Shown piece by piece: positions 1 to 64,000 of a stretch of DNA of 64,000 nucleotides; within the stretch, counting starts at the first letter, position 1; every line of letters starts with the position of its first letter. This DNA is from Sulfurimonas xiamenensis (GTDB lineage: Bacteria; Campylobacterota; Campylobacteria; Campylobacterales; Sulfurimonadaceae). Under the pieces are notes generated by a model. It saw only the letters and a list, made by a program, of their open reading frames with translations, was not told where the DNA came from and did no database searches. The stretch spans positions 744,001-808,000 of the forward strand of contig NZ_CP041166.1 of assembly GCF_009258045.1 (NCBI RefSeq). Reading direction: 5' to 3'. Both the position numbers and the translations under genes were made by a program.

Positions 1-119
1 TTACATACAAAGATTTTGTAAAATTAGAGCAGTTTGATATACCTTTGTCACTTTTAGATCTTAAAGTGACAATTGATAAGAAAATTTTTGAAATAGTAGA
101 TAATTATAGGGGAAAATAG
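1..119 (+). CDS. C-terminal end of an unidentified protein (5' partial)
   Basis: Reading from base 3, an open frame of 38 codons runs without interruption to a TAG at 117-119. The last residues are acidic and lysine-rich and end in NYRGK. The final G of the stop is the first base of the argB GTG start, so the two genes are tightly coupled. Too little is present to name a family, and the start lies outside the window. The uninterrupted frame and the coupling support a real gene. Confidence 0.6.
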   Translation, partial: TYKDFVKLEQFDIPLSLLDLKVTIDKKIFEIVDNYRGK

Positions 120-970
120 TGCAAAAAAAGATTGAAACAGTACAAACACTTCTTGAAGCTTTACCGTTTATAAAAGAGTTTAATAAAAAAATAGTAGTTA
201 TAAAATATGGCGGTTCGGCGCAAGAATCTCCACAGCTCAAAGAGAGATTTGCGCAGGATATTTTGCTTATGTATCTAGTGGGAATTAAACCTGTTATTGT
301 TCATGGCGGCGGCAGACAGATAAATGAGATGCTGGATGCTTTAAAAATTGATACTAAATTTATCGACGGACAGCGTGTAACTTCAAAAGAAGTTATGAGA
401 ATTGTTGAGATGGTTTTAAGCGGAGAGATAAACAAAGAGATAGTTTCACTTTTAAACTCTCACGGAGCAAAAGCAATAGGAATCAGCGGAAAAGATGCAA
501 AATTCATCACTGCTCGCGCAAAAGATTTTGCAAAATGGGGATTAACCGGAAATATAACAGAAGTAAAAGCTGATGTTATTGTAAATCTTATTGCAGAAAA
601 ATTTATTCCCGTAATTGCTCCAATTGCTGACGGTTCAGAGATGGGGCATCCTGGTTTTAATATTAATGCAGATTTGTGTGCTTCTTATGTTGCAAAGGCA
701 ATAGGAGCAAACAAGATTATATTTTTAACAGATACGGCAGGAGTTTTAAACAGTAACAAAGAGCTCTTAAGTACGCTTACAAAAGATGAAGTTGAAGCTC
801 TAAAGAGTGATGGAACGATTCATGGAGGTATGGTTCCAAAAGTGGATGCATGTCTTGAAGCGATAGAGGGCGGTGTACAAAAAGCCCATATTATAGATGG
901 CAGAATAGAGCACTCTTTACTCTTAGAACTCTTTACATCTGCAGGTGTAGGAACACAGATAGTTAATTAG
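119..970 (+). CDS. argB: Acetylglutamate kinase
   Basis: Phosphorylates N-acetylglutamate with ATP, the second step of arginine synthesis, in the cytoplasm. The 283-residue length is normal for the family. The glycine-rich ATP-binding segment KYGGSA is at residues 29-34, the substrate loop VHGGGRQ at 61-67, and the later NINADLC segment and GGMVPKV motif are also present, so all landmarks of the amino acid kinase fold are visible. The start is GTG at 119, overlapping the stop of the preceding gene by one base, with AGGGGA just upstream as ribosome site. Its 3' end overlaps the convergent MnmC-like gene by eight bases. argH lies about 10 kb downstream, so the arginine genes are dispersed. Confidence 0.97.
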   Translation: MQKKIETVQTLLEALPFIKEFNKKIVVIKYGGSAQESPQLKERFAQDILLMYLVGIKPVIVHGGGRQINEMLDALKIDTKFIDGQRVTSKEVMRIVEMVLSGEINKEIVSLLNSHGAKAIGISGKDAKFITARAKDFAKWGLTGNITEVKADVIVNLIAEKFIPVIAPIADGSEMGHPGFNINADLCASYVAKAIGANKIIFLTDTAGVLNSNKELLSTLTKDEVEALKSDGTIHGGMVPKVDACLEAIEGGVQKAHIIDGRIEHSLLLELFTSAGVGTQIVN

Positions 971-2111
971 CTTTTGCCCGAGCTGTTTTGTAAAAGAGTT
1001 TTTGTGTAGAGATCTCTTTTGGTATCGGGGTATTGTGCAAAATATTTTGAGTTAAGATTTTTGCCAAATAGGGACCAAATACAAAACCTCGAGAACCAAG
1101 AGCATTTATAATATATAAATTTTCAAAGTATTCTAAAGAGTCTGGTGGAATTTTTGTTCCATTTTTTATAGAGGGATATTTTTCTAAACTTTTTTCATAA
1201 TCAATAACTTTGCCTATTACTGGAAAATAGCTTTTTATCGTTGCTCTTGCACCTTTGTATATTTTTACAACTTTTAAATCCTCAAGTTTAATCAACTCTT
1301 GTGCTTGTTTCAAAAGAGTTTCTATCTGTCCTTGTTCGCTATTTACATAAAAAGGGCACTTGTCACATGTAGTTAAACACTCTAGTATAGCGTTGTCATG
1401 TCTTTCATGTGTTGCTCCGATAGATACGGTTCCATCTTGTTTGTTTGTTGAAACAGAGATAGATTTATGAATATTAAAAGGTATTTTTGTAGTTGTTTTA
1501 ACATCAATTCTTAAGCCGAAAATAGGAGATATTTTCATATAAGGAATCTCTACTAAAGAGGTGCTTACTCCTTGAGCTAAAATTATATTTTTTGCTTTGA
1601 TTTCATCAATGTTGTAAATTCCATCTTTAAAATCTAATTTTTTTATATCTTTTTTATAAAAATCACAATTTTCTATTAATTTTTTAGAAATTTCAGTTGG
1701 TTCAATTACAGCTGCATTTTCATAAAAATAGCCATCGATATCCATAAAATTTTTTGAGATGTTTTTCAATTTTTGCGTGTCATAATAGCTATATTTTATA
1801 TAACTTTGTGCTAATTTGTCTTTATTGAAATTATTGTTTGGGATTCTTAAAACACCTTTTTTTTCTACTATATTTGGAAGTAGATTTTTATAAAAATCTA
1901 TGGAAAAATTTAGTGCATCATTTACCAGTGAATTATAAAGGTTTTTTTTGCCAGGAAGAGGTGATAAAAAAGCTCCGGCAGCTCCGCTTGCACCGCCGGC
2001 TATGCCTTCTCTGTCGACAATAGCTACACTTTTTCCCTCTTGATGTAAAAAGTGAGCAACACAACAACCTGCGCTTCCGGCTCCGATAATTAAATAATCA
2101 TATATTTTCAT
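963..2111 (-). CDS. mnmC: MnmC-type FAD oxidase domain, stand-alone (tRNA wobble uridine modification)
   Basis: A 382-residue flavoprotein of the DAO/GlyOx fold. An N-terminal dinucleotide-binding motif GAGSAGC (residues 10-16) is followed by DREG and a GGASGAAG segment. The C-terminus has a KGARATIKSYFPVIG stretch and a NALGSRGF FAD-contact motif near residue 338, the arrangement of the oxidase half of MnmC. That enzyme removes the carboxymethyl group from cmnm5s2U34 of tRNA. The methyltransferase half of the enterobacterial fusion is absent. Three cysteines (245, 249, 252) cluster in the substrate domain. It converges on argB with an eight-base overlap. A generic glycine-oxidase-like function is the main alternative. 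Confidence 0.75.
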   Translation of the reverse strand: MKIYDYLIIGAGSAGCCVAHFLHQEGKSVAIVDREGIAGGASGAAGAFLSPLPGKKNLYNSLVNDALNFSIDFYKNLLPNIVEKKGVLRIPNNNFNKDKLAQSYIKYSYYDTQKLKNISKNFMDIDGYFYENAAVIEPTEISKKLIENCDFYKKDIKKLDFKDGIYNIDEIKAKNIILAQGVSTSLVEIPYMKISPIFGLRIDVKTTTKIPFNIHKSISVSTNKQDGTVSIGATHERHDNAILECLTTCDKCPFYVNSEQGQIETLLKQAQELIKLEDLKVVKIYKGARATIKSYFPVIGKVIDYEKSLEKYPSIKNGTKIPPDSLEYFENLYIINALGSRGFVFGPYLAKILTQNILHNTPIPKEISTQKLFYKTARAKAN

Positions 2112-2218
2112 TTTGACATTATAGAAAATTAAGACTTAATTTAAAAATCTTTTGTGATTTTTGTTTTAAGAACCATTTTTAGGAGATATGTGTTAAGCCG
2201 TTATAAGAATAGTGATGC

Positions 2219-2224
2219 TATAAT
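2219..2224 (+). promoter_or_regulatory. -10 box of the DUF2018 gene
   Basis: A perfect TATAAT hexamer preceded by GC. A transcript starting about seven bases downstream, near 2231, would leave almost no leader for an ATG at 2237, which supports the ATG at 2255 as the real start. Confidence 0.6.
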
Positions 2225-2254
2225 CGCGGGAATATTATGATAACAGGATGTAAA

Positions 2255-2536
2255 ATGTACGGACTCTTTGAAGATGAAGATGATATTTTTATGGGCTCTC
2301 CAAAGAGCAAATTAATGGATGTTGTGTTTAATGCCAACAATGATGTAGTCAGACATGAATTGCAAAATTTTATAGACAGAACTGCTGCTTTGGAGCTTTT
2401 AATAGCTGAAAAATTTGGCGAAGACATAGATAAAGAAGTTAGAAATTATATGATTTCAAACAGAGAAGAAGTTGATAATTATGCAAAAAGCCTCTATATA
2501 GAGTTAATGGGTGCGATACTTTCAAAAAGTGAATAA
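2255..2536 (+). CDS. DUF2018 family protein (HP0242-like)
   Basis: A 93-residue acidic, all-helical protein found in Campylobacterota. The N-terminal pattern of an acidic stretch, then IFMGSP and a MDVVFNAN helix, matches what I recall of H. pylori HP0242, whose crystal structure is an intertwined, knotted homodimer. Its cellular role is not established. I chose ATG 2255 over the in-frame ATG 2237 because AGGATG lies just upstream of it and the -10 box at 2219-2224 would place the RNA start next to 2237. It is monocistronic, between the MnmC-like gene and the prenyl synthase. Confidence 0.85.
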   Translation: MYGLFEDEDDIFMGSPKSKLMDVVFNANNDVVRHELQNFIDRTAALELLIAEKFGEDIDKEVRNYMISNREEVDNYAKSLYIELMGAILSKSE

Positions 2537-2692
2537 TTGAGATTTTTTTACAAAATTTTATTTTTTAATTAGTTTGTTTTAGTTTCATAATTACTGTTGA
2601 TTTTAGAAAAAGTAAAGAAATATTATTAAAAAAAGATGTGCAAAAGAAAATTTTTGTAAAATACGATAATAAAATATGGTTAAAGAGAGATT

Positions 2693-3580
2693 ATGCAAAG
2701 AGTTGAAAACGAAATTGCAAGACTAATTAAAGAGATAAATTATGATGAGGTCACTCGTCTTTTTGAGATGCTCTTAGGTGGAAAAAGGCTTCGTGCCAAA
2801 TTGATTTTAAAGATAGCCGCATCTCATAAAAAAGCTCCTCTTTTAGCGGCAATAGTAGAACTTATTCATGCGGCAAGTCTGCTTCATGATGATGTAATTG
2901 ATGAAGCAACATTAAGACGCGGAGTGGCTTCTGTAAATGCAACAGACGGGAGCAAAACAGCTGTAATGTTTGGTGATATCTTATACTCAAAAGCTTTTAC
3001 CGAGTTGGTTTCATTTGATAAAGAGATAGCAAAAATCATCTCATCTTCCGTTACGGCACTTAGCAAAGGTGAAATGATGGATGTTAAGATGGCAGATAAT
3101 TTTAACAGCGATGAAGAGAAATATCTTGAGATGCTATATCTTAAAACAGCCACTCTTATAGAAGCAGCGGCTCAAGCGGCTGCAATTTTAACCGGTAAAA
3201 ATCCTGAACCTTATGCATTATATGGTAGAAATCTTGGACTCTCTTTTCAAATAATAGATGATATTTTGGATATAACTGCCGATTCTGCAACTCTTGGAAA
3301 ACCTTCTATGAATGATTTTGCAGAGGGTAAATGCACACTTCCTTATATCTATCTATATAAAGTTTTAAGCGATGATGAAAAAGAGAGGTTAGTTAGCCTA
3401 CATGCAAAAGCATTAGACGAGCAAGAGACTCTTTGGATTAAACAAAAAATGCAAGAACATAAAACTATCGAAAAATCTTTTGAATTAGCACAAAAATTAT
3501 CAAATGAGGCTATGATTACCATGAAAGATGATGAACAACTCGTAAATATTTTACAAACTATGATAAAAAGAAGTTATTAA
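2693..3580 (+). CDS. ispB: All-trans polyprenyl diphosphate synthase (respiratory quinone side chain)
   Basis: Condenses isopentenyl diphosphate units into the long prenyl chain used for menaquinone. The 295-residue protein has the GGKRLR substrate site (29-34), the first aspartate-rich motif HDDVID (65-70) followed by RRG, and the second QIIDDILD motif with Asp189, Asp190 and Asp193. The residue five before the first motif is alanine, consistent with a long-chain product rather than FPP. Its TAA shares a base with the hemA ATG (TAATG), starting a coupled operon that also carries heme and menaquinone genes. Exact product length cannot be read from the sequence, and a geranylgeranyl synthase is less likely. 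Confidence 0.88.
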   Translation: MQRVENEIARLIKEINYDEVTRLFEMLLGGKRLRAKLILKIAASHKKAPLLAAIVELIHAASLLHDDVIDEATLRRGVASVNATDGSKTAVMFGDILYSKAFTELVSFDKEIAKIISSSVTALSKGEMMDVKMADNFNSDEEKYLEMLYLKTATLIEAAAQAAAILTGKNPEPYALYGRNLGLSFQIIDDILDITADSATLGKPSMNDFAEGKCTLPYIYLYKVLSDDEKERLVSLHAKALDEQETLWIKQKMQEHKTIEKSFELAQKLSNEAMITMKDDEQLVNILQTMIKRSY

Positions 3581-4878
3581 TGCACTATTTAAATATAAGT
3601 TTTTCACATAAAAATTCAACTTTAGAAATTAGAGAAAAACTTTCTTACAAAGATGATGATGCTATAAAAGCCTGTTTAATTAAGTTGAACTCCAGTGAAG
3701 CAATTAATGAGTCAATCCTTATTTCTACATGTAATCGTATGGAAGTATTTTGCAGTTGCAGTGATATTGCATCAGCAACACGGCATATTTTTGAGATGTT
3801 ATCTTTAAGATCAGGAATTAGTATAGATGAGCTTGAAGGAAGAGCTGATATATTTGATGACAGCAGTGCTATTCATCATATTTTTAGCGTTGCATCTTCA
3901 CTTGATTCAATGATTGTCGGAGAAACACAGATTCCAGGACAGTTAAAAGATGCTTTTAGACTCTCTTATGATAGCGGATATTGCGGTCAAAAATTGTCTC
4001 GTGCTATGCACCACGCTTTTAAATGTGCCGCAAAAGTCAGAAACGCAACAGATATCTCTTCAAAACCGGTTTCCATCGCCAGCGTTGCTGTAGCAAAACT
4101 AAAATCAATTCTTGATAATATTGAAGGAAAGAAAGCTTTAGTCATCGGTGTTGGAGAGATGTCAGAAATTACTGTTAAACATTTGATTTCAAGTGGCGCA
4201 GATGTTCATGTTATGAATAGAACAAAAGAGAAAGCTTTAGATTTGGCAAATATATGCGGTGTAAAAGTTTTAGATATGCAAGAGCTTCCAAAAGTGATAA
4301 ATGAATTTGAAATTCTTTTTACCGCTACGGCTGCATCTGAGCCTATTATAACAGATGAGATTATTAAGCCTTGCGATTTTGATAGGTATTGGTTTGACAT
4401 GGCACTTCCTCGCGATATTAATTATCACAAAGGTGACCGTATAAATCTTTATGTAATTGATGATTTAAAAAATATTGTAGATGAAAATTTAAATTTGCGT
4501 GAAGACAGTGCAAGAAGAGCTCATGGAATAATTGGACGGAGTACGGTAGAGTTTTTTGAATGGCTAAACACGCTTAATATTGAACCGATAATAAAAGAGA
4601 TATATCAAAAAGCTTTTGAAGCAGCAAAAGCGGAGAGTGACAGAGTTATAAAAAATGGTTACATTCCAAAAGAGTATGAAGCTCAGGTTCATAAAATGAG
4701 CGAACAGGTTATGAAAAGATTTTTACATCAAATGACCTCTAAAATGCGTAGTGTATCAGAGGAAGCAAAATCAGACATGGTAACAAGTGCTCTGCAGTTT
4801 TTAATAAATAAAGAAAGTAATGACATGCCTGATAAATATAAATGCGAGTATGCCTTAAATATTATAGAGGAAAAATAA
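3580..4878 (+). CDS. hemA: Glutamyl-tRNA reductase
   Basis: Reduces glutamyl-tRNA(Glu) to glutamate-1-semialdehyde, the first committed step of C5-pathway heme synthesis. Length is 432 residues. The catalytic cysteine lies in TCNRMEVF (Cys51). SSLDSMIVGETQI follows, then a Rossmann NADPH site VIGVGEMSE and a C-terminal helical dimerisation region. The ATG overlaps the prenyl synthase stop by one base, and proS starts three bases after the hemA stop. hemC follows in the same run and hemH is near the end of the window. The hemA-proS pairing is conserved in Campylobacter. Confidence 0.97.
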   Translation: MHYLNISFSHKNSTLEIREKLSYKDDDAIKACLIKLNSSEAINESILISTCNRMEVFCSCSDIASATRHIFEMLSLRSGISIDELEGRADIFDDSSAIHHIFSVASSLDSMIVGETQIPGQLKDAFRLSYDSGYCGQKLSRAMHHAFKCAAKVRNATDISSKPVSIASVAVAKLKSILDNIEGKKALVIGVGEMSEITVKHLISSGADVHVMNRTKEKALDLANICGVKVLDMQELPKVINEFEILFTATAASEPIITDEIIKPCDFDRYWFDMALPRDINYHKGDRINLYVIDDLKNIVDENLNLREDSARRAHGIIGRSTVEFFEWLNTLNIEPIIKEIYQKAFEAAKAESDRVIKNGYIPKEYEAQVHKMSEQVMKRFLHQMTSKMRSVSEEAKSDMVTSALQFLINKESNDMPDKYKCEYALNIIEEK

Positions 4879-4881
4879 ATA

Positions 4882-6186
4882 ATGAGAAGAAGTAGAGCGT
4901 TTATACCAACAACAAAAGAAGCTCCATCTGATGCTGTGCTGGCGAGTCATATATTTTTAAGTAGAGCAGGTTTTATATCACAGGTCGCAAGTGGACTCTA
5001 TAGTTATATGCCACTGGCAAAAAGAGTGATTAAAAAAATTGAAAATATAATCAATGAAGAGATGGCTGCTGTTGGATGTGAAGAAGTTGAACTAAGTTTT
5101 GTAACACCAATCTCTTTATGGGAAGAGAGTGGAAGAAGTGAAAAGTTTGGAAAAGAGCTTTTAAGATTTCATGACAGAAAAGACACAATGTTTGTTCTCG
5201 GCCCGACACATGAGGAGATGATGGTTGATTTAGTGCGCAATCGAGTTACAAGCTATAAACAACTTCCAATCAATTTATATCAGATGAAAATAAAATTCCG
5301 TGATGAAGCGAGACCTAGATTCGGTATTATGAGAGGTCGTGAATTTCTCATGAAAGACGGATATAGTTTTCATGCATCTTATGCGGATTTAGATAGAGAA
5401 TTTGATATGATGGAAGAAGCATATAAGAAAATTTTGACAAGATTAGGTCTTGATTTTAGAATAGTTGAAGCAGACAGTGGTGCAATCGGCGGAACTGGTT
5501 CTAAAGAGCTGATGGTACTTGCCGGAAGCGGAGAGGATACTTTGGCTGTTTGTGATAGTTGTCAATACGGTGCAAATATAGAGATATTTTTAGGTGCCGG
5601 CGATGAAGCTCAAAAAGATATGGTTTTTACATCTGTAAAAGATATAAAAGGAGATGATATTTGTCCTCAATGCGGCGGCAAACTCTCTTTAACCAAAGGT
5701 ATAGAGGTTGGTCATATCTTTAAACTTGGAACTACATATTCAGCAGCGCTAAAAGCAGAGTTTTTAGATGAGAATGGAAAAGCGCAGCCATTTATAATGG
5801 GAACTTACGGAATGGGTGTTAGCAGGCTTGTAGCAGCTGTTATAGAGCAAAATCACGATGAAAATGGCTGTATATGGACAAAAGAGACTGCTCCTTATAT
5901 GGTAAATATTTTAATTTCAAATGTAAAAGAGAACCGCCAATTTGAACTGGGTGAAGAGCTTTATAAGAGGCTTAAGAATTCAGGAGTAGAAGTTATGCTA
6001 GATGATAGAAAAGATAGATTTGGTTTTAAAATGAAAGATGCTGAGTTGATAGGCTTTCCGTATACTGTTATTATAGGAAAAGAGTTAAACAATGGCTTGG
6101 TTGAGATATATGACAGAAAAACAAAAATCAATATCTCTGTAGAAGCAGATACTGTTTATAATAAAATAATGGAATTGACAAAGTAA
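4882..6186 (+). CDS. proS: Prolyl-tRNA synthetase, compact form without the INS editing domain
   Basis: Class II synthetase charging tRNA(Pro). Visible are the LGPTHEE segment (107-112), motif 2 [17 protein letters not shown] (139-155), the proline-pocket region [11 protein letters not shown], and motif 3 [11 protein letters not shown] (309-319). The C-terminal anticodon-binding domain is complete. Total length is 434 residues against about 570 for most bacterial enzymes. Only about 40 residues separate NIE (232-234) from KGIEVGH (272-278), where the roughly 180-residue INS domain normally sits. Two CxxC pairs (Cys224/227 and Cys261/264) remain and may bind zinc. Aminoacylation should be intact, but cis-editing of Ala-tRNA(Pro) is not expected. 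It is coupled to the next gene by TAATG. Confidence 0.95.
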
Positions 6187-6614
6187 TGATCTATTTTCTT
6201 ATTTACCTATTTTTAGAGGTTTTAATCTCCGTAAACATATCATCTGCAATTGGCGGACTGGCAACATTTTTTGAGATACTTTTAAGCGCATTTATCGGAT
6301 TGATTATATTGGCAAATTTTAAATCAACACTTAGAGAAAACTTTGCAGCTGTATCATACAGCTGTATTGATTTAGAGCAGTTTCAAAATTTAAATTTATT
6401 TACAATTTTTGGAGCAGTATTGCTTATTGTTCCAGGCTTTTTAACAGATATTGTGGGTGCTTTGTTGCAATTTAGCGTATTTACGACTATGCTTGTTAAT
6501 CGTTATCATGTAAAATCAGGCAAGTGTAAAACAGAGTATAAAGAAAAAAATCTAAAAAAGGATAGTGATGTCATTGATGTTGAAATTATTAGCGATAATA
6601 CTGATAGTAAGTAG
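6186..6614 (+). CDS. fxsA: FxsA family membrane protein
   Basis: A 142-residue inner-membrane protein with three to four hydrophobic segments: residues 1-20, 24-45 and a pair spanning about 70-103. The third segment carries the LLIVPGFLTDIVGALL signature of the FxsA family, whose E. coli member relieves phage T7 exclusion by F but has no clear general role. The cytoplasmic tail (about 108-142) is charged. The ATG shares a base with the proS stop, and its last 47 bases overlap the following thiol-protein gene in another frame. The location in a cofactor operon is conserved context rather than evidence for function. Confidence 0.85.
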   Translation: MIYFLIYLFLEVLISVNISSAIGGLATFFEILLSAFIGLIILANFKSTLRENFAAVSYSCIDLEQFQNLNLFTIFGAVLLIVPGFLTDIVGALLQFSVFTTMLVNRYHVKSGKCKTEYKEKNLKKDSDVIDVEIISDNTDSK

Positions 6615-7398
6615 CTTTTTAAAAGCAGATGATTTAAATCAAAAAGTAGAGCAGTTCTTAGAAGATAATTTTGACACGAATCCAAATATAGAATCCATTA
6701 AAGTTAATATCAAAGAAAAAATTGAAATTGAAGGATTTAAAGATTGGAGCGCATTTGTTGTTGGATTAGATGCGGTATTAAAAAAGGACAAGCGGCATGT
6801 TGTTCAAAATATGATTTGGTATTCTAATGGGGAGGTTGTTACAAAAGAGCTGTATGATTTAAAAAGCGGAAAAAACATGAGTGACTTGATTTCAATGCCG
6901 TTTAAAGATGAGTATTATAAAAAAGAGAATTTAATTTATGGTAATGAAAATGCAAAACATAAAGTAGCTATTTTTTCTGATCCACTATGCCCTTTTTGTA
7001 GACAATTTGTTCCGGAAGTTATAAACTATATGAAAAAAGAGCCAGATAAGTTTGCAGTGTATTACTATCATTTTCCACTTGAAAGAATACACCCTGCTGC
7101 TGTTGAACTTGTAAAAGCAGCCATTGCTCTTGAACTTCAGGGTAGAAAAGATGTAATCCTTAATCTCTATAAAGTTGAAATAAATCCAAAAGAGAGGTCT
7201 AATGAAAAAATATTGGCGGCATTTAATAAAGTAATGAAATCAAATATAAATATGGCTGATTTAATATCAAAAGAGGTTTCAGATCAACTTAAAAGTGATT
7301 TAAAAATCGTTAGCGAACTGATGGTAAACGGAACTCCTACAATGTTCTTTGACGGAAAAATAGATAAAACAAAAAATAGATATAAAGAGGCAAAATAG
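6568..7398 (+). CDS. Periplasmic thioredoxin-fold protein, DsbC/DsbG-like
   Basis: A 276-residue exported protein. A hydrophobic signal peptide (about residues 1-20) precedes an N-terminal region with no clear match and a thioredoxin-fold domain. The active site CPFC lies in SDPLCPFCRQF, and the cis-proline loop GTPTMFFDG is near the C-terminus. This resembles DsbC/DsbG isomerases or reductants used in cytochrome c maturation. A GTG at 6565, ATG 6568 and ATG 6577 are all in frame. I chose 6568 because AAGGAT ends a few bases before it and the signal peptide follows directly. The gene overlaps fxsA by 47 bases and abuts hemC, which suggests co-production with heme enzymes. Isomerase versus reductase cannot be settled here. 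Confidence 0.82.
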   Translation: MSLMLKLLAIILIVSSFLKADDLNQKVEQFLEDNFDTNPNIESIKVNIKEKIEIEGFKDWSAFVVGLDAVLKKDKRHVVQNMIWYSNGEVVTKELYDLKSGKNMSDLISMPFKDEYYKKENLIYGNENAKHKVAIFSDPLCPFCRQFVPEVINYMKKEPDKFAVYYYHFPLERIHPAAVELVKAAIALELQGRKDVILNLYKVEINPKERSNEKILAAFNKVMKSNINMADLISKEVSDQLKSDLKIVSELMVNGTPTMFFDGKIDKTKNRYKEAK

Positions 7399-8340
7399 AT
7401 GAATAAATTAACAATCGCTACAAGAGGATCAAAGCTTGCGCTTTGGCAGTCAAATCACATCAAAGCTGTTTTAGAAGAACAAAATCCGGGTCTTGAGGTT
7501 GATCTTAATATTATAGTGACAACTGGAGATAGAATTCAAGACAGAGGTTTGTCTACTATTGGCGGAAAAGGACTTTTTCTAAAAGAGCTTGAAGAAGCAA
7601 TGATGAGAGGTGAAGCTCAAATTGCTGTGCACTCATTAAAAGATGTTCCAACTGAAATGCCGGATGGTTTGCTTTTGGCTGCTATTACCGAGAGAGAGGA
7701 TTGCAGGGATGCTCTTTTATCTGAAAAATATTCAAACATAAATTCTCTTCCAAAAAAAGCAGTAGTTGGAACATCTTCGCTTCGCCGTCGTATGCAGATA
7801 GAAAAACTTCGTCCTGATTTAATTATCAAAGATTTAAGAGGCAATGTTGATACAAGAATAAGAAAATTAAAAGAGGGTGAATTTGATGCAATAATTTTAG
7901 CTTCTGCCGGTATTAACAGACTCTCTCTTTTGGATGCTGTAAAGCATGTTTATCCGATATCTCTTGAAGAGATGATTCCATCAATGGGACAGGGAGCATT
8001 AGGAATTGAGTCTATAAATGATGATGAAGTTTTAAAAATTGTTGCTAGACTTGAAGATGAATACAGTAGAATAGAGACAACTATAGAGAGAGCTTTTGTT
8101 GATGAATTAGACGGCGGATGCCAAGTTCCAATCGGTGTAAATGCATCTGTTCTAGAAGATGGAAATATAAGTGTTAAAGCTATTTTGGGTCTTCCTGATG
8201 GAACTGAAGTATTAAGTGATTCAAAGATTACATCTAAAAAAGATTATAAGAGTGTAGGTAGAGATATGGCGCAAGAGTTTATAGCAAAAGGCGCTAAAGA
8301 GCTGCTTGCGCGTGCAGAAGCTATGATGGGAAATGAATAA
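7399..8340 (+). CDS. hemC: Porphobilinogen deaminase (hydroxymethylbilane synthase)
   Basis: Polymerises four porphobilinogen units into hydroxymethylbilane for heme synthesis. The 313-residue protein starts with the family pattern IATRGSKLALWQ. It has GGKGLFLKELE (55-65), VHSLKDVP (78-84), the SSLRRRMQ basic loop, and the dipyrromethane cofactor cysteine in DGGCQVPIG (Cys241). It begins directly after the stop of the thiol-protein gene and its 3' end overlaps the decarboxylase start by eight bases. All catalytic landmarks are present. Confidence 0.97.
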   Translation: MNKLTIATRGSKLALWQSNHIKAVLEEQNPGLEVDLNIIVTTGDRIQDRGLSTIGGKGLFLKELEEAMMRGEAQIAVHSLKDVPTEMPDGLLLAAITEREDCRDALLSEKYSNINSLPKKAVVGTSSLRRRMQIEKLRPDLIIKDLRGNVDTRIRKLKEGEFDAIILASAGINRLSLLDAVKHVYPISLEEMIPSMGQGALGIESINDDEVLKIVARLEDEYSRIETTIERAFVDELDGGCQVPIGVNASVLEDGNISVKAILGLPDGTEVLSDSKITSKKDYKSVGRDMAQEFIAKGAKELLARAEAMMGNE

Positions 8341-10156
8341 AATGAAAAAAAGTATCGAGTTATTAAAACAAAATAATGAATTAAAAATTATTGATGAAGA
8401 GCTTGATATATATTTAGAAATTCCTCATTTGGCTTATGCGGAAGTAAAAAAAGAAAATGGCGGCAAGGCTCTTTTATTTACCAATGTAGTGGATAAAAAA
8501 AGCGGTAAAAAGTTTAAAGAGAGTGTTCTTATGAATGTTTTTGGTTCTTATAAGCGTTGTGAACTTCTTTTTGGCAGAACAATAGAATCAGTTGCAGATG
8601 AGATAACAAAACTTCTTCATATGAAACCTCCTGCAGGTTTTTTTGATAAGCTTGCAATGGCAGGTGAACTTTTTTCACTAAAAAATATATTTCCAAAAAA
8701 ATTAAAAGGCAGCGGTCCATGCCAAGAGATAAAATATTTAGATGAAGATATAGATCTTTATAAACTTCCAGTATTGACTACATGGGAGCAAGACGGCGGA
8801 CCTTTTATAACAATGGGGCAGGTTTATACACAGAGTTTAGACGGCGAGATGGTAAATCTTGGAATGTATAGACTCCAAGTGTATGATAAAAACCATTTGG
8901 GAATGCACTGGCAGATTCATAAAGACTCTTCTCATTTTTTTGACCAGTATCAAAAAGCGGGTAAAAAAATGCCTGTATCAGTTGCAATAGGAGGTGATCC
9001 TCTCTACACTTGGTGTGCAACTGCTCCGCTTCCTTATGGAGTAAATGAACTCTTAATGTATGGTCTTATAAAAAAAGAGAATGTAAAACTTGTAAAATCA
9101 ATTACAACTCCTCTTTATATACCACAAGATGTAGACTATGTTATCGAAGGGTGGGTAGACACTTCAGAAATGAGAGTTGAGGGTCCTTTTGGAGATCATA
9201 CAGGTTACTATACTCTTGCTGAACCATATCCTGTTATGGAAGTTAGCGCTATAACTACAAAAACAGATCCTGTTTTTTTAGCAACCGTTGTAGGAAAGCC
9301 GCCGCTTGAAGATAAATATATGGGCTGGGCAACAGGGAAAATATTTTTTCCTCTTTTAAAAACAACTGCGCCTGATTTGATTGATTATCATATGCCTGAA
9401 AATGCAGGTTTTCATAATCTTATTCTTGCAAAAATGAAACCGCTTTACAAAGGTCACGCAAAACAATTTATGCACGCTTTTTGGGGTGCAGGACAGATGA
9501 GTTTTGTTAAACATGCAATATTTTTAGATGAAAATGCTCCAAAATTGGAAGAGTATGAAGCTATAGCTGCATATGTACTTGACAGATTTACACCAAAATC
9601 TCTTTTTATCACGGAGGGAATTTTAGATGCTCTGGATCACTCTTCCCCGGAAAATCTGGTTGGCGGAAAGTTGGGAATAGATGCAACAACAGCACATACG
9701 GTAGAAGCACCGCAGCTTTTAGATGATAAAGAGTTGTTTGCAAAAGTTAAAGAAGTTATTCCAGAAGCTGTTGATTTACATCAGTTTATGAAAAAAACAA
9801 AAAATCCTATCACTGTTATATCTCTGAAAAAGAAAAAAAATGTAAAGAACTATTTTGATGCTCTTGTTGAATTGAGTACACATATAAGAGTAGTGGTTTT
9901 TGTTGATGATGCCAAAAATGATATTTTGAATCCATATATGTTAATATGGAGAGTTACAAACAATATAGATGCTCTTAGAGATATTTTTATCTCAGGTTTG
10001 ATGGTCGGTTTGGATGGAACTAGCAAAAATATGTTGGATGGGTTTAACAGAGAGTGGCCGGATGATGTTGATTGCACTTCCAGTGTAGTAGATTCTTTAA
10101 AAAGAAAAGGTTTATGGGACTTGGAAGAGAAACTTTATCAAAAATATCAACTTTAA
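8333..10156 (+). CDS. UbiD-family menaquinone biosynthesis decarboxylase
   Basis: A 607-residue prenylated-FMN-dependent decarboxylase of the UbiD fold, of the long type used late in the futalosine menaquinone pathway, where the dihydroxynaphthoate carboxylate is removed. Visible are the GPCQEIKYL N-terminal segment, NLGMYRLQVYDKNHLGMHWQ, the VEGPFGDHTGYYT active-site region, and the KMKPLYKGHAKQ basic stretch. It overlaps the hemC stop by eight bases if ATG 8333 is used. An in-frame ATG at 8342, just past the hemC stop, is an alternative start. Placement behind the prenyl synthase and heme genes fits a respiratory cofactor role. Whether its substrate is the futalosine-pathway acid cannot be proven from the sequence. 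Confidence 0.88.
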   Translation: MNKMKKSIELLKQNNELKIIDEELDIYLEIPHLAYAEVKKENGGKALLFTNVVDKKSGKKFKESVLMNVFGSYKRCELLFGRTIESVADEITKLLHMKPPAGFFDKLAMAGELFSLKNIFPKKLKGSGPCQEIKYLDEDIDLYKLPVLTTWEQDGGPFITMGQVYTQSLDGEMVNLGMYRLQVYDKNHLGMHWQIHKDSSHFFDQYQKAGKKMPVSVAIGGDPLYTWCATAPLPYGVNELLMYGLIKKENVKLVKSITTPLYIPQDVDYVIEGWVDTSEMRVEGPFGDHTGYYTLAEPYPVMEVSAITTKTDPVFLATVVGKPPLEDKYMGWATGKIFFPLLKTTAPDLIDYHMPENAGFHNLILAKMKPLYKGHAKQFMHAFWGAGQMSFVKHAIFLDENAPKLEEYEAIAAYVLDRFTPKSLFITEGILDALDHSSPENLVGGKLGIDATTAHTVEAPQLLDDKELFAKVKEVIPEAVDLHQFMKKTKNPITVISLKKKKNVKNYFDALVELSTHIRVVVFVDDAKNDILNPYMLIWRVTNNIDALRDIFISGLMVGLDGTSKNMLDGFNREWPDDVDCTSSVVDSLKRKGLWDLEEKLYQKYQL

Positions 10157-10187
10157 AATAAAAAGATAGTTTTTTCTAAAATCTTAC

Positions 10188-10193
10188 TATAAT
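10188..10193 (+). promoter_or_regulatory. -10 box of the small cytochrome c gene
   Basis: TATAAT occurs about 35 bases before the ATG at 10229, in the 72-base gap after the decarboxylase gene, so the cytochrome can be transcribed separately. Confidence 0.5.
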
Positions 10194-10228
10194 AGAATCT
10201 AATATAAAGTGAAGTAGAGGTTTAGTAT

Positions 10229-10570
10229 ATGAATAAGTTTTTCATTTCTTTCATATTTATTGTTATTTTTTCACTTTTAAATGTAGAAGCGGCTGTTTAC
10301 AAAGGTCAGAAAGAATTTGTAAAAAAATGTGCTCCCTGCCATAGGGAAGGGCAGGAGTTTGTTGCCCAAAAAACTATTTCAGAGTGGAAGAAAATTATGC
10401 GCAACAGTGGTGAAGAGCTGATTAGAATTCATTTAATAAGCAAAGATGAAAAAGCAAAAGATTCTTATATATATTTTAAAAGCAAAGCATTTGAAAAAAA
10501 ATCAGTTCATTTAATACAGTTTTTAGCAGAATATGCAAAAGATAGCGGTAAAGTGCCTGCTTGTAATTAA
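10229..10570 (+). CDS. Small periplasmic c-type cytochrome-like protein
   Basis: A 113-residue protein with a signal peptide (about residues 1-22, a hydrophobic stretch ending VEAA) and one heme-binding motif CAPCH at 34-38. No obvious conserved distal methionine motif follows; candidate ligands are Met and His residues further on. The remainder is lysine-rich and helical. It probably acts as a monoheme electron carrier or heme-binding protein in the periplasm. It sits alone between the cofactor operon and argH with its own promoter. The electron donor and acceptor are unknown. Confidence 0.82.
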   Translation: MNKFFISFIFIVIFSLLNVEAAVYKGQKEFVKKCAPCHREGQEFVAQKTISEWKKIMRNSGEELIRIHLISKDEKAKDSYIYFKSKAFEKKSVHLIQFLAEYAKDSGKVPACN

Positions 10571-10677
10571 TTTTAATTTGCATAAAAAATAGTAAAAGTG
10601 CTTTTTATAAAGTGTGCTTCTCTTTGTAAAATCATTTAATTTAGTTAAAATACCAAACTTTTTATATTGGAGAAATT

Positions 10678-12078
10678 ATGGATAAAATGTGGTCAGGTCG
10701 TTTTTCTGCAGGTGCGGCGAATCTTTTGGATCAGTTTAACGCTTCCATTATGTTTGATAAAAAACTTTATCGAGAAGATATTGAAGGCTCTTTGGCACAT
10801 GCACAAATGTTAGCAAAACAAGGCATTTTAACAGCTGAAGAACTTAAGCAGATCAGTGATGGGCTTAATCAGGTGACAGATGAAATAGAATCAGGTAAAT
10901 TTGAGTGGAAAATATCTGATGAAGACCTTCATATGGGAATCGAAAAGCGTTTAACTGCTTTAATTGGCGATGCCGGCAAAAAATTGCATACAGCAAGAAG
11001 CAGAAATGATCAAATCGCGGTCGATTTTCGTCGTTATGTTCTTCGTAAAAATTTGGAAATAGTTCACGCTTTAAAACTTTTAATGAGTGAAATATTGATA
11101 ACTGCAAATAAACACACTCAAACTCTTATCCCTGGTATGACACATCTTCAACATGCTCAGCCAATAAATTTTGCATTTCATTTAGGCGCATATTTATCTA
11201 TGTTTAAAAGAGATATTGAGAGATTTGAGAGCTCGTATGAGAGAAATAACATTTCACCTCTTGGTTGTGCAGCGCTTGCAGGAACGCCTCATAATATAGA
11301 CAGAGATATGACAGCTGAGCTTTTAGGTTTTAGCGGTGTAAGCGTAAACTGCTTAGATACGGTAAGTGACAGAGATTTTGCGTTAGAGATTTTATTTAAT
11401 ATTTCAACTATGATGATGCATATTTCCCGCCTTAGCGAAGAACTTGTTATGTGGTCAAGTTATGAATTTAAGTTTATAGAACTTAGTGATGAATACTCTA
11501 CAGGTTCATCAATTATGCCGCAAAAGAAAAATCCTGATGTTCCTGAACTTCTTCGCGGTAAAACAGGTCGTGTTTATGGCTCATTAATGGGCCTTCTGAC
11601 TGTTATGAAAGCTCTTCCGCTAGCATACAACAAAGATACACAAGAGGATAAAGAGGGAGTTTTTGATGCGGTTGAAACTGCCGAAATATCTTTAAAAATA
11701 TTAAAAGAAGCCATTAAAACAATGGAAGTAAAAACTCAAAATATGAACAGTGCTTGTAAAGTGGGTCATCTAAGCGCTACTGATTTGGCTGATTACTTAG
11801 TTCAAAAGTGTAATATTCCTTTTAGAGAAGCTCATTTTATTACAGGAAAAGCTGTTGCAAAGAGCGAAGAGCTAAAAATTGATTTGAGTGATATTGAGTT
11901 AAAATATCTTCAAGAAATTGATAGTAGAATCGGCAGTGATGTTTTGGAATTTTTATCAATTAAAAACTCTATGAATGCAAGAAATTCAGCCGGTGGAACC
12001 TCTACTAAAAGAACAGAGGAGCAGTTAGAATATTTTAAAAATTTTATAGCAAAAACGAATCCGGAGTTATTAGTATGA
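10678..12078 (+). CDS. argH: Argininosuccinate lyase
   Basis: Splits argininosuccinate into arginine and fumarate, the last step of arginine synthesis. The 466-residue length is normal. It starts MWSGRFS, has the HTARSRNDQ motif, TPGMTHLQ-like [11 protein letters not shown], and the superfamily signature [11 protein letters not shown] with its catalytic serine. The ATG follows GGAGAA. The stop overlaps the next ATG by four bases (ATGA), coupling it to an OsmC-family gene. argB lies upstream in the same window but not in the same operon. Confidence 0.97.
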
Positions 12079-12539
12079 AGGTAACAATTACTCACAAAGA
12101 AGATATGAAATTTGAAGCAAAAACGCAAAAAAGCAGTTTTATAATTGATTGTCCACAGATAACACCGGTGGAGTATTTTTTGGCGGGAATTATTACATGC
12201 AGCGCCAGCGATATGATTTTAATACCAAAGAATCAAAATAAAACAGTTACAGATTTAACTATTGATGGTGATGCTTTAAGAGCCGATAATCACCCTAAAA
12301 AGTTTAACACTCTGCATCTTAATTATAGTTTTAATTCTGATGCGGATGATATAACCGCTACTCGCTGGGTTATGGCATCACTTGAGACATACTGCTCAAC
12401 TATCAATACCATCAGAGACTCTGTTGCAATATCTTACTCAATTATGCACAATGGTAAAAAGATAAAAGAAAATGAGAAAATGATATCAGGCACCGGAAAT
12501 AAGATAGATTTAGGTGAAATTGAGAGCTGTTCTTCTTAA
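12075..12539 (+). CDS. OsmC/Ohr-family peroxiredoxin-like protein
   Basis: A 154-residue protein of the OsmC fold, a family of thiol-dependent peroxide reductases. The two family cysteines are present: Cys42 in ITCSASDM and Cys107 in TYCSTINTI, the second in the usual helix. It likely acts in the cytoplasm on organic hydroperoxides, although many members of this YhfA-like group have no proven substrate. ATGA overlap with argH indicates coupled translation. The last 25 bases form one arm of a hairpin placed between this gene and the convergent HIT gene. Confidence 0.85.
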
Positions 12540-12546
12540 GCTCTCA
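12521..12546. terminator. Inverted repeat between convergent genes
   Basis: TGAGAGCT (12521-12528) pairs perfectly with AGCTCTCA (12539-12546) around a ten-base loop. It covers the end of the OsmC-family gene and stops eight bases before the end of the convergent HIT gene, so it may terminate both transcripts. The following tract is AT-rich but not a clean T run. Confidence 0.5.
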
Positions 12547-12553
12547 TTAAAAT

Positions 12554-12910
12554 TTAAATATTGCCTTTTGGATCTGCATCGCTTAAATGTGACCATGCCA
12601 ATTTTGCACCGCCGAGAATATGAAAATGTAAGTGCCCTACCTCTTGCCCGCCATTTTCACCGATATTTGTTATAACTCTATATCCGCTTTTATCAATATT
12701 TAACTCTTTTGCAACATTTTGCATAAAAGTAGTCATATTTTTCATAGTTTTTGAATCAACTTCATTAAAGCTGTCTATATGTTTTTTTGGTATTGCCAAT
12801 ACATGTATAGGTGCCTTTGGATTTATATCATGAAATGCTAAAAAATCTTCATTTTCCAATATTATATTTGCCGGTATTTCATTATTGACTATTTTGCAAA
12901 ATATACACAT
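12554..12910 (-). CDS. HIT family purine nucleotide-binding hydrolase (HinT-like)
   Basis: A 118-residue histidine-triad protein. The catalytic HxHxH motif is HLHFH at 93-97, and the N-terminal CxxC (Cys2, Cys5) found in zinc-binding HIT proteins is present, as is IPKKHI (40-45). Members hydrolyse AMP-lysine or other adenosine phosphoramidates in the cytoplasm; the physiological substrate is generally unclear. It is transcribed opposite to its neighbours and converges on the OsmC-family gene with a 14-base gap. Confidence 0.92.
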   Translation of the reverse strand: MCIFCKIVNNEIPANIILENEDFLAFHDINPKAPIHVLAIPKKHIDSFNEVDSKTMKNMTTFMQNVAKELNIDKSGYRVITNIGENGGQEVGHLHFHILGGAKLAWSHLSDADPKGNI

Positions 12911-13043
12911 TATATTCCCTTTTTTAAATATATTAATTTAAAACTAGTAAATACAAATGTTTAAAACAGTATTAACTAGCCATATTTGGCATTATTGTAA
13001 CATATAAATGAATAAATGAAGCTATATATAAATTATATTTGAC

Positions 13044-13079
13044 TATAATCTTTTTAAAAATTCAGAGGGTATTTCCCTC
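13044..13079 (+). promoter_or_regulatory. pheS promoter and leader hairpin
   Basis: A TATAAT -10 box is at 13044-13049. Shortly after the expected RNA start, GAGGG (13065-13069) and CCCTC (13075-13079) form a perfect five-base-pair stem with a five-base loop. The purine-rich arm GAGGG is the strongest Shine-Dalgarno-like sequence in the leader, so the hairpin could hide it. No T-box or attenuator elements are visible. Confidence 0.45.
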
Positions 13080-13087
13080 CATTATGG

Positions 13088-14089
13088 GTGAATCTATTGA
13101 AAGAATGGTATGACGCAATAAAAGAAGCGCAGAGTGTTGAGAAAATCGAAGAGATTCGTATATCTGTGTTTGGTAAAAAAGGTGTTTTAGCGGCAGAATT
13201 TGCCAAAATGAAAACAGCACCGAGTGAAGAAAAATCAAAAATCGCACAAGAGTTAAATACACATAAAAATGCATTGATGAATGAATTAACTGCCAGAAAA
13301 ATAGTTATTCAAACATTGGAATTGCAAACTCGAATGAAAGCAGAATCCATTGATGTCTCTATGTATAGTTTAACTCCTGAATCCGGTGCTTTGCATCCCG
13401 TTATGGAAACAATGGATAAAATTGTTGAATATTTTTCATCAATGAATTTTGCAGTAAAAACAGGAAATATGGTAGAAGATGATTTTAATAACTTTGAGGC
13501 TCTTAATCTTCCAAAATATCATCCTGCACGCGATATGCAAGATACTTTCTATTTTAAAGATGAGATGCTGTTGCGTACACATACATCTCCTGTGCAGATA
13601 AGAACTATGATGAGCTCCAAACCTCCTATTCGTATGATAGCTCCGGGCGCAGTTTTTAGAAGAGATTATGATATTACACACACGCCGATGTTTCATCAAG
13701 TAGAGGGACTTTTGGTTGATAAAGAGGGCAAAGTCTCTTTTGCAAACTTAAAATTTATTTTAGAGGACTTTTTAAAGTACATGTTTGGTGATGTAGATGT
13801 TCGTTTTCGTCCCAGCTTTTTTCCTTTTACAGAACCCTCTGCGGAAGTAGATATTTCATGTGTTTTTTGTAAAGGTGAGGGTTGTAGAGTCTGTTCAAAA
13901 ACTGGATGGCTTGAAGTACTAGGCTGCGGAATAGTTGATCCAAATGTTTTTGAAGCGGTAAACTATGAGGATGTAAGCGGTTATGCTTTTGGTCTTGGAG
14001 TTGAAAGATTCGCTATGCTTATTCATCATATAGGAGATCTTCGTTCACTCTTTGAGGGAGATATTAAGTTGCTGGAGCAGTTTCAATGA
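13088..14089 (+). CDS. pheS: Phenylalanyl-tRNA synthetase alpha subunit
   Basis: Catalytic subunit of the alpha2-beta2 enzyme that charges tRNA(Phe). The 333-residue protein has an N-terminal coiled-coil tRNA-contact region, then the class II core: [12 protein letters not shown], motif 2 with [38 protein letters not shown], and motif 3 GFGxGVER-like [10 protein letters not shown]. Two cysteine pairs near residues 257-268 ([12 protein letters not shown]) are seen in relatives too. The start is uncertain: GTG 13088 has no well-spaced ribosome site, while TTG 13097 is preceded by GGGTG at six bases. It is coupled to pheT by an ATGA overlap. Confidence 0.95.
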
Positions 14090-16425
14090 TAGTTACGAAA
14101 AGTTGGTTAAACGAGTGGATAGATCTAAGCAATATATCTACTGATGATTTGGTAAAAACATTTAACTCTATTGGTTTAGAAGTGGATAGTGTTTCAACAT
14201 ACAAAGTACCAAATAAGATAGTATTTGGAAGAGTTTTAGAGTGTAAAAAACATCCGGAGGCAGATAAACTAAATATTTGTCAAGTAGATATCGGTACAAG
14301 TATGCGTCAGATTGTGTGCGGTGCCTCAAATGTTAGAGCAGGCTTGGATGTAGTTGTAGCAACTGTTGGTGCGGTTATGCCAAACGGTATGGTTATAAAA
14401 CCTGTAAAACTCCGTGGTGTTGAATCAGATGGAATGATTTGCTCAGCTAAAGAGATCGGTTTAGAAGATGTTCAAGATGGAATTATTGAACTTGATGAGA
14501 GCATTGGAAGTTATACTCTTGGTGAAGAAGTTTCAAGCAATGATATATTTAGTGATGATTTGATAGAGATAGAGCTGACTGCCAACCGCGGTGATTGTTT
14601 AAGTATACGGGGTATAGCTAGGGATTTAAGTGCAGCTTATGATAAATCTCTAAAAGAAGAAAACAGAGATGAAAATGATGACAAAAGAGTAGGCATTGGA
14701 AGAATTTTAACTCTTTCTCATGAAAATAATTTAAATGTAAATCTTCGTTATAAAGCGGTAGATTTGAAAGATTTACATTTGCCTTTTGTTTTAAAACTTA
14801 GACTTGCCCAAATAAAAGAAAAAAAAGAGACGGATATCGAAGCTCTTATTCATTATGTGACTCATAGCACTGGTGTGATTTTAAGAGCATACAATTATGA
14901 CTTTTTTTGCAATGAAAATAAAACTTTGGCAAAGGTCTCTTTGTCTCAAGATGAAAATGGTTTTGCATCTATTATGGCAAAAGATAAAGAAAAAGCTTCA
15001 ACGATAGGAATAATTCAAGAAGATGCTTCCAAAGTCATTGGTGACAAAGGTATTGTTTTAATTGAAGCAAGCTATATTCCACCAGATATAATCTCTAAAA
15101 AGATGCAAGAGAAAAAAATGCCTGTAGGTCCTATGTATTACAGAACTTCCAGAGGAAGTGAGCCGGATTTAAATGAGGGATTGAACTATTGTATCAGTAT
15201 GATTGAATCAAATTCTGAATCGTCAGTTTTTGGCGGTACAATTGAACTTGGCGATATGCATGAAGATAAAATTATAAGTATCAGCAAAAAAGAGATTGAT
15301 GCAATAATCGGTGCAAATATTGATAAATCTAAAATAACAAAAATATTGAAAAATTTAGGATTTGACACTACAAAATCATCAGCTGACAATTTTGTCATTT
15401 CTGTCCCTAATTTTAGACATGATATATCTAATAAACAAGATATTGTTGAAGAGATTGTCCGTTTAGTGGGCATAGACAATATACCATCAAAACCTTTTGT
15501 TTTTATGGAAAACAATAGACTTGAAAATGACTATTTTAAATATAAAAAAAGACAATTATATAGACATAAAGCAGCGTATAGCGGTTTTTTTGAGTCTGTA
15601 CATTTTGTGTTTGATGAGAAAAAGGTTTTACATGAGTATGGATTTGAAACACTGCAAGAGGAGAAAGAACTTCTTAATCCTATTGTAAATACGCTTGATA
15701 CTTTAAGATCTACACTCTTAACAGGTCTTCTTAAAGCCGCATCAAATAATAGTAAAAACGGATATAACTCTGTAAAACTTTTTGAAATCGGATCGGTATT
15801 TAATCCTAAAAGAGAAGAGTCTCTAAAGATGGCAGTGCTTTTTTCAGGAAATAGAGAATCTGAGGGTTTAGCTAACTCAGGAAAACCTTTGAAGGTTGAT
15901 TTTGGATTTTTTGTACAAAAGATCTCAAATATTATAGGAAAATTTGAGCTTCATGAATTTAAAACAAGACATACACTCTCTCATCCTTTTCAGTGTGCTA
16001 AAGTAGTTGTTGATAATGAGGTTGTCGGGGAGTTGTTCCGTGTTCATCCGGATGTAGAAGAGAGTTATGATTTAGATATAACTTATATGTGTGAACTTGA
16101 TTTTGAAAAATTGCCAAATAATTTAAAAACTGCAAAAAAAACTTCAAAATATCAATCTGTACATAGAGATTTGAGTATAGTAATGCCAAAAGAGATGCGT
16201 TATGAAGAAGTAAAAAAAGTGATAGAAAAATCGGCTTCAGATGAGCTTATTCGCTTTTATCCGGTAGATAAATACAGCGATGAATCTCTTGGAGACAATA
16301 TAAGTTTGACTATTAGATTTGTGCTTCAATCTTTAGATAAAACATTAGAAGAAGAGGATATTACCAAATCTATGCAGAGTATTTTAGATGCTTTAAACAG
16401 TGAGTTGGGAATTACGATTAGATGA
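14086..16425 (+). CDS. pheT: Phenylalanyl-tRNA synthetase beta subunit
   Basis: Partner of PheS; it carries tRNA recognition and editing of mischarged Tyr-tRNA(Phe). The 779 residues follow the bacterial domain order: an EMAP-like tRNA-binding domain with [26 protein letters not shown] sequence (about 45-70), B3/B4 editing domains, B5 and the catalytic-like core, and a C-terminal ferredoxin-fold anticodon-binding domain beginning near [12 protein letters not shown]. The four-base ATGA overlaps with pheS and with aroA indicate a three-gene operon. Nothing appears missing. Confidence 0.96.
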
Positions 16426-17705
16426 AAAGTGTAAAAGTAGCAAAAGCATCAAAATTTTCACTTGTTATATCTGAGATAGCGCCGGACAAGTCAATATCTC
16501 ACAGATGTGCAATGTTTGCTATGCTGGCAGAAGGAACAAGTGAGATAACAAATTTTTTAAGAGCAGAAGATACATTAAATTCTTTAAAAATAGTTGAAAA
16601 GCTCGGTGCCAAAGTTATTGATGATGGCATAACAATCAAAATAAGCTCTAATGGAATAAAAGAGAGTGATGATATTTTAGATTGCGGCAATTCAGGAACT
16701 GGAATAAGACTTTTTTGCGGACTCTTAAGTTCAGCGGATGGACACTTTGTTTTAACGGGAGATGAGTATCTGCGTCGTCGTCCAATGAAAAGAGTGACTC
16801 TTCCTCTTCGCAATATCGGTGCAAAATTAGATGGAAGAGACAATGGTGATTTAGCGCCCCTTAGTATTAGAGGAGCTTCACTAAAAGCATTTCATTACAA
16901 TAGTAAAATTGCTTCGGCTCAAGTTAAGAGTGCAATGATACTGGCTGCCTTAAGAGCTGATGGCGAATGCAGTTACACCGAACCTGAATTAAGCCGAGAC
17001 CATACCGAAAGAATGTTAAAGGGCATGGGTGCAGATATAGAGGTAGATAAGCTTACTACTACAATCAGACCTATGAAAAAACTTTTATCCCCTTTAAAAA
17101 TCAGGGTTCCAGCCGATCCTTCAAGCGCTTTTTTCTTTGCTGTTGCCGCTGCAATTACTCCGGATTCTAATGTTATCTTAGAGGGTGTTACATTAAACCC
17201 GACGCGTATTGAAGCTTTTAGGGCGCTAGAGAGAATGGGTTCTGTTATAAGCTATGATATTACTGATAACAAGTATGAACCCATTGGAAATATACATGTA
17301 AAATATGCTCCATTAAAAGCAATTACAGTTGAAAACAATATATCGTGGCTGATAGACGAACTGCCGGTACTCTCAATAGCTTTTGCTTGTGCTGAGGGCA
17401 TAAGCTTTGTTAAAAATGCTGAAGAACTCAGAGTAAAAGAGAGTGACCGAATATCGACAGTTGTAAATAACCTTAAGACATGCGGTATTGAAGTAGAAGA
17501 GTTTGCAGATGGTTATAGCGTAAAAGGCGGTGAACTTCAAGAAGCAGCGGTTAAAAGTTATGGTGATCATAGAATAGCTATGAGTTTTATGATAGCAGGA
17601 TTAAGATCTTCTATGAAGGTGGATGATGTTGCATGTGTAAATACATCATTTCCAAACTTTTTTGAGCTGCTTAAAAAAATTACTAAAATAGATATTGAAG
17701 ATTAA
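16422..17705 (+). CDS. aroA: 3-phosphoshikimate 1-carboxyvinyltransferase (EPSP synthase)
   Basis: Joins shikimate-3-phosphate and phosphoenolpyruvate, the sixth step of the shikimate pathway. The 427-residue enzyme shows the KSISHR phosphate site, the LDCGNSGTGIRL loop, EYLRRRPMKR, and the C-terminal LRVKESDRI and GDHRIAM motifs. It overlaps pheT by four bases. The 54-base gap to ispH suggests that ispH may be read from the same transcript. The aroA-ispH-rpsA order is conserved across Campylobacterota. Confidence 0.97.
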   Translation: MKSVKVAKASKFSLVISEIAPDKSISHRCAMFAMLAEGTSEITNFLRAEDTLNSLKIVEKLGAKVIDDGITIKISSNGIKESDDILDCGNSGTGIRLFCGLLSSADGHFVLTGDEYLRRRPMKRVTLPLRNIGAKLDGRDNGDLAPLSIRGASLKAFHYNSKIASAQVKSAMILAALRADGECSYTEPELSRDHTERMLKGMGADIEVDKLTTTIRPMKKLLSPLKIRVPADPSSAFFFAVAAAITPDSNVILEGVTLNPTRIEAFRALERMGSVISYDITDNKYEPIGNIHVKYAPLKAITVENNISWLIDELPVLSIAFACAEGISFVKNAEELRVKESDRISTVVNNLKTCGIEVEEFADGYSVKGGELQEAAVKSYGDHRIAMSFMIAGLRSSMKVDDVACVNTSFPNFFELLKKITKIDIED

Positions 17706-17759
17706 ATATTTTATTCAATAGAGAAATTACTTTCTTTATTATTAAGGAGATAATTAATA

Positions 17760-18587
17760 ATGAAAATTGAATTAGCTGAGAGTTATGGATTTTGCTTTGG
17801 TGTCAAACGCGCAATAAAGATTGCTGAAGAGAATAAAAATTCTGCTACATATGGACCTTTAATCCATAACTCCAAAGAGATAGAAAGACTTGAAAAAGAT
17901 TATAATGTTGGTTTGACAGATAGTCATAAAAGTTTTTCTTCAGGTGATAAAGCAGTTATTCGTACGCATGGCATACCAAAAAATGAGCTAGAAGAGCTTA
18001 AAGCAAAGAATGTAAATGTAGTAGATGCAACCTGTCCTTATGTAACAAAACCGCAGCAGATTTGCCAAGAGATGAGTGAGCAGGGTTATGATATTATTAT
18101 TTTTGGTGATGAAGCTCATCCGGAGATAAAAGGTGTTAAAAGTTATGCAACTTACGGAGCTAGAGTCGTTACATCGCCAAAAGAGTTGGAAAATTTAAAG
18201 CTAAAAGAGAAGATAGCTCTTGTAGCTCAAACAACCAGGCGCGTAGAAGATTATTTAGAAATTGCAAATTATCTTATACCAAGACATAAAGAGGTAAGAG
18301 TTTTTAACACTATATGTAATGCTACTTTTGAAAACCAGGAAGCTGTTAGAAAAATCTCTAAAAAAGCAGATATTATGATAATTATCGGCGGAAAAAATTC
18401 ATCAAATACAAAACAGCTCTTTAGCATTTCTCAAGACAACTGCAAAGACAGCTATCATATAGAAGATGAGAAAGATTTGGATTTTTCATGGTTTAAAGGG
18501 AAACAGTTTTGCGGTATAAGTGCAGGAGCATCTACTCCCGACTGGATTATTCAAAATGTTGTAGATGCTATTGAAAAAAATCAATAA
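17760..18587 (+). CDS. ispH: 4-hydroxy-3-methylbut-2-enyl diphosphate reductase
   Basis: Last enzyme of the MEP isoprenoid pathway, producing IPP and DMAPP with a [4Fe-4S] cluster. The three cluster cysteines are Cys12 in GFCFGV, Cys92 in ATCPYV and Cys186 in TICNAT. Substrate histidines His36, His70 (RTHG) and His120 are in place. Length is 275 residues and the ATG follows a strong AAGGAG site. It supplies precursors to the polyprenyl synthase encoded 14 kb upstream. It precedes rpsA, as in Campylobacter and Helicobacter. Confidence 0.97.
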   Translation: MKIELAESYGFCFGVKRAIKIAEENKNSATYGPLIHNSKEIERLEKDYNVGLTDSHKSFSSGDKAVIRTHGIPKNELEELKAKNVNVVDATCPYVTKPQQICQEMSEQGYDIIIFGDEAHPEIKGVKSYATYGARVVTSPKELENLKLKEKIALVAQTTRRVEDYLEIANYLIPRHKEVRVFNTICNATFENQEAVRKISKKADIMIIIGGKNSSNTKQLFSISQDNCKDSYHIEDEKDLDFSWFKGKQFCGISAGASTPDWIIQNVVDAIEKNQ

Positions 18588-18676
18588 ACAATAATAATTT
18601 TTTATTTTTTTTATTATTTTTTTATTTTTTATAGTTTGATTTTATATAATTAATGCAAAAATTATCAATAATTAGC

Positions 18677-18682
18677 TATAAT
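18677..18682 (+). promoter_or_regulatory. -10 box of rpsA
   Basis: TATAAT preceded by GC, 32 bases before the rpsA ATG at 18714. The upstream 60 bases are extremely AT-rich with long T tracts, compatible with an UP-like element for a strongly expressed ribosomal gene and also with termination of the ispH transcript. Confidence 0.55.
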
Positions 18683-18713
18683 CACGAAATTTTTATGTAA
18701 CAGAGGATAGGTA

Positions 18714-20369
18714 ATGGCGTTCGATAACGAATCATTTGAAGAAGAAGAAAATTTTGCAGAGATGTTTGCTGCAAGTGAGAAGCAGCAAGAGACAAGTCGT
18801 ATTGTAGAAGGTGAAATTGTTGAAATCCAAGCGGATGAAAACAGAGCATTAGTAGGTGTGGGTGATAAACTAGAAGGTATTCTTAGTTTAGATGAAATCA
18901 GCGAAAATGGCGAATTAAAGTTTAATGTTGGTGATAAAATTAAAGTAATGGTAACGGGATACTATAATGAGCGTCCTAAAATATCATATAAAAAAGTTCT
19001 AGAGCAACAAAAAACTATTGATTTTATTGATGAACACAAAGAAAACTTCGAAGATTTGGTTATTGAAGGTGTAATTACAAAGAAAAACCGCGGCGGTTAT
19101 GTTGTAGAAGCAGATGATGTTTCATTTTTTATGCCTCGTTCACTTGCAGCTTTTAAAGATAGTGATGATGTCATTGGTCGTAAAATTAAAGCTCAAGTTG
19201 TTAAAATCGATGAAGATCAAAATTCTATTGTTGTATCTCGTCGTAAACTTTTCAATGATGAGCGTAAAAAGAAAAAAGAGATTATTGACAAGTTGATGGA
19301 AGAAGATACGGTTGTAGAAGGAACTATTAAAAAGATCACTAGCTATGGTATGTTTGTAGATGTAGGCGGCGTAGATGGTTTAGTTCATTATAATGAAATC
19401 AGCTATAAAGGTCCTGTTAATCCTTCAAAACTTTATAAAGAGGGTGATACAGTAACAGTTAAAGCTATATCTTATGATAAAGATAAAAGACATCTTTCAC
19501 TCTCTATCAAAGCAGTTCATCCAGATCCATGGGAAGAGGTTGAGAGTGAGCTAGACGAAGGTGATACTATTACTGTAACTGTTTCAAATGTTGAAGCATA
19601 CGGCGTATTTGTTGATCTAGGAAATGATATCGAAGGTTTCTTGCATATATCTGAAATCTCTTGGGATAAAAATGTTAAAAATCCTAATGATTATCTCAAA
19701 GTAGGTCAAGAGATTGATGTTGAAGTGATTGAAATCAATCCAAAGACACATAAACTTCGTGTTTCGTTAAAAAGATTATTACCAAAACCTTTTGATGAGT
19801 TTGTAAAAAACCATAAAGAAGGTGATATTGTGACAGGAACAGTTACATCACTAACAGATTTTGGTGCATTTGTTCGTATTGACGGTGTTGAAGGTCTTTT
19901 ACACAATCAAGATATCTCTTGGGATAAAAATGTTAAATGTAAAGATGTTTTAAAAACCGGTGATGAAGTTGAAGTAAAGATTGCAAAAATTAATCCTGAA
20001 GATCAAAAAATATCTTTAAACAGAAAAGCACTCTTAGAGAGTCCTATTGATGCATTTGCTAAAACACATAAGGTGAATAGTATTGTAACAGGGACAATTC
20101 GTGATATCAAAGATTTTGGTGTTTTTGTATCTTTAGAAGATGGTGTTGATGCACTTATTCGTGATGAAGATCTTTCTCCGCTAGAAAAGAGTGATTTAGA
20201 GATAGGTCAAGAAATAGAAGCTGCAATAGCAGTGATAGATACTCGTCGTGACCGTATTCGTTTGTCTGTTAAAAAGCTTGATTATATAAAAAACAAAGCG
20301 ATACTTGAAGAGATCAATGATGATGAATCACACTCTTTGGGTGATTTAATTAAAGATAAATTCAAATAA
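18714..20369 (+). CDS. rpsA: 30S ribosomal protein S1
   Basis: RNA-binding protein that brings mRNA to the 30S subunit. The 551 residues hold six tandem S1/OB-fold domains. Repeated signatures such as GMFVDVGGVDGLVH, GVFVDLGNDIEGFLHISEISW and GAFVRIDGVEGLLH mark the four central, best-conserved domains. The first and last domains are more divergent, as usual. An acidic N-terminal tail precedes domain 1. It has its own TATAAT promoter and ends before a hairpin terminator. Confidence 0.97.
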   Translation: MAFDNESFEEEENFAEMFAASEKQQETSRIVEGEIVEIQADENRALVGVGDKLEGILSLDEISENGELKFNVGDKIKVMVTGYYNERPKISYKKVLEQQKTIDFIDEHKENFEDLVIEGVITKKNRGGYVVEADDVSFFMPRSLAAFKDSDDVIGRKIKAQVVKIDEDQNSIVVSRRKLFNDERKKKKEIIDKLMEEDTVVEGTIKKITSYGMFVDVGGVDGLVHYNEISYKGPVNPSKLYKEGDTVTVKAISYDKDKRHLSLSIKAVHPDPWEEVESELDEGDTITVTVSNVEAYGVFVDLGNDIEGFLHISEISWDKNVKNPNDYLKVGQEIDVEVIEINPKTHKLRVSLKRLLPKPFDEFVKNHKEGDIVTGTVTSLTDFGAFVRIDGVEGLLHNQDISWDKNVKCKDVLKTGDEVEVKIAKINPEDQKISLNRKALLESPIDAFAKTHKVNSIVTGTIRDIKDFGVFVSLEDGVDALIRDEDLSPLEKSDLEIGQEIEAAIAVIDTRRDRIRLSVKKLDYIKNKAILEEINDDESHSLGDLIKDKFK

Positions 20370-20388
20370 ATCAGATAGAAAATTTTAG

Positions 20389-20440
20389 AACAGTTTACAC
20401 TCTCATTATAAGGGTGGGAGTGGCTGTTTCTGTTTTTCTT
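20389..20440 (+). terminator. rpsA terminator
   Basis: CACTCTC (20398-20404) pairs with GGGAGTG (20416-20422), with one G-T pair. The stem is extended across a small bulge by AACAG (20389-20393) and CTGTT (20424-20428). A T-rich tract with TTTCTGTTTTTCTT follows, as expected for an intrinsic terminator. Confidence 0.6.
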
Positions 20441-20445
20441 ATTTT

Positions 20446-20478
20446 AATTAACTTAAATATTTTTTGTTTAAGTTGATT
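20446..20478. repeat. AT-rich inverted repeat in the serA leader
   Basis: AATTAACTTAAA (20446-20457) pairs with TTTAAGTTGATT (20467-20478), 12 pairs with one G-T, around a nine-base loop. It lies 170 bases before serA and just after the rpsA terminator. It could be a second terminator arm or a leader structure. The remaining leader to 20646 shows no recognised riboswitch. Confidence 0.4.
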
Positions 20479-20646
20479 TGAATGAGAAAAGAGCAGATTA
20501 AACCATATAAAAATTATTTGCACCGTTGCTAAAAATGGTTCAAAATTGCTAATTTACTCAAAAATAGAGATAAATTAAACTCTCATTTAAATGTTAAAAA
20601 ATTACCAAATTTCAGCCAATATCAGGCTATATCAAGAGGATTAACA

Positions 20647-22236
20647 ATGCAAAAACATACTATAGTTGTTTGTGATCATATTCATGAAGCTGGTTTAGAG
20701 ATGCTCCGTAATGATGAAAGTATAAATTTCATAATGGCGGCTGATGAAGATAAAGTTAAATTATTAGATATTATTGAAGATGCTGATGTAGCAATAACAA
20801 GAAGTTCAACTGATGTTGATGAAAAATTTATTGCACATGCTAAAAAAATGAAAGCAATTGTCCGCGCCGGCGTCGGTGTTGATAATGTAGATATTCCTGG
20901 ATGTTCAAAAGAGGGAATTATTGTAATGAATGTTCCTACTGCAAACACTATTGCCGCTGTTGAACTTACTATGACGCACATGCTCTCTTGTATGAGAATG
21001 TTTCCATATTCACATAATCATCTAAAGCAAGATAGAGTATGGAAAAGAGAAAAATGGTATGGATATGAGCTAAAAGGTAAAAAGCTCGGCGTAATAGGTT
21101 TTGGTAATATAGGAAGTCGTGTAGCAAAAAGAGCACAAGCTTTTGAGATGGAAATTATTGCGTATGACCCATATATCAATCCATCAAAAGTTACAGACCT
21201 TAATATGACTTATACTAAGGATTTCAAAGATATCTTAGCATGTGATATTATTACTATCCATACGCCTAAAAACAAAGAAACTACGAATATGATAAGCAGT
21301 GCAGAGATTGCTAAAATGAAAGACGGTGTCGTTTTGATAAATTGTGCCAGAGGCGGCCTTTATAATGAAGAAGCACTTTATGCCGGTTTAAAAAGCGGTA
21401 AGATTCGTTTTGCAGGTATTGATGTATTTATGAAGGAGCCTGCAACGAGTCATCCTCTTCTTGAACTTGACAATATTACGGTTTCTCCTCATTTAGGTGC
21501 AAATACATATGAGTCTCAATACAATATCGGAACTCAAGCTGCTGCAAATGCTATTGCTGCAGCAAAAGGTATATCATATGCGCATGCTATGAATTTACCG
21601 ATTGATGAGAGCAAAATTCCTTCATTTGTAAAGCCGTTTTTAGAGATGGGTCAAAAAATAGGTTTTTTAGAATCTCAGCTTAATAAATCTCAAATTGTTT
21701 CAATCAAAGTAAGCGGGCAGGGTGAAATCGGTAAATATATAGATTCTCTTGCTACTTTTGTTGCTGTCGGTGCTATGAGTCAGATTAGTGATGATACGAT
21801 TAATTATGTAAATGCTGATTATATTGCACAGGAGAAGGGCATAAAGATAGAATCAGAAGCACTTCAAGATTCAACTGTTTATAAAAATTTAATTACTATA
21901 AAATTAACTACTGCAGAAGGCGGAACAACAACAATCGGTGCGACAATTTTTGATGATAATATTTTCAGAATTGTTTCAATTGACGGTTTTGATATAGAAG
22001 TGGCATTAAAAGGCGATATGATAATCCTTAAAAATAAAGATGTTCCCGGAGTAATAGGAAACATTGGCTCAACTTTAGCAAAACATAGTGTAAATATCGC
22101 TGACTTCTCGCTTGCAAGAAATGAGAAAAAAGAGGCTTTAGCTGTTATTTTAGTTGATAATATTATAAATGATGTTACGCTAAATGAGCTACTAGAGATT
22201 GAAGCTTGTATAAGTGTTCAATACGCTAGATTATAG
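20647..22236 (+). CDS. serA: D-3-phosphoglycerate dehydrogenase
   Basis: Oxidises 3-phosphoglycerate with NAD as the entry to serine synthesis. The 529-residue protein is the long form. An N-terminal substrate domain is interrupted by the NAD domain (GVIGFGNIGSRVAKRA near residue 150). The catalytic set is visible as NCARGG, the DVF-x-KEP stretch and the SPHLGANT histidine loop. An allosteric substrate-binding domain (about 330-450) and a C-terminal ACT domain (from about 455) follow, so serine feedback is plausible. AAGAGGA precedes the ATG. It is separated from rpsA by 277 bases. Confidence 0.96.
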   Translation: MQKHTIVVCDHIHEAGLEMLRNDESINFIMAADEDKVKLLDIIEDADVAITRSSTDVDEKFIAHAKKMKAIVRAGVGVDNVDIPGCSKEGIIVMNVPTANTIAAVELTMTHMLSCMRMFPYSHNHLKQDRVWKREKWYGYELKGKKLGVIGFGNIGSRVAKRAQAFEMEIIAYDPYINPSKVTDLNMTYTKDFKDILACDIITIHTPKNKETTNMISSAEIAKMKDGVVLINCARGGLYNEEALYAGLKSGKIRFAGIDVFMKEPATSHPLLELDNITVSPHLGANTYESQYNIGTQAAANAIAAAKGISYAHAMNLPIDESKIPSFVKPFLEMGQKIGFLESQLNKSQIVSIKVSGQGEIGKYIDSLATFVAVGAMSQISDDTINYVNADYIAQEKGIKIESEALQDSTVYKNLITIKLTTAEGGTTTIGATIFDDNIFRIVSIDGFDIEVALKGDMIILKNKDVPGVIGNIGSTLAKHSVNIADFSLARNEKKEALAVILVDNIINDVTLNELLEIEACISVQYARL

Positions 22237-22268
22237 ATCTATATAAACAAATATTTTTCTTCTTATTG

Positions 22269-22340
22269 TTCTGGGCTTGCCCCAGAAATTTCACTAAATC
22301 TTTTTATTTTTTTTCAGGTTTACATACCCATTCGGGTATG
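22269..22340. terminator. Paired hairpins between convergent serA and the efflux operon
   Basis: TTCTGGG (22269-22275) and CCCAGAA (22281-22287) form a seven-pair stem with a five-base loop. A T-rich tract downstream on the plus strand makes it a likely serA terminator. A second perfect stem, CATACCC (22323-22329) with GGGTATG (22334-22340), lies ten bases beyond the end of the minus-strand pump gene and may end that transcript. Confidence 0.6.
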
Positions 22341-22350
22341 CCCTAAAATT

Positions 22351-24033
22351 TTAATCTAAATTAAAATGTCTCTTTAAATCTGCTTTATATAAAAGTATCG
22401 GAACAACCATAAGCGACGCAATAACTGCTGCGACGGTACCAAATATAAGAGCAACGCCAAGACCGCCAAATACTGCATCCCCTGCTAAAAGCGTTGAAGC
22501 AAGTATAATTGCTGCTGCTGTTAAAAATATCGGTTTTGCACGAGTTGCCGTTGCATAAGCGATCGCCTCTGCTTTATCCATCTTGCGCTCTTTCATAAGT
22601 GAAGCTGTAAAATCAATTAAGAGAAGAGAGTTTCTTGAACTTATGCCGATTAAAGCAATAAAACCGATAAGAGAAGTTGCAGTTAAGAAAAATGTGTCTG
22701 CAGTAAAAAGATCCATAATCCAGTGTCCTATAATAACGCCTATAATTGATAAAAATGAACCTAAAAGAATAATTCCGCTAAGAGCATAGCTTTTATAGTA
22801 AATTACCATAAGCAAAAATATAAGCACTAGAGCAGCTATAAATGCAGCACCAAGTTCAACGAAAGTGTCAAGTGTTACTTCCATCTCTCCGTCCCAAATT
22901 AGTTTATATATTTTTTTGCTATTTTTATCAGTAAGTTTAAGATTAAATAGACCAATTTTTTCAATATTATATTTATCGCTAAATGTATTTAAGATAGTAT
23001 CTCTTGCTTCAATTAATGGATAAACTTGTGAAACCATATCAGTTTCAGCGATAACATTTGTCATTTGATGAAGGTTTTTACTCATTATCATTGGATTGGA
23101 TTTTTTAGGCACAATTGTTACTAACTCGGTAATTGGTGTCATCATGCCTTTTTTATTCATAAGTTTTAAAGATGATAGTTTTGCTTTAATCGCATTTATA
23201 TCTTTTTTGGAAAATTTTTTAGACTCTTTGCTAAGAGAGAGATAGATAGGAATCTGATCATTAACAATGTCTGAGTTTTTAACCGCAATCTGCATACCTT
23301 CAAATGCCAAATAGAGAATGTCATTGAGTTGTTTTACATTTACGCCTGAGAGTGCAACTTTAGTGCTGTCTACTTCAACTTCAAATGTATCATAAATTTC
23401 ATCCTGCATAATCTCCACATCAACAAGGCCTTCTGTGCTTTTAAAGACACCTTCAACTCTGTTGGATAATTCTCTAATACCATTTGCATCATTTCCATAT
23501 ATTTCTGCAACTATCGCTGCCATTACTGGAGGTCCGGCAGGCGGTTCTACAAATGAGATTGTTGTTTTGTCATAGATTGAGGCACAACTCTTTTGAATAT
23601 CGGGTCTCATTCTTTGTACCATTAAGTATGACGGCTCATCTCTATTATGTTTTTTTGAAAGATTTACAACAATTTCAGCTACATTTTCAGAGTTTTTAAA
23701 ATGAGAGCCTTTAATTAGTCCTGCAAAATCCAGAGGAGCTCCCATGCCTAAAAAAACTTCAAAATCTTGAACCTCTTTCTCTTTTTTAATAAAATCAGCC
23801 ACACATTCTGTTACTTCTTTGGTTTGCTGAATTGAGCTTCCTTCAGCCAGAGTTGTATATATTGTAAATGTATCATTGTTTTTTCCAGGAAGCATTTTTG
23901 CTAAAACTATTTTTGTCGGTGCAATCATAAGTACCGATAAAATAAAAGCCATAAGTGTTGCAAAAAGAATTAACTTCCTTTTTGTCGGACTTTGGATACC
24001 GTTAAATACAGCATTTTGAAATTTTTTAAACAT
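22351..24033 (-). CDS. RND efflux pump, C-terminal half (separate gene)
   Basis: A 560-residue protein equal to the second half of an AcrB-like inner-membrane pump. It has a cytoplasmic leader and TM7 (near residues 20-42), the large periplasmic PC1/PC2 porter region with a KMLPGKN start, then five helices TM8-TM12 from about 390 on. SSRNSLLLIDF matches the TM10 region, with arginine where AcrB has Lys940. It starts by an eight-base overlap with the N-terminal half, behind GAGGAAAA, so translation is coupled. The family normally has both halves in one chain of about 1030-1050 residues. A +1 change in an A7 run at the junction would fuse them, so a recent frameshift remains possible. Confidence 0.85.
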   Translation of the reverse strand: MFKKFQNAVFNGIQSPTKRKLILFATLMAFILSVLMIAPTKIVLAKMLPGKNNDTFTIYTTLAEGSSIQQTKEVTECVADFIKKEKEVQDFEVFLGMGAPLDFAGLIKGSHFKNSENVAEIVVNLSKKHNRDEPSYLMVQRMRPDIQKSCASIYDKTTISFVEPPAGPPVMAAIVAEIYGNDANGIRELSNRVEGVFKSTEGLVDVEIMQDEIYDTFEVEVDSTKVALSGVNVKQLNDILYLAFEGMQIAVKNSDIVNDQIPIYLSLSKESKKFSKKDINAIKAKLSSLKLMNKKGMMTPITELVTIVPKKSNPMIMSKNLHQMTNVIAETDMVSQVYPLIEARDTILNTFSDKYNIEKIGLFNLKLTDKNSKKIYKLIWDGEMEVTLDTFVELGAAFIAALVLIFLLMVIYYKSYALSGIILLGSFLSIIGVIIGHWIMDLFTADTFFLTATSLIGFIALIGISSRNSLLLIDFTASLMKERKMDKAEAIAYATATRAKPIFLTAAAIILASTLLAGDAVFGGLGVALIFGTVAAVIASLMVVPILLYKADLKRHFNLD

Positions 24034-25615
24034 TATTTTTTTCCTCGCCGTGATAATCTGGTTTTTTTAGCATTCTTGCTGCTAAGTAAGGTGTGAAAAT
24101 ATAAGCAACAAATAAAGACGCAATAAGCGCTACAGGAACATTGGCCGGAATTGGCTTCATGAACTGTCCCATCATCTGCCCGACAAACGCCATAGGTATC
24201 ATGGTCATAATAATTGCCAGTGTTGCTATATTTGTAGGCGGACCTATCTCATCTGTTGCTTTAACCATAATATCATCCACACTTTCATGTGCAGACTCTT
24301 TTGAGTGAAAATGTCTGTGAATATTTTCTATAACAATAATTGCAGCATCAACTAAAAGTCCGAGTGAGAGTAAGAATGCAAAAAGAGTGATACGATTTAT
24401 ACTCTGTCCGGTTATATAAGCGATAAAAAGTGTGATAGCAAGAATTGCCGGAACAGTAAATGTAACAATAAGAGATTCTCTCCATCCAAGTACTAAAACA
24501 AGCAAAATGGCAATAATAACAATAGATAAAAGAAGATGATATACCAGTTCATTAACAGCCTCATTAGCTCTTTCACCGTCATTTCTTGTAATAGCATAAT
24601 TGATTCCGTTTTCTCGTAAAAGCTCTTTATATGTTTCTAACTCTTTTTTAACGGTATCTGCTATAACAACTGCATTTGTGCCTTGAAGTTTTGATACTGT
24701 AAGTGTTACTTGATTTTGTAGAGGTGAAAATTCTCCGTTTTCATCTTTTTTGCTAATTGTCGCCGATTTGAAATTTTGTATATCATATGAGTCTGTAACT
24801 TTTGCAATCTGTTTTAAGTAAATCGGTGAGCCCATATATTGGGCAATAATTATATTGCCTATATCTTCAGCGTTTTCTATGGCATTTTTAACACCAAGCA
24901 TAATAATCTCATTATCTTTGGTTCTGTTTTTTATAGCCGGAACACTGTATGAAAGAGACTCTACGCCTTGAACGATTTGTCCCATGGAAATATTATATCC
25001 GGAGAGTTTATTAAGATCTACTTCAATATTAAATTGATGTTTGTTGCCGCCTTTTAATTCTGTTACCGCAACATTTTCAAGACCGTTTATATGGTGCTGT
25101 ATTCTTTTTACTTTATCATAGAGTTCTGTTTTGCTCATATTTTTATCATGAGAGTAAAATGCAACTGAAAGAACAGGTATATCTACATCAATGTCTAACG
25201 GCTTGATTATAGGATTCATTGCCCCTTTTGGAAATATATCCGAGTTTTGCATTATTTTGTCATAGATTTTAAGATTTGAATCTTCTTTTTCTTCTCCGAT
25301 ATAAAATGCAGCATTGACAATCCCGACATTGTCCATAGCCATTGAAGTTATATTTTCTACACCCTTTACCTCTTTTAGTTTTCTCTCAAGAGGCTTAACT
25401 ATTACTTTTTGAACCTCTGCCGCGCTTGCACCTGGAAGTGCAACAATAACAGTTGATCCGCTTACTACCATTTGAGGATTCTCTTCTCGTGGCATAATGT
25501 TAAGAGCTAAATACCCGATAGCAAGCAAAAAGAAACCAAGAACTATAGTAAGAGGATTTCGTATAAATCCAGATGCTAATTTTCCTGCAATATCTGTTGG
25601 TTTATAAATATTCAT
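24026..25615 (-). CDS. RND efflux pump, N-terminal half (separate gene)
   Basis: A 529-residue protein equal to the first half of an RND pump. TM1 (about 20-40) is followed by a long periplasmic PN1/PN2 region. TM2-TM6 follow, including the proton-relay helix LVDAAIIVIEN, which keeps the first of the usual two aspartates and has alanine for the second. It stops just after TM6 in the cytoplasmic linker, a natural domain boundary. Gene order adaptor, N-half, C-half follows the transcription direction. With the partner it would form a complete 12-helix protomer. The substrate is unknown; the AcrB-like type and TolC partner suggest organic compounds rather than metals. Confidence 0.85.
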   Translation of the reverse strand: MNIYKPTDIAGKLASGFIRNPLTIVLGFFLLAIGYLALNIMPREENPQMVVSGSTVIVALPGASAAEVQKVIVKPLERKLKEVKGVENITSMAMDNVGIVNAAFYIGEEKEDSNLKIYDKIMQNSDIFPKGAMNPIIKPLDIDVDIPVLSVAFYSHDKNMSKTELYDKVKRIQHHINGLENVAVTELKGGNKHQFNIEVDLNKLSGYNISMGQIVQGVESLSYSVPAIKNRTKDNEIIMLGVKNAIENAEDIGNIIIAQYMGSPIYLKQIAKVTDSYDIQNFKSATISKKDENGEFSPLQNQVTLTVSKLQGTNAVVIADTVKKELETYKELLRENGINYAITRNDGERANEAVNELVYHLLLSIVIIAILLVLVLGWRESLIVTFTVPAILAITLFIAYITGQSINRITLFAFLLSLGLLVDAAIIVIENIHRHFHSKESAHESVDDIMVKATDEIGPPTNIATLAIIMTMIPMAFVGQMMGQFMKPIPANVPVALIASLFVAYIFTPYLAARMLKKPDYHGEEKNNV

Positions 25616-25625
25616 TTTTAAAACC

Positions 25626-26414
25626 TTAATCTATAGTTACAGTAGCATACATACCTGGATATATGGACTCGTATACATTTTTAAATGAAATTTTTATTTT
25701 AAATGAGTGCGTCATAGGATTTGAGCTTGGTATGATTGCACTAATTATTCCATCAGTTTTAATATTTTGTGATGGAATATTAATTTCTACTTTTTTATCA
25801 TACTGGATGCGATCTAGATTGTCTTCGGAGATCTCTGCAGATATTTTAAGATCAGATAGATCAGAGAGCACAAGTGCCGGCATTCCAGGCATTGCCATCT
25901 CACCTACATTTATATTTTTGCTTACAATTACGCCGTCATTTGGAGCTTTAATGTTTAAATATCGGTATTGATTCTTTACCTCTTCTAACTGAGTTTTTGC
26001 TTGAGCAACCTGTTTCTTTGCTATATCTATCATATTTGCAAGATTTTGTTCAGCTAGCATAAGGTTTTCAACTTCAAACTTTGAAACCATATCTTTTTCA
26101 AGTAATCTTTTATGTCTTTCAAGATTTAGTTTTACATTGGTATATTGGTTTTGATACATTTGAAGCGATAGTTCTGCTTGAGATATAGCCAGTTTTACCT
26201 GAGTAAGTGCAGAGTCTATCTCTTTGGAATCAATGGTATAAAGAAGCTGACCTTTTTTTACAAAATCACCTTCTGAAACTTTTACATCTGTTACAAAGCC
26301 CATAAAACGGCTTGTAATCATCTTTCTATTATCACTTATTACTGTGCCTGAGAGGGTTATGCTTTCTGCTATCAGTGAGGCTGCCAGAGCCAAAAGTAGT
26401 ATAATTTTTTTCAT
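25626..26414 (-). CDS. RND periplasmic adaptor (membrane fusion protein)
   Basis: A 262-residue exported adaptor linking pump and outer-membrane channel. A signal peptide (1-16) leads into a barrel-sandwich lipoyl half-motif (VSEGDFVKKGQLLYTID), a long alpha-helical hairpin (about 66-140), the second lipoyl half (IKAPNDGVIVSKNINVGE) and a beta-barrel domain. It is short; the C-terminal membrane-proximal domain of many adaptors is reduced. Its ATG shares a base with the stop of the TolC-like gene (TAATG on the minus strand) and the pump gene follows after ten bases. Confidence 0.93.
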   Translation of the reverse strand: MKKIILLLALAASLIAESITLSGTVISDNRKMITSRFMGFVTDVKVSEGDFVKKGQLLYTIDSKEIDSALTQVKLAISQAELSLQMYQNQYTNVKLNLERHKRLLEKDMVSKFEVENLMLAEQNLANMIDIAKKQVAQAKTQLEEVKNQYRYLNIKAPNDGVIVSKNINVGEMAMPGMPALVLSDLSDLKISAEISEDNLDRIQYDKKVEINIPSQNIKTDGIISAIIPSSNPMTHSFKIKISFKNVYESIYPGMYATVTID

Positions 26415-27805
26415 TATTTTTCTCCATTTGCTAATTTTTCAAGTGCGAAAATTCTTTTGTTTCGTTTATTTATTGTTTCTTGCAGTTGCAATATTTTTTG
26501 AATCTGTTCGGATTGTTTAATTATTACATCACTCATAGAAACTAGTTTTTCTTTGTATCTTGCTTCATAGTTTTTGTAAATTTCATCAGCTAAAAGCAAC
26601 TCTTTTCTTAGTGATTCTATATCTTTTTCATAACTTTTTATCTCAGTTCTTATTTCATCAATTTTAAGGGCGATACCATTGTTTGCAAGAGCTACCTGTG
26701 TTTTGGTCTTTAGATATTCAAGTCTTGATTTCTCAACATTTGCGCTGTCTGCTCCACCGTTAAATATATTCCATGTAAGTCTTGCGCCAATTGTGTATGA
26801 CTTATGATCGTCAGCATCGCCTAAAAATGTATTATCGGCAGTTGCAATTTCTGCAAAAGCTCCAACCATTGGATAATAAGATGATTCTGAAACATCAACC
26901 ATTCTTTTTTGAATAGCAAGTCCGGTATTTGCTTTTTGAATATCTAAATTGTTATTTATAATATCGCTGTTTGAGATAGAGGGCATATGCATCTCAAATG
27001 ATGGTGTTTGAATCGATGTCACTTTTTGATTGAGTAAAAAACTTATATAGTGATATAGAAGCTCTTTATTTGCATTCATCTGTGATATAAGTCTCTCAAC
27101 ATTTCCTTTTTTTGCTTTAACTTCAAGCAGATCAACTTTTTTAGCATAACCGACATCGATCATCTCTTTTGTCATGTCCTCTAATGTCTCAATATTTTTT
27201 AAAATTACACTTAAGTTTGCGATAGAGTCTTCAAGAAGCGCCATATCATAGAAACTTTTTCTTGTTTCATAAATTTTTTCATTAATAACCTGTGATTTTT
27301 CAAGTTTTTTAAGTTTTGTAACAGAGTTCATAATATCTTCATAACTTGATATTTTAAAACCGGTAAATAGAGGCACTTCATATTTTAGTTTGCTTTGGAA
27401 GTAGTTTCTTGCTTCGGGATTGTTTAAGTTTTCCGGCGGATCGGTATAGAGTCTAGAACATGCAGCCATATCACCACCTTGACATGCCGCCGAGTTAGAC
27501 ATGAACTCGTCTGCCCCAAAATCCCCAAAATCCGCTTCTCTTGAAGAGAGTTTAAACCCAAAAACATTTCCAGCGTCATCGCTTCTGGCAAAATCCTGGA
27601 TAAAATCCAATTTTCCGTAATGACTTGCCGAAGTGGCTTTTGCATCCTGCAAAGCAGCTTCTATTTCAAATTGAGCACTTTTTATCTCTAAGTTTTGTGA
27701 TTTTAAAATCTCTATTGCTTCATCTAAATTTATAGATTCCGAAGCATTTAGTAAAGATATATTAAAATAAAAACTTATAAATATAAAAGCAAATATATTT
27801 TTCAT
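26414..27805 (-). CDS. TolC-family outer-membrane efflux channel
   Basis: A 463-residue exported protein with a signal peptide (1-22, ending NAS) and two tandem repeats of long coiled-coil helices and short strands typical of TolC. The first gene of the operon, it would form the trimeric exit duct. A segment around residues 92-130 in the first repeat carries a cysteine pair (Cys108, Cys116) in a Gly/Ala/Asp-rich loop, probably an extracellular disulfide. I chose ATG 27805, which follows AAGGA at good spacing, over an in-frame TTG at 27823. Confidence 0.9.
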   Translation of the reverse strand: MKNIFAFIFISFYFNISLLNASESINLDEAIEILKSQNLEIKSAQFEIEAALQDAKATSASHYGKLDFIQDFARSDDAGNVFGFKLSSREADFGDFGADEFMSNSAACQGGDMAACSRLYTDPPENLNNPEARNYFQSKLKYEVPLFTGFKISSYEDIMNSVTKLKKLEKSQVINEKIYETRKSFYDMALLEDSIANLSVILKNIETLEDMTKEMIDVGYAKKVDLLEVKAKKGNVERLISQMNANKELLYHYISFLLNQKVTSIQTPSFEMHMPSISNSDIINNNLDIQKANTGLAIQKRMVDVSESSYYPMVGAFAEIATADNTFLGDADDHKSYTIGARLTWNIFNGGADSANVEKSRLEYLKTKTQVALANNGIALKIDEIRTEIKSYEKDIESLRKELLLADEIYKNYEARYKEKLVSMSDVIIKQSEQIQKILQLQETINKRNKRIFALEKLANGEK

Positions 27806-27828
27806 AATTATCCTTATGTACAATATTA

Positions 27829-27871
27829 TATTAATTTCTTATTTATAGTTAATGAAATTAATACGCGTATT
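27829..27871. promoter_or_regulatory. Overlapping dyad-symmetric sites upstream of the efflux operon (candidate operators)
   Basis: TATTAATTTC (27829-27838) and GAAATTAATA (27854-27863) are a perfect ten-base inverted repeat with a 15-base spacer. Overlapping its right arm, AATACGCGTATT (27860-27871) is a perfect 12-base palindrome. They lie 24-66 bases upstream of the TolC-like start, where a repressor of a divergently arranged or distant regulator gene could bind. No TetR- or MarR-like gene is in the immediate neighbourhood. Confidence 0.45.
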
Positions 27872-27994
27872 TTACTTGTTTTTAGAGTAAAAGTAAATGC
27901 AGATAATAAGCGAATTGAGCTTTTTTTATCTAATAAATCTAATGCTAAAGCATTATTTGTTAAAATACTATGTTTTAACAAAAAGGTAAAAAAA

Positions 27995-28315
27995 ATGCAA
28001 ATGGTAGTTGATTCTTTGAGAAAAAAAGGAAAGATTTATAAAAAAATGCAAGAGATTACACCAAAAGAGCTTGGTATAAGAAACAAAATAAAAATATTTA
28101 AGGCGACAGATGTCAGCGGATATTTTTGGGCGATTTTTGCAATAAGTCAAAAAAGTAAACTACTAATGAAAGATGTACATAAATTTGAAGAGATATATGC
28201 AAAGTTAACTCTATTTTGTTCTCATAATTTTAAGCATAAAATTATTTTTATAGATGCGCCGATCTGCTCAAAGGCCAAAGATGCATTTATGCAGCAGGGG
28301 TGGAAAATTCAATAA
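27995..28315 (+). CDS. Conserved-looking hypothetical protein upstream of coaX
   Basis: A 106-residue basic protein I do not recognise. The N-terminal third is lysine-rich and helical. The middle has a VSGYFWAIFAISQKSK hydrophobic strand, and the end holds HKIIFIDAPICSKAKDAF with one cysteine. There is no signal peptide or transmembrane helix. It starts divergently from the efflux operon and its stop shares a base with the coaX ATG (TAATG), so the two are co-translated. The coupling and ordinary codon use support a real gene. No function can be assigned. Confidence 0.75.
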   Translation: MQMVVDSLRKKGKIYKKMQEITPKELGIRNKIKIFKATDVSGYFWAIFAISQKSKLLMKDVHKFEEIYAKLTLFCSHNFKHKIIFIDAPICSKAKDAFMQQGWKIQ

Positions 28316-28932
28316 TGATTTTGTGTGATATTGGAAATACAACATACCATTTTCTTGATAAAGAGAGAGAGTACAAAGAGAGTGTCAAACTTTTTGACCC
28401 GTCATCTTTTAAAGACATAGTTTTTTATATCTGCGTAAATGTTGAGGCAAAAAAGCTTTTAAAGCATTTAAAAAATTGGATTGATTTATCACAATATATT
28501 GATTTTTCAAAATATTATGCAACTATGGGTATCGATAGAATCATGGCATGTGAAGCGATAACTCAAGGGGTTGTTGTTGATGCAGGCAGTGCTGTTACGG
28601 TAGATATAGTAAAAAATTCAAAATTTGAAGGCGGTTTTATCTATCCTGGAATCAAAGCAATAGGTAAAACTTATAAAAATATATCAAATGCACTTGATTA
28701 CTCATTTAATTTTGAGCTTGATTTGGATAAAATGCCAAAAAATTCTCGTGACGCCATAAGTTATGGTTACTTAAAACTGCTGCAAAGCGAAGTAAAATCA
28801 TACAATATGGATATATATCTAACCGGCGGAGATGCCAAAGAGTTTGTAAAAATATTTCCAGACTCATTTGTAGATGAGATGCTGCTATTTAAAGGAATGA
28901 AAAATATTATGAAAAAGGCTGATATATGCTAA
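28315..28932 (+). CDS. coaX: Type III pantothenate kinase
   Basis: Phosphorylates pantothenate, the first step of coenzyme A synthesis. The 205-residue protein has the phosphate motif DIGNTTYHF at the N-terminus, the GIDRIMACEA segment (near residues 76-85), VVDAGSAVTVDIV, and GGFIYPGI, all ASKHA-fold landmarks of CoaX. It is on the short side for the family but similar to other Campylobacterota members. I used ATG 28315, which overlaps the preceding stop, rather than the in-frame GTG 28300. It overlaps hisG by seven bases. Confidence 0.93.
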   Translation: MILCDIGNTTYHFLDKEREYKESVKLFDPSSFKDIVFYICVNVEAKKLLKHLKNWIDLSQYIDFSKYYATMGIDRIMACEAITQGVVVDAGSAVTVDIVKNSKFEGGFIYPGIKAIGKTYKNISNALDYSFNFELDLDKMPKNSRDAISYGYLKLLQSEVKSYNMDIYLTGGDAKEFVKIFPDSFVDEMLLFKGMKNIMKKADIC

Positions 28933-29552
28933 CAGTTGCACTTCCAAAAGGTCGTATTGCACAAGAAACTTTAGAAATTTTTGAGACCATTTTCGGTGAC
29001 AGTTTTGCATTTGATGACAGAAAACTTATATTAGAGACTCCAAAGTTTCGTTTTTTACTCGTAAGAAATCAAGATGTTGCGACCTATGTCTTTCACCAAG
29101 CAGCAGATATCGGTGTAGTGGGACTTGATACGCTTGAAGAGCAGGGGCTTGACATTATCCGCCTTTTAGATTTGAAACGCGGTATCTGTAAAGTCTCTAT
29201 TGGGATGAAAAAGGGTGATGTTTTTGATCTTAATAAACCTGAAATCAAAGTGGCATCAAAAATGGTAAATATTACAAAACGGTACTTTGAAGAGCGTGCG
29301 GTTTCTGTTGATATTATTAAACTCTATGGCTCGATTGAACTGGCACCGCTTATCGGGCTTGCAGATATGATAGTAGATGTTGTTGAAACCGGTGCTACAA
29401 TGAAGCAAAACGGGCTTGAAGTTGTTCAGGATATTATGACATCATCAACTTATCTTATTGCAAATAAAAACAGCTATATCGCAAAAAAAGATGAAGTTTT
29501 AGATATATATGAAAAGATAAATGCGGTTGTAGAAGCTGAGAGAAAATCATAG
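28926..29552 (+). CDS. hisG: ATP phosphoribosyltransferase, short form
   Basis: Couples ATP and PRPP in the first step of histidine synthesis. The 208-residue length and the absence of a C-terminal ACT-like domain mark the short form, which in other bacteria works as a complex with the HisRS-like subunit HisZ. Motifs include LPKGRI at the N-terminus, the GVVGLDTL segment and the PRPP loop DMIVDVVETGATMKQNGL. No hisZ is in this window. Start overlaps coaX; a methyltransferase gene begins two bases after the stop. Confidence 0.95.
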   Translation: MLTVALPKGRIAQETLEIFETIFGDSFAFDDRKLILETPKFRFLLVRNQDVATYVFHQAADIGVVGLDTLEEQGLDIIRLLDLKRGICKVSIGMKKGDVFDLNKPEIKVASKMVNITKRYFEERAVSVDIIKLYGSIELAPLIGLADMIVDVVETGATMKQNGLEVVQDIMTSSTYLIANKNSYIAKKDEVLDIYEKINAVVEAERKS

Positions 29553-29553
29553 T

Positions 29554-30237
29554 ATGACAAATTTGGATCTTTATGCAAAAGCTGAACATCTGCTTGGAAT
29601 TGAAGAGGCAACAGAGGCTCTTTATGATCTTTACCGTTCGGAATTAGATGAATACAAGATAAAAACACTTCTAGATGTGGGCTGCGGCCGCGGTGGTTTT
29701 ATGCAGCGTATGGCAAGCGATGGAGTAGAGTGCAAGGGGATTGACCTTAGTTCTCTTATGATAGATGAGTGCAGAGCGCAGGGTTTAGATGCCGAGTGTG
29801 CGGATGTAAGTGAAGTAGGCGGTAAATATGATGCTGTTGTAGCTATATTTGATGTACTCAATTTTTTAAATCAAGACCAACTTCTAAAATTTTTAGATGC
29901 TGTGTCGGATAGATTGAATGATAATGGAGTTTTTATAGCTGATATTAATACTCTATACGGTTTTAAAGATGTTGCAGAGGGTACGATGAGCAGCGAAAAT
30001 GATAAAGAGTTTTTAGTTGTAGATGCAGTATTTGAAGATGATAAACTATATACAAAATTTACTCTTTTTGAAAAAGAAAAAGATTCAAAATATGTAAAAT
30101 ATCAGGATACTATAGTTCAATATTTTCACAAAATCAGAGCTTTTGAAAAACTCTCCGGTCTGAAATTGGCAGAAAAGCAAACTTTCTCTCTTTATGACAC
30201 AAAAGATAAAACACTTCTTATCTTTAAAAAGAGATAG
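29554..30237 (+). CDS. Class I SAM-dependent methyltransferase
   Basis: A 227-residue cytoplasmic protein. The SAM-binding motif I LLDVGCGRGGFM is near residue 39, with the acidic motif II residue in CKGIDLS and a later AIFDVLNFL segment. The C-terminal part adds beta strands similar to the small-molecule methyltransferases of this fold. The substrate is unknown. It follows hisG by one base and would be co-transcribed. It converges head-on with the metallophosphoesterase gene with no gap. Confidence 0.85.
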   Translation: MTNLDLYAKAEHLLGIEEATEALYDLYRSELDEYKIKTLLDVGCGRGGFMQRMASDGVECKGIDLSSLMIDECRAQGLDAECADVSEVGGKYDAVVAIFDVLNFLNQDQLLKFLDAVSDRLNDNGVFIADINTLYGFKDVAEGTMSSENDKEFLVVDAVFEDDKLYTKFTLFEKEKDSKYVKYQDTIVQYFHKIRAFEKLSGLKLAEKQTFSLYDTKDKTLLIFKKR

Positions 30238-31359
30238 TTACACGGGAGATATAGTGATTTCACTTATTTCACTGCTGGCACCCAACCTCATAGGCGGTCC
30301 CCAGAAACCTGTACCTTTGTTTATATAGATTTGCATATTTTCATTGTGTTGATGGAGACCGCTTACATAATTTTGTTGAAGTTTTACCAAAATTTTAAAA
30401 GGATAGAGTTGTCCTCCATGCGTATGACCGCTTAATACTAAATCAACCCCTTTATTAACTTCATTAATATATCTCGGCTGATGAGCCAAAAGTATGGTAG
30501 GAGCTTTTTTCTCTGCTCCTTGGAGCGCTTTTTGCAAGTCAGGCATATAGTTTTTTGTTCTATATCCAAAAATATCATAAACGCCTGCGAGGTTAAATCC
30601 TATGTTTTTCTCTCCAATATATATGTTTTCATTTTCAAGTACTCTGATGCCTAAAGATTTTACTGTTTTTATAATTTTTGCTATATCGTGGAAATATTCA
30701 TGATTTCCCACAATATAGTATATTCCGAATTTAGAATTTAATTTTGTCAGTTCATTTATAATCTTTTTAGCACTCAATATATCTATATCTATCAGATCAC
30801 CTGTTATAACAACAATATCGGGATTTAAAGCATTTGTTTTTTTAACGATATCTTTTATAAAGTCTCTATCAATTAAGCCACCGATATGCAGATCGCTAAG
30901 TTGAACAATTTTATACGGCTCTTTTAGGTTTTTGATTTTTATATTCACCTTTTGTACTTCAACAAATCTGGCATTGTATATAGATTTGAGAGTTACAGTA
31001 GCCGCGGCCGCCAAGGAGGTGACATCCAGTGATTTTTTTAAAAAATTTCTTCTTGATTTAGAGATTGGCGCAAACAGCAGAAAGACTCTTGATATATCAT
31101 AAACAACAGCAGTGCAGAAGAGTAAAAAGAGGATGCCGATAGGAACAGAAAAGATAAAATAGAGCCAGCTAGGCGTATCAATATAGTATCTGGCAAGCAT
31201 ATAACAGACAATGCCGATAAGGTTTAAAACAAGGAAAATACGCAAATAGAGTTTTGTTTTATCAGAGACATCCAACTTATGAATAAGTCGCTTTGATATA
31301 TACATATTTAGTAAGATAAAAACACCGATAAAAGCGCTGAAAAAGAGAATATAGTTCAT
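30238..31359 (-). CDS. Membrane-anchored metallophosphoesterase
   Basis: A 373-residue protein. Four hydrophobic helices in the first 105 residues anchor a calcineurin-like phosphoesterase domain. All metal-site motifs are present: QLSDLHIGG, VVITGDLID, VGNHEY and SGHTHGGQLYP. Relatives (YaeI/YkuE type) act on lipid-linked substrates such as UDP-diacylglucosamine or phosphatidylglycerol phosphate, but the substrate here is not readable. A basic stretch (KSRRNFLKKS) lies between the helices and the domain and resembles a twin-arginine-like junction. It is transcribed divergently from the next methyltransferase. Confidence 0.88.
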   Translation of the reverse strand: MNYILFFSAFIGVFILLNMYISKRLIHKLDVSDKTKLYLRIFLVLNLIGIVCYMLARYYIDTPSWLYFIFSVPIGILFLLFCTAVVYDISRVFLLFAPISKSRRNFLKKSLDVTSLAAAATVTLKSIYNARFVEVQKVNIKIKNLKEPYKIVQLSDLHIGGLIDRDFIKDIVKKTNALNPDIVVITGDLIDIDILSAKKIINELTKLNSKFGIYYIVGNHEYFHDIAKIIKTVKSLGIRVLENENIYIGEKNIGFNLAGVYDIFGYRTKNYMPDLQKALQGAEKKAPTILLAHQPRYINEVNKGVDLVLSGHTHGGQLYPFKILVKLQQNYVSGLHQHNENMQIYINKGTGFWGPPMRLGASSEISEITISPV

Positions 31360-31407
31360 AAGGCGAAGTATAACAAAATTGTAAAAATAAAATGGTATTA
31401 TTTCTTA

Positions 31408-32049
31408 ATGAGAAAATGTAAAATATGTGATAATGAAACAATAGACATAGTTGATAATAAAACAAAAAAAATATATCACAAATGTTTAGAGTGTGAATAT
31501 ATCTTTTTGGATGAGTTTTTTTATGTAGATGAGGTGCGCGAAAAAAAGCATTATGACAAGCATCATAACAGTTTTGAATCTTTAGGATATGTAAAAATGT
31601 TTGAGGATTTAATAGAGGAGTTTGTAGCTCCATTGAAGGAAAATATAAAGAGTGCGCTTGATTTTGGATGCGGTGAAGGTGAAGTCTTGCCTATACTTTT
31701 GGAGAGAAATAACATTGTATGTGACAGATATGATCTTTTCTATTTTCCACAAAAAGTTTATTTAGGAAAAGAGTATGATATTATACTCTCAACTGAAGTT
31801 TTTGAACATCTGAAAAATCCTCTTGAAATCTTTAAAGAGTTGCTTTCTTATGTAAAAAAAGATGGTTATTTGCTTCTTATGAGTACCTTTCACCCATCAA
31901 ATGATGAAAAATTTTTAAAGTGGTGGTATATTAGAGATATTACTCATATAGGCTTTTTTAATTTGAAAACATTTGAGTATATTGCAGATGCATTAGATGT
32001 AAAAATAGTTAAACATAATCTTAAAAATATTATCATTTTTCAAAAGTGA
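31408..32049 (+). CDS. Zinc-ribbon class I methyltransferase
   Basis: A 213-residue protein. Four cysteines in two CxxC pairs (4/7 and 26/29) form a zinc ribbon at the N-terminus. A Rossmann methyltransferase domain follows, with motif I ALDFGCGEGEVL near residue 83, ILSTEVFEHLKNP (motif IV-like) and a KKDGYLLLMST strand. The layout matches Methyltransf_23-type enzymes often found in sugar or secondary-metabolite loci. The substrate is unknown. It is a single gene divergent from the phosphoesterase with a 48-base shared upstream region. Confidence 0.82.
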   Translation: MRKCKICDNETIDIVDNKTKKIYHKCLECEYIFLDEFFYVDEVREKKHYDKHHNSFESLGYVKMFEDLIEEFVAPLKENIKSALDFGCGEGEVLPILLERNNIVCDRYDLFYFPQKVYLGKEYDIILSTEVFEHLKNPLEIFKELLSYVKKDGYLLLMSTFHPSNDEKFLKWWYIRDITHIGFFNLKTFEYIADALDVKIVKHNLKNIIIFQK

Positions 32050-32107
32050 TAATTATAGAAGAAATAAAAGCTATACTTTTGTTTTAAAATAATATTAGGG
32101 GGTAAGG

Positions 32108-32722
32108 GTGAAAAAAATATTTTTTTTCTTATTAATGGTATTTTCTACTTTTTTAAGTGCAAATACCAAAGGTGGTTGTGAACTTTCTCAAATCGGAGCT
32201 GTTGAGGTTTACTGGACAGCTTATAAAACAGCAGCAAAAGTTGGTGTGCAGGGCAGTTTTGATAGTGTAGAGTATACTCCGGCTGCAAAAAGCGGGGAGA
32301 ATTTCCGTTCTATTTTGGTTGGCTCGAAAGTTGCTATAGATACGGCAACTATAAACTCAAAGCATAAGCAGCGTGATGAAACACTCTATAGATTCTTTTT
32401 TGACATAATGAGTGACAAAGACATAGAAGCAAAAATTGTAGATATCAAAGCTGATAAAAGAGTTAAAAATGCTCCCAGAACAGGTGTTGTAACTATTGAG
32501 ATAGAGATGAATGGGGTTAAAAAAACAGCTCCTATGAAATATAGCTTTAGTGAAGGTGTTTTTGAAGCAAAAGGCGTGATTGATATTTTAGATTTTAGCG
32601 CCAACAGAGCGCTTTCATCAATTAACAAAGCATGTTTTGACCTTCATGAAGGAAAAACATGGAGTGATGTTGCAATAAGTTTTAAAATGAAAATAGAAGC
32701 AAAACTTTGCAATACTAAATAA
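32108..32722 (+). CDS. Periplasmic YceI-family lipocalin-like protein
   Basis: A 204-residue exported protein with a signal peptide (about 1-19). The YceI beta-barrel follows, recognised by the VYWTAYKTAAKVGVQGSF start, the VDTATINS-like segment and the alternating strands to the C-terminus. YceI barrels bind polyisoprenoid or other amphiphilic ligands; the ligand here is unknown. The start is GTG at 32108 behind GGGGGTAAG. Two cysteines near each end (Cys24 and Cys178 or Cys201) could form a disulfide. It converges on pdxA. Confidence 0.88.
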   Translation: MKKIFFFLLMVFSTFLSANTKGGCELSQIGAVEVYWTAYKTAAKVGVQGSFDSVEYTPAAKSGENFRSILVGSKVAIDTATINSKHKQRDETLYRFFFDIMSDKDIEAKIVDIKADKRVKNAPRTGVVTIEIEMNGVKKTAPMKYSFSEGVFEAKGVIDILDFSANRALSSINKACFDLHEGKTWSDVAISFKMKIEAKLCNTK

Positions 32723-32723
32723 G

Positions 32724-33656
32724 TTAAATATTAGATTTTTTCATATCTATAAATTCAACTGCACTCTTAAGCGCATTTATATAACTAAGCGTGTTTGCTC
32801 TGCCTTTGTAAGCGATATCAAAGGCAGTTCCGTGATCTACCGATGTTCTTATAATCGGCAGATTAAGTGAAATATTTACACTCTCATCAAAGTAGAGTGC
32901 TTTTAGAGGTGCTAAACCTTGATCATGGTACATAGCGACAAAGTGTGTAAAAGAGGCTCTAAAGCGGGGTGTAAATGCGATATCTGGCACAATCGCACCG
33001 AAAAAAAGCTCCTCTCCTATCGTTTTGTTTGCTTCTTTGATAGCTTCTTCTATCTCTCTCTCTTCACTCCCTAAAACTCCATTGTCTCCGGCATGAGGAT
33101 TTAATCCTAAAACAGCAAATTTTTTCTCTGGAACAGATCTGTTTAAATCAATCAAAAAATGAAGCAGTTTCTCTTTTTTGATTAAGTTTGGCACATCCTT
33201 TAGCGGTATATGTTCCGTATAGAGAGCAACAAACATCTTTTCGCATCCAAGCATCATAATGGCATCTTTTTTAAAATATTCGCGAAGCAGATCGGTATGT
33301 CCTTTGTATTTGACTCCCGAGAGCATCCATGCTTCTTTGTGAATTGGCATGGTTACAACTGCATCAGCATCTTTATTTTCACATAGTTTGATTGCAGTGA
33401 TAAAAGAGTCGTAAGAGTATTTTCCTGAATCTTTGTCTACGCAGCCGGCTTTTATCTCAAAACCGCCTTTCACTCCAAAAGTTTGAAAATCAGCAGGCAG
33501 TTCCATATTTAAGAGTTTGCAAGCCTGATTCAACATAAAAGAATTTATGCAGTAGATAGGGGTACAAAAAGCAGAAATCTCTTTGTGGGACTTAAGAGCT
33601 ATCTCTATTCCGACACCGTTTAAGTCACCGACACTTATGGCTATGCGAGGCTTCAT
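32724..33656 (-). CDS. pdxA: 4-hydroxythreonine-4-phosphate dehydrogenase
   Basis: Oxidises 4-hydroxythreonine phosphate in the DXP-dependent route to pyridoxal phosphate. The 310-residue protein carries the GDLNGVGIEIA N-terminus and the metal-binding histidines in KGHTDLL, YHDQGLAPLKAL and TSVDHGTAFDIA. It is the partner of PdxJ, encoded immediately upstream with a four-base overlap, so both enzymes that act on the same unstable intermediate are produced together. Normal length for the family. Confidence 0.96.
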   Translation of the reverse strand: MKPRIAISVGDLNGVGIEIALKSHKEISAFCTPIYCINSFMLNQACKLLNMELPADFQTFGVKGGFEIKAGCVDKDSGKYSYDSFITAIKLCENKDADAVVTMPIHKEAWMLSGVKYKGHTDLLREYFKKDAIMMLGCEKMFVALYTEHIPLKDVPNLIKKEKLLHFLIDLNRSVPEKKFAVLGLNPHAGDNGVLGSEEREIEEAIKEANKTIGEELFFGAIVPDIAFTPRFRASFTHFVAMYHDQGLAPLKALYFDESVNISLNLPIIRTSVDHGTAFDIAYKGRANTLSYINALKSAVEFIDMKKSNI

Positions 33657-34447
33657 ATATTTAGCTCTCTTGTAGTTAATCTTTTCATCTCTTTTACGGC
33701 TTCTGCCAGGCCGCTAAAAACACTTCTTGCAATAATGCTTTGACCTATATTTAATTCCGTAATCTCTTTTATTCGCATCATATGAGAAACATTATGGTAG
33801 TTTAATCCGTGACCGGCTGCAACTTCAAGACCGATTTTTTTAGCATATGCAGAAACATCAGCTATATTTTGAATCGATTTTTCAAGTTTTATAGCCAGCT
33901 CATTACGGGGAAGCTCCAACTCTTTTATAGAGTGATTCGAGTAACTAAGAGATGAGTTAAGCATTGCGTAAATATTTGCAAAGCTTCCAGTATGAAGCTC
34001 CACCATTTCTGCACCTAACTCTTTTGATTTTTCTATAGCTTCAATCGTTGGGTCAACAAATAGCGAAACGGGGATAAGATAGTCATGAAGCAGCTCTACG
34101 GCATATGCTATATCATTTTCATAACGAAAAACATCAAGTCCGCCCTCTGTCGTAACCTCCTCTCTCTTTTCAGGAACAAAGGTGGCGCGGTGGGGTTTTA
34201 AATCTGCTACTATATTTAAAATATCTCTATTTATTGCACACTCGAGGTTTACGGGAAGAGTGGAGTGTCTCATAATGTTATAGGCATCAACATCTTGAAT
34301 GTGGCGTCTATCCTCTCTTAAATGAATGGTTATCTGATCGGCACCATTTGCACAGGCAACATACAGAGCATTTAAAATATCTGGGTCATTTACCTTTCTA
34401 GCCTCTCTTAAAACTGCCACATGGTCGATATTTACACCTAATTTCAT
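33653..34447 (-). CDS. pdxJ: Pyridoxine 5'-phosphate synthase
   Basis: Condenses 3-amino-2-oxopropyl phosphate with deoxyxylulose phosphate to give pyridoxine phosphate. The 264-residue TIM barrel begins GVNIDHVAVLREAR, contains ITIHLREDRRHI, catalytic-site Glu in VELHTG, and AAGHGLNYHN. It overlaps pdxA by four bases in the order pdxJ-pdxA, common in Campylobacterota. PLP made here serves the aminotransferase at 44025-45116 among others. Confidence 0.97.
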   Translation of the reverse strand: MKLGVNIDHVAVLREARKVNDPDILNALYVACANGADQITIHLREDRRHIQDVDAYNIMRHSTLPVNLECAINRDILNIVADLKPHRATFVPEKREEVTTEGGLDVFRYENDIAYAVELLHDYLIPVSLFVDPTIEAIEKSKELGAEMVELHTGSFANIYAMLNSSLSYSNHSIKELELPRNELAIKLEKSIQNIADVSAYAKKIGLEVAAGHGLNYHNVSHMMRIKEITELNIGQSIIARSVFSGLAEAVKEMKRLTTRELNI

Positions 34448-34464
34448 ACTGTTATCCTTCTTGT

Positions 34465-36399
34465 TTAAAAACTATTTTTAATTATATCATTGATTTCATT
34501 ACTGTTTTGTGTTGTTGCAAAGCAACATTTATCGCCACAAATCATATAATTTTCATCTTCATTCGCTTTTTTTTGTACAAAGGGATAATCTAAAGATTTT
34601 AATGCATAAGCATTTGACTCTAAATTTTTTACATTTGATTTTACTACTCTTTCACCCTTTAGATATCTTAGCATTTGTCGCAGCATATATGGATATATAA
34701 CAGGGCGTCTTCCCAGTTCATAGGAGTTGTATTCAAGTGTTTTAAAAGCAAAATGGTTATATTTATCATCCTCAAGCAGAGCGCTGAGTGAGATAAGTAC
34801 ATCAATCATTACACTTACAGGACTTGTATATATATTGTCTGAGATTTCTGCTTTTGTTTCAAACTCTCCAATACTAAACTTCCATGTTCCTTTGTCATAA
34901 AATTTCTCTAAAGCCAAATTCGCAAAGTGTTGGGCGCGAATTAAGTAGATTTCATCCTGCGTAGAGTTAAAGGCTTCGATTAATGCCTGAGAAAGAAAAG
35001 CATAATCTTCTAAAAAAGCCTCTATTTTTGGAGTTTTATGGATAAGAGTTGAGTGATAAAGAGTACCGTTTATAAACATAGTATCAAGAAGTTTATCAAG
35101 ATATTTTATTGCTCTTTGTTTATAACCGGTATCAATATTTCCTAAAATAAAAAGAGATTTTATCATCATGCCAGACCATGAAGTCTGGATTTTTTTGTCA
35201 TAAAAAGGGTGCTCTTTAAAAGATCTGATTTTTTTTAACAAAATTTTTATATTTGCAAATAGATCCGTTATTTCATCATCTTCAAATCTAATGATATTTC
35301 TACCGTTAAAATTTCCATCTTTATTTATATTTATTTTTTTTAAAATATCCTCAATATTTTCATACCCATTTTCAGATAAAATTTTATAAACTTCATCATA
35401 AGTGTATGTATAGTATACTCCCTCCTCACCCTTGCTATCAGCATCACTGGCACTATACATCAAATAATCCTCGCTCATATAGTTATGCCAAAAATCCGCA
35501 GTCTCTTTTGCAATATTTAAAAAATTTTCATCTTTATAAGTCAGATAGGCATTTGTATAGAGTTCACAAAGCAGAGCATTATCATAAAGCATCTTTTCAA
35601 AATGAGGCACCATCCATTTATCATCAACGCTGTAACGGCAAAAACCGCCATCGACTAAATCATATATGCCGCCTTTTTTCATACTCTCTAGTGTATAAAT
35701 AACCATAGCTTTTGCAGCTTTGTCACTATAGAGTTTGTCAATAATAAGAAGCGTGCCAAGAGTGCTTGTATGAGGAAATTTCGGCGCAGCTGAAAATCCT
35801 CCATATCTTGTATCATAATTATTTTTTACCTGATGCATAAAATTTTTTGCAAAATCCTCTTTTAAAACTGTTGCCTCTTTTGGATGCTCTTTTTGTTGCA
35901 AAAAATGCTCTATTTCATCTGCATTTTTTAGTATCTGCTCATCATTTTGTGATATTCTATCGGCTATCAGTTTAGTAAGCTCTATAAATCCCATTCCCTC
36001 AATGCTGTTCTCTTTTGATTCCGGAGCTATATAAGTTCCGGCATAAAAAGGTTTATTGTCTGGTGTGCAGAATATAGAGGTCGGCCATCCGCCTGCACGG
36101 CGGTTTAAAAGCATATAAACCTCTTGGTAGTACTTGTCTATATCCGGACGCTCTTCCCGGTCCACTTTTATGCTGATAAAATTTTTATTTAAAATATCTG
36201 CACATGTTTGGTTTTCAAAAACCTTCTCTTTCATAACATGGCACCAATGACATGAGCTGTAACCGATGGAGATAAAGATGGCTTTATTCTCTTTTTTTGC
36301 TTTCTCAAATGCTTCTTCGCACCACGGATACCAATCTACCGGATTCTCTTTATGCTGTTGAAGATATGGGGAATCTTCTAGTTTTAATCTGTTTGACAT
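34465..36399 (-). CDS. DUF255 / YyaL-type thioredoxin-fold protein
   Basis: A 644-residue protein of the spermatogenesis-associated 20 / YyaL family. An N-terminal thioredoxin-like domain has the CHWC motif (Cys50-Cys53) after [11 protein letters not shown] long alpha/alpha-barrel region like N-acylglucosamine epimerases follows, with [17 protein letters not shown] and [12 protein letters not shown] as family signatures. The C-terminus adds a short cysteine-containing tail (CGDKCCF). There is no signal peptide, so it is cytoplasmic. The biochemical role is unproven. It lies upstream of pdxJ, with a 17-base gap, and may share its transcript. Confidence 0.9.
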
Positions 36400-36478
36400 T
36401 TTTAGTTCTTTATAAATGATTTTTTGTAGAGTAGAGAAAAATTGCTAATTTTGTGCTTAAAAAAATTGTTCCAAAGTT

Positions 36479-37702
36479 CTAAACACACTCTCCTTTAAAA
36501 TATTTTTTGAGCAAAAAAGGAGGTATGACGGTTGTGATGATGATAACAAAGATAAGCATGGCGTATATCTCATTTGGCAAAATGGCGTTGACTCTGCCCA
36601 TCTCCGCAAATATAAGACCCACTTCTCCTCTTGGAATCATCGATATTCCGATAAGTGCATTGTTTTTGGCAGATTTTTGTATGATAAAAAACGCCCCGAT
36701 AAACTTACTAAAGAAAGCTATAAAGATAAAAGAGAGCCCCATTATCCAAAAAGAGGAGGATGAAAAATCTATAATGCTAAGATCCACGGAGAGTCCGACC
36801 ATAACGAAAAAAATAGGCGTAAATATCTGGATGATGGGCGTCATATTTGATTTTACCTCTTTAAGCAGAGGCTCGTTTGTGCTTAAAAATGCCCCAAAAG
36901 GGAGAAAAAATCTTCTAGAGAGTGCGATTCCGGCTGCAAAAGAGCCCAAAATAGCTGGTGCGCCTACAAGATGAGAGAGGTAGGAAAAAAGAAGAATAAG
37001 CGAAATAATAATTGTAGGAATATATCCTGGAACTAAATCGTTACCATGATATTTATGTATTATGTATGAGAGAATTTTCGCAAAAGCAGGCGCTAAAAGC
37101 AAAAATGTAATAACCATTCCAGCGACTGAGAGAGTGTGCTCAAAGTTTGTTTCATGTGATATGGAAAAATCATAGATAAAAACAAGAAGAATAACTCCTA
37201 TGATGTCATCAATTACTGCCGCACCTATCACGATTTGGGCAATATTGGTGTTTTCCATATGGATATCTTTTAGGACTCTAAGGGTGATGCCTATACTTGT
37301 AGCTGTAAGCGTTCCGCCTATAAAAAGAGAGATATCAAAAGCGAGTCCAAAGAGGTAGTATGCCGTGAGCAGTCCAAAGCTAAAAGGCAAAATCACGCCC
37401 ATTATCGCCACTACAAGAGATTTCGCTCCTGCATTTTTAAGGCGTGTAAAATCAGTCTCTAAACCAACCTCAAAAAGAAGTAAAATGATACCGATTTCTG
37501 CCAATATTTTTAAAATTTCATTAGGTTCAACAATGCCTAAAACAGAAGAGCCGAGAAGGATTCCGGCAGAGAGTTCGCCTAGAACGGAAGGCATCCCCAC
37601 TCTTGCAAAAATCTCACCTAAAATTCTTGCTGTTATAAGTATAAGAAAAAGTGTTAAAAAAAAATTATGTACATCCATGTCAAATTGTACTATATTTATC
37701 AC
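36479..37702 (-). CDS. CPA2-family cation:proton antiporter
   Basis: A 407-residue inner-membrane protein with about 12 hydrophobic helices, matching the Na+/H+ exchanger domain of Kef/CPA2 transporters. Family features include RVGMPSVLGELSAGILLGSSVLG near the start, LLLFEVGLE, GAAVIDDIIGVILL (the ion-site aspartate pair) and MIPRGEVGLIFAEMG near the end. It stops soon after the last helix and lacks the RCK/TrkA domain of KefB/C, so gating by nucleotides or glutathione adducts is not expected. Ion selectivity cannot be read from sequence. Confidence 0.92.
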   Translation of the reverse strand: MINIVQFDMDVHNFFLTLFLILITARILGEIFARVGMPSVLGELSAGILLGSSVLGIVEPNEILKILAEIGIILLLFEVGLETDFTRLKNAGAKSLVVAIMGVILPFSFGLLTAYYLFGLAFDISLFIGGTLTATSIGITLRVLKDIHMENTNIAQIVIGAAVIDDIIGVILLVFIYDFSISHETNFEHTLSVAGMVITFLLLAPAFAKILSYIIHKYHGNDLVPGYIPTIIISLILLFSYLSHLVGAPAILGSFAAGIALSRRFFLPFGAFLSTNEPLLKEVKSNMTPIIQIFTPIFFVMVGLSVDLSIIDFSSSSFWIMGLSFIFIAFFSKFIGAFFIIQKSAKNNALIGISMIPRGEVGLIFAEMGRVNAILPNEIYAMLIFVIIITTVIPPFLLKKYFKGECV

Positions 37703-37823
37703 TAAAGAGTTAATAATTTTGGCTGATTTGCTATGCTACGCGCCAAGAGATTAGTAAAGGGTGTATTTTGCATTGAAAGAGCATAAATATTAATGCTTTC
37801 ATTGATGATTTGCATTAATTTGT

Positions 37824-37829
37824 TATAAT
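37824..37829 (+). promoter_or_regulatory. -10 box of dsbD
   Basis: TATAAT, 34 bases before the dsbD ATG, in the 160-base divergent region shared with the antiporter gene. Confidence 0.5.
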
Positions 37830-37862
37830 CCTGCCATATTACAAAATCGGAAAAACATAATT

Positions 37863-39644
37863 ATGAAAAAATTTCTTTTACTGCTTGTCTCATCTATTTT
37901 GCTTTTTGGCGCACAGCCTAAATTTTTAATGCCTGAAGAGGCTTTTAAGCCCTCTGCAAAATTAAACGATAAGATGCAGATAGAAGTAACACTGGAGATT
38001 GCAAAAGATATATATCTTTATGAAGATGCCTTAAAATTTGAGATAAAAAATCAAAACGGCATCCGTATAAAAGATATAAAAAAGCCAAAAAGCGTAGAAC
38101 ATCATGGCGATATGGTCTATTTGGAATCTCCGAAATTAATCGTAAGTTTGGAAAAAGAGGCGGAAGTTAGCGGTTTAGTAAGCGTAGAGTTTGCACTTTC
38201 ATATCAGGGGTGCTCGGAGCAGGGACTTTGTTATGAACCCTATACAGAATTTTTTACATTTAAACTAGACAGTTCGAAGCTAGAGAGTGGTAAAACCGCA
38301 GCAAAATTAGATACCAAAATAGAAGAAAAAATTAAAGATAATATTGAAACAAAAAATGAGCTCTCAGAGAGTGATTCAATTGCAGATACGATAAAAAAAG
38401 GGAGTGTTGTATGGATTCTTCTTTCATTTTTAGGTTTTGGACTGCTTTTGGCTCTTACTCCATGTACATTTCCAATGATTCCTATTATTTCAGGAGTAAT
38501 TATCTCTCAAGGAGAGGGAATTACAACTAAAAAAGCATTTATGCTCTCTTTAGTTTATGTTTTAGCCATGGCTGTTGCTTATACAATCGCGGGAGTTTTA
38601 GCAGGGCTCTTTGGTTCAAATCTACAAGCAGCTCTACAAACTCCTTGGGTGATTTACTCATTTTCCGGAATTTTTGTAGCTCTTGCTTTAAGTATGTTTG
38701 GTTTTTATGAGTTGAAGCTTCCTGACTCATTTGTTGCAAAAATAAGTTCAAATCATCATTCGAGTCATAGCGGTTATGCCGGTGTAGCAATTATGGGCTT
38801 TTTATCAGCTCTTATAGTTGGTCCTTGTGTGGCAGCACCGCTTGCAGGTGCTTTGGTTTACATTGGTCAAACAGGTGATGCGCTTCTTGGAGGAGCAGCT
38901 CTTTTTGCTATGAGTATAGGGATGGGGCTTCCTCTTATATTAGTGGGTGTAAGTGCCGGTAAGTTTATGCCTAAGCCCGGTGCATGGATGACAATGGTAA
39001 GCGCTATTTTTGGTGTAATGATGCTCGGTGTTGCTATATGGATGCTTGAGCGTGTTGTAGATAGTTATATCACTATGCTTCTTTATTCAATGCTTGGAAT
39101 CAGCTTTGCTCTGTATTTGGGAGTTTTTGAAAAAGAGGCGCATGTATTTAGAAAAAGTGCAGGTATGATTATATTTATCTACTCAATACTGCTTTTTATC
39201 GGAACACTGGGCGGCTCTCAAAGTATGAAAAAACCACTGGAATTTTTAAAACCATCGGCTTCTTCTATTTCTGCTGTAGAAAAATCTTCGCATTTAAAGT
39301 TTGAAACAGTAACTTCCATTAAAGAACTTGATGCAATACTAAATGCAAACAAAGGCAAAAAAGTCATGCTTGATTTTAGTGCTGAGTGGTGTGCGGTGTG
39401 TAAAGAGCTTGACAAAAAAACTTTTTCAAATGAGGCGGTAAAAGCAAAAATGGGTGAGTTTGTACTTATCCAAGCAGATCTTACAGCAAACAATCAAGAA
39501 CAAAAAGAGTTAAGTAAAAAGTATGGTGTATTTGGTCCGCCGGTTATTCTATTTTTTGATAAAGATTTAAATGTTATAAAATCAAAAACTATAGTAGGAT
39601 TTATAGGCCCTGATGAGTTTTTAAAGCACTTAAATAATATATAG
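37863..39644 (+). CDS. dsbD: Thiol:disulfide interchange protein DsbD
   Basis: Carries electrons from cytoplasmic thioredoxin across the inner membrane to periplasmic thiol proteins. The 593 residues comprise a signal peptide (1-17), the periplasmic alpha domain with Cys117 and Cys123, eight membrane helices with the paired cysteines in LTPCTFPMIP (Cys201) and VGPCVAAPLAG (Cys322), and a C-terminal thioredoxin-fold gamma domain with WCAVC (Cys511, Cys514). All three redox pairs are intact. Likely partners are the DsbC/G-like protein at 6568 and cytochrome c maturation (ccsBA at 57488). It has its own TATAAT promoter. Confidence 0.95.
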   Translation: MKKFLLLLVSSILLFGAQPKFLMPEEAFKPSAKLNDKMQIEVTLEIAKDIYLYEDALKFEIKNQNGIRIKDIKKPKSVEHHGDMVYLESPKLIVSLEKEAEVSGLVSVEFALSYQGCSEQGLCYEPYTEFFTFKLDSSKLESGKTAAKLDTKIEEKIKDNIETKNELSESDSIADTIKKGSVVWILLSFLGFGLLLALTPCTFPMIPIISGVIISQGEGITTKKAFMLSLVYVLAMAVAYTIAGVLAGLFGSNLQAALQTPWVIYSFSGIFVALALSMFGFYELKLPDSFVAKISSNHHSSHSGYAGVAIMGFLSALIVGPCVAAPLAGALVYIGQTGDALLGGAALFAMSIGMGLPLILVGVSAGKFMPKPGAWMTMVSAIFGVMMLGVAIWMLERVVDSYITMLLYSMLGISFALYLGVFEKEAHVFRKSAGMIIFIYSILLFIGTLGGSQSMKKPLEFLKPSASSISAVEKSSHLKFETVTSIKELDAILNANKGKKVMLDFSAEWCAVCKELDKKTFSNEAVKAKMGEFVLIQADLTANNQEQKELSKKYGVFGPPVILFFDKDLNVIKSKTIVGFIGPDEFLKHLNNI

Positions 39645-40037
39645 GCTACATCTGAAAATAAAATGGATATAATTTTAAAAATTTATTTAAAAGGAAGAGT
39701 TTGAAACCACTTTATGACATTGCTAATTTCAGATTGTTAAAATTGTTATATATTTCAAACTCTAAACCTTGTTACTGCAATATTCTTTTTGCCATCAGAA
39801 CAAGAATTTCACTCCTGATAAACCATTTTATCCCAAGATGTCCGTATTATACAACTTACTTCGCATTTAGACGCACAGGCGTACATCCTCCTCTTTAATA
39901 TCCTTTTTTAAAAAACTACCATAATAATTTTCATATCTTCAGATATGAAGCTTTAGTGCCATAGCGGCTAGCGCAGGAGAAAGAAATTACTTTCTTTCTT
40001 TGTTTAAAATAAACAATAATGACACAAGGATATTTTA
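39645..40037. other. 393-base gene-free region between dsbD and metE
   Basis: No convincing coding gene, tRNA or known riboswitch is seen. A 65-codon frame from a TTG at 39701 has no recognisable product. On the minus strand short frames broken by stops could be the remains of a gene, but I cannot identify it. The last 110 bases hold two perfect inverted repeats, listed separately, that probably belong to metE control. Confidence 0.6.
39930..39999 (+). promoter_or_regulatory. Two perfect inverted repeats in the metE leader
   Basis: TTCATATCT and AGATATGAA (39930-39949) form a 20-base dyad with a two-base centre, too tight for an RNA loop and more like an operator. AGAAAGAAA and TTTCTTTCT (39978-39999... 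stem arms 39978-39986 and 39991-39999) form a nine-pair hairpin with a TTAC loop and a T-rich 3' arm. The metE ATG is 38 bases further on. The spacing suggests an operator plus a leader hairpin or attenuator. Confidence 0.45.
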
Positions 40038-42317
40038 ATGTCAAAAAATTACATAGTAGGATTCCCTAGAATAGGGGAGCAAAGAGAGTTAAAGAGAGTT
40101 TTAGAGGAGTTTTGGGCAAAAAAATGCTTATTTGATGATGTCCTAAAAGTGGCACTTGAGCTAAAGAAAAGACACTGGGAGTATCAAAGAGATGCTGGAA
40201 TTGAGTATATAAGCTCTAATGATTTCTCACTTTATGATAATATGCTAGACACTTCTGTTATGCTGGGTGCAATTCCAAAGAGATTTGCTCATCTAAGCGG
40301 CGAAGAGCTTTATTTTACGATGGCAAGAGGCAATGAGAAGTGCGTGGCTATGGAGATGACGAAGTGGTTTAACACAAATTACCACTATATAGTTCCCGAA
40401 CTAAGTCTTGAGGACAACTACTCACTTAATGCTACAAAAATTATAGAGGAGTACAGCGAAGCAAAAAAGCTGGGCATAAAAACTAAGATAAATATCATCG
40501 GTCCTATTACATATCTGGGACTTAGTAAAAGAGTTGACCGTGGCAATGTATATGAACTTTGGAGCAAAATAATTCCGATTTATGAGGAGCTTTTAAAAAC
40601 CATAAGTACTCTTGATGATGAAATAATCGTGCAGATAGATGAGCCGATTTTTGTAAAAGAGTTGGATACAAAAGTTCTTAATCTTATAAAACCGACTTAC
40701 GATAGACTAGGAAGAGTTTCGCCAAATATAAAAATTGCGGTTGTGACATATTTTGAACACTCAAACGAGGCGACAAAGATTTTAGTTCATACGCCAATCT
40801 GGGCATTGGGATTGGACTTTTTACATGGAGATGAAAATCTAAAATCTTTAGAACTTATTGCTTCTAGCGGCAAAAAATTAATTGCCGGAGTGGTTGATGG
40901 CAGAAATATATGGAGATGCGATATCGTAAAAACGCTCACACTTTTAGAAGATATTGCAAAAGTTGTAGAAAAAGAGAATATCTTGCTTGGTTCGTCATGC
41001 TCGCTTCTTCACACTCCTTTTACTCTAAAATATGAAGAAAAAATGAGTAGCGAGATAAAAGAGTGGTTAAGTTTTGCACTTGAAAAGTTGAATGAAATTT
41101 CGCTTCTCTCAAAACTCTTTTTTGATGCAGAGAGTAGTTTGGATGAGAGAGAAAAAGAGGCATTTCAAAGTAATACTGAGGCAAATAAAAAGAGAAAAAA
41201 TTCGCCTCTTATCCATGATAAAGCTGTGCAAGAGAGAGTAAAAAACCATAAAAAACTCCAAAGAGAAGGTGAAGCGAAAGATAGACTAAAACTCCAAAGA
41301 GAGATTTTAGGATACAAAGATTTGGTAACGACAACCATAGGTTCGTTTCCGCAAACTCCGGAGCTGCGAAGTGCAAGAAGTGACTTTAAAAATGCTCTTA
41401 TTTCAAAAGAGCGTTATGAAGAAGAGATAAAAAAGTACATAGATGAGTGTGTGGCATTTCAAGAGGAGTGCGGTTTAGAAGTTTTAGTCCACGGCGAGCC
41501 TGAGAGAAATGATATGGTCGAGTATTTTGGAGAACAGCTTAGCGGGTATGGATTCAGCCAAAACGGATGGGTGCAGAGTTACGGAAGCAGATGTGTAAAA
41601 CCGCCGTTTATCTATGGAGATATAAGCAGACCTCGCCCTATGACGATTGATTGGATAACTTATGCACAAAGCAGAACAAACCGCATCATGAAAGGGATGT
41701 TAACTGGTCCCGTGACCATACTAAACTGGTCGTTTGTAAGAGACGATATGCCAAGAGGAGAGGTTTCAAAACAGATAGCGGTGGCACTAAGCGATGAGAT
41801 AGACGACTTGCAAAATGCGGGTATCAAAATCATACAGGTTGATGAAGCGGCATTTAAAGAGGGTTATCCGCTAAGAAGTGCGAAGATAAAAGTGTATGAA
41901 GCGTGGGCGACGAGAGACTTCAAAATCGCCGTTAGCAGTGCAAAAAAAGAGACGCAAATTCACACCCACATGTGCTATAGCGAGTTTAACGACATTATAG
42001 ACACCATAGAAGATATGGATGCGGATGTTATCTCTATAGAGACGGCTAGAAGCGGTAACGAACTGCTGAAAATCTTTAAAAAAGTGGGCTACACAAAAGA
42101 GGTAGGACCGGGAGTTTACGATATCCATAGCCCAAGAATCCCGAGCGTTGAGGAAATAGTAAAACAGATAGAGCTTCTGCTTGAAGTTCTGCCAAAAGAG
42201 CAACTCTGGATAAACCCAGATTGCGGACTTAAAACCAGAAAATGGGAGGAGGTAAAACCAAGCCTTCAAAATATGGTTGAAGCGGTTAGGATTGTAAGAG
42301 AAAAACTAAAGAGTTAA
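40038..42317 (+). CDS. metE: Cobalamin-independent methionine synthase
   Basis: Transfers the methyl group of 5-methyltetrahydrofolate-triglutamate to homocysteine without B12. The 759-residue enzyme has two barrels. The N-terminal one begins IVGFPRIGEQRELKR. The catalytic one starts at TTTIGSFPQTPELR and contains EVLVHGEPERNDMVEYFGE. Zinc ligands are His644 and Cys646 in HTHMCYSEF and Cys729 in NPDCGLKTR. A lysine- and arginine-rich linker (about 385-425) joins the halves. GGATATTTT precedes the ATG. It is a single-gene unit behind a structured leader. Confidence 0.96.
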   Translation: MSKNYIVGFPRIGEQRELKRVLEEFWAKKCLFDDVLKVALELKKRHWEYQRDAGIEYISSNDFSLYDNMLDTSVMLGAIPKRFAHLSGEELYFTMARGNEKCVAMEMTKWFNTNYHYIVPELSLEDNYSLNATKIIEEYSEAKKLGIKTKINIIGPITYLGLSKRVDRGNVYELWSKIIPIYEELLKTISTLDDEIIVQIDEPIFVKELDTKVLNLIKPTYDRLGRVSPNIKIAVVTYFEHSNEATKILVHTPIWALGLDFLHGDENLKSLELIASSGKKLIAGVVDGRNIWRCDIVKTLTLLEDIAKVVEKENILLGSSCSLLHTPFTLKYEEKMSSEIKEWLSFALEKLNEISLLSKLFFDAESSLDEREKEAFQSNTEANKKRKNSPLIHDKAVQERVKNHKKLQREGEAKDRLKLQREILGYKDLVTTTIGSFPQTPELRSARSDFKNALISKERYEEEIKKYIDECVAFQEECGLEVLVHGEPERNDMVEYFGEQLSGYGFSQNGWVQSYGSRCVKPPFIYGDISRPRPMTIDWITYAQSRTNRIMKGMLTGPVTILNWSFVRDDMPRGEVSKQIAVALSDEIDDLQNAGIKIIQVDEAAFKEGYPLRSAKIKVYEAWATRDFKIAVSSAKKETQIHTHMCYSEFNDIIDTIEDMDADVISIETARSGNELLKIFKKVGYTKEVGPGVYDIHSPRIPSVEEIVKQIELLLEVLPKEQLWINPDCGLKTRKWEEVKPSLQNMVEAVRIVREKLKS

Positions 42318-42325
42318 ACGAAAAC

Positions 42326-42353
42326 ATGGCATGTAATTATTTTTACATGTCAT
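42326..42353. terminator. Hairpin between metE and the convergent LpxA-like gene
   Basis: ATGGCATGTAA (42326-42336) pairs with TTACATGTCAT (42343-42353), 11 pairs with one G-T, around a six-base loop. An A run follows on the plus strand and T-rich sequence on the minus strand. It lies between two convergent stops (42317 and 42364) and probably terminates both transcripts. Confidence 0.7.
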
Positions 42354-42363
42354 AAAAAAAATG

Positions 42364-43113
42364 CTAAAGATTGCTAGAAGCCACAAATGATGCCAGTTTT
42401 TGTATGAATTCGTTAGGGTTGGTGTCTGCTATCTCTTGAGCTAAAATTTTATTCGCACCGTCACCGAGTATCTTTTTGAAAACTGCTTTAATCTCTTCAA
42501 TATCGCTTTTATTCTCAAGCCTTCTTCTAAGACCGATAACATTTAAGCCTTTTATGGTTGCTTTGTTGCCTTCAACAAGCATAAAAGGAGGGATATCTGA
42601 GTTTACAACGGATGCTCCGCCAATCATAACCCCTGTTCCTATGGTGTTATTTGCCTCAACGACACTAAATCCGCCAAGTATAACTCTCTCCTCACACTTT
42701 ACATTCTCATAAAGTTTTACAGCATTTGTAACAATACAAAAATCACCCAGTTCAACGCCGCTAAGAAGCTGCACATACCCCATAAGAAAGTTGTTTGCAC
42801 CGATGATGACCTTTTTGCAGCTTCTATCTTCACTCTCTTGTGCACCTATTTGTGTAAACTCTCTTATATGTGTTTTCTCACCGATATGTATCTCTGAATT
42901 TTTATGTCCTATTACTGCAAAACTGAATATTTTAACATTTGGCTCAACTGTTAGTTTGCCTTTTAGTATGACATTTGACTCAAGTCTGCATCCCGGTTTT
43001 AGTTCAACATCTCTGCCGATAAAACAAAACGGACCTACTATAACATCAGAAGCTATTTTTGCACCATCTTCTATAATGGTTGATTTGTGAATATTTGCTC
43101 TATCTCTTGACAC
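42364..43113 (-). CDS. LpxA-family left-handed beta-helix acyltransferase, catalytic histidines missing
   Basis: A 249-residue protein built of hexapeptide repeats (about 8-175) with a helical C-terminus. The GNKATIKGLNVIGLRRR segment (182-198) is the LpxA signature that contacts the UDP sugar. Aligned by eye to E. coli LpxA, the catalytic His125 position is Ser118, and His122, His144 and His160 are Gln115, Asn137 and Glu153. So it is unlikely to be the standard O-acyltransferase. It is the last gene of a set with lpxB and GnnA/GnnB-like enzymes, which points to acylation or acetylation of a 3-amino sugar nucleotide. Its TAATG start couples it to the dehydrogenase. A WbpD/QdtC-like N-acetyltransferase role is an alternative. 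Confidence 0.8.
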   Translation of the reverse strand: MSRDRANIHKSTIIEDGAKIASDVIVGPFCFIGRDVELKPGCRLESNVILKGKLTVEPNVKIFSFAVIGHKNSEIHIGEKTHIREFTQIGAQESEDRSCKKVIIGANNFLMGYVQLLSGVELGDFCIVTNAVKLYENVKCEERVILGGFSVVEANNTIGTGVMIGGASVVNSDIPPFMLVEGNKATIKGLNVIGLRRRLENKSDIEEIKAVFKKILGDGANKILAQEIADTNPNEFIQKLASFVASSNL

Positions 43114-44021
43114 TATTTGCTCGCAATTTCTAGTGTGATTATGCTGTCATTTACAGTTGCCAATGAGCCTCTATCACCGGTTTGCAAGTAGTTTATAAAT
43201 GCTTCGAGTTCATCATATAGTGCATTGCTTCTGTTTACAAAGCAGTTTTTTGTTATGTGTGAATTTGGGTTGATATTTATACGCTCTTTTAGAGTTTGAG
43301 AGATAAGATCCGCTTCAAAATATTTTATTTTGCTGTGTTCATCTACTCTGCATGCCACTGCAATACTTCTTTTTCTGTATGGTGTAAGCCAGTTTGTAGA
43401 GATATCACCGATAATCTGGCCCTCAAGCTCAAATGCAAGAATGGCGTTGTCTTCATGCGTTTTATGAATTTTTTGAGATTTAAAAACTGCGCTGTTTATA
43501 ATATCTTTTTTTGTGATAAATCGAATGAGATCGCTATCATGAACCGAAAGATCAGTTAAAATTCCAACATCTGCAATACGCTCCGGAAAAGCTCCGCTTC
43601 TTGTAATGGAGATGGAGAGTATCTCATGATCTTTTATCTCATGCATAAGAGATTTTACAACCGGATTGTATCTCTCTATATGTCCTACACAGCTTTTGAT
43701 GCCGTTTGTTTCTATTGCACTAAGTATCTCTTTCGCATCTTCAACACTTGAAGCAGCAGGCTTTTCTATGAAAATGTCTACTTTGCGCGCAGCACATTTA
43801 AGTGCTGCATCCTTATGCAAAAATGTCGGAGTTACTATGATAACAGCATGAGGATTGCACTCTTGAAGCATTGTATCAAAGTCTGTAAAAAAAGGTTCTG
43901 TAAAATTTTCATTTTTTACAACATCACAAAGTCCTACAATTTTTACACCGCTTATCTTTTTAAGAGTGTTGTAGTGATTTTTTCCCATGGCACCGAGGCC
44001 GACAATAGCAATTCTTTTCAA
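43113..44021 (-). CDS. gnnA: Gfo/Idh/MocA sugar-nucleotide 3-dehydrogenase (GnnA-like)
   Basis: A 302-residue NAD-dependent oxidoreductase. The Rossmann motif [10 protein letters not shown] is at residues 8-17, the substrate-domain lysine motif FIEKPAAS near 90, and [12 protein letters not shown] supplies the usual histidine. In the neighbouring context the predicted reaction is oxidation of UDP-GlcNAc at C3, followed by transamination by the adjacent DegT-family enzyme, giving UDP-GlcNAc3N. That pathway (GnnA/GnnB) is established in Acidithiobacillus and Campylobacter. The sequence alone would equally fit WlbA/WbpB-type enzymes. Three bases separate it from the aminotransferase stop. Confidence 0.8.
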
Positions 44022-44024
44022 AAA

Positions 44025-45116
44025 TTAACCTTTAATAGCTTGTACTACAAAATCCTGCTCAGCTTCACTTAAATAAGCACTCATAGGCAGTGACATTATC
44101 TGTTTTGATACAAGTTCGCTTATAGGAAAATCCCCCTCTTTGTAGTCGAGATATTTAAAAGCCTCCTGCATATGAAGAGGAACAGGATAGTGAACGGCAG
44201 TTGGAATCTCTTTTTTATTCAGTTTTTCAATCATTGCTTCTCTATCTTTAACTCTTATTGAGTATTGAGCATATACGCTTGTTGCATTTGGTGCAATTTT
44301 TGGAGTGATTACATCACTATCTTCAAGTAAATCACTATATCTGCTCCCTATTTCATCTCTGAGTCGCACCTCTTTGTCAAAATGTTTTAGCTTAACATTT
44401 AAAACTGCAGCCTGAATAGCATCTAAGCGGCCGTTTATACCGATATATTTATGCTTGTATCTTTCATTTTGTCCGTGATTGAGAAGCATTCTCATTTTTT
44501 CTGCAAGTGCATCATCGTTTGTAAATATTGCTCCGCCGTCCCCATAAGCGCCAAGCGGTTTAGAAGGAAAAAAACTTGTGCATCCTATAGTTGAAAGATT
44601 GCATGATTTTTTATTATTATAGGTGGCACCGAAGCTTTGGCATGCGTCTTCTATAACAGAGAGATTATGTTTTTTTGCTATATCATTTATAGCTTCCATA
44701 TCGGCGCACTGTCCGTAGAGTGAAACCGGCATAATAGCCTTTGTTCTTTCTGTAATAGCATCTTCTATTTTAGAGGGATCAATATTGTAGCTCTCTTCAT
44801 CAATATCTACAAAAACAGGTTTTGCACCTAAAAGTGCAATAACTTCGGCAGTTGAAATAAAAGTAAAAGGGGAAGTTATTACTTCATCTCCTGCACTGAT
44901 ATCAAGTGCCATAAGTGACAATAAAAGTGCATCAGTCCCGCTGCTGCATCCTATGGCATGTTTTGAACCTGTATATGCAGCAAGATTTTTCTCAAATAAA
45001 TTTAGTTTTTCTCCGCCAATAAATTGTGCTAAAGACATAACCTCTAACACTTCACTGTCTATCTCTTTTTTATACTCTTTGTATTGAGCTTGTAGATCTA
45101 TAAAATTAATTTTCAT
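44025..45116 (-). CDS. gnnB: DegT/DnrJ/EryC1/StrS aminotransferase (GnnB-like)
   Basis: A 363-residue PLP enzyme of the sugar-nucleotide aminotransferase family. IGCSSGTDALLLSL binds the phosphate, VIEDACQSFGA supplies the pyridine-nitrogen aspartate, and Lys186 in SFFPSKPLGAYGDGG is the Schiff-base lysine. With the GnnA-like dehydrogenase it should place an amino group on C3 of UDP-GlcNAc. It overlaps lpxB by 11 bases, an unusually direct link to lipid A assembly. An O-antigen or glycan role (WbpE type) cannot be excluded. Confidence 0.85.
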   Translation of the reverse strand: MKINFIDLQAQYKEYKKEIDSEVLEVMSLAQFIGGEKLNLFEKNLAAYTGSKHAIGCSSGTDALLLSLMALDISAGDEVITSPFTFISTAEVIALLGAKPVFVDIDEESYNIDPSKIEDAITERTKAIMPVSLYGQCADMEAINDIAKKHNLSVIEDACQSFGATYNNKKSCNLSTIGCTSFFPSKPLGAYGDGGAIFTNDDALAEKMRMLLNHGQNERYKHKYIGINGRLDAIQAAVLNVKLKHFDKEVRLRDEIGSRYSDLLEDSDVITPKIAPNATSVYAQYSIRVKDREAMIEKLNKKEIPTAVHYPVPLHMQEAFKYLDYKEGDFPISELVSKQIMSLPMSAYLSEAEQDFVVQAIKG

Positions 45117-46161
45117 GCGTATCCTCTATAATTTTTGCTACTGTTTTAGAACTGCCGTGCTTCAAATAGGCCCTTAATGTTTTTGAATCACTTAAAAATC
45201 TGCTTCTGTCATATTCGCGATATGCTTTTATAAGATTCTCAACCGTTACATTATCTTGAATAAATTCAGGATGCAACGCTCTGTTTTGAAATTTGCTAAA
45301 CATAATATTTCCAAGCCCTATATACTCAAGCTTTACAAGTTTGCTTGCTATAAAGTAGTCTAAAGGTTTGGCAATATAGCTTAGTACAAACGGTATCCCT
45401 ATAAGAGATGCTTCCAAAGTAGCCGTTCCGCTGCAAATAAAAGCAAAATCTGCATCTATAAGTGTTTTGTGTGCATCATGAGCTATTTTAAAACCTGAAA
45501 GGTTACCATAAAGTTCTTTTATATCTTCTTTGCAGAAGTGTTCTGGTATTACAATTGTTGATTCAACATTAAGCTTTTTTTGCACCTCTGCAAATATGGG
45601 CATAAGCTTTTTTATCTCACCTTTTCTGCTTCCTGGCATAAAGGCAATATGTTTTACTTCACTGTTTATTTTTTCTTTAAACTCTTTGATTTGGTCAAGA
45701 AGAGGATGCCCCACATAAGTAATAGGTGCATTTTTAGAGTAGTACTCTTTTTCAAAAGGCAAAATAGAAGCTAAATGGTCTATAGTTTTTTCTAAAATAG
45801 GTATGCGTTTTTTCTTCCATGCCCATGCTTGAGGCAAAATATAGTAAATTATCTCTTTATGAGGATATTTTTTTTTGATTTTTTTAGCAAGCGGCAGGTT
45901 AAAACCTGATGAATCGATAAGAAGAACCTTATCAACATCTTTTGCCAAATCTAATATTTGATTGTTTAATTTAAAAAAAAATCTTAGCTTTTTTATTACA
46001 TCTACAAACCCCATTATGGCAAGACTTCTTAAGTCTATTATGCTCTCTCCCAGCTCTTTGTCAAAGATACCGACAAACTCCACATTAGGGCTTAACTCCT
46101 TTTTTAAAGATTTAAGATGTACATTTGCTGAATGCTCAAGTGCCGATACTAATATTTTCAT
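45106..46161 (-). CDS. lpxB: Lipid-A-disaccharide synthase
   Basis: Joins 2,3-diacyl-GlcN-1-phosphate (lipid X) with its UDP form to make the lipid A disaccharide at the inner membrane. The 351-residue protein has the LIDSSGFNLPLAK segment, YYILPQAWAWKKKRI, the FMPGSRKGEIKKLMP loop and the C-terminal FICSGTATLEASLIGIPFVLSY signature of the family. The N-terminal ALEHSAN replaces the GEASGD of enterobacteria, as in Campylobacter LpxB. It overlaps the cytochrome gene upstream by four bases and gnnB downstream by 11. Confidence 0.95.
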   Translation of the reverse strand: MKILVSALEHSANVHLKSLKKELSPNVEFVGIFDKELGESIIDLRSLAIMGFVDVIKKLRFFFKLNNQILDLAKDVDKVLLIDSSGFNLPLAKKIKKKYPHKEIIYYILPQAWAWKKKRIPILEKTIDHLASILPFEKEYYSKNAPITYVGHPLLDQIKEFKEKINSEVKHIAFMPGSRKGEIKKLMPIFAEVQKKLNVESTIVIPEHFCKEDIKELYGNLSGFKIAHDAHKTLIDADFAFICSGTATLEASLIGIPFVLSYIAKPLDYFIASKLVKLEYIGLGNIMFSKFQNRALHPEFIQDNVTVENLIKAYREYDRSRFLSDSKTLRAYLKHGSSKTVAKIIEDTHEN

Positions 46162-46520
46162 GAACCGCCGTCCCCATGTATTTGATAACTGTCATCATAT
46201 TTTTCACTACTCTCCTGTGCAACAAATTCATTGATATAAGTTGCCAAATTTTCTATATCATCATCACTTAAATCTACTGCAAAAGGTATCATCATCTCTT
46301 GTTGTTGATTGTCAGAGATTTTTGAGCGAAATTGTTTCAATTTGTATATCATATAACCTTTTGCACGGTTTGCAAGATATGGATATTTATGCACACCCTC
46401 AAGTTTTGTTCCGTGACAGCTGTAACAACCCTTTTGCATATAGAGAATTTTTCCCGATTCATAAGCCGTTTTAGCATGTGAAAAGGAGAAGAACAATAAA
46501 AACAAAAAAATAAAACGCAA
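46158..46520 (-). CDS. Periplasmic monoheme cytochrome c
   Basis: A 120-residue class I cytochrome c. A signal peptide (1-16, ending SHA) is followed by the heme motif CYSCH (32-36), HKYPYLANRAKGYMIYKLKQF typical of small cytochromes c553-like, the methionine region QEMMIPFA and the closing helix LSDDDIENLATYINEF. It should carry electrons in the periplasm. Its last four bases overlap lpxB, so it opens the lipid A cluster transcript; the functional link is unclear and may be only positional. Confidence 0.9.
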   Translation of the reverse strand: MRFIFLFLLFFSFSHAKTAYESGKILYMQKGCYSCHGTKLEGVHKYPYLANRAKGYMIYKLKQFRSKISDNQQQEMMIPFAVDLSDDDIENLATYINEFVAQESSEKYDDSYQIHGDGGS

Positions 46521-46588
46521 CTCTAAGCCTTTGTTGTTTATAATTTTAACATTATATCAAATCTGTTTTTTAAAAGAGGGTCGTATCA

Positions 46589-47785
46589 ATGATTATAAAA
46601 AATGCAATAGTTTGTGATGCAGAGTGCGAAAGAGAAGTTGATGTTCGTATAGAAGATAATATAATTACCGAAATAGGTACAAATCTCTCAGGTGATGAAA
46701 TCATAGATGCAAAAGGTTTATACTTTATACCTCTTTTAGTAGATACAAATATTAGAGTTCAAGACTCAATACTTAATGCAAATAATATAAAAGCTCTTTC
46801 TGATGAAGCATTAAAAGCCGGAATAGGGCATATAGTTTTAAATCCTGAGAGCACTCCCGCAATTGACAATGAGATAGTTTTGGAGTTTGCCCAAAATGGA
46901 CTCCATAATTTAAATGGTGCAAAAGTTGATTTAATGATAAATACATTAAATCAAGAGAATACCTTAAGTAATATCGCGATTTTATTAAAACGCGGAGCGG
47001 TTGTTCCATATATGAGTACTATTGCAAAAAATGATTTAGCTATTAAAATTGCTCAATATTGCCAAATGTATGGAGTTACTCTCTTTTGTAAAGCAGAGGA
47101 TAATTCGTTAATCTCCAGCGGAGTTATGCTAGATGGAGATGTAAGTTCAAAACTTGGTCTAGCAGGCATACCGGATCTGAGTGAAGTTCTGCATGTATCT
47201 CGTATGATAGAGATAGCAAGGCATTTTAAGATAAAAATTCTTTTTAAGTCAATCGCTTCACCTCGTTCAATCTATCTTATAGACAAAGCAAAAAGTGATG
47301 GTGTAGATGTAAGATGCGAGGTCTCTATTCATCATCTTATAAATTCTGATAAAGCATGTGAAAATTTCAATACAACTGCAAAGTTAAATCCGCCGCTTGC
47401 ATGTGAAAGTGATAGAGCAGAACTTTTAGAAGCGCTTAAAAGCGGTAAAATTGATATATTGACAACTCTGCATCAGCCAAGTTCTCCGGTAAATAAAGAG
47501 GTTGCTTTTTATGATGCTGCGTATGGATGTGAAGGAGTTGAAAAAGCGATGAGTCTCTATTATACAAAACTTGTTAAAAACAATATCATATCAATGAGTG
47601 AGCTTGTAAGGCTTTGTGTGAAAAATCCTGCTGATACAATAGGTGAAGAGAGAGGAGTTATAAAAGTGGGGCAGAGTGCCAATGCTATGCTTTTTGATCC
47701 AAGCAAGATTGTAAGAATGGATGAAAAATTTTCTCTTTATTGTGGGCAAGAGCTTTATGGTGAGATAAAAAGTGTCTTTTTTTAA
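46589..47785 (+). CDS. Dihydroorotase homologue without metal ligands (PyrC'-like)
   Basis: A 398-residue amidohydrolase-fold protein with the layout of type I dihydroorotase. The barrel start that normally reads D-x-H-x-H is DTNIR (52-56), so both first metal histidines are lost. The HxxH segment is ILFKSIAS, and the usual D-H of the last motif is Leu294-His295. NPADTIG and the GVIKVGQSANAMLFDPSK C-terminal strand are kept. It is therefore probably inactive and structural, like the PyrC' subunit that supports aspartate transcarbamoylase in Pseudomonas. No pyrB is nearby. A different hydrolase activity is less likely without the ligands. Confidence 0.82.
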   Translation: MIIKNAIVCDAECEREVDVRIEDNIITEIGTNLSGDEIIDAKGLYFIPLLVDTNIRVQDSILNANNIKALSDEALKAGIGHIVLNPESTPAIDNEIVLEFAQNGLHNLNGAKVDLMINTLNQENTLSNIAILLKRGAVVPYMSTIAKNDLAIKIAQYCQMYGVTLFCKAEDNSLISSGVMLDGDVSSKLGLAGIPDLSEVLHVSRMIEIARHFKIKILFKSIASPRSIYLIDKAKSDGVDVRCEVSIHHLINSDKACENFNTTAKLNPPLACESDRAELLEALKSGKIDILTTLHQPSSPVNKEVAFYDAAYGCEGVEKAMSLYYTKLVKNNIISMSELVRLCVKNPADTIGEERGVIKVGQSANAMLFDPSKIVRMDEKFSLYCGQELYGEIKSVFF

Positions 47786-47836
47786 TCAGATTATATTAAA
47801 ACTTATGATAAAATTTAAAAAAATAAAGGATGTTAA

Positions 47837-48069
47837 ATGTTACATGAATATCGTGATGTAATTACTCATATGAAAGAAAATGGAAAGGAACATGCTCATT
47901 TTTTAAGAATATTTAATAAGCACAATGAGATTGATGATAAGATAACAAAAGGTGAAAATGGTGATGTGCCATTAACTGATATGGAGTTAGAAACTCTTAA
48001 AAAAGAGAAACTAAAATTAAAAGATGAAGCGTATGCTATTTTATTACAACATAAAAAAGAGCATAATCT

Positions 48070-48073
<4 letters not shown>
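47837..48073 (+). CDS. YdcH family (DUF465) small protein
   Basis: A 78-residue, highly charged, helical protein predicted to be an antiparallel coiled coil, matching DUF465 in length and in the pattern of FLRIFNKHNEIDDKI followed by LETLKKEKLKLKDE. Widely distributed, with no established function. AAAGGATG precedes the ATG. It ends at a strong hairpin terminator. Confidence 0.88.
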
Positions 48074-49221
<1,148 letters not shown>

Positions 49222-49398
49222 CTAAATAAACTTTTTGTAAAATCAATATATAAAATCAAAAAATAAATTTAAGAAGAATAAGATTTTTGATTTAGATTCT
49301 ATAAGAAGTTTTACAATTATTAGCAAAATTGTACCCTAAAACTTATTTTCTCCATATAAAATCAAAATCAAATTTATATTGTTGCTGTTATGTTTTTT

Positions 49399-50577
49399 TT
49401 ACATTCCAGGAATTCTAGGAATTTTCCCCAATTTTGAGTATTTGCAGTATTTACCCCACCCTTTTTTTAGCCAGTGTCCAAAAATCGGCATAGGTATCAT
49501 AAATGCTTTTTTCTCATCTCTATAGACAAAAGCCGCTCCATCACCGCTGTCCATTACACATAAAATATTTAAATGTTCGTTATAACCTTTAAAATCGGTT
49601 TTGTTTTTGTCTCTAGCTTCTATATTGTGAGCCACATTTCTAGCCATAACTTCAGCTATGTGTCCCTGTTTCGCTCTCCAATCATACCCCTCAAGTGCAG
49701 CTACATCGCCTACTGCATAGATATTGCTAATTTTATCATCTATAACTACATTACAGTAATCATTAACTTTTACAAATCCTGCTTCATTTGTCGGTAAATC
49801 TGAGTTTTTAATAACATCATGCCCGTCTCCAGCAGAGATAAACATAGTAAAATCTGATGATAGCTTTGTATTGTCTTCAAATAATATGCCATCATTTTCA
49901 AATGATTTTATTTTTTTGCCAAAATGTTTGTCGATATTTAATTTATTAAAGAAAACATCCATCATTTTAAGTGCCTGACTTCCCATTCTTTTTCCAGGTT
50001 CTTCCATAGGTGCAAAAAAAGTCAGGTTATAGTTTTGTCTAATTTTCTTTTTCTTTAGATAATTATGAACATTAAACAGCAGTTCAAATGCAGGACCACC
50101 ACGAACTGCAGAGCTGTCTTTAGGATTGCCGCCGAATCCAAAACAGATATTTCCGCTTCCTTTGTTGACTATCTCTTCGAGTTTGTCTCTTAAAAGAATT
50201 GATTGCTCCGGTGCTCCGCAAATAGAGAGAGTGTTTTCAAGACCGGGATGTTTCATTTTTGAAGCGCCCATAGCAACAACAAGATAATCATACTCCGTTA
50301 TTGTTTTGCCGCTTTTTAAGCTTACAGTGTTATTTTTCGCTGATATAGCTTCTACAGAATCTATGATAAGATCAAACCCGTGAGCATCTTTTAGAGCATT
50401 CAAGTCTACGCAAACATCATCAAAGCTGCTCTCTTTTGTCGGTACCCATATAGAAGTTGGATAGATATAGAAGTAGTCTCTATCACTTATAAGTGTAACA
50501 TTGTAATTTGCTTTTCTTAAATATATCGCTGATTCAATACCGGCAAATCCACCGCCTAAAATTAATACATTTTTCAT
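49399..50577 (-). CDS. Sulfide:quinone oxidoreductase-like flavoprotein
   Basis: A 392-residue protein with the two-dinucleotide-binding fold of SQR, flavocytochrome c sulfide dehydrogenase and NDH-2. The FAD motif is GGGFAGIE (8-15), with YLVVAMGA (98-105) and IYAVGDVAA (286-294) further on. Cys120 and Cys340 match two of the three SQR cysteines by position. The third, normally a cysteine just before G-P-A-(Y/F)-E, is missing: the segment reads AVRGGPAFE. No signal peptide is seen. The C-terminal WLKKGWGKYCKYSK is amphipathic and could touch the membrane. Sulfide oxidation is plausible in a sulfur bacterium but not secured. Confidence 0.78.
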   Translation of the reverse strand: MKNVLILGGGFAGIESAIYLRKANYNVTLISDRDYFYIYPTSIWVPTKESSFDDVCVDLNALKDAHGFDLIIDSVEAISAKNNTVSLKSGKTITEYDYLVVAMGASKMKHPGLENTLSICGAPEQSILLRDKLEEIVNKGSGNICFGFGGNPKDSSAVRGGPAFELLFNVHNYLKKKKIRQNYNLTFFAPMEEPGKRMGSQALKMMDVFFNKLNIDKHFGKKIKSFENDGILFEDNTKLSSDFTMFISAGDGHDVIKNSDLPTNEAGFVKVNDYCNVVIDDKISNIYAVGDVAALEGYDWRAKQGHIAEVMARNVAHNIEARDKNKTDFKGYNEHLNILCVMDSGDGAAFVYRDEKKAFMIPMPIFGHWLKKGWGKYCKYSKLGKIPRIPGM

Positions 50578-50741
50578 AATTTTTTCCTTATTAAATATTA
50601 TGAATGTATTTTATAATATAAGCAATTAAAATAATATTAATATTTTTTACTTATTTGTTACATTAAATGAGCTTCTTGTTAAATGCTTTTTTTAAGCACT
50701 TTTTTTGTAAAATTATACAAAAAAATTTACAAGGTGAATTT

Positions 50742-51308
50742 ATGGCAGCTATTGGAATGGGTGATATTAAAAAAGGTGTTCGTCTAATTATAGGTGAGGT
50801 ACCTTATAGAGTGGTGGAATTTCAACATGTTAAACCAGGTAAAGGTGCGGCATTTGTTCGTATGAAAGTAAAAAGTTTTTTAAATGGAAAAGTAGTTGAA
50901 AAAACTGTTCATGCAGGTGATAAATTTGAAGTGCCTGAAATCACATATAAAACAATGCAGTATCTTTATGATGATGGTGAAATGTATCAGTTTATGGACA
51001 ATGAAACATACGAGCAGCTTGGACTTAGCTACGAGCAGTGCGATGATGCTTCTAAATGGTTTAAAGACGGAATCAATGTTGACATTATATTTTATAAAGG
51101 AAAAGCTATATCTGTAACTGCTCCGGAAACTATGGAGCTTATTGTTACTGATACACCACCAAACTTTAAAGGCGATACTTCAAGCGGAAGCAAAAAACCT
51201 GCAACTCTTGAAACAGGAGCTGTTATTCAAGTACCTTACCATGTGCTTGAGGGTGATCTTATTAAAGTAAATACTGTTGATGGTGAATACTTAGAAAAAG
51301 TTAAGTAA
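50742..51308 (+). CDS. efp: Elongation factor P
   Basis: Relieves ribosomes stalled at proline runs. The 188-residue protein has three barrel domains. The modification loop HVKPGKGAAF carries Lys34, the position beta-lysylated by EpmA in other bacteria. I chose ATG 50742, behind AAGGTGAAT, since the in-frame extension to 50667 adds a non-homologous hydrophobic leader. A hairpin follows the stop. Confidence 0.97.
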   Translation: MAAIGMGDIKKGVRLIIGEVPYRVVEFQHVKPGKGAAFVRMKVKSFLNGKVVEKTVHAGDKFEVPEITYKTMQYLYDDGEMYQFMDNETYEQLGLSYEQCDDASKWFKDGINVDIIFYKGKAISVTAPETMELIVTDTPPNFKGDTSSGSKKPATLETGAVIQVPYHVLEGDLIKVNTVDGEYLEKVK

Positions 51309-51315
51309 TTTTCCT

Positions 51316-51337
51316 GGATACGATATTTTTCGTATCC
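51316..51337 (+). terminator. Hairpin after efp
   Basis: GGATACGA (51316-51323) and TCGTATCC (51330-51337) form a perfect eight-pair stem with a TATTTT loop, eight bases after the efp stop. No clean T run follows, so termination may be partial. Confidence 0.6.
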
Positions 51338-51386
51338 GAAATCTGCTGAAATAATTAAAAAAAATAAAACAATCTAATATTGTAAC

Positions 51387-51414
51387 TTGCACTTAATATC
51401 AATTTTACTATAAT
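51387..51414 (+). promoter_or_regulatory. dnaE promoter
   Basis: TTGCAC at 51387-51392 and TATAAT at 51409-51414 are spaced by 16 bases, 40 bases before the dnaE ATG. The -35 match is better than is usual in this phylum. Confidence 0.6.
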
Positions 51415-51453
51415 TTCAAGTATTAAAATATATATACAAAAGGTTACAAAATA

Positions 51454-54400
51454 ATGAGTGTTTTACCATTTACACACTTACATCTTCACACTGAATATTC
51501 ACTTCTAGACGGTGCAAATAAACTCTCAAATCTTGTAACACAGGTAAAAAAACTTGGCATGACTTCTGTTGCTATGACAGATCACGGTAATATGTTCGGT
51601 GCAATAGATTTTTACAAACTTATGAAAGATGCCGGAATAAAACCTATTATTGGAATAGAGGGATATATTCATAATGGTGAAAATATTGATGATAAAAGCA
51701 CAAAACAGCGATTTCATATCTGTCTTTTTGCCAAAAATCAAAAGGGTTATGAAAACCTTATGTATCTCTCATCAAAAGCTTTTATAGACGGTTTTTACTA
51801 CTTTCCGAGGATCAATAAAAAAGAGCTTAGAGAGCACTCTGAGGGTCTTATATGCAGCTCTGCGTGTCTTCAAGGCGAAATAAACTGGCATTTAAATACG
51901 GCAAACGAAAGAAATATTAAAAACGGCGCCTTGGGATATGAGGGAGCCAAGGCTGCTGCACTTGAGTATAAAGAAATTTTTGGTGATGATTTTTATCTTG
52001 AACTAATGCGTCACGGAATAGGCGATCAGCTTTTTATTGATGATCAGATATTAAAGCTCTCCAAAGAACTTGATATAAAAATAATTGCCACAAATGACAC
52101 TCACTATACATTTCCAAATGATGCGCAGTATCATGAAGCATTTATGTGTATAGGAATGAATAAACTCTATGATGACCCAAACCGCATGCGTCACTCTGTG
52201 CATGAATTTTATCTCAAAAGCCCAGATCAGATGGCGCGTCTCTTTGCCGATATTCCCGAAGCTCTTGAAAATACACAGGAGATTGTAGATAAGTGCAATC
52301 TGGAGCTAAAACTAGGTGACCCAGTTCCCCCAAATTTTAAATTTACAAAAGAGTATGCAAAAAATGAGGGACTAGATATTGATAATGAGGATGATGCACC
52401 GCTGGGAGATGATGCGACTAAAGAGCAAAAAAGAGCTTGGAAGAGCGCAGCGGATAAAAATGATGCAGACTATTTTGTTTATCGTTGTGAACTTGGTTTG
52501 GAACAAAGACTTAAGCATGTACCTCAAGAAAAACATCAGCAGTATAGAGATAGACTTAATTTCGAGATGGATGTTATAAACTCCATGAAATTTCCCGGTT
52601 ATATGTTGATTGTCTGGGATTTTGTGAAAGTTGCAAAAGAGATGGGTATAGCTGTAGGACCGGGTCGTGGTTCGGCAGCAGGAAGTCTTGTTGCATACTC
52701 ATTAGAGATTACAGATATTGATCCTATGAAGTATGATCTTCTTTTTGAGAGATTTCTCAATCCAGAACGCGTAAGTATGCCCGATATTGATATGGACTTT
52801 ATGCAGGCGCGCCGCGGAGAAGTTATTGATTATGTTGTAAAAAAGTATGGACGAAATCAGGTAGCGCAGATTATTACATTTGGTTCGCTTTTGGCAAAAG
52901 GGGTTATTCGTGATGTTGCGCGTGTTCTTGATATGCCTCTTTCACAGGCGGATAAAATGGCAAAGCTTGTTCCAGATGAGCTTGGAATCACACTTAACGG
53001 TAAAACAAAAAATGGTGATTTTATACCAGGCGCTTTTCAAAAAGAACCTAAGCTTCAAGAATTTATAGAGAGTGATGCCAATGCTGCAAGAGTCTGGGAG
53101 TTTGCTAAGAAACTCGAAGGTCTCAAGCGTAATTCCGGGATACATGCTGCCGGCGTTGTTATCTCAAATGAGGAGCTTTGGAAAAAAACACCTATCTATA
53201 AGCCATCGGGTGAAGAGACTTTTGTAACACAATATTCACTAAATTACTTAGAAGATGTTGATTTGATTAAGTTTGACTTTTTAGGGCTTAAAACACTTGA
53301 TGTTATCGACAATGCTATAAAACTTATAAAATTGAGATACAACAAAGAGATTAAATGGCATGAGATAGATGAGAATGACCCTAAAGTTTATGATGTGATT
53401 CGCAGCGGAAACACGGTAGGAATGTTTCAGATAGAGAGTTCGGGAATGCAGGATCTAAATAAGCGACTTAAACCCGACAGTTTTGAGGACCTCATTGCGG
53501 TCTTGGCGCTTTATCGCCCGGGACCGATGGAGTCTGGAATGCTTGAGAGTTTTATAGAGAGAAAGCATGGAAGAGAGAAGATTGAGTACACATTTGATAC
53601 GATGCAACCTATTTTGGAAAATACATATGGAGTCATCGTTTATCAAGAACAGGTTATGCAGATAGTACAAACCGTGGGCGGTTTTTCTCTCGGTTATTCG
53701 GATATTATTCGTCGTGCAATGGGTAAGAAAAAGGATATGTCTACTTATAATGATGAGTTTGCAAAAGGAGCTCAAAAGCAGGGATTTGACTACAATGAGG
53801 CATCTAAACTTTTTGATTTGATTGAGAAGTTTGCGGGATACGGTTTTAACAAATCCCACTCTGCAGCTTATGCAATGGTTACATTTCAAACAGCATGGCT
53901 AAAAACTTACTATCCAAATGAATTTATGGCGGCACTTTTAACATCAGATAAAGATAATACCGACAAAGTCGTGCGCTATATTGATGAGACAAAGAGAATG
54001 GGCATTGAGCTCTCACCTCCGGATATTTGTGATTCACAGCTAGAATTTTCCGCAATTACAAAAGATGGCAAAGAGATTGTTCTTTTTGGTTTAGGTGCTA
54101 TTAAAGGAGTTGGACAATCAGCAGTTCTTTCTATTTTAGAAACAAGAAAAGAGGGTGGTGATTTTACATCAATAGAAGATTTTGTAAATAGGATTGAACC
54201 CTCAAAAGTAAATAAAAGAGTGATAGAGTCTATTATAAAAGCGGGCGGTTTTGACAGATTTGGATTTTCCAGAAAGGCTCTTTTGGATCAAGTTGAAAAG
54301 ATAGTAGATACTGCAAAAGATGCTTCAATGGCAAGAAAAAATGCAGTAGGAAGTCTTTTTAGTGATGATAGTGAAATTACAACCGTTGAGTTAAAGTTAA

Positions 54401-55062
54401 TAAATTCTCAAGAGTATGAGTTAAAAGAGATTTTAGAATTTGAAAAAGAGACATTGGGCTTTTATGTCTCAGGACACCCGCTTGATGAGTATAGAGAAAA
54501 GATAGAGGAGCTGGAGTATACGCTATCATCAGAGATAGAGAGTGTTAAAGACGGTTCGTATGCAATTTTTATCGGAAAAGTTGAAGAGATAACAAAAAAA
54601 ACATCCAAAAAGGGGAATCAGTTCGGCATTGTAAATATTATGGATTTTCACGGAAATATTGAAGTTATGCTCTTTAGCGACAAACTCGAAGAGTTAAATC
54701 AGATGAACTTAAACGAGCCTATAGCTTTTAAGACAAAAATTACTCATACAGATATGTTTACAAGAATCAGCGTAAGTAAAATTATGACGCTTAAAGATGC
54801 TAAAAAAGAGACAAAAAAGACAAAAAAAGAGGTACGAGAAATACCTCTTGAGCCTATAAATCTTTCTATAAAATTAGATACTGATATGAAAGTAATTGAA
54901 GATTTATATAGAATTGTCAGACAAAATCCAGGAAATAGAGAGCTAAAAATCACCATAATCTCAAAACTTCAAAATGTTATAATCGACTCGGCTATAAGAG
55001 TAGACAGCAAAATTTTAACGGCATTGGACGGTAACGAGTTTGTTGATATTTTAGCTTCATAA
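51454..55062 (+). CDS. dnaE: DNA polymerase III alpha subunit
   Basis: Replicative polymerase. The 1202 residues begin with a PHP domain (HLHLHTEYSLLDG near residue 8, then AMTDHGNMFG). The palm follows, with GPGRGSAAGSLVAY and the catalytic acids in MPDIDMDFMQ near 445. Next are the fingers with GVIVYQEQVMQI and the YGFNKSHSAAYA loop, then a helix-hairpin-helix region, an OB fold (near 1020-1110) and a C-terminal tau-binding domain. It is slightly longer than the E. coli protein. It has its own promoter and probably drives the two small downstream genes. Confidence 0.97.
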   Translation: MSVLPFTHLHLHTEYSLLDGANKLSNLVTQVKKLGMTSVAMTDHGNMFGAIDFYKLMKDAGIKPIIGIEGYIHNGENIDDKSTKQRFHICLFAKNQKGYENLMYLSSKAFIDGFYYFPRINKKELREHSEGLICSSACLQGEINWHLNTANERNIKNGALGYEGAKAAALEYKEIFGDDFYLELMRHGIGDQLFIDDQILKLSKELDIKIIATNDTHYTFPNDAQYHEAFMCIGMNKLYDDPNRMRHSVHEFYLKSPDQMARLFADIPEALENTQEIVDKCNLELKLGDPVPPNFKFTKEYAKNEGLDIDNEDDAPLGDDATKEQKRAWKSAADKNDADYFVYRCELGLEQRLKHVPQEKHQQYRDRLNFEMDVINSMKFPGYMLIVWDFVKVAKEMGIAVGPGRGSAAGSLVAYSLEITDIDPMKYDLLFERFLNPERVSMPDIDMDFMQARRGEVIDYVVKKYGRNQVAQIITFGSLLAKGVIRDVARVLDMPLSQADKMAKLVPDELGITLNGKTKNGDFIPGAFQKEPKLQEFIESDANAARVWEFAKKLEGLKRNSGIHAAGVVISNEELWKKTPIYKPSGEETFVTQYSLNYLEDVDLIKFDFLGLKTLDVIDNAIKLIKLRYNKEIKWHEIDENDPKVYDVIRSGNTVGMFQIESSGMQDLNKRLKPDSFEDLIAVLALYRPGPMESGMLESFIERKHGREKIEYTFDTMQPILENTYGVIVYQEQVMQIVQTVGGFSLGYSDIIRRAMGKKKDMSTYNDEFAKGAQKQGFDYNEASKLFDLIEKFAGYGFNKSHSAAYAMVTFQTAWLKTYYPNEFMAALLTSDKDNTDKVVRYIDETKRMGIELSPPDICDSQLEFSAITKDGKEIVLFGLGAIKGVGQSAVLSILETRKEGGDFTSIEDFVNRIEPSKVNKRVIESIIKAGGFDRFGFSRKALLDQVEKIVDTAKDASMARKNAVGSLFSDDSEITTVELKLINSQEYELKEILEFEKETLGFYVSGHPLDEYREKIEELEYTLSSEIESVKDGSYAIFIGKVEEITKKTSKKGNQFGIVNIMDFHGNIEVMLFSDKLEELNQMNLNEPIAFKTKITHTDMFTRISVSKIMTLKDAKKETKKTKKEVREIPLEPINLSIKLDTDMKVIEDLYRIVRQNPGNRELKITIISKLQNVIIDSAIRVDSKILTALDGNEFVDILAS

Positions 55063-55069
55063 GGTTTAT

Positions 55070-55381
55070 ATGAAAGAAAAAATTAAAGCAAAAGCACAAG
55101 CCATAGTACAAAATCCAAATGCGAAAAAAGCATTACAGTCGATAAAACCGCAGAAGAATTTTTGGGGGATAGGCGGAGTTGTTCTCTTTTTTATCGTTCC
55201 TGAAATTATTGCTTATATTTGGGGTGAAGATATTACGAAGTATGCAAATAATGAGCTTTTAAAACCTCAAGATTTTCTAAATACTCAGTATTATGAGTTA
55301 TTAGTAATGCTCTTTGAAGAGGGAATAAGTTATATAAACCTTGCCATTGGCATAGCACTTTTAATTTGGTTGTTTTTATAA
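55070..55381 (+). CDS. Small two-helix membrane protein downstream of dnaE
   Basis: A 103-residue protein I do not recognise. A basic N-terminal helix (1-28, many lysines) leads to one transmembrane segment (about 33-50, GIGGVVLFFIVPEIIAYIW) and a second at the C-terminus (about 87-103). The stretch between, acidic and tyrosine-rich, would sit outside if the basic end is cytoplasmic. It starts seven bases after dnaE and its TAA shares a base with the next ATG, so it is co-translated with a DUF167 gene. Function unknown. Confidence 0.78.
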   Translation: MKEKIKAKAQAIVQNPNAKKALQSIKPQKNFWGIGGVVLFFIVPEIIAYIWGEDITKYANNELLKPQDFLNTQYYELLVMLFEEGISYINLAIGIALLIWLFL

Positions 55382-55686
55382 TGAAGGCAAGAGATTTAGA
55401 ATGTATTTTTTATGAATGGGACAGAGATGTGCTGGTTTTAAATATTTTGGGGACACCTGCCGCAAAAAGGGATGTGATAGGCAAAGTAAGGGGCAACCAG
55501 CTCAAAGTAAGTGTAAAAGCGCAGCCTGAAGGCGGCAGGGCAACTGACTATATGGTCTCTTTTTTGGCAAAGGAGTTTGGAGTGAGTGCATCAAACATAG
55601 AAGTAGTTTACGGCCGTGAGAGCATTCATAAACAACTTCGCATAAAAGCACCAAAAAAACTTCCAAAAGTGATAGAGTATAAGTAG
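55381..55686 (+). CDS. DUF167 / YggU family protein
   Basis: A 101-residue protein of the YggU fold. The conserved core is LGTPAAKRDVIGKVRGNQLKV-like near residues 25-45, then KAQPEGGRATDYMVSFLAKEFGV and a closing VVYGRESIHKQLRIK strand. The family is widespread and uncharacterised. The ATG at 55381 overlaps the preceding stop (TAATG); an in-frame upstream start at 55366 is less likely. Confidence 0.88.
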   Translation: MKARDLECIFYEWDRDVLVLNILGTPAAKRDVIGKVRGNQLKVSVKAQPEGGRATDYMVSFLAKEFGVSASNIEVVYGRESIHKQLRIKAPKKLPKVIEYK

Positions 55687-55703
55687 AATAAAAAATATTT
55701 TTG

Positions 55704-55709
55704 TATAAT
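55704..55709 (+). promoter_or_regulatory. -10 box of the M18 aminopeptidase gene
   Basis: TATAAT preceded by TTG, 41 bases before the ATG at 55750, inside the 63-base gap after the DUF167 gene. Confidence 0.5.
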
Positions 55710-55749
55710 CAAAAAGATAAAGTATAAATTTCATTTAGGAACTATAGTA

Positions 55750-57012
55750 ATGACACAAGAAAATTTCAACGAAGGACTTTTAGGTTTTTTAGATGCTTCA
55801 CCGACTCCTTTTCATGCAACGCAGAATATGGCAGGAATGTTCGAAAATGCCGGATTTATAAAGCTTTATGAAGAACAAAGATGGGAGTTGGAACCTGGTA
55901 AAAAGTACTATTTGACTAGAAATGATTCATCAATTATAGCTTTTACATACTCTGGCGAAAAGAATTATGTAATGGTTGGGGCACATACTGATTCTCCAAA
56001 TCTAAAAGTAAAACCAAATCCGGTTATTAAAGAGCATGGAGCTGTAAAGTTTGGAGTTGAACCATATGGCGGTCTGCTTTTAAATACATGGTTTGACAGA
56101 GATTTCTCTTTGGCCGGAAGAGTCAGTTATTTGGACTCAAATAATATAATAAAAGATGCTTTGATTGATGTTAAAAAACCAATAGCTATTATTCCTTCGC
56201 TTGCAATTCATTTGGATGATAAAGCAAATCAAGAGCGAAGTATTAATGCACAGAGTGATATATTGCCGATTTTATCTACTTCAGATGATTTTCATTTTGA
56301 ACAATTTTTAAAAGATCAGCTAAAGATAAGCGGTGTCGATGAGGTAAAAGAGCTATATGCAAATGATCTGAATTTTTATGATGTTCAAAATGCTTCTTTT
56401 GTAGGCCTTAATGATGACTTTATTGCTAGCGCAAGGATTGACAATCTTATTAGCTGTTATGTCGGTATACTTTCAATTTGCAGCATTGATGAGAGCAAAC
56501 CTATGCTTTTTATTGCAAATGATCATGAAGAGGTGGGAAGCAGTTCGACTTCAGGTGCGGGCGGAAGTTTTTTAGAAAATACACTTCATAGAGTTTTTGA
56601 TGATTATGAAGAGTTTGTTCAAATGATTCGTTCATCCATAATGATATCTGCAGATAATGCACATGCCATTCATCCGAATTATCCAAGTAAACATGATGCA
56701 AATCATGCCCCGCATATAAATAAAGGAAGTGTTATAAAAATAAATGCTTCTCAACGCTACGCTTCAAACTCTAAAACTGTTTCAAGATTTATGAATATTG
56801 CATCTTCGATAGGCGAGCCTTTTCAAACATTTGTAACAAGAAGCGATATGGGATGCGGTTCTACCATCGGTCCTATAACAGCTACAAGATTAGGTATAGA
56901 AACATTGGATATAGGAGTTCCAACTTTTGCAATGCATTCCATAAGAGAGTTATGCGGAAGTAAAGATGCTTATAGTCTTTATAAAATCATCCTAAGTTTT
57001 AATGATTCTTGA
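55750..57012 (+). CDS. M18 family aminopeptidase
   Basis: A 420-residue cytosolic zinc aminopeptidase of the aspartyl aminopeptidase type, releasing N-terminal acidic or neutral residues. The first metal histidine is in GAHTDSPNLKVKP (about 77-89). The catalytic glutamates are in NDHEEVGSSSTSGAGG (about 257-272). The ISADNAHAIHPNY and RSDMGCGSTIGPI segments complete the site, followed by DIGVPTFAMHSIRE. Normal length with its own promoter. Residue preference cannot be told from sequence. Confidence 0.93.
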   Translation: MTQENFNEGLLGFLDASPTPFHATQNMAGMFENAGFIKLYEEQRWELEPGKKYYLTRNDSSIIAFTYSGEKNYVMVGAHTDSPNLKVKPNPVIKEHGAVKFGVEPYGGLLLNTWFDRDFSLAGRVSYLDSNNIIKDALIDVKKPIAIIPSLAIHLDDKANQERSINAQSDILPILSTSDDFHFEQFLKDQLKISGVDEVKELYANDLNFYDVQNASFVGLNDDFIASARIDNLISCYVGILSICSIDESKPMLFIANDHEEVGSSSTSGAGGSFLENTLHRVFDDYEEFVQMIRSSIMISADNAHAIHPNYPSKHDANHAPHINKGSVIKINASQRYASNSKTVSRFMNIASSIGEPFQTFVTRSDMGCGSTIGPITATRLGIETLDIGVPTFAMHSIRELCGSKDAYSLYKIILSFNDS

Positions 57013-57094
57013 TATAGATCAAAATAAAATTGTTATATGATAATAATTTTTAAATTATAAAATGTTAAAATTTTAGTTAAAAAGTAGGTATAAA

Positions 57095-57382
57095 ATGAAA
57101 AAAGAGCTTATTAAAATTCCAAGAGCAACTTTTGATTTTTACAAATATGAAGAGAATGGGTTGACATATTATGAATTTGATGCAACAAATTCTCATCCGC
57201 CTGAACCCATGATAAATGCTATTTATGCATTTACTCTTCTTAAAAGTGAAAATGTTAGAATTGTTGGGATTTTTTTGCAAGAGCCTTTTCCTCTATATGA
57301 AAGAATTCCTTTAACTATTGCACATGAAGTTGAAGAACTTGATAATGGAGACTTTAGAGTAACCTTTAAGTTAGAAGAGTAA
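57095..57382 (+). CDS. Hypothetical protein upstream of ccsBA
   Basis: A 95-residue acidic protein I do not recognise. It appears to be a small alpha/beta fold with no signal peptide, transmembrane helix or cysteine. The central segment SHPPEPMINAIYAF and the following VRIVGIFLQEPFPLYERI are its most distinctive parts. GTAGGTATAAA precedes the ATG. It is read in the same direction as ccsBA, 105 bases upstream. No function is assigned. Confidence 0.72.
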   Translation: MKKELIKIPRATFDFYKYEENGLTYYEFDATNSHPPEPMINAIYAFTLLKSENVRIVGIFLQEPFPLYERIPLTIAHEVEELDNGDFRVTFKLEE

Positions 57383-57487
57383 CTTCAATAGTTAAGTACT
57401 AATTTAACCCTTTGTTAGCTAATTTTAAATAGAATATCCTTTTTTAAATAAAAGACATTTTAAAAGTCTTAGAGGGAAATTAGACAT

Positions 57488-60400
57488 ATGAAACAACTTA
57501 TATCAGTTTTAGGCTCCATGAAATCCATGGCTATCATGATGATTATATTTGCGGCAGCTATAGGATATGCAACATTTATAGAGAATGACTATGGAACTAT
57601 AACAGCAAAAGCAGAAATCTACAATGCTCGTTGGTTTGAGATTTTAATCGTACTTTTAACAATTAATTTAATTATAAATATTTTTAAATATAAGATGTTT
57701 AGTGTTAAAAAAATCCCTATTTTTATTTTTCATCTCTCTTTTATAATTATAGTTCTTGGTGCTGCAATAACTCGTTTTATTGGATTTGAAGGAACTATGC
57801 ATATTCGTGAGGGCGAGACAGCAAACACGATGCTAAGTGCTGATACATACTTTAGTGTAACTGCCAAATCAGGCGACAAAACAGCAACAAGTGAAAAAAC
57901 TCTTTATCTTTCCAAAAAAAGTACTAATTCGCTCTCTTCATCTTTACAAGTGGACGCAAAAGATGTTGATGTGAAACTTGTTGAGTATATTCCTGATGTT
58001 GTAGACAAACTGATTGAGGCAAAAGAGGGTGGTTTTGAAATAATAGATATGATGGTAACTGAAAATGAAAACAGCACTCCATTAAAACTTCGCAGAGGTG
58101 AGTATTATCAAAATGAAAATATAGTCATAGATTTTGATTCTAAAAAGAGTTTTTCAAAACCTGTTATTTCTATTTTTAGTGAAAACGGCAAACTTTTTAT
58201 GAAACATGATATGCCTCTTATGTTTTTAAAAATGGATGATAATTCACAGGGTGAAATGGATCCAAGTGATAAAAATAGTCTTGAATATAGAACTATTTTT
58301 GGTGTAAACGGAAGTAGTTTTGCAGTACGAAAATTTTACAATCATGCAATTACAAAACTTGTTTCAAATCCAAATGCTTCCCCAATGGAACCGCAGCAGG
58401 ATGCTTTAGTCTTTAATGTAAAAGTCGGTGAAACTTCAAAAAATATAACTATTTTCGGTCAAGCCGGAAGAAAAGCAAAAGAGTATTACACAGTTATAGA
58501 CGGTGTAAAAATTTCTATATCATATGGCTCTAAAAGATTAGAAATTCCTTTTGAGGTTAAACTTCTTGATTTTCAGTTAGACAGATATCCAGGTTCTATG
58601 TCTCCTGCATCGTATGCAAGTGAAGTAGAATTGATTGATAAAGAACAAAACATACATATGCCTTATAGAATCTATATGAACAATATTTTAGAGCATCGCG
58701 GATATAGATTTTTTCAATCTTCATATGATAGAGACGAGAAAGGAACAATATTGTCAGTAAATAACGATCCGGGAACATTACCCTCATATATAGGATATTT
58801 TCTTTTGGGACTAGGGATGTTCTGGTCTCTTTTCTCAAGAAAAAACAGATTTGCTGCTTTATCAAACAGAGCGAAAAAGGCAAGTGAGCAAAAAGCTCTC
58901 GGAATTTTACTTTCAATAGGATTGCTTTTTAGTGTAGCGCCATCATATGCAGATGAGATAGATCCGATTATAAAAACTGTACTCTCTTTTGATAAAGAGC
59001 ATGCAAAAAGATTTGGAGAGTTGACCATTCAAGATAGCTCGGGAAGAATGAAACCACTTGATACTCTCTCAAACGAGATACTTGCAAAGATTTATAGAGG
59101 TTCATCTTTAAAAATAGGAGATCAAAGTCTTAGTGCAAATCAAGTTGTCTTAGGAATGATGACTAAGCCTGACGCTTATAAAGAGTTAAAAATTATCAGA
59201 ACAAAAAATGAAGAGATAAATAAAATTATTGGGGCAAAAGCTGATGCAAAATATGCTTCATTTTCACAATTTTTTACAGATCCTGATAAACTAAGAGGAT
59301 ATAAGTTAGCAGAACTTGTAAACAATGCAATTATAAAAGAACCAAAAAATAGAAATTTGCTAGATAAAGCTGTTTTGGAAATTGATGAAAGAATAAATGT
59401 TTCTTACTCTGTATATGCCGGTTCTTTGGTAAAAATTTGGCCAAAACCAAATGATCTAAATAACAAATGGTATCCGACTATTGAAGCACTTCAAACATTT
59501 TCAAAAAATAATGCTCAAAAGATAAGAGATATTGCATTTAAATATTTTACGGCAATAGAAAAAGGAGTAAACACAGGAAACTGGAGTGAAGCCAATAGTG
59601 CATTAGAAGAGATATCAGAGTATCAAAACTTTTACGGAGCATCTGTTATGCCTTCAGAAACAAAGATAAAAGCGGAGATGTTATACAACTATGCAAATAT
59701 ATTTGAAAGACTTTATCCTCTTTACTTTGTGATTGGTTTTATGCTGCTTATTGCTAGTTTTATAAAAATATTAAAACCTGCTATAAATATAACAGCAATT
59801 GAGAAAATTTCTTTATTGCTATTGACATTATTATTTATAGCACATACATTTGGGCTGGGTCTTCGTTGGTATGTAGCCGGACATGCGCCGTGGTCAGATG
59901 GATATGAATCGATGATATATATCAGCTGGGCAACTATTTTGGCAGGTATTTTCTTCTCAAAACGCTCGTCTATGACTATGGCTTCAACTGCTGTTTTGAC
60001 AGGTCTTATTTTATTTGTGGCACATTTAAACTGGATGAATCCGCAGGTTACAAACCTCGTACCGGTTCTTAACTCTTACTGGCTAAGCATACATGTAGCT
60101 GTTATTACGGCTAGTTATGGTTTCTTGGGACTTGGTGCACTTTTGGGCTTTATAGTGATTCTTCTTTTTGTGTTTAAGAACAAAAACAATGAAAAACATA
60201 TCTCACTCTCCATAAAAGAATTAAACTCTATTAATGAGATGAGTCTTATGATTGGTCTTGCATTTTTGACACTTGGAAACTTTATTGGCGGCGTTTGGGC
60301 AAATGAGAGCTGGGGACGCTACTGGGGATGGGACCCAAAAGAGACTTGGGCGCTTGTGACGATTTTGGTTTATGCAGTTGTCATTCATCTTAGATTTATA

Positions 60401-60613
60401 AAATCAATTTACAATGAATTTAGCTTTAGTGTAGTTTCACTGCTTTCATATACATCTGTTCTTATGACCTATTTCGGAGTAAATTACTATCTTGCCGGAA
60501 TGCACTCATATGCAAAGGGTGACCCTGTTCCTATCCCCGATTTTGTGCCTGTGACATATACGATTCTTTTTGTTGTAATTGTTATTGCATTTAGAAATAG
60601 AAAGTTGGCTTAG
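57488..60613 (+). CDS. ccsBA: Fused ResB-CcsA cytochrome c biogenesis protein (System II)
   Basis: Moves heme to the periplasm and attaches it to cytochrome c CxxCH motifs. The 1041 residues combine a ResB/CcsB half (N-terminal helices about 12-105, a large periplasmic region to about 430, then a helix) and a CcsA half. The CcsA half has helices from about 750 and the heme-handling WWD motif ESWGRYWGWDPKETWAL near residue 940. Conserved external histidines lie in RWYVAGHAPWSDGYES and GMHSYAKG. The fused form is typical of Campylobacterota. It serves the monoheme cytochromes at 10229 and 46158 and works with DsbD. Confidence 0.95.
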   Translation: MKQLISVLGSMKSMAIMMIIFAAAIGYATFIENDYGTITAKAEIYNARWFEILIVLLTINLIINIFKYKMFSVKKIPIFIFHLSFIIIVLGAAITRFIGFEGTMHIREGETANTMLSADTYFSVTAKSGDKTATSEKTLYLSKKSTNSLSSSLQVDAKDVDVKLVEYIPDVVDKLIEAKEGGFEIIDMMVTENENSTPLKLRRGEYYQNENIVIDFDSKKSFSKPVISIFSENGKLFMKHDMPLMFLKMDDNSQGEMDPSDKNSLEYRTIFGVNGSSFAVRKFYNHAITKLVSNPNASPMEPQQDALVFNVKVGETSKNITIFGQAGRKAKEYYTVIDGVKISISYGSKRLEIPFEVKLLDFQLDRYPGSMSPASYASEVELIDKEQNIHMPYRIYMNNILEHRGYRFFQSSYDRDEKGTILSVNNDPGTLPSYIGYFLLGLGMFWSLFSRKNRFAALSNRAKKASEQKALGILLSIGLLFSVAPSYADEIDPIIKTVLSFDKEHAKRFGELTIQDSSGRMKPLDTLSNEILAKIYRGSSLKIGDQSLSANQVVLGMMTKPDAYKELKIIRTKNEEINKIIGAKADAKYASFSQFFTDPDKLRGYKLAELVNNAIIKEPKNRNLLDKAVLEIDERINVSYSVYAGSLVKIWPKPNDLNNKWYPTIEALQTFSKNNAQKIRDIAFKYFTAIEKGVNTGNWSEANSALEEISEYQNFYGASVMPSETKIKAEMLYNYANIFERLYPLYFVIGFMLLIASFIKILKPAINITAIEKISLLLLTLLFIAHTFGLGLRWYVAGHAPWSDGYESMIYISWATILAGIFFSKRSSMTMASTAVLTGLILFVAHLNWMNPQVTNLVPVLNSYWLSIHVAVITASYGFLGLGALLGFIVILLFVFKNKNNEKHISLSIKELNSINEMSLMIGLAFLTLGNFIGGVWANESWGRYWGWDPKETWALVTILVYAVVIHLRFIKSIYNEFSFSVVSLLSYTSVLMTYFGVNYYLAGMHSYAKGDPVPIPDFVPVTYTILFVVIVIAFRNRKLA

Positions 60614-60624
60614 AGGATTTTGAA

Positions 60625-61326
60625 ATGGATTTTAAAGGTTTTCCTAAAGAGGCTCTTCTTTTTTTAGACTCTATCCGTAAAAATAATAACAAAGAGTGGT
60701 TTGAGGTGCATAGAAGCGAATATGAGGAGTATATCTTAAACCCTTCTCGCGCTTTTGTTCAAGAGATGGGCGATCATCTTATGGCACTAGAGCCGACAAT
60801 AGACTTTGAACCAAAAATAAACAAATCACTCTTTAGAATCTATAGAGATACTCGCAGGATGGGAGCAAATAAAGCGCCTCTAAAATCAAGAATCGGCATC
60901 ATTTTTACTCAAGGCAGTAGTGGAAGCAGGCTTCAAAAATCATCATTTTACCTTCACTTCTCCCCTGATGAACTTTTTGTATCAGCAGGTGTAAGATGGT
61001 TTGAAAAACCCCTTCTTGATGCTTATAGAGAGTACATAGGAGATGAAGAACGAAGAGTTGCTCTTGATAAACTTTTAAAAAACATTGAGACAAAAGGTTA
61101 TAAGACTATAGAGAAGGGTTACAAGAGATATCCGCGAGGTTTTAGCCCTGAGATGCCAAGTGTGGATTTGAGTCTTTATAAAGGGATGGCAGTTTATAAA
61201 ATTTTAGAGCCAAATCTGATTGAAAATGGTGATTTGCTTATTGAAACGCTCTATAAAATCTATGAAGACATGTTGCCATTGCAGCGTGTTATGTATGAAA
61301 TAAGTTTACGAGTAAAAGAGGAATAA
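60625..61326 (+). CDS. DUF2461 family protein
   Basis: A 233-residue cytosolic protein. The start FPKEALLFLDSIRKNNNKEWFEVHR and the RIYRDTRRMGANKAPLKSRIG and SAGVRWFEKPLL segments match DUF2461 (TIGR02453). The family has no established biochemical activity. It is eleven bases after ccsBA and three before hemH, so it is part of a cytochrome/heme transcript. Confidence 0.88.
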   Translation: MDFKGFPKEALLFLDSIRKNNNKEWFEVHRSEYEEYILNPSRAFVQEMGDHLMALEPTIDFEPKINKSLFRIYRDTRRMGANKAPLKSRIGIIFTQGSSGSRLQKSSFYLHFSPDELFVSAGVRWFEKPLLDAYREYIGDEERRVALDKLLKNIETKGYKTIEKGYKRYPRGFSPEMPSVDLSLYKGMAVYKILEPNLIENGDLLIETLYKIYEDMLPLQRVMYEISLRVKEE

Positions 61327-61329
61327 GTT

Positions 61330-62280
61330 ATGAAAAAAGAGGCGATAGTTTTACTCAATATGGGTGGTCCAAACAACCTAAAAGAGGTTGAAGTTTTTTT
61401 AACAAATATGTTTAATGATAAAAATATCATTACCGTTAAGAGTTCGCTTTTAAGAAGTTTTATAGCAAAAATGATTACTTTTACGCGAACAGAGAAATCG
61501 CAAGAAATATATAAGCAGATAGGCGGAAAATCTCCTATAGTCGGGCATACAAAAAAACTTGTACAAAAGCTTCAAGCTAAAGTGGGAGAAGATGTTGTAG
61601 TTGATTTTGCTATGCGCTATACACCTCCGTTTGCGTCAGAGGTGATAGAGAGACTCAACAAAGAAGATATAGAAAAAATCTATCTTATCCCGCTTTATCC
61701 ACAATATTCAACGACAACTACAAAATCATCATTGGAAGATTTCGAAGAGCAGTACCATTTAAGAGGCGGTGATGCTATTTTGGTTGAAATCAAACATTTT
61801 TTTCAGAACTTTAACTACAACAGAGCAATAATCCAAAGAATAAAAGAGCGTATAAGCGAGTATGAAAGCACAAATTTTGAGATAATTTTTTCAGCTCACG
61901 GGCTTCCTGTCAAAGTGATTGAGAGAGGTGATGTTTATGAGAGACATGTGCAAAAACATGTCGCGCTTTTAAAAGAGATGCTTCAAAATGAGGGAATGCA
62001 TTTTAAAGATGTACATTTAGCGTATCAATCAAAAGTGGGACCTATGGAGTGGCTTAAACCTTCTCTTGAAGAGAAGTTAAAAGAGATAAAAAGCAAAAAA
62101 GTTGTTATATTTCCAATAGCTTTTACTATCGATAATTCTGAAACTGATTTTGAGCTTGATATCGAGTATCGTGAGGTTGCAGAAGAACTTGGATTTAAAG
62201 ACTACAGAGTCTGCGAATGTCCTAATGATAGTGATTTTTTTGTTGAAACACTTTTTGAATTGTATGAGAAAATGAAATAA
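61330..62280 (+). CDS. hemH: Ferrochelatase
   Basis: Inserts Fe2+ into the porphyrin, the last step of the classical heme route. The 316-residue protein begins IVLLNMGGP and keeps the YRYTPP-like MRYTPPF segment, IYLIPLYPQYSTTTTKS, the catalytic histidine in FSAHGLPVKV (about residue 190) and the acidic IDNSETDFELD strand (near 267-277). Placement behind ccsBA links heme completion to cytochrome c assembly. Starts three bases after the DUF2461 stop. Confidence 0.96.
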   Translation: MKKEAIVLLNMGGPNNLKEVEVFLTNMFNDKNIITVKSSLLRSFIAKMITFTRTEKSQEIYKQIGGKSPIVGHTKKLVQKLQAKVGEDVVVDFAMRYTPPFASEVIERLNKEDIEKIYLIPLYPQYSTTTTKSSLEDFEEQYHLRGGDAILVEIKHFFQNFNYNRAIIQRIKERISEYESTNFEIIFSAHGLPVKVIERGDVYERHVQKHVALLKEMLQNEGMHFKDVHLAYQSKVGPMEWLKPSLEEKLKEIKSKKVVIFPIAFTIDNSETDFELDIEYREVAEELGFKDYRVCECPNDSDFFVETLFELYEKMK

Positions 62281-62287
62281 AATAACA

Positions 62288-62917
62288 ATGAAAATAGTTA
62301 TCTTTGATATGGATGGTACGCTGATTGATTCTAAAAAAGACATCACGGCATCTGTTAATTATGTAAGAAAATCACATCATAATCTTGCTCCGTTGAGTGA
62401 AGAGTATATCGTTGAAGCAATCAATATGCAAGAGAGAAATCTTGCAAAGCTTTTTTACGAGACTGAAATCTATCTTCCAAAAGACAGAGATCTTTTTGAA
62501 CTACACTATGAGAGTGAATGTGTGAAAAATGTTTATCTTTATGAAGGTGTCGAAGATATGCTAAAGAGTTTGGTGGACTCAAATGTAAAGATATCAGTAG
62601 CAACAAATGCTCCTACTCAGTTTGCTCTGAGGATGCTTGAACATTTAAGAGTAAAACCGCTTTTTGATGTAATCATAGGAGCGGATAAGGTAATTGAAGC
62701 TAAGCCTAGTCCTGAGATGTTACATTTTATACTTGAGCATTATAAATTTGATAGTAAAAATCATAAAGCTTGGATGGTTGGGGATAATATAAAAGACACA
62801 TTAAGTGCGCAGAGCGCAGGAATAGATTCTATCTTTGCAACATGGGGATTTACTCCAGTAAGTGATGCCAAAATTGTTGTAAAAAAGCCCATGGAGATAC
62901 TGGATATTGTTTTATAA
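62288..62917 (+). CDS. HAD-family phosphatase (phosphoglycolate phosphatase-like)
   Basis: A 209-residue haloacid-dehalogenase hydrolase. Motif I is DMDGTLID (7-14), motif II SVATNAP, motif III lysine in EAKPSPEML, and motif IV MVGDNIKDTLSA. A helical cap (about 18-85) of the C1 type points to a small phosphate ester such as phosphoglycolate, but substrates vary widely in this group. Eight bases after hemH and probably co-transcribed; convergent with the next gene. Confidence 0.88.
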   Translation: MKIVIFDMDGTLIDSKKDITASVNYVRKSHHNLAPLSEEYIVEAINMQERNLAKLFYETEIYLPKDRDLFELHYESECVKNVYLYEGVEDMLKSLVDSNVKISVATNAPTQFALRMLEHLRVKPLFDVIIGADKVIEAKPSPEMLHFILEHYKFDSKNHKAWMVGDNIKDTLSAQSAGIDSIFATWGFTPVSDAKIVVKKPMEILDIVL

Positions 62918-62923
62918 TCTTGT

Positions 62924-63313
62924 TTAAAAAGCAAGTATGATAAAAAGAGGATATATGCATAATCCAATATATGGTAAAAAGTTGTTTATGGGCGTTAAGA
63001 GAGCTAAGCTCAATTCATGAGATAGTTTCTTTTTTTTAAAAATCTGCTCAATAAGCAATATTTTTGTTGCAATGTCTGCTGTTTTTAAAAAGAGTAATAT
63101 TATCGCAAAAATATTATAATCAGTCAACATCGCAAAACCTATGCTGAAATAAAATGTAGGGTGCATAATCAAAAACAGAAATATGCTTTTTGAATAATAT
63201 TTGTTCATTCTACTAATCATTCCCATTACAGTAGGTGCTTTCTGCCATGTTATCTCATAGAGTTCAAGAATCATAAAAAGAAGTACATAGTTTAAAATTA
63301 AATCATTTGTCAT
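62924..63313 (-). CDS. Hypothetical multi-helix membrane protein
   Basis: A 129-residue, strongly hydrophobic protein with about four predicted transmembrane helices (near 5-22, 45-63, 66-83 and 103-128) and short basic loops (RMNKYYSK, FKKKK). No family signature is recognised. It converges on the HAD gene with a six-base gap and is divergent from the adhesin gene. A function cannot be inferred; a role tied to the adhesin would be speculation. Confidence 0.68.
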   Translation of the reverse strand: MTNDLILNYVLLFMILELYEITWQKAPTVMGMISRMNKYYSKSIFLFLIMHPTFYFSIGFAMLTDYNIFAIILLFLKTADIATKILLIEQIFKKKKLSHELSLALLTPINNFLPYIGLCIYPLFIILAF

Positions 63314-63420
63314 TTTTGAATTTTACTATAAAAATTTTAAATCTACTCTATCATATAAGTACCAAAGTACTATTTACATGTTTAAAAGCATATGTTAATA
63401 TTTTCGTATAAATAAAATAC

Positions 63421-63425
63421 GGAGG
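63421..63425 (+). promoter_or_regulatory. Strong ribosome-binding site of the adhesin gene
   Basis: GGAGG six bases before the ATG at 63432 is among the best Shine-Dalgarno matches in the window and fixes the start of this 3'-truncated gene. Confidence 0.7.
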
Positions 63426-63431
63426 TGCAAA

Positions 63432-64000
63432 ATGGCTACTGGAAAAATTGTAGGACAGATAGAAGTATCAGAGGGTAATATTAAAATTTTAGGTGTTGAT
63501 GGTGTTGTTCGTGAACCAGGATTTGAAGGTTACTTATATGAAAATGAGCAGGTAATCAGTGAAGATCCTACAGCTCTGTTTCAGATTAAGTTTTTAGCAC
63601 TTCCGGAGGCATCAGCATATACGGGCGTATTTAGAATTTTAGCAGACGGTTCCGTTATCCACGGCAGAGATGCAATGGAAAGCATAGCAAGTGATGAGAG
63701 TTTGGTTGAGATTTTAGAAACAGCTGAAGTTAAAGAAGATAGTGAAGATTTAGAAACAGCAGCCGGTGAAGAGGAGGCTGAAGGAAGCACTGCTTTTACT
63801 GAAACTGATATCGTTGCAGATTCCAGTGTACTTGGATTTAACAGAGGTGAAAATAGTGAGCTTGGGTTTGGCATAACAGAGTATGGCAGTGAAGATAGTA
63901 CTAATGGAGTTGCGTTGCCTGCTATTACATCCCCAAATAATACTATTTTCGATGAAAATGATACAGATCCGGTTATGCAAGTAAAAGCAAGCGGTGCAAG
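63432..64000 (+). CDS. N-terminus of a LapA-type retained adhesin (3' partial)
   Basis: The frame is open from ATG 63432 to the end of the window (189 complete codons). The first ~105 residues look like the retention module of type I-secreted biofilm adhesins: MATGKIVGQI, a small beta domain, then FRILADGSVIHGRDAM. A TAAG sequence at residues 109-112 matches the di-alanine site cut by the periplasmic protease LapG, at nearly the same position as in Pseudomonas LapA. An acidic, low-complexity linker leads to SPNNTIFDENDTDPV, which resembles the entry to repeat modules. The rest of the protein, probably very long, is outside the window. Confidence 0.78.
   Translation, partial: MATGKIVGQIEVSEGNIKILGVDGVVREPGFEGYLYENEQVISEDPTALFQIKFLALPEASAYTGVFRILADGSVIHGRDAMESIASDESLVEILETAEVKEDSEDLETAAGEEEAEGSTAFTETDIVADSSVLGFNRGENSELGFGITEYGSEDSTNGVALPAITSPNNTIFDENDTDPVMQVKASGA

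Follow-up and report, generated by a model that had tools for sequence, protein, structure and literature searches.

Genes at the lpxA2 locus

The window, a stretch of 64,000 nucleotides of the Sulfurimonas xiamenensis genome, carries at 42364..43113 on the minus strand a gene for an LpxA-family acyltransferase of 249 amino acids that lacks the histidines usual in that family. The plus-strand reading of these positions is riddled with stops; the real ORF lies on the minus strand, has a GTG start and overlaps with its first base the last base of the preceding gene. We use "LpxA2", a label coined here, for this His-less protein and "LpxA1" for the ordinary histidine-bearing LpxA. The preceding gene, gnnA-like (43113..44021, minus strand), encodes a Gfo/Idh/MocA oxidoreductase (PF01408 above cut-off) predicted to be a UDP-GlcNAc 3-dehydrogenase, and lies behind a gnnB-like gene for a DegT/DnrJ/EryC1 aminotransferase (44025..45116, minus strand; PF01041, 415 bits) and, in the same gene string, lpxB for lipid-A-disaccharide synthase (45106..46161, minus strand; TIGR00215 above cut-off, PF02684). 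The string lpxB-gnnB-gnnA-lpxA2 is headed by a minus-strand gene at 46158..46520 for a small cytochrome-c-like protein, assigned from its position and synteny and with CxxCH in its translation.

The names gnnA and gnnB are taken from family, gene order and the literature, as no NCBIfam model scores above its cut-off with either protein; the best for the gnnA-like protein, UDP-GlcNAc 3-dehydrogenase, gives 191.6 bits, below its cut-off of 450. The predicted product of the two enzymes is UDP-GlcNAc3N. The solved structures closest to the GnnB-like protein are WbpE (3nu7, E 8.3e-117) and QdtB (3frk, E 5.2e-90), which we take to be sugar 3-aminotransferases serving surface glycans.

LpxA2 itself falls below both curated LpxA cut-offs, with 187.3 against 226 bits for NF003657 and 185.3 against 231.05 for TIGR01852, and contains the LpxA C-terminal domain PF13720 (57.2 bits, cut-off 24.5). 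The LpxD profile gives 61.3 bits against a cut-off of 242.5 and matches at profile positions 109-293 of 325 only. A search of the genome (one contig, 1,916,242 bases) for a second, histidine-bearing lpxA located it beside fabZ at C1:1347617-1348354; this ordinary LpxA1 has all four histidines, and the third LpxA match in the genome is weak (E 0.003).

Predicted structure of LpxA2

LpxA2 was modelled as a monomer with AlphaFold2 from a 32-row alignment (A2). The best of five models has a pLDDT of 91.2 and a pTM of 0.88, the other four reaching 66-72, and bears out the earlier note's description of a complete LpxA-like beta-helix followed by the C-terminal segment. LpxA chains are the top structural matches, with a Z-score of 29.0 and an r.m.s.d. 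of 2.1 over 240-241 residues spanning 6-249 of the protein. Other proteins follow with Z-scores of 23-24 for LpxD, up to 21.8 for GlmU and 21.4, over 187 residues, for QdtC. QdtC and WlbB are beta-helix amino-sugar N-acetyltransferases that use acetyl-CoA, do without a protein base and are without the LpxA C-terminal domain; WlbB is not among the best 50 structure matches listed, which has no bearing on its fold.

Active-site residues of LpxA2

Residues were mapped by phmmer against the solved LpxA structures 1J2Z, 6OSS and 3R0S, of which 1J2Z is the top match of LpxA2 (E 1.2e-36), and by MAFFT L-INS-i with LpxA of E. coli MG1655. The replacement of the four histidines, proposed from an alignment by eye, is upheld by both alignments: E. 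coli His122 corresponds to Gln115, His125 to Ser118, His144 to Asn137 and His160 to Glu153, and when another histidine was looked for in the LpxA2 active site by alignment, none was found to fall there. In addition Asp126, which we take to be the partner of the catalytic base, has become Gly119, and the sugar-contact loop formed by E. coli residues 72-76 (including Q73-D74-L75-K76) is deleted. Since the catalytic histidines, the defining feature for which the protein was tested, are absent, we have not filed LpxA2 as an LpxA O-acyltransferase.

These changes are shared by the relatives of the protein. Residue counts were made over 52 rows of LpxA2 type, in which the S. xiamenensis gene occurs twice (WIN and L001), and 63 rows of LpxA1 type from the class, leaving out 17 sequences that were too short (16 of LpxA2 type and 1 of LpxA1 type), as well as any row identical to another over its first 240 residues. 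No LpxA2 row has a histidine at position 122, 125 or 144 (E. coli numbering), two have one at 160, and the 72-76 loop is absent from all 52; all four histidines are present in 63/63 LpxA1-type rows. Because the loss is shared across the one set and unseen in the other, it is neither chance nor a sequencing fault.

The substitutions are unevenly spread over the binding site. With the pockets of E. coli LpxA defined by Table 1 of PMC7072397, in the part of that paper available (the table has Glu201; MG1655 has Gly201), the consensus residue is the same in LpxA2 and LpxA1 at 7/9 positions of the UDP pocket, part of the acyl groove included, versus 0/9 positions of the GlcNAc pocket (p 0.0023; 0.021 if the deleted columns are dropped and 0.007 if the deletion is counted once). 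Asn198, Arg204, Gly201, Met118, Met170 and Gly173 are kept in all 52 LpxA2 rows and Ile134 in 46. This conservation suggests that LpxA2 keeps UDP and acyl-chain binding as in LpxA. The enzyme probably acts as LpxA does, but with a different acceptor. Compared with the LpxA enzymes of E. coli, of H. pylori type (1J2Z) and of C. jejuni (3R0S), it has the same left-handed beta-helix, C-terminal helices, UDP and acyl-groove residues and Gly173, but it lacks the His125/Asp126 pair, the other three histidines and the loop, and its profile score is below the curated cut-off.

Several residues are characteristic of LpxA2 (E. coli numbering): Gln122 (49/52), Gly126 (52/52), Glu143 (49/52), Phe116 and Thr136 (both 52/52) and Gln101 (47/52). 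The Glu at E. coli Gly143, Glu136 in S. xiamenensis LpxA2, is a new carboxylate. Positions 125, 143 and 161 are spaced 18 residues apart, equal to one coil of the helix, and from this spacing Glu136 should stand beside the place of the lost base. Position 125 is itself occupied by Ser in 27 rows, Gly in 7, Asn in 6, Pro in 5, Phe in 3 and four other residues once each, and is among the most variable within the LpxA2 clade (92nd percentile), while eight sugar-pocket positions are of average conservation (mean 51st percentile). These patterns agree both with a rebuilt pocket in which a small number of residues are fixed and with partial decay of the pocket.

Distribution and selection

A scan of genome contigs gave 26 named-record loci with close relatives of LpxA2 (69-85% identity), 19 of them in Sulfurimonas records. 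The gnnA-like gene directly precedes lpxA2 in 26/26, and lpxB is present in 23, the remaining three contigs beginning too late to hold it. Among 298 genomes of the class Campylobacteria, a profile of LpxA2 scored at least 278 bits in 8 genomes, all Sulfurimonadaceae, and the next-best score (224.8) belongs to a histidine LpxA.

We then surveyed 173 Sulfurimonadaceae genomes of at least 85% completeness, counting as LpxA2 any match of at least 203 bits to the S. xiamenensis protein; with the second fragments of two split genes set aside, the next score below is 166.9. LpxA2 is present in 55/173 genomes from 8 genera, and another LpxA match accompanies it in 54 of these, the exception being a genome (G391) that is 89% complete. 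The order gnnB-gnnA-lpxA2 recurs in all 8 genera, in one genome (G313) with two additional ORFs separating gnnA from lpxA2. In 6 genera lpxB adjoins these genes; it was not found beside them in G306 (L138) or G312 (L147). In L147 gnnB is flanked on its other side by a piece of metE.

For four pairs of genomes dN/dS of LpxA2 is 0.093, 0.080, 0.096 and 0.105, and for gnnA, gnnB and lpxB of the same genomes it is 0.051-0.084 (leaving aside a gnnA pair interrupted by an in-frame stop, and one pair for lpxB), and LpxA2 is thus under purifying selection. In a tree of Campylobacteria LpxA, LpxA2 forms one clade (22 chosen rows, SH-aLRT 100), the stem of which measures 1.75 changes per column. The clade sits near family f7, a placement for which long-branch attraction is possible because of that long stem.

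Association with GnnA and GnnB

GnnA was found in 57/173 genomes of the family survey; 55 have both GnnA and LpxA2, two have GnnA only, none has LpxA2 only and 116 have neither. The corresponding Fisher value of 2.6e-43 ignores both relatedness and linkage, and the co-occurrence is partly mere physical linkage. Phylogenetic pairing on a tree of LpxA1 from 24 family genomes yielded just one and two independent pairs on supported branches for GnnA and LpxD2 (see below), respectively; since this test is too weak to count, the Fisher values for the GnnA and LpxD ties are left ignoring relatedness. In one of the GnnA-only genomes (G440) the contig ends inside gnnA. The other (G441, L133) has gnnA, gnnB and lpxB and a single LpxA1 on a long branch, and despite these genes LpxA2 and LpxD2 were not found in it. 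Beside its gnnA lies an ORF of the plus strand that is unrelated and, judged by eye, resembles a peptidase gene.

A strong GnnB match (at least 550 bits) is present in 53/55 LpxA2 genomes, and the remaining two (G396 and G439) hold a partial GnnB. At the lpxB locus of seven LpxA2-free genomes gnnA and lpxA2 are both absent in 7/7 and a gnnB-like gene is kept beside lpxB in three (L303 of G253, L304 of G359 and L309 of G422). Thus gnnA and lpxA2 appear and disappear as a pair, while gnnB can be retained. One of the other four (G009) has a 59% relative of GnnB elsewhere in its genome. At another locus (L145 of G428, about 3217-4118) gnnA is split over two frames next to an intact lpxA2, by a frameshift or a sequencing error.

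A genome of another family (G134) has the order lpxB-lpxA'-gnnB-gnnA-fabZ-lpxA (L135, C1:1143000-1156000). The gnn-linked second LpxA of this genome keeps all four histidines, with Asp74 changed to Ser and Lys76 to Gly, so a partner of the gnn genes need not lose its histidines.

In families f3, f10 and f12 some lineages that carry gnnA and have just one LpxA show Gly or Ser in place of Lys76. We considered residue 76 of a single LpxA as a marker of GlcNAc3N acylation and kept it as a lead only, the picture being mixed: among genomes with gnnA, four of f10 have Gly at this position, two of f3 have Ser and four of f8 have Lys; the residue is also Lys in G117 (f6) and G218 (f7), and Ser again in G262, with a weak GnnA match only, and G105, with no GnnA match. 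For L. interrogans LpxA the available part of PMC7072397 gives Gly71 in Table 1 and Phe72 in the text, and the table entry may be unsafe.

A second LpxD

Two LpxD matches occur in 37/55 LpxA2 genomes versus 4/118 other genomes of the survey. In S. xiamenensis (G000, L244) they are a tandem lpxD pair at C1:931468-933375, the first copy of which, lpxD2 (C1:931468-932403), lies about 140 kb from the lpxA2 operon and is thus unlinked to it. For this reason we regard the association with LpxD2 as the more telling one. LpxD2 forms one clade (9 rows, SH-aLRT 100), and at E. coli position 236, occupied by Gln in LpxD1, 33/33 loci of this type encode His. A search with LpxD2 itself found the type in 39/173 genomes, namely 37/55 with LpxA2 and 2/118 without. 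These two are G440, in which GnnA is present at a contig end, and G424, which is probably without the operon stretch because no lpxB was matched in its assembly either. In G366 and G345 the second LpxD gave no match to LpxD2 at E 1e-30. At the threshold used LpxD2 was not found in 18/55 LpxA2 genomes, among which G439 has a fragment. Another of these 18 (G400, L285) has a single LpxD, only 49% identical to LpxD2, with His at 236.

LpxD carries out the acyl-ACP-dependent N-acylation of a UDP-amino sugar. In a motif common to both proteins its Gln236 stands where LpxA has His122, and at this position LpxA2 has gained Gln and LpxD2 His. LpxA2 is thus like LpxD here, but LpxD keeps His239 and has an N-terminal part, both of which are absent from LpxA2.

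Discussion

No description of a histidine-free LpxA was found among the literature matches listed. Two lpxA genes together with gnnA and gnnB are known from Capnocytophaga canimorsus; the authors of that work connect lpxA, lpxA', gnnA and gnnB with the hybrid GlcN3N-GlcN backbone of its lipid A (PMC3342949, in the part of the text available). That genome resembles S. xiamenensis in this gene content; it differs in belonging to another phylum and in that its lpxA and lpxA', according to the same part, cluster with lpxC and lpxD. The two lpxA genes of Segatella copri are said, in the accessible portion of PMC12643348, to retain the catalytic residues.

The LpxA of Leptospira interrogans (3HSQ), presumably selective for UDP-GlcNAc3N, would share its acceptor with LpxA2. 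The title of 3HSQ mentions sugar nucleotide selectivity, and the phmmer match of this chain to LpxA2 has an E of 2.8e-14 only. In contrast to LpxA2, the Leptospira enzyme keeps the catalytic histidine (His120 in Table 1 of PMC7072397, part of which was available). Campylobacter jejuni, the lipid A of which has a GlcN3N-GlcN backbone according to the available text of PMC7956469, likewise has an LpxA that bears the histidines (3R0S). Among N-acetyltransferases related to WlbB and QdtC, a histidine base has been assigned to one enzyme (PMC8040287, available in part), so that catalysis without a protein base does not hold throughout this class. The earlier note had connected the loss of the histidines with acylation of an amine; in view of the LpxA enzymes of C. 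jejuni and G134, such a loss is apparently not needed for it.

The other half of that proposal, N-acylation of the 3-amine made by the neighbouring enzymes, gains from the linkage to gnnA, the presence of LpxA2 in 55/57 GnnA genomes and the unlinked second LpxD; the function itself is a prediction from sequence. We think it probable that LpxA2 is an acyl-ACP-dependent N-acyltransferase that acylates UDP-GlcNAc3N at its 3-amino group with a 3-hydroxyacyl chain and so opens a separate GlcN3N track of lipid A synthesis. LpxA1 would keep the O-acylation of UDP-GlcNAc, and LpxA2 would serve the GlcN3N track, with 3-hydroxyacyl-ACP as the putative donor and UDP-GlcNAc3N as the acceptor, N-acylated at C3. 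UDP and the acyl chain would be bound as in LpxA, in keeping with the conserved residues, and the alignment shows a replaced sugar pocket, which has lost the His125/Asp126 pair together with the 72-76 loop and has gained Glu136 and Gln115. A histidine base would not be required because the amine is presumably nucleophilic enough, and Glu136, Gln115 or both may hold the ammonium group in place or remove its proton. In most LpxA2 genomes LpxD2, with its altered active site, would probably take over the UDP-3-N-acyl precursor.

As the chief alternative, LpxA2 might be inactive alone and act as a partner in mixed LpxA1-LpxA2 trimers, shifting specificity or flux. According to the available part of PMC7072397 the active site of LpxA takes its UDP pocket from one subunit and its GlcNAc/catalytic pocket from the neighbour, and since LpxA2 retains just the UDP half, the catalytic half being lost, a mixed site could pair it with the catalytic half of LpxA1. 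The variable position 125 and the averagely conserved pocket are what a decayed catalytic half would display, and nearly every LpxA2 genome has a further LpxA match. However, Gln115, Gly119 and Glu136 are specific, near-invariant replacements and not decay, the need for gnnA is not obvious, and modelling of the two S. copri LpxA proteins, a different case, favoured homotrimers (PMC12643348, in its accessible portion); we regard mixed trimers as unlikely. In-frame stops in a few orthologs (for example L024, G371, G400 and G317) and the long stem branch would fit a dying gene, but this reading can hardly be credited with a dN/dS of 0.080-0.105, little above that of the operon neighbours, and a gene readable in 55 genomes of 8 genera.

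Two further readings concern the reaction. Acylation of the GnnA/GnnB product in the manner of WlbB and QdtC, either with an acyl group that is short or unusual or in the making of a surface glycan and not of lipid A, would accord with the nearness of the GnnB-like protein to WbpE and QdtB, which serve surface glycans, with the alignment of QdtC to the LpxA2 model and with the two genomes in which lpxB was not found beside the genes. We consider it improbable, given that LpxA chains fit the model better and over its whole length, that PF13720 is present, that Gly173, Met118 and Met170 are kept throughout and Ile134 in 46/52, and that the usual neighbour is lpxB and the unlinked associate a second lpxD. 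Still more doubtful is an ordinary UDP-GlcNAc O-acyltransferase that uses another base, such as Glu136, perhaps for another chain length: the LpxA fold and the UDP site are kept and the glutamate is present in 49/52 rows, but the whole GlcNAc pocket of Table 1 is replaced, the gene is tied to gnnA and a histidine LpxA1 is already in the genome.

Building on the N-acyltransferase reading, we put forward, as a tentative and possible picture, that in many Sulfurimonadaceae early lipid A synthesis follows two parallel tracks within one cell, with LpxA1 and LpxD1 for GlcN and GnnA, GnnB, the His-free LpxA2 and LpxD2 for GlcN3N, LpxA2 using acyl-ACP on an amine in a pocket rebuilt around a new glutamate. 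No Sulfurimonas lipid A structure is announced in the titles of the literature matches listed. If the picture is true, the LpxA scaffold would be separable from its histidine base, the two being joined in the LpxA enzymes of the cited papers as far as their available text goes, and LpxA2 would offer a direct test of whether lipid A amide formation needs general-base catalysis. One genome would sort two sugar nucleotides into lipid A, perhaps as a hybrid backbone, through duplication of LpxA and LpxD, and gene content would allow the prediction of lipid A type in many Sulfurimonas and their relatives.
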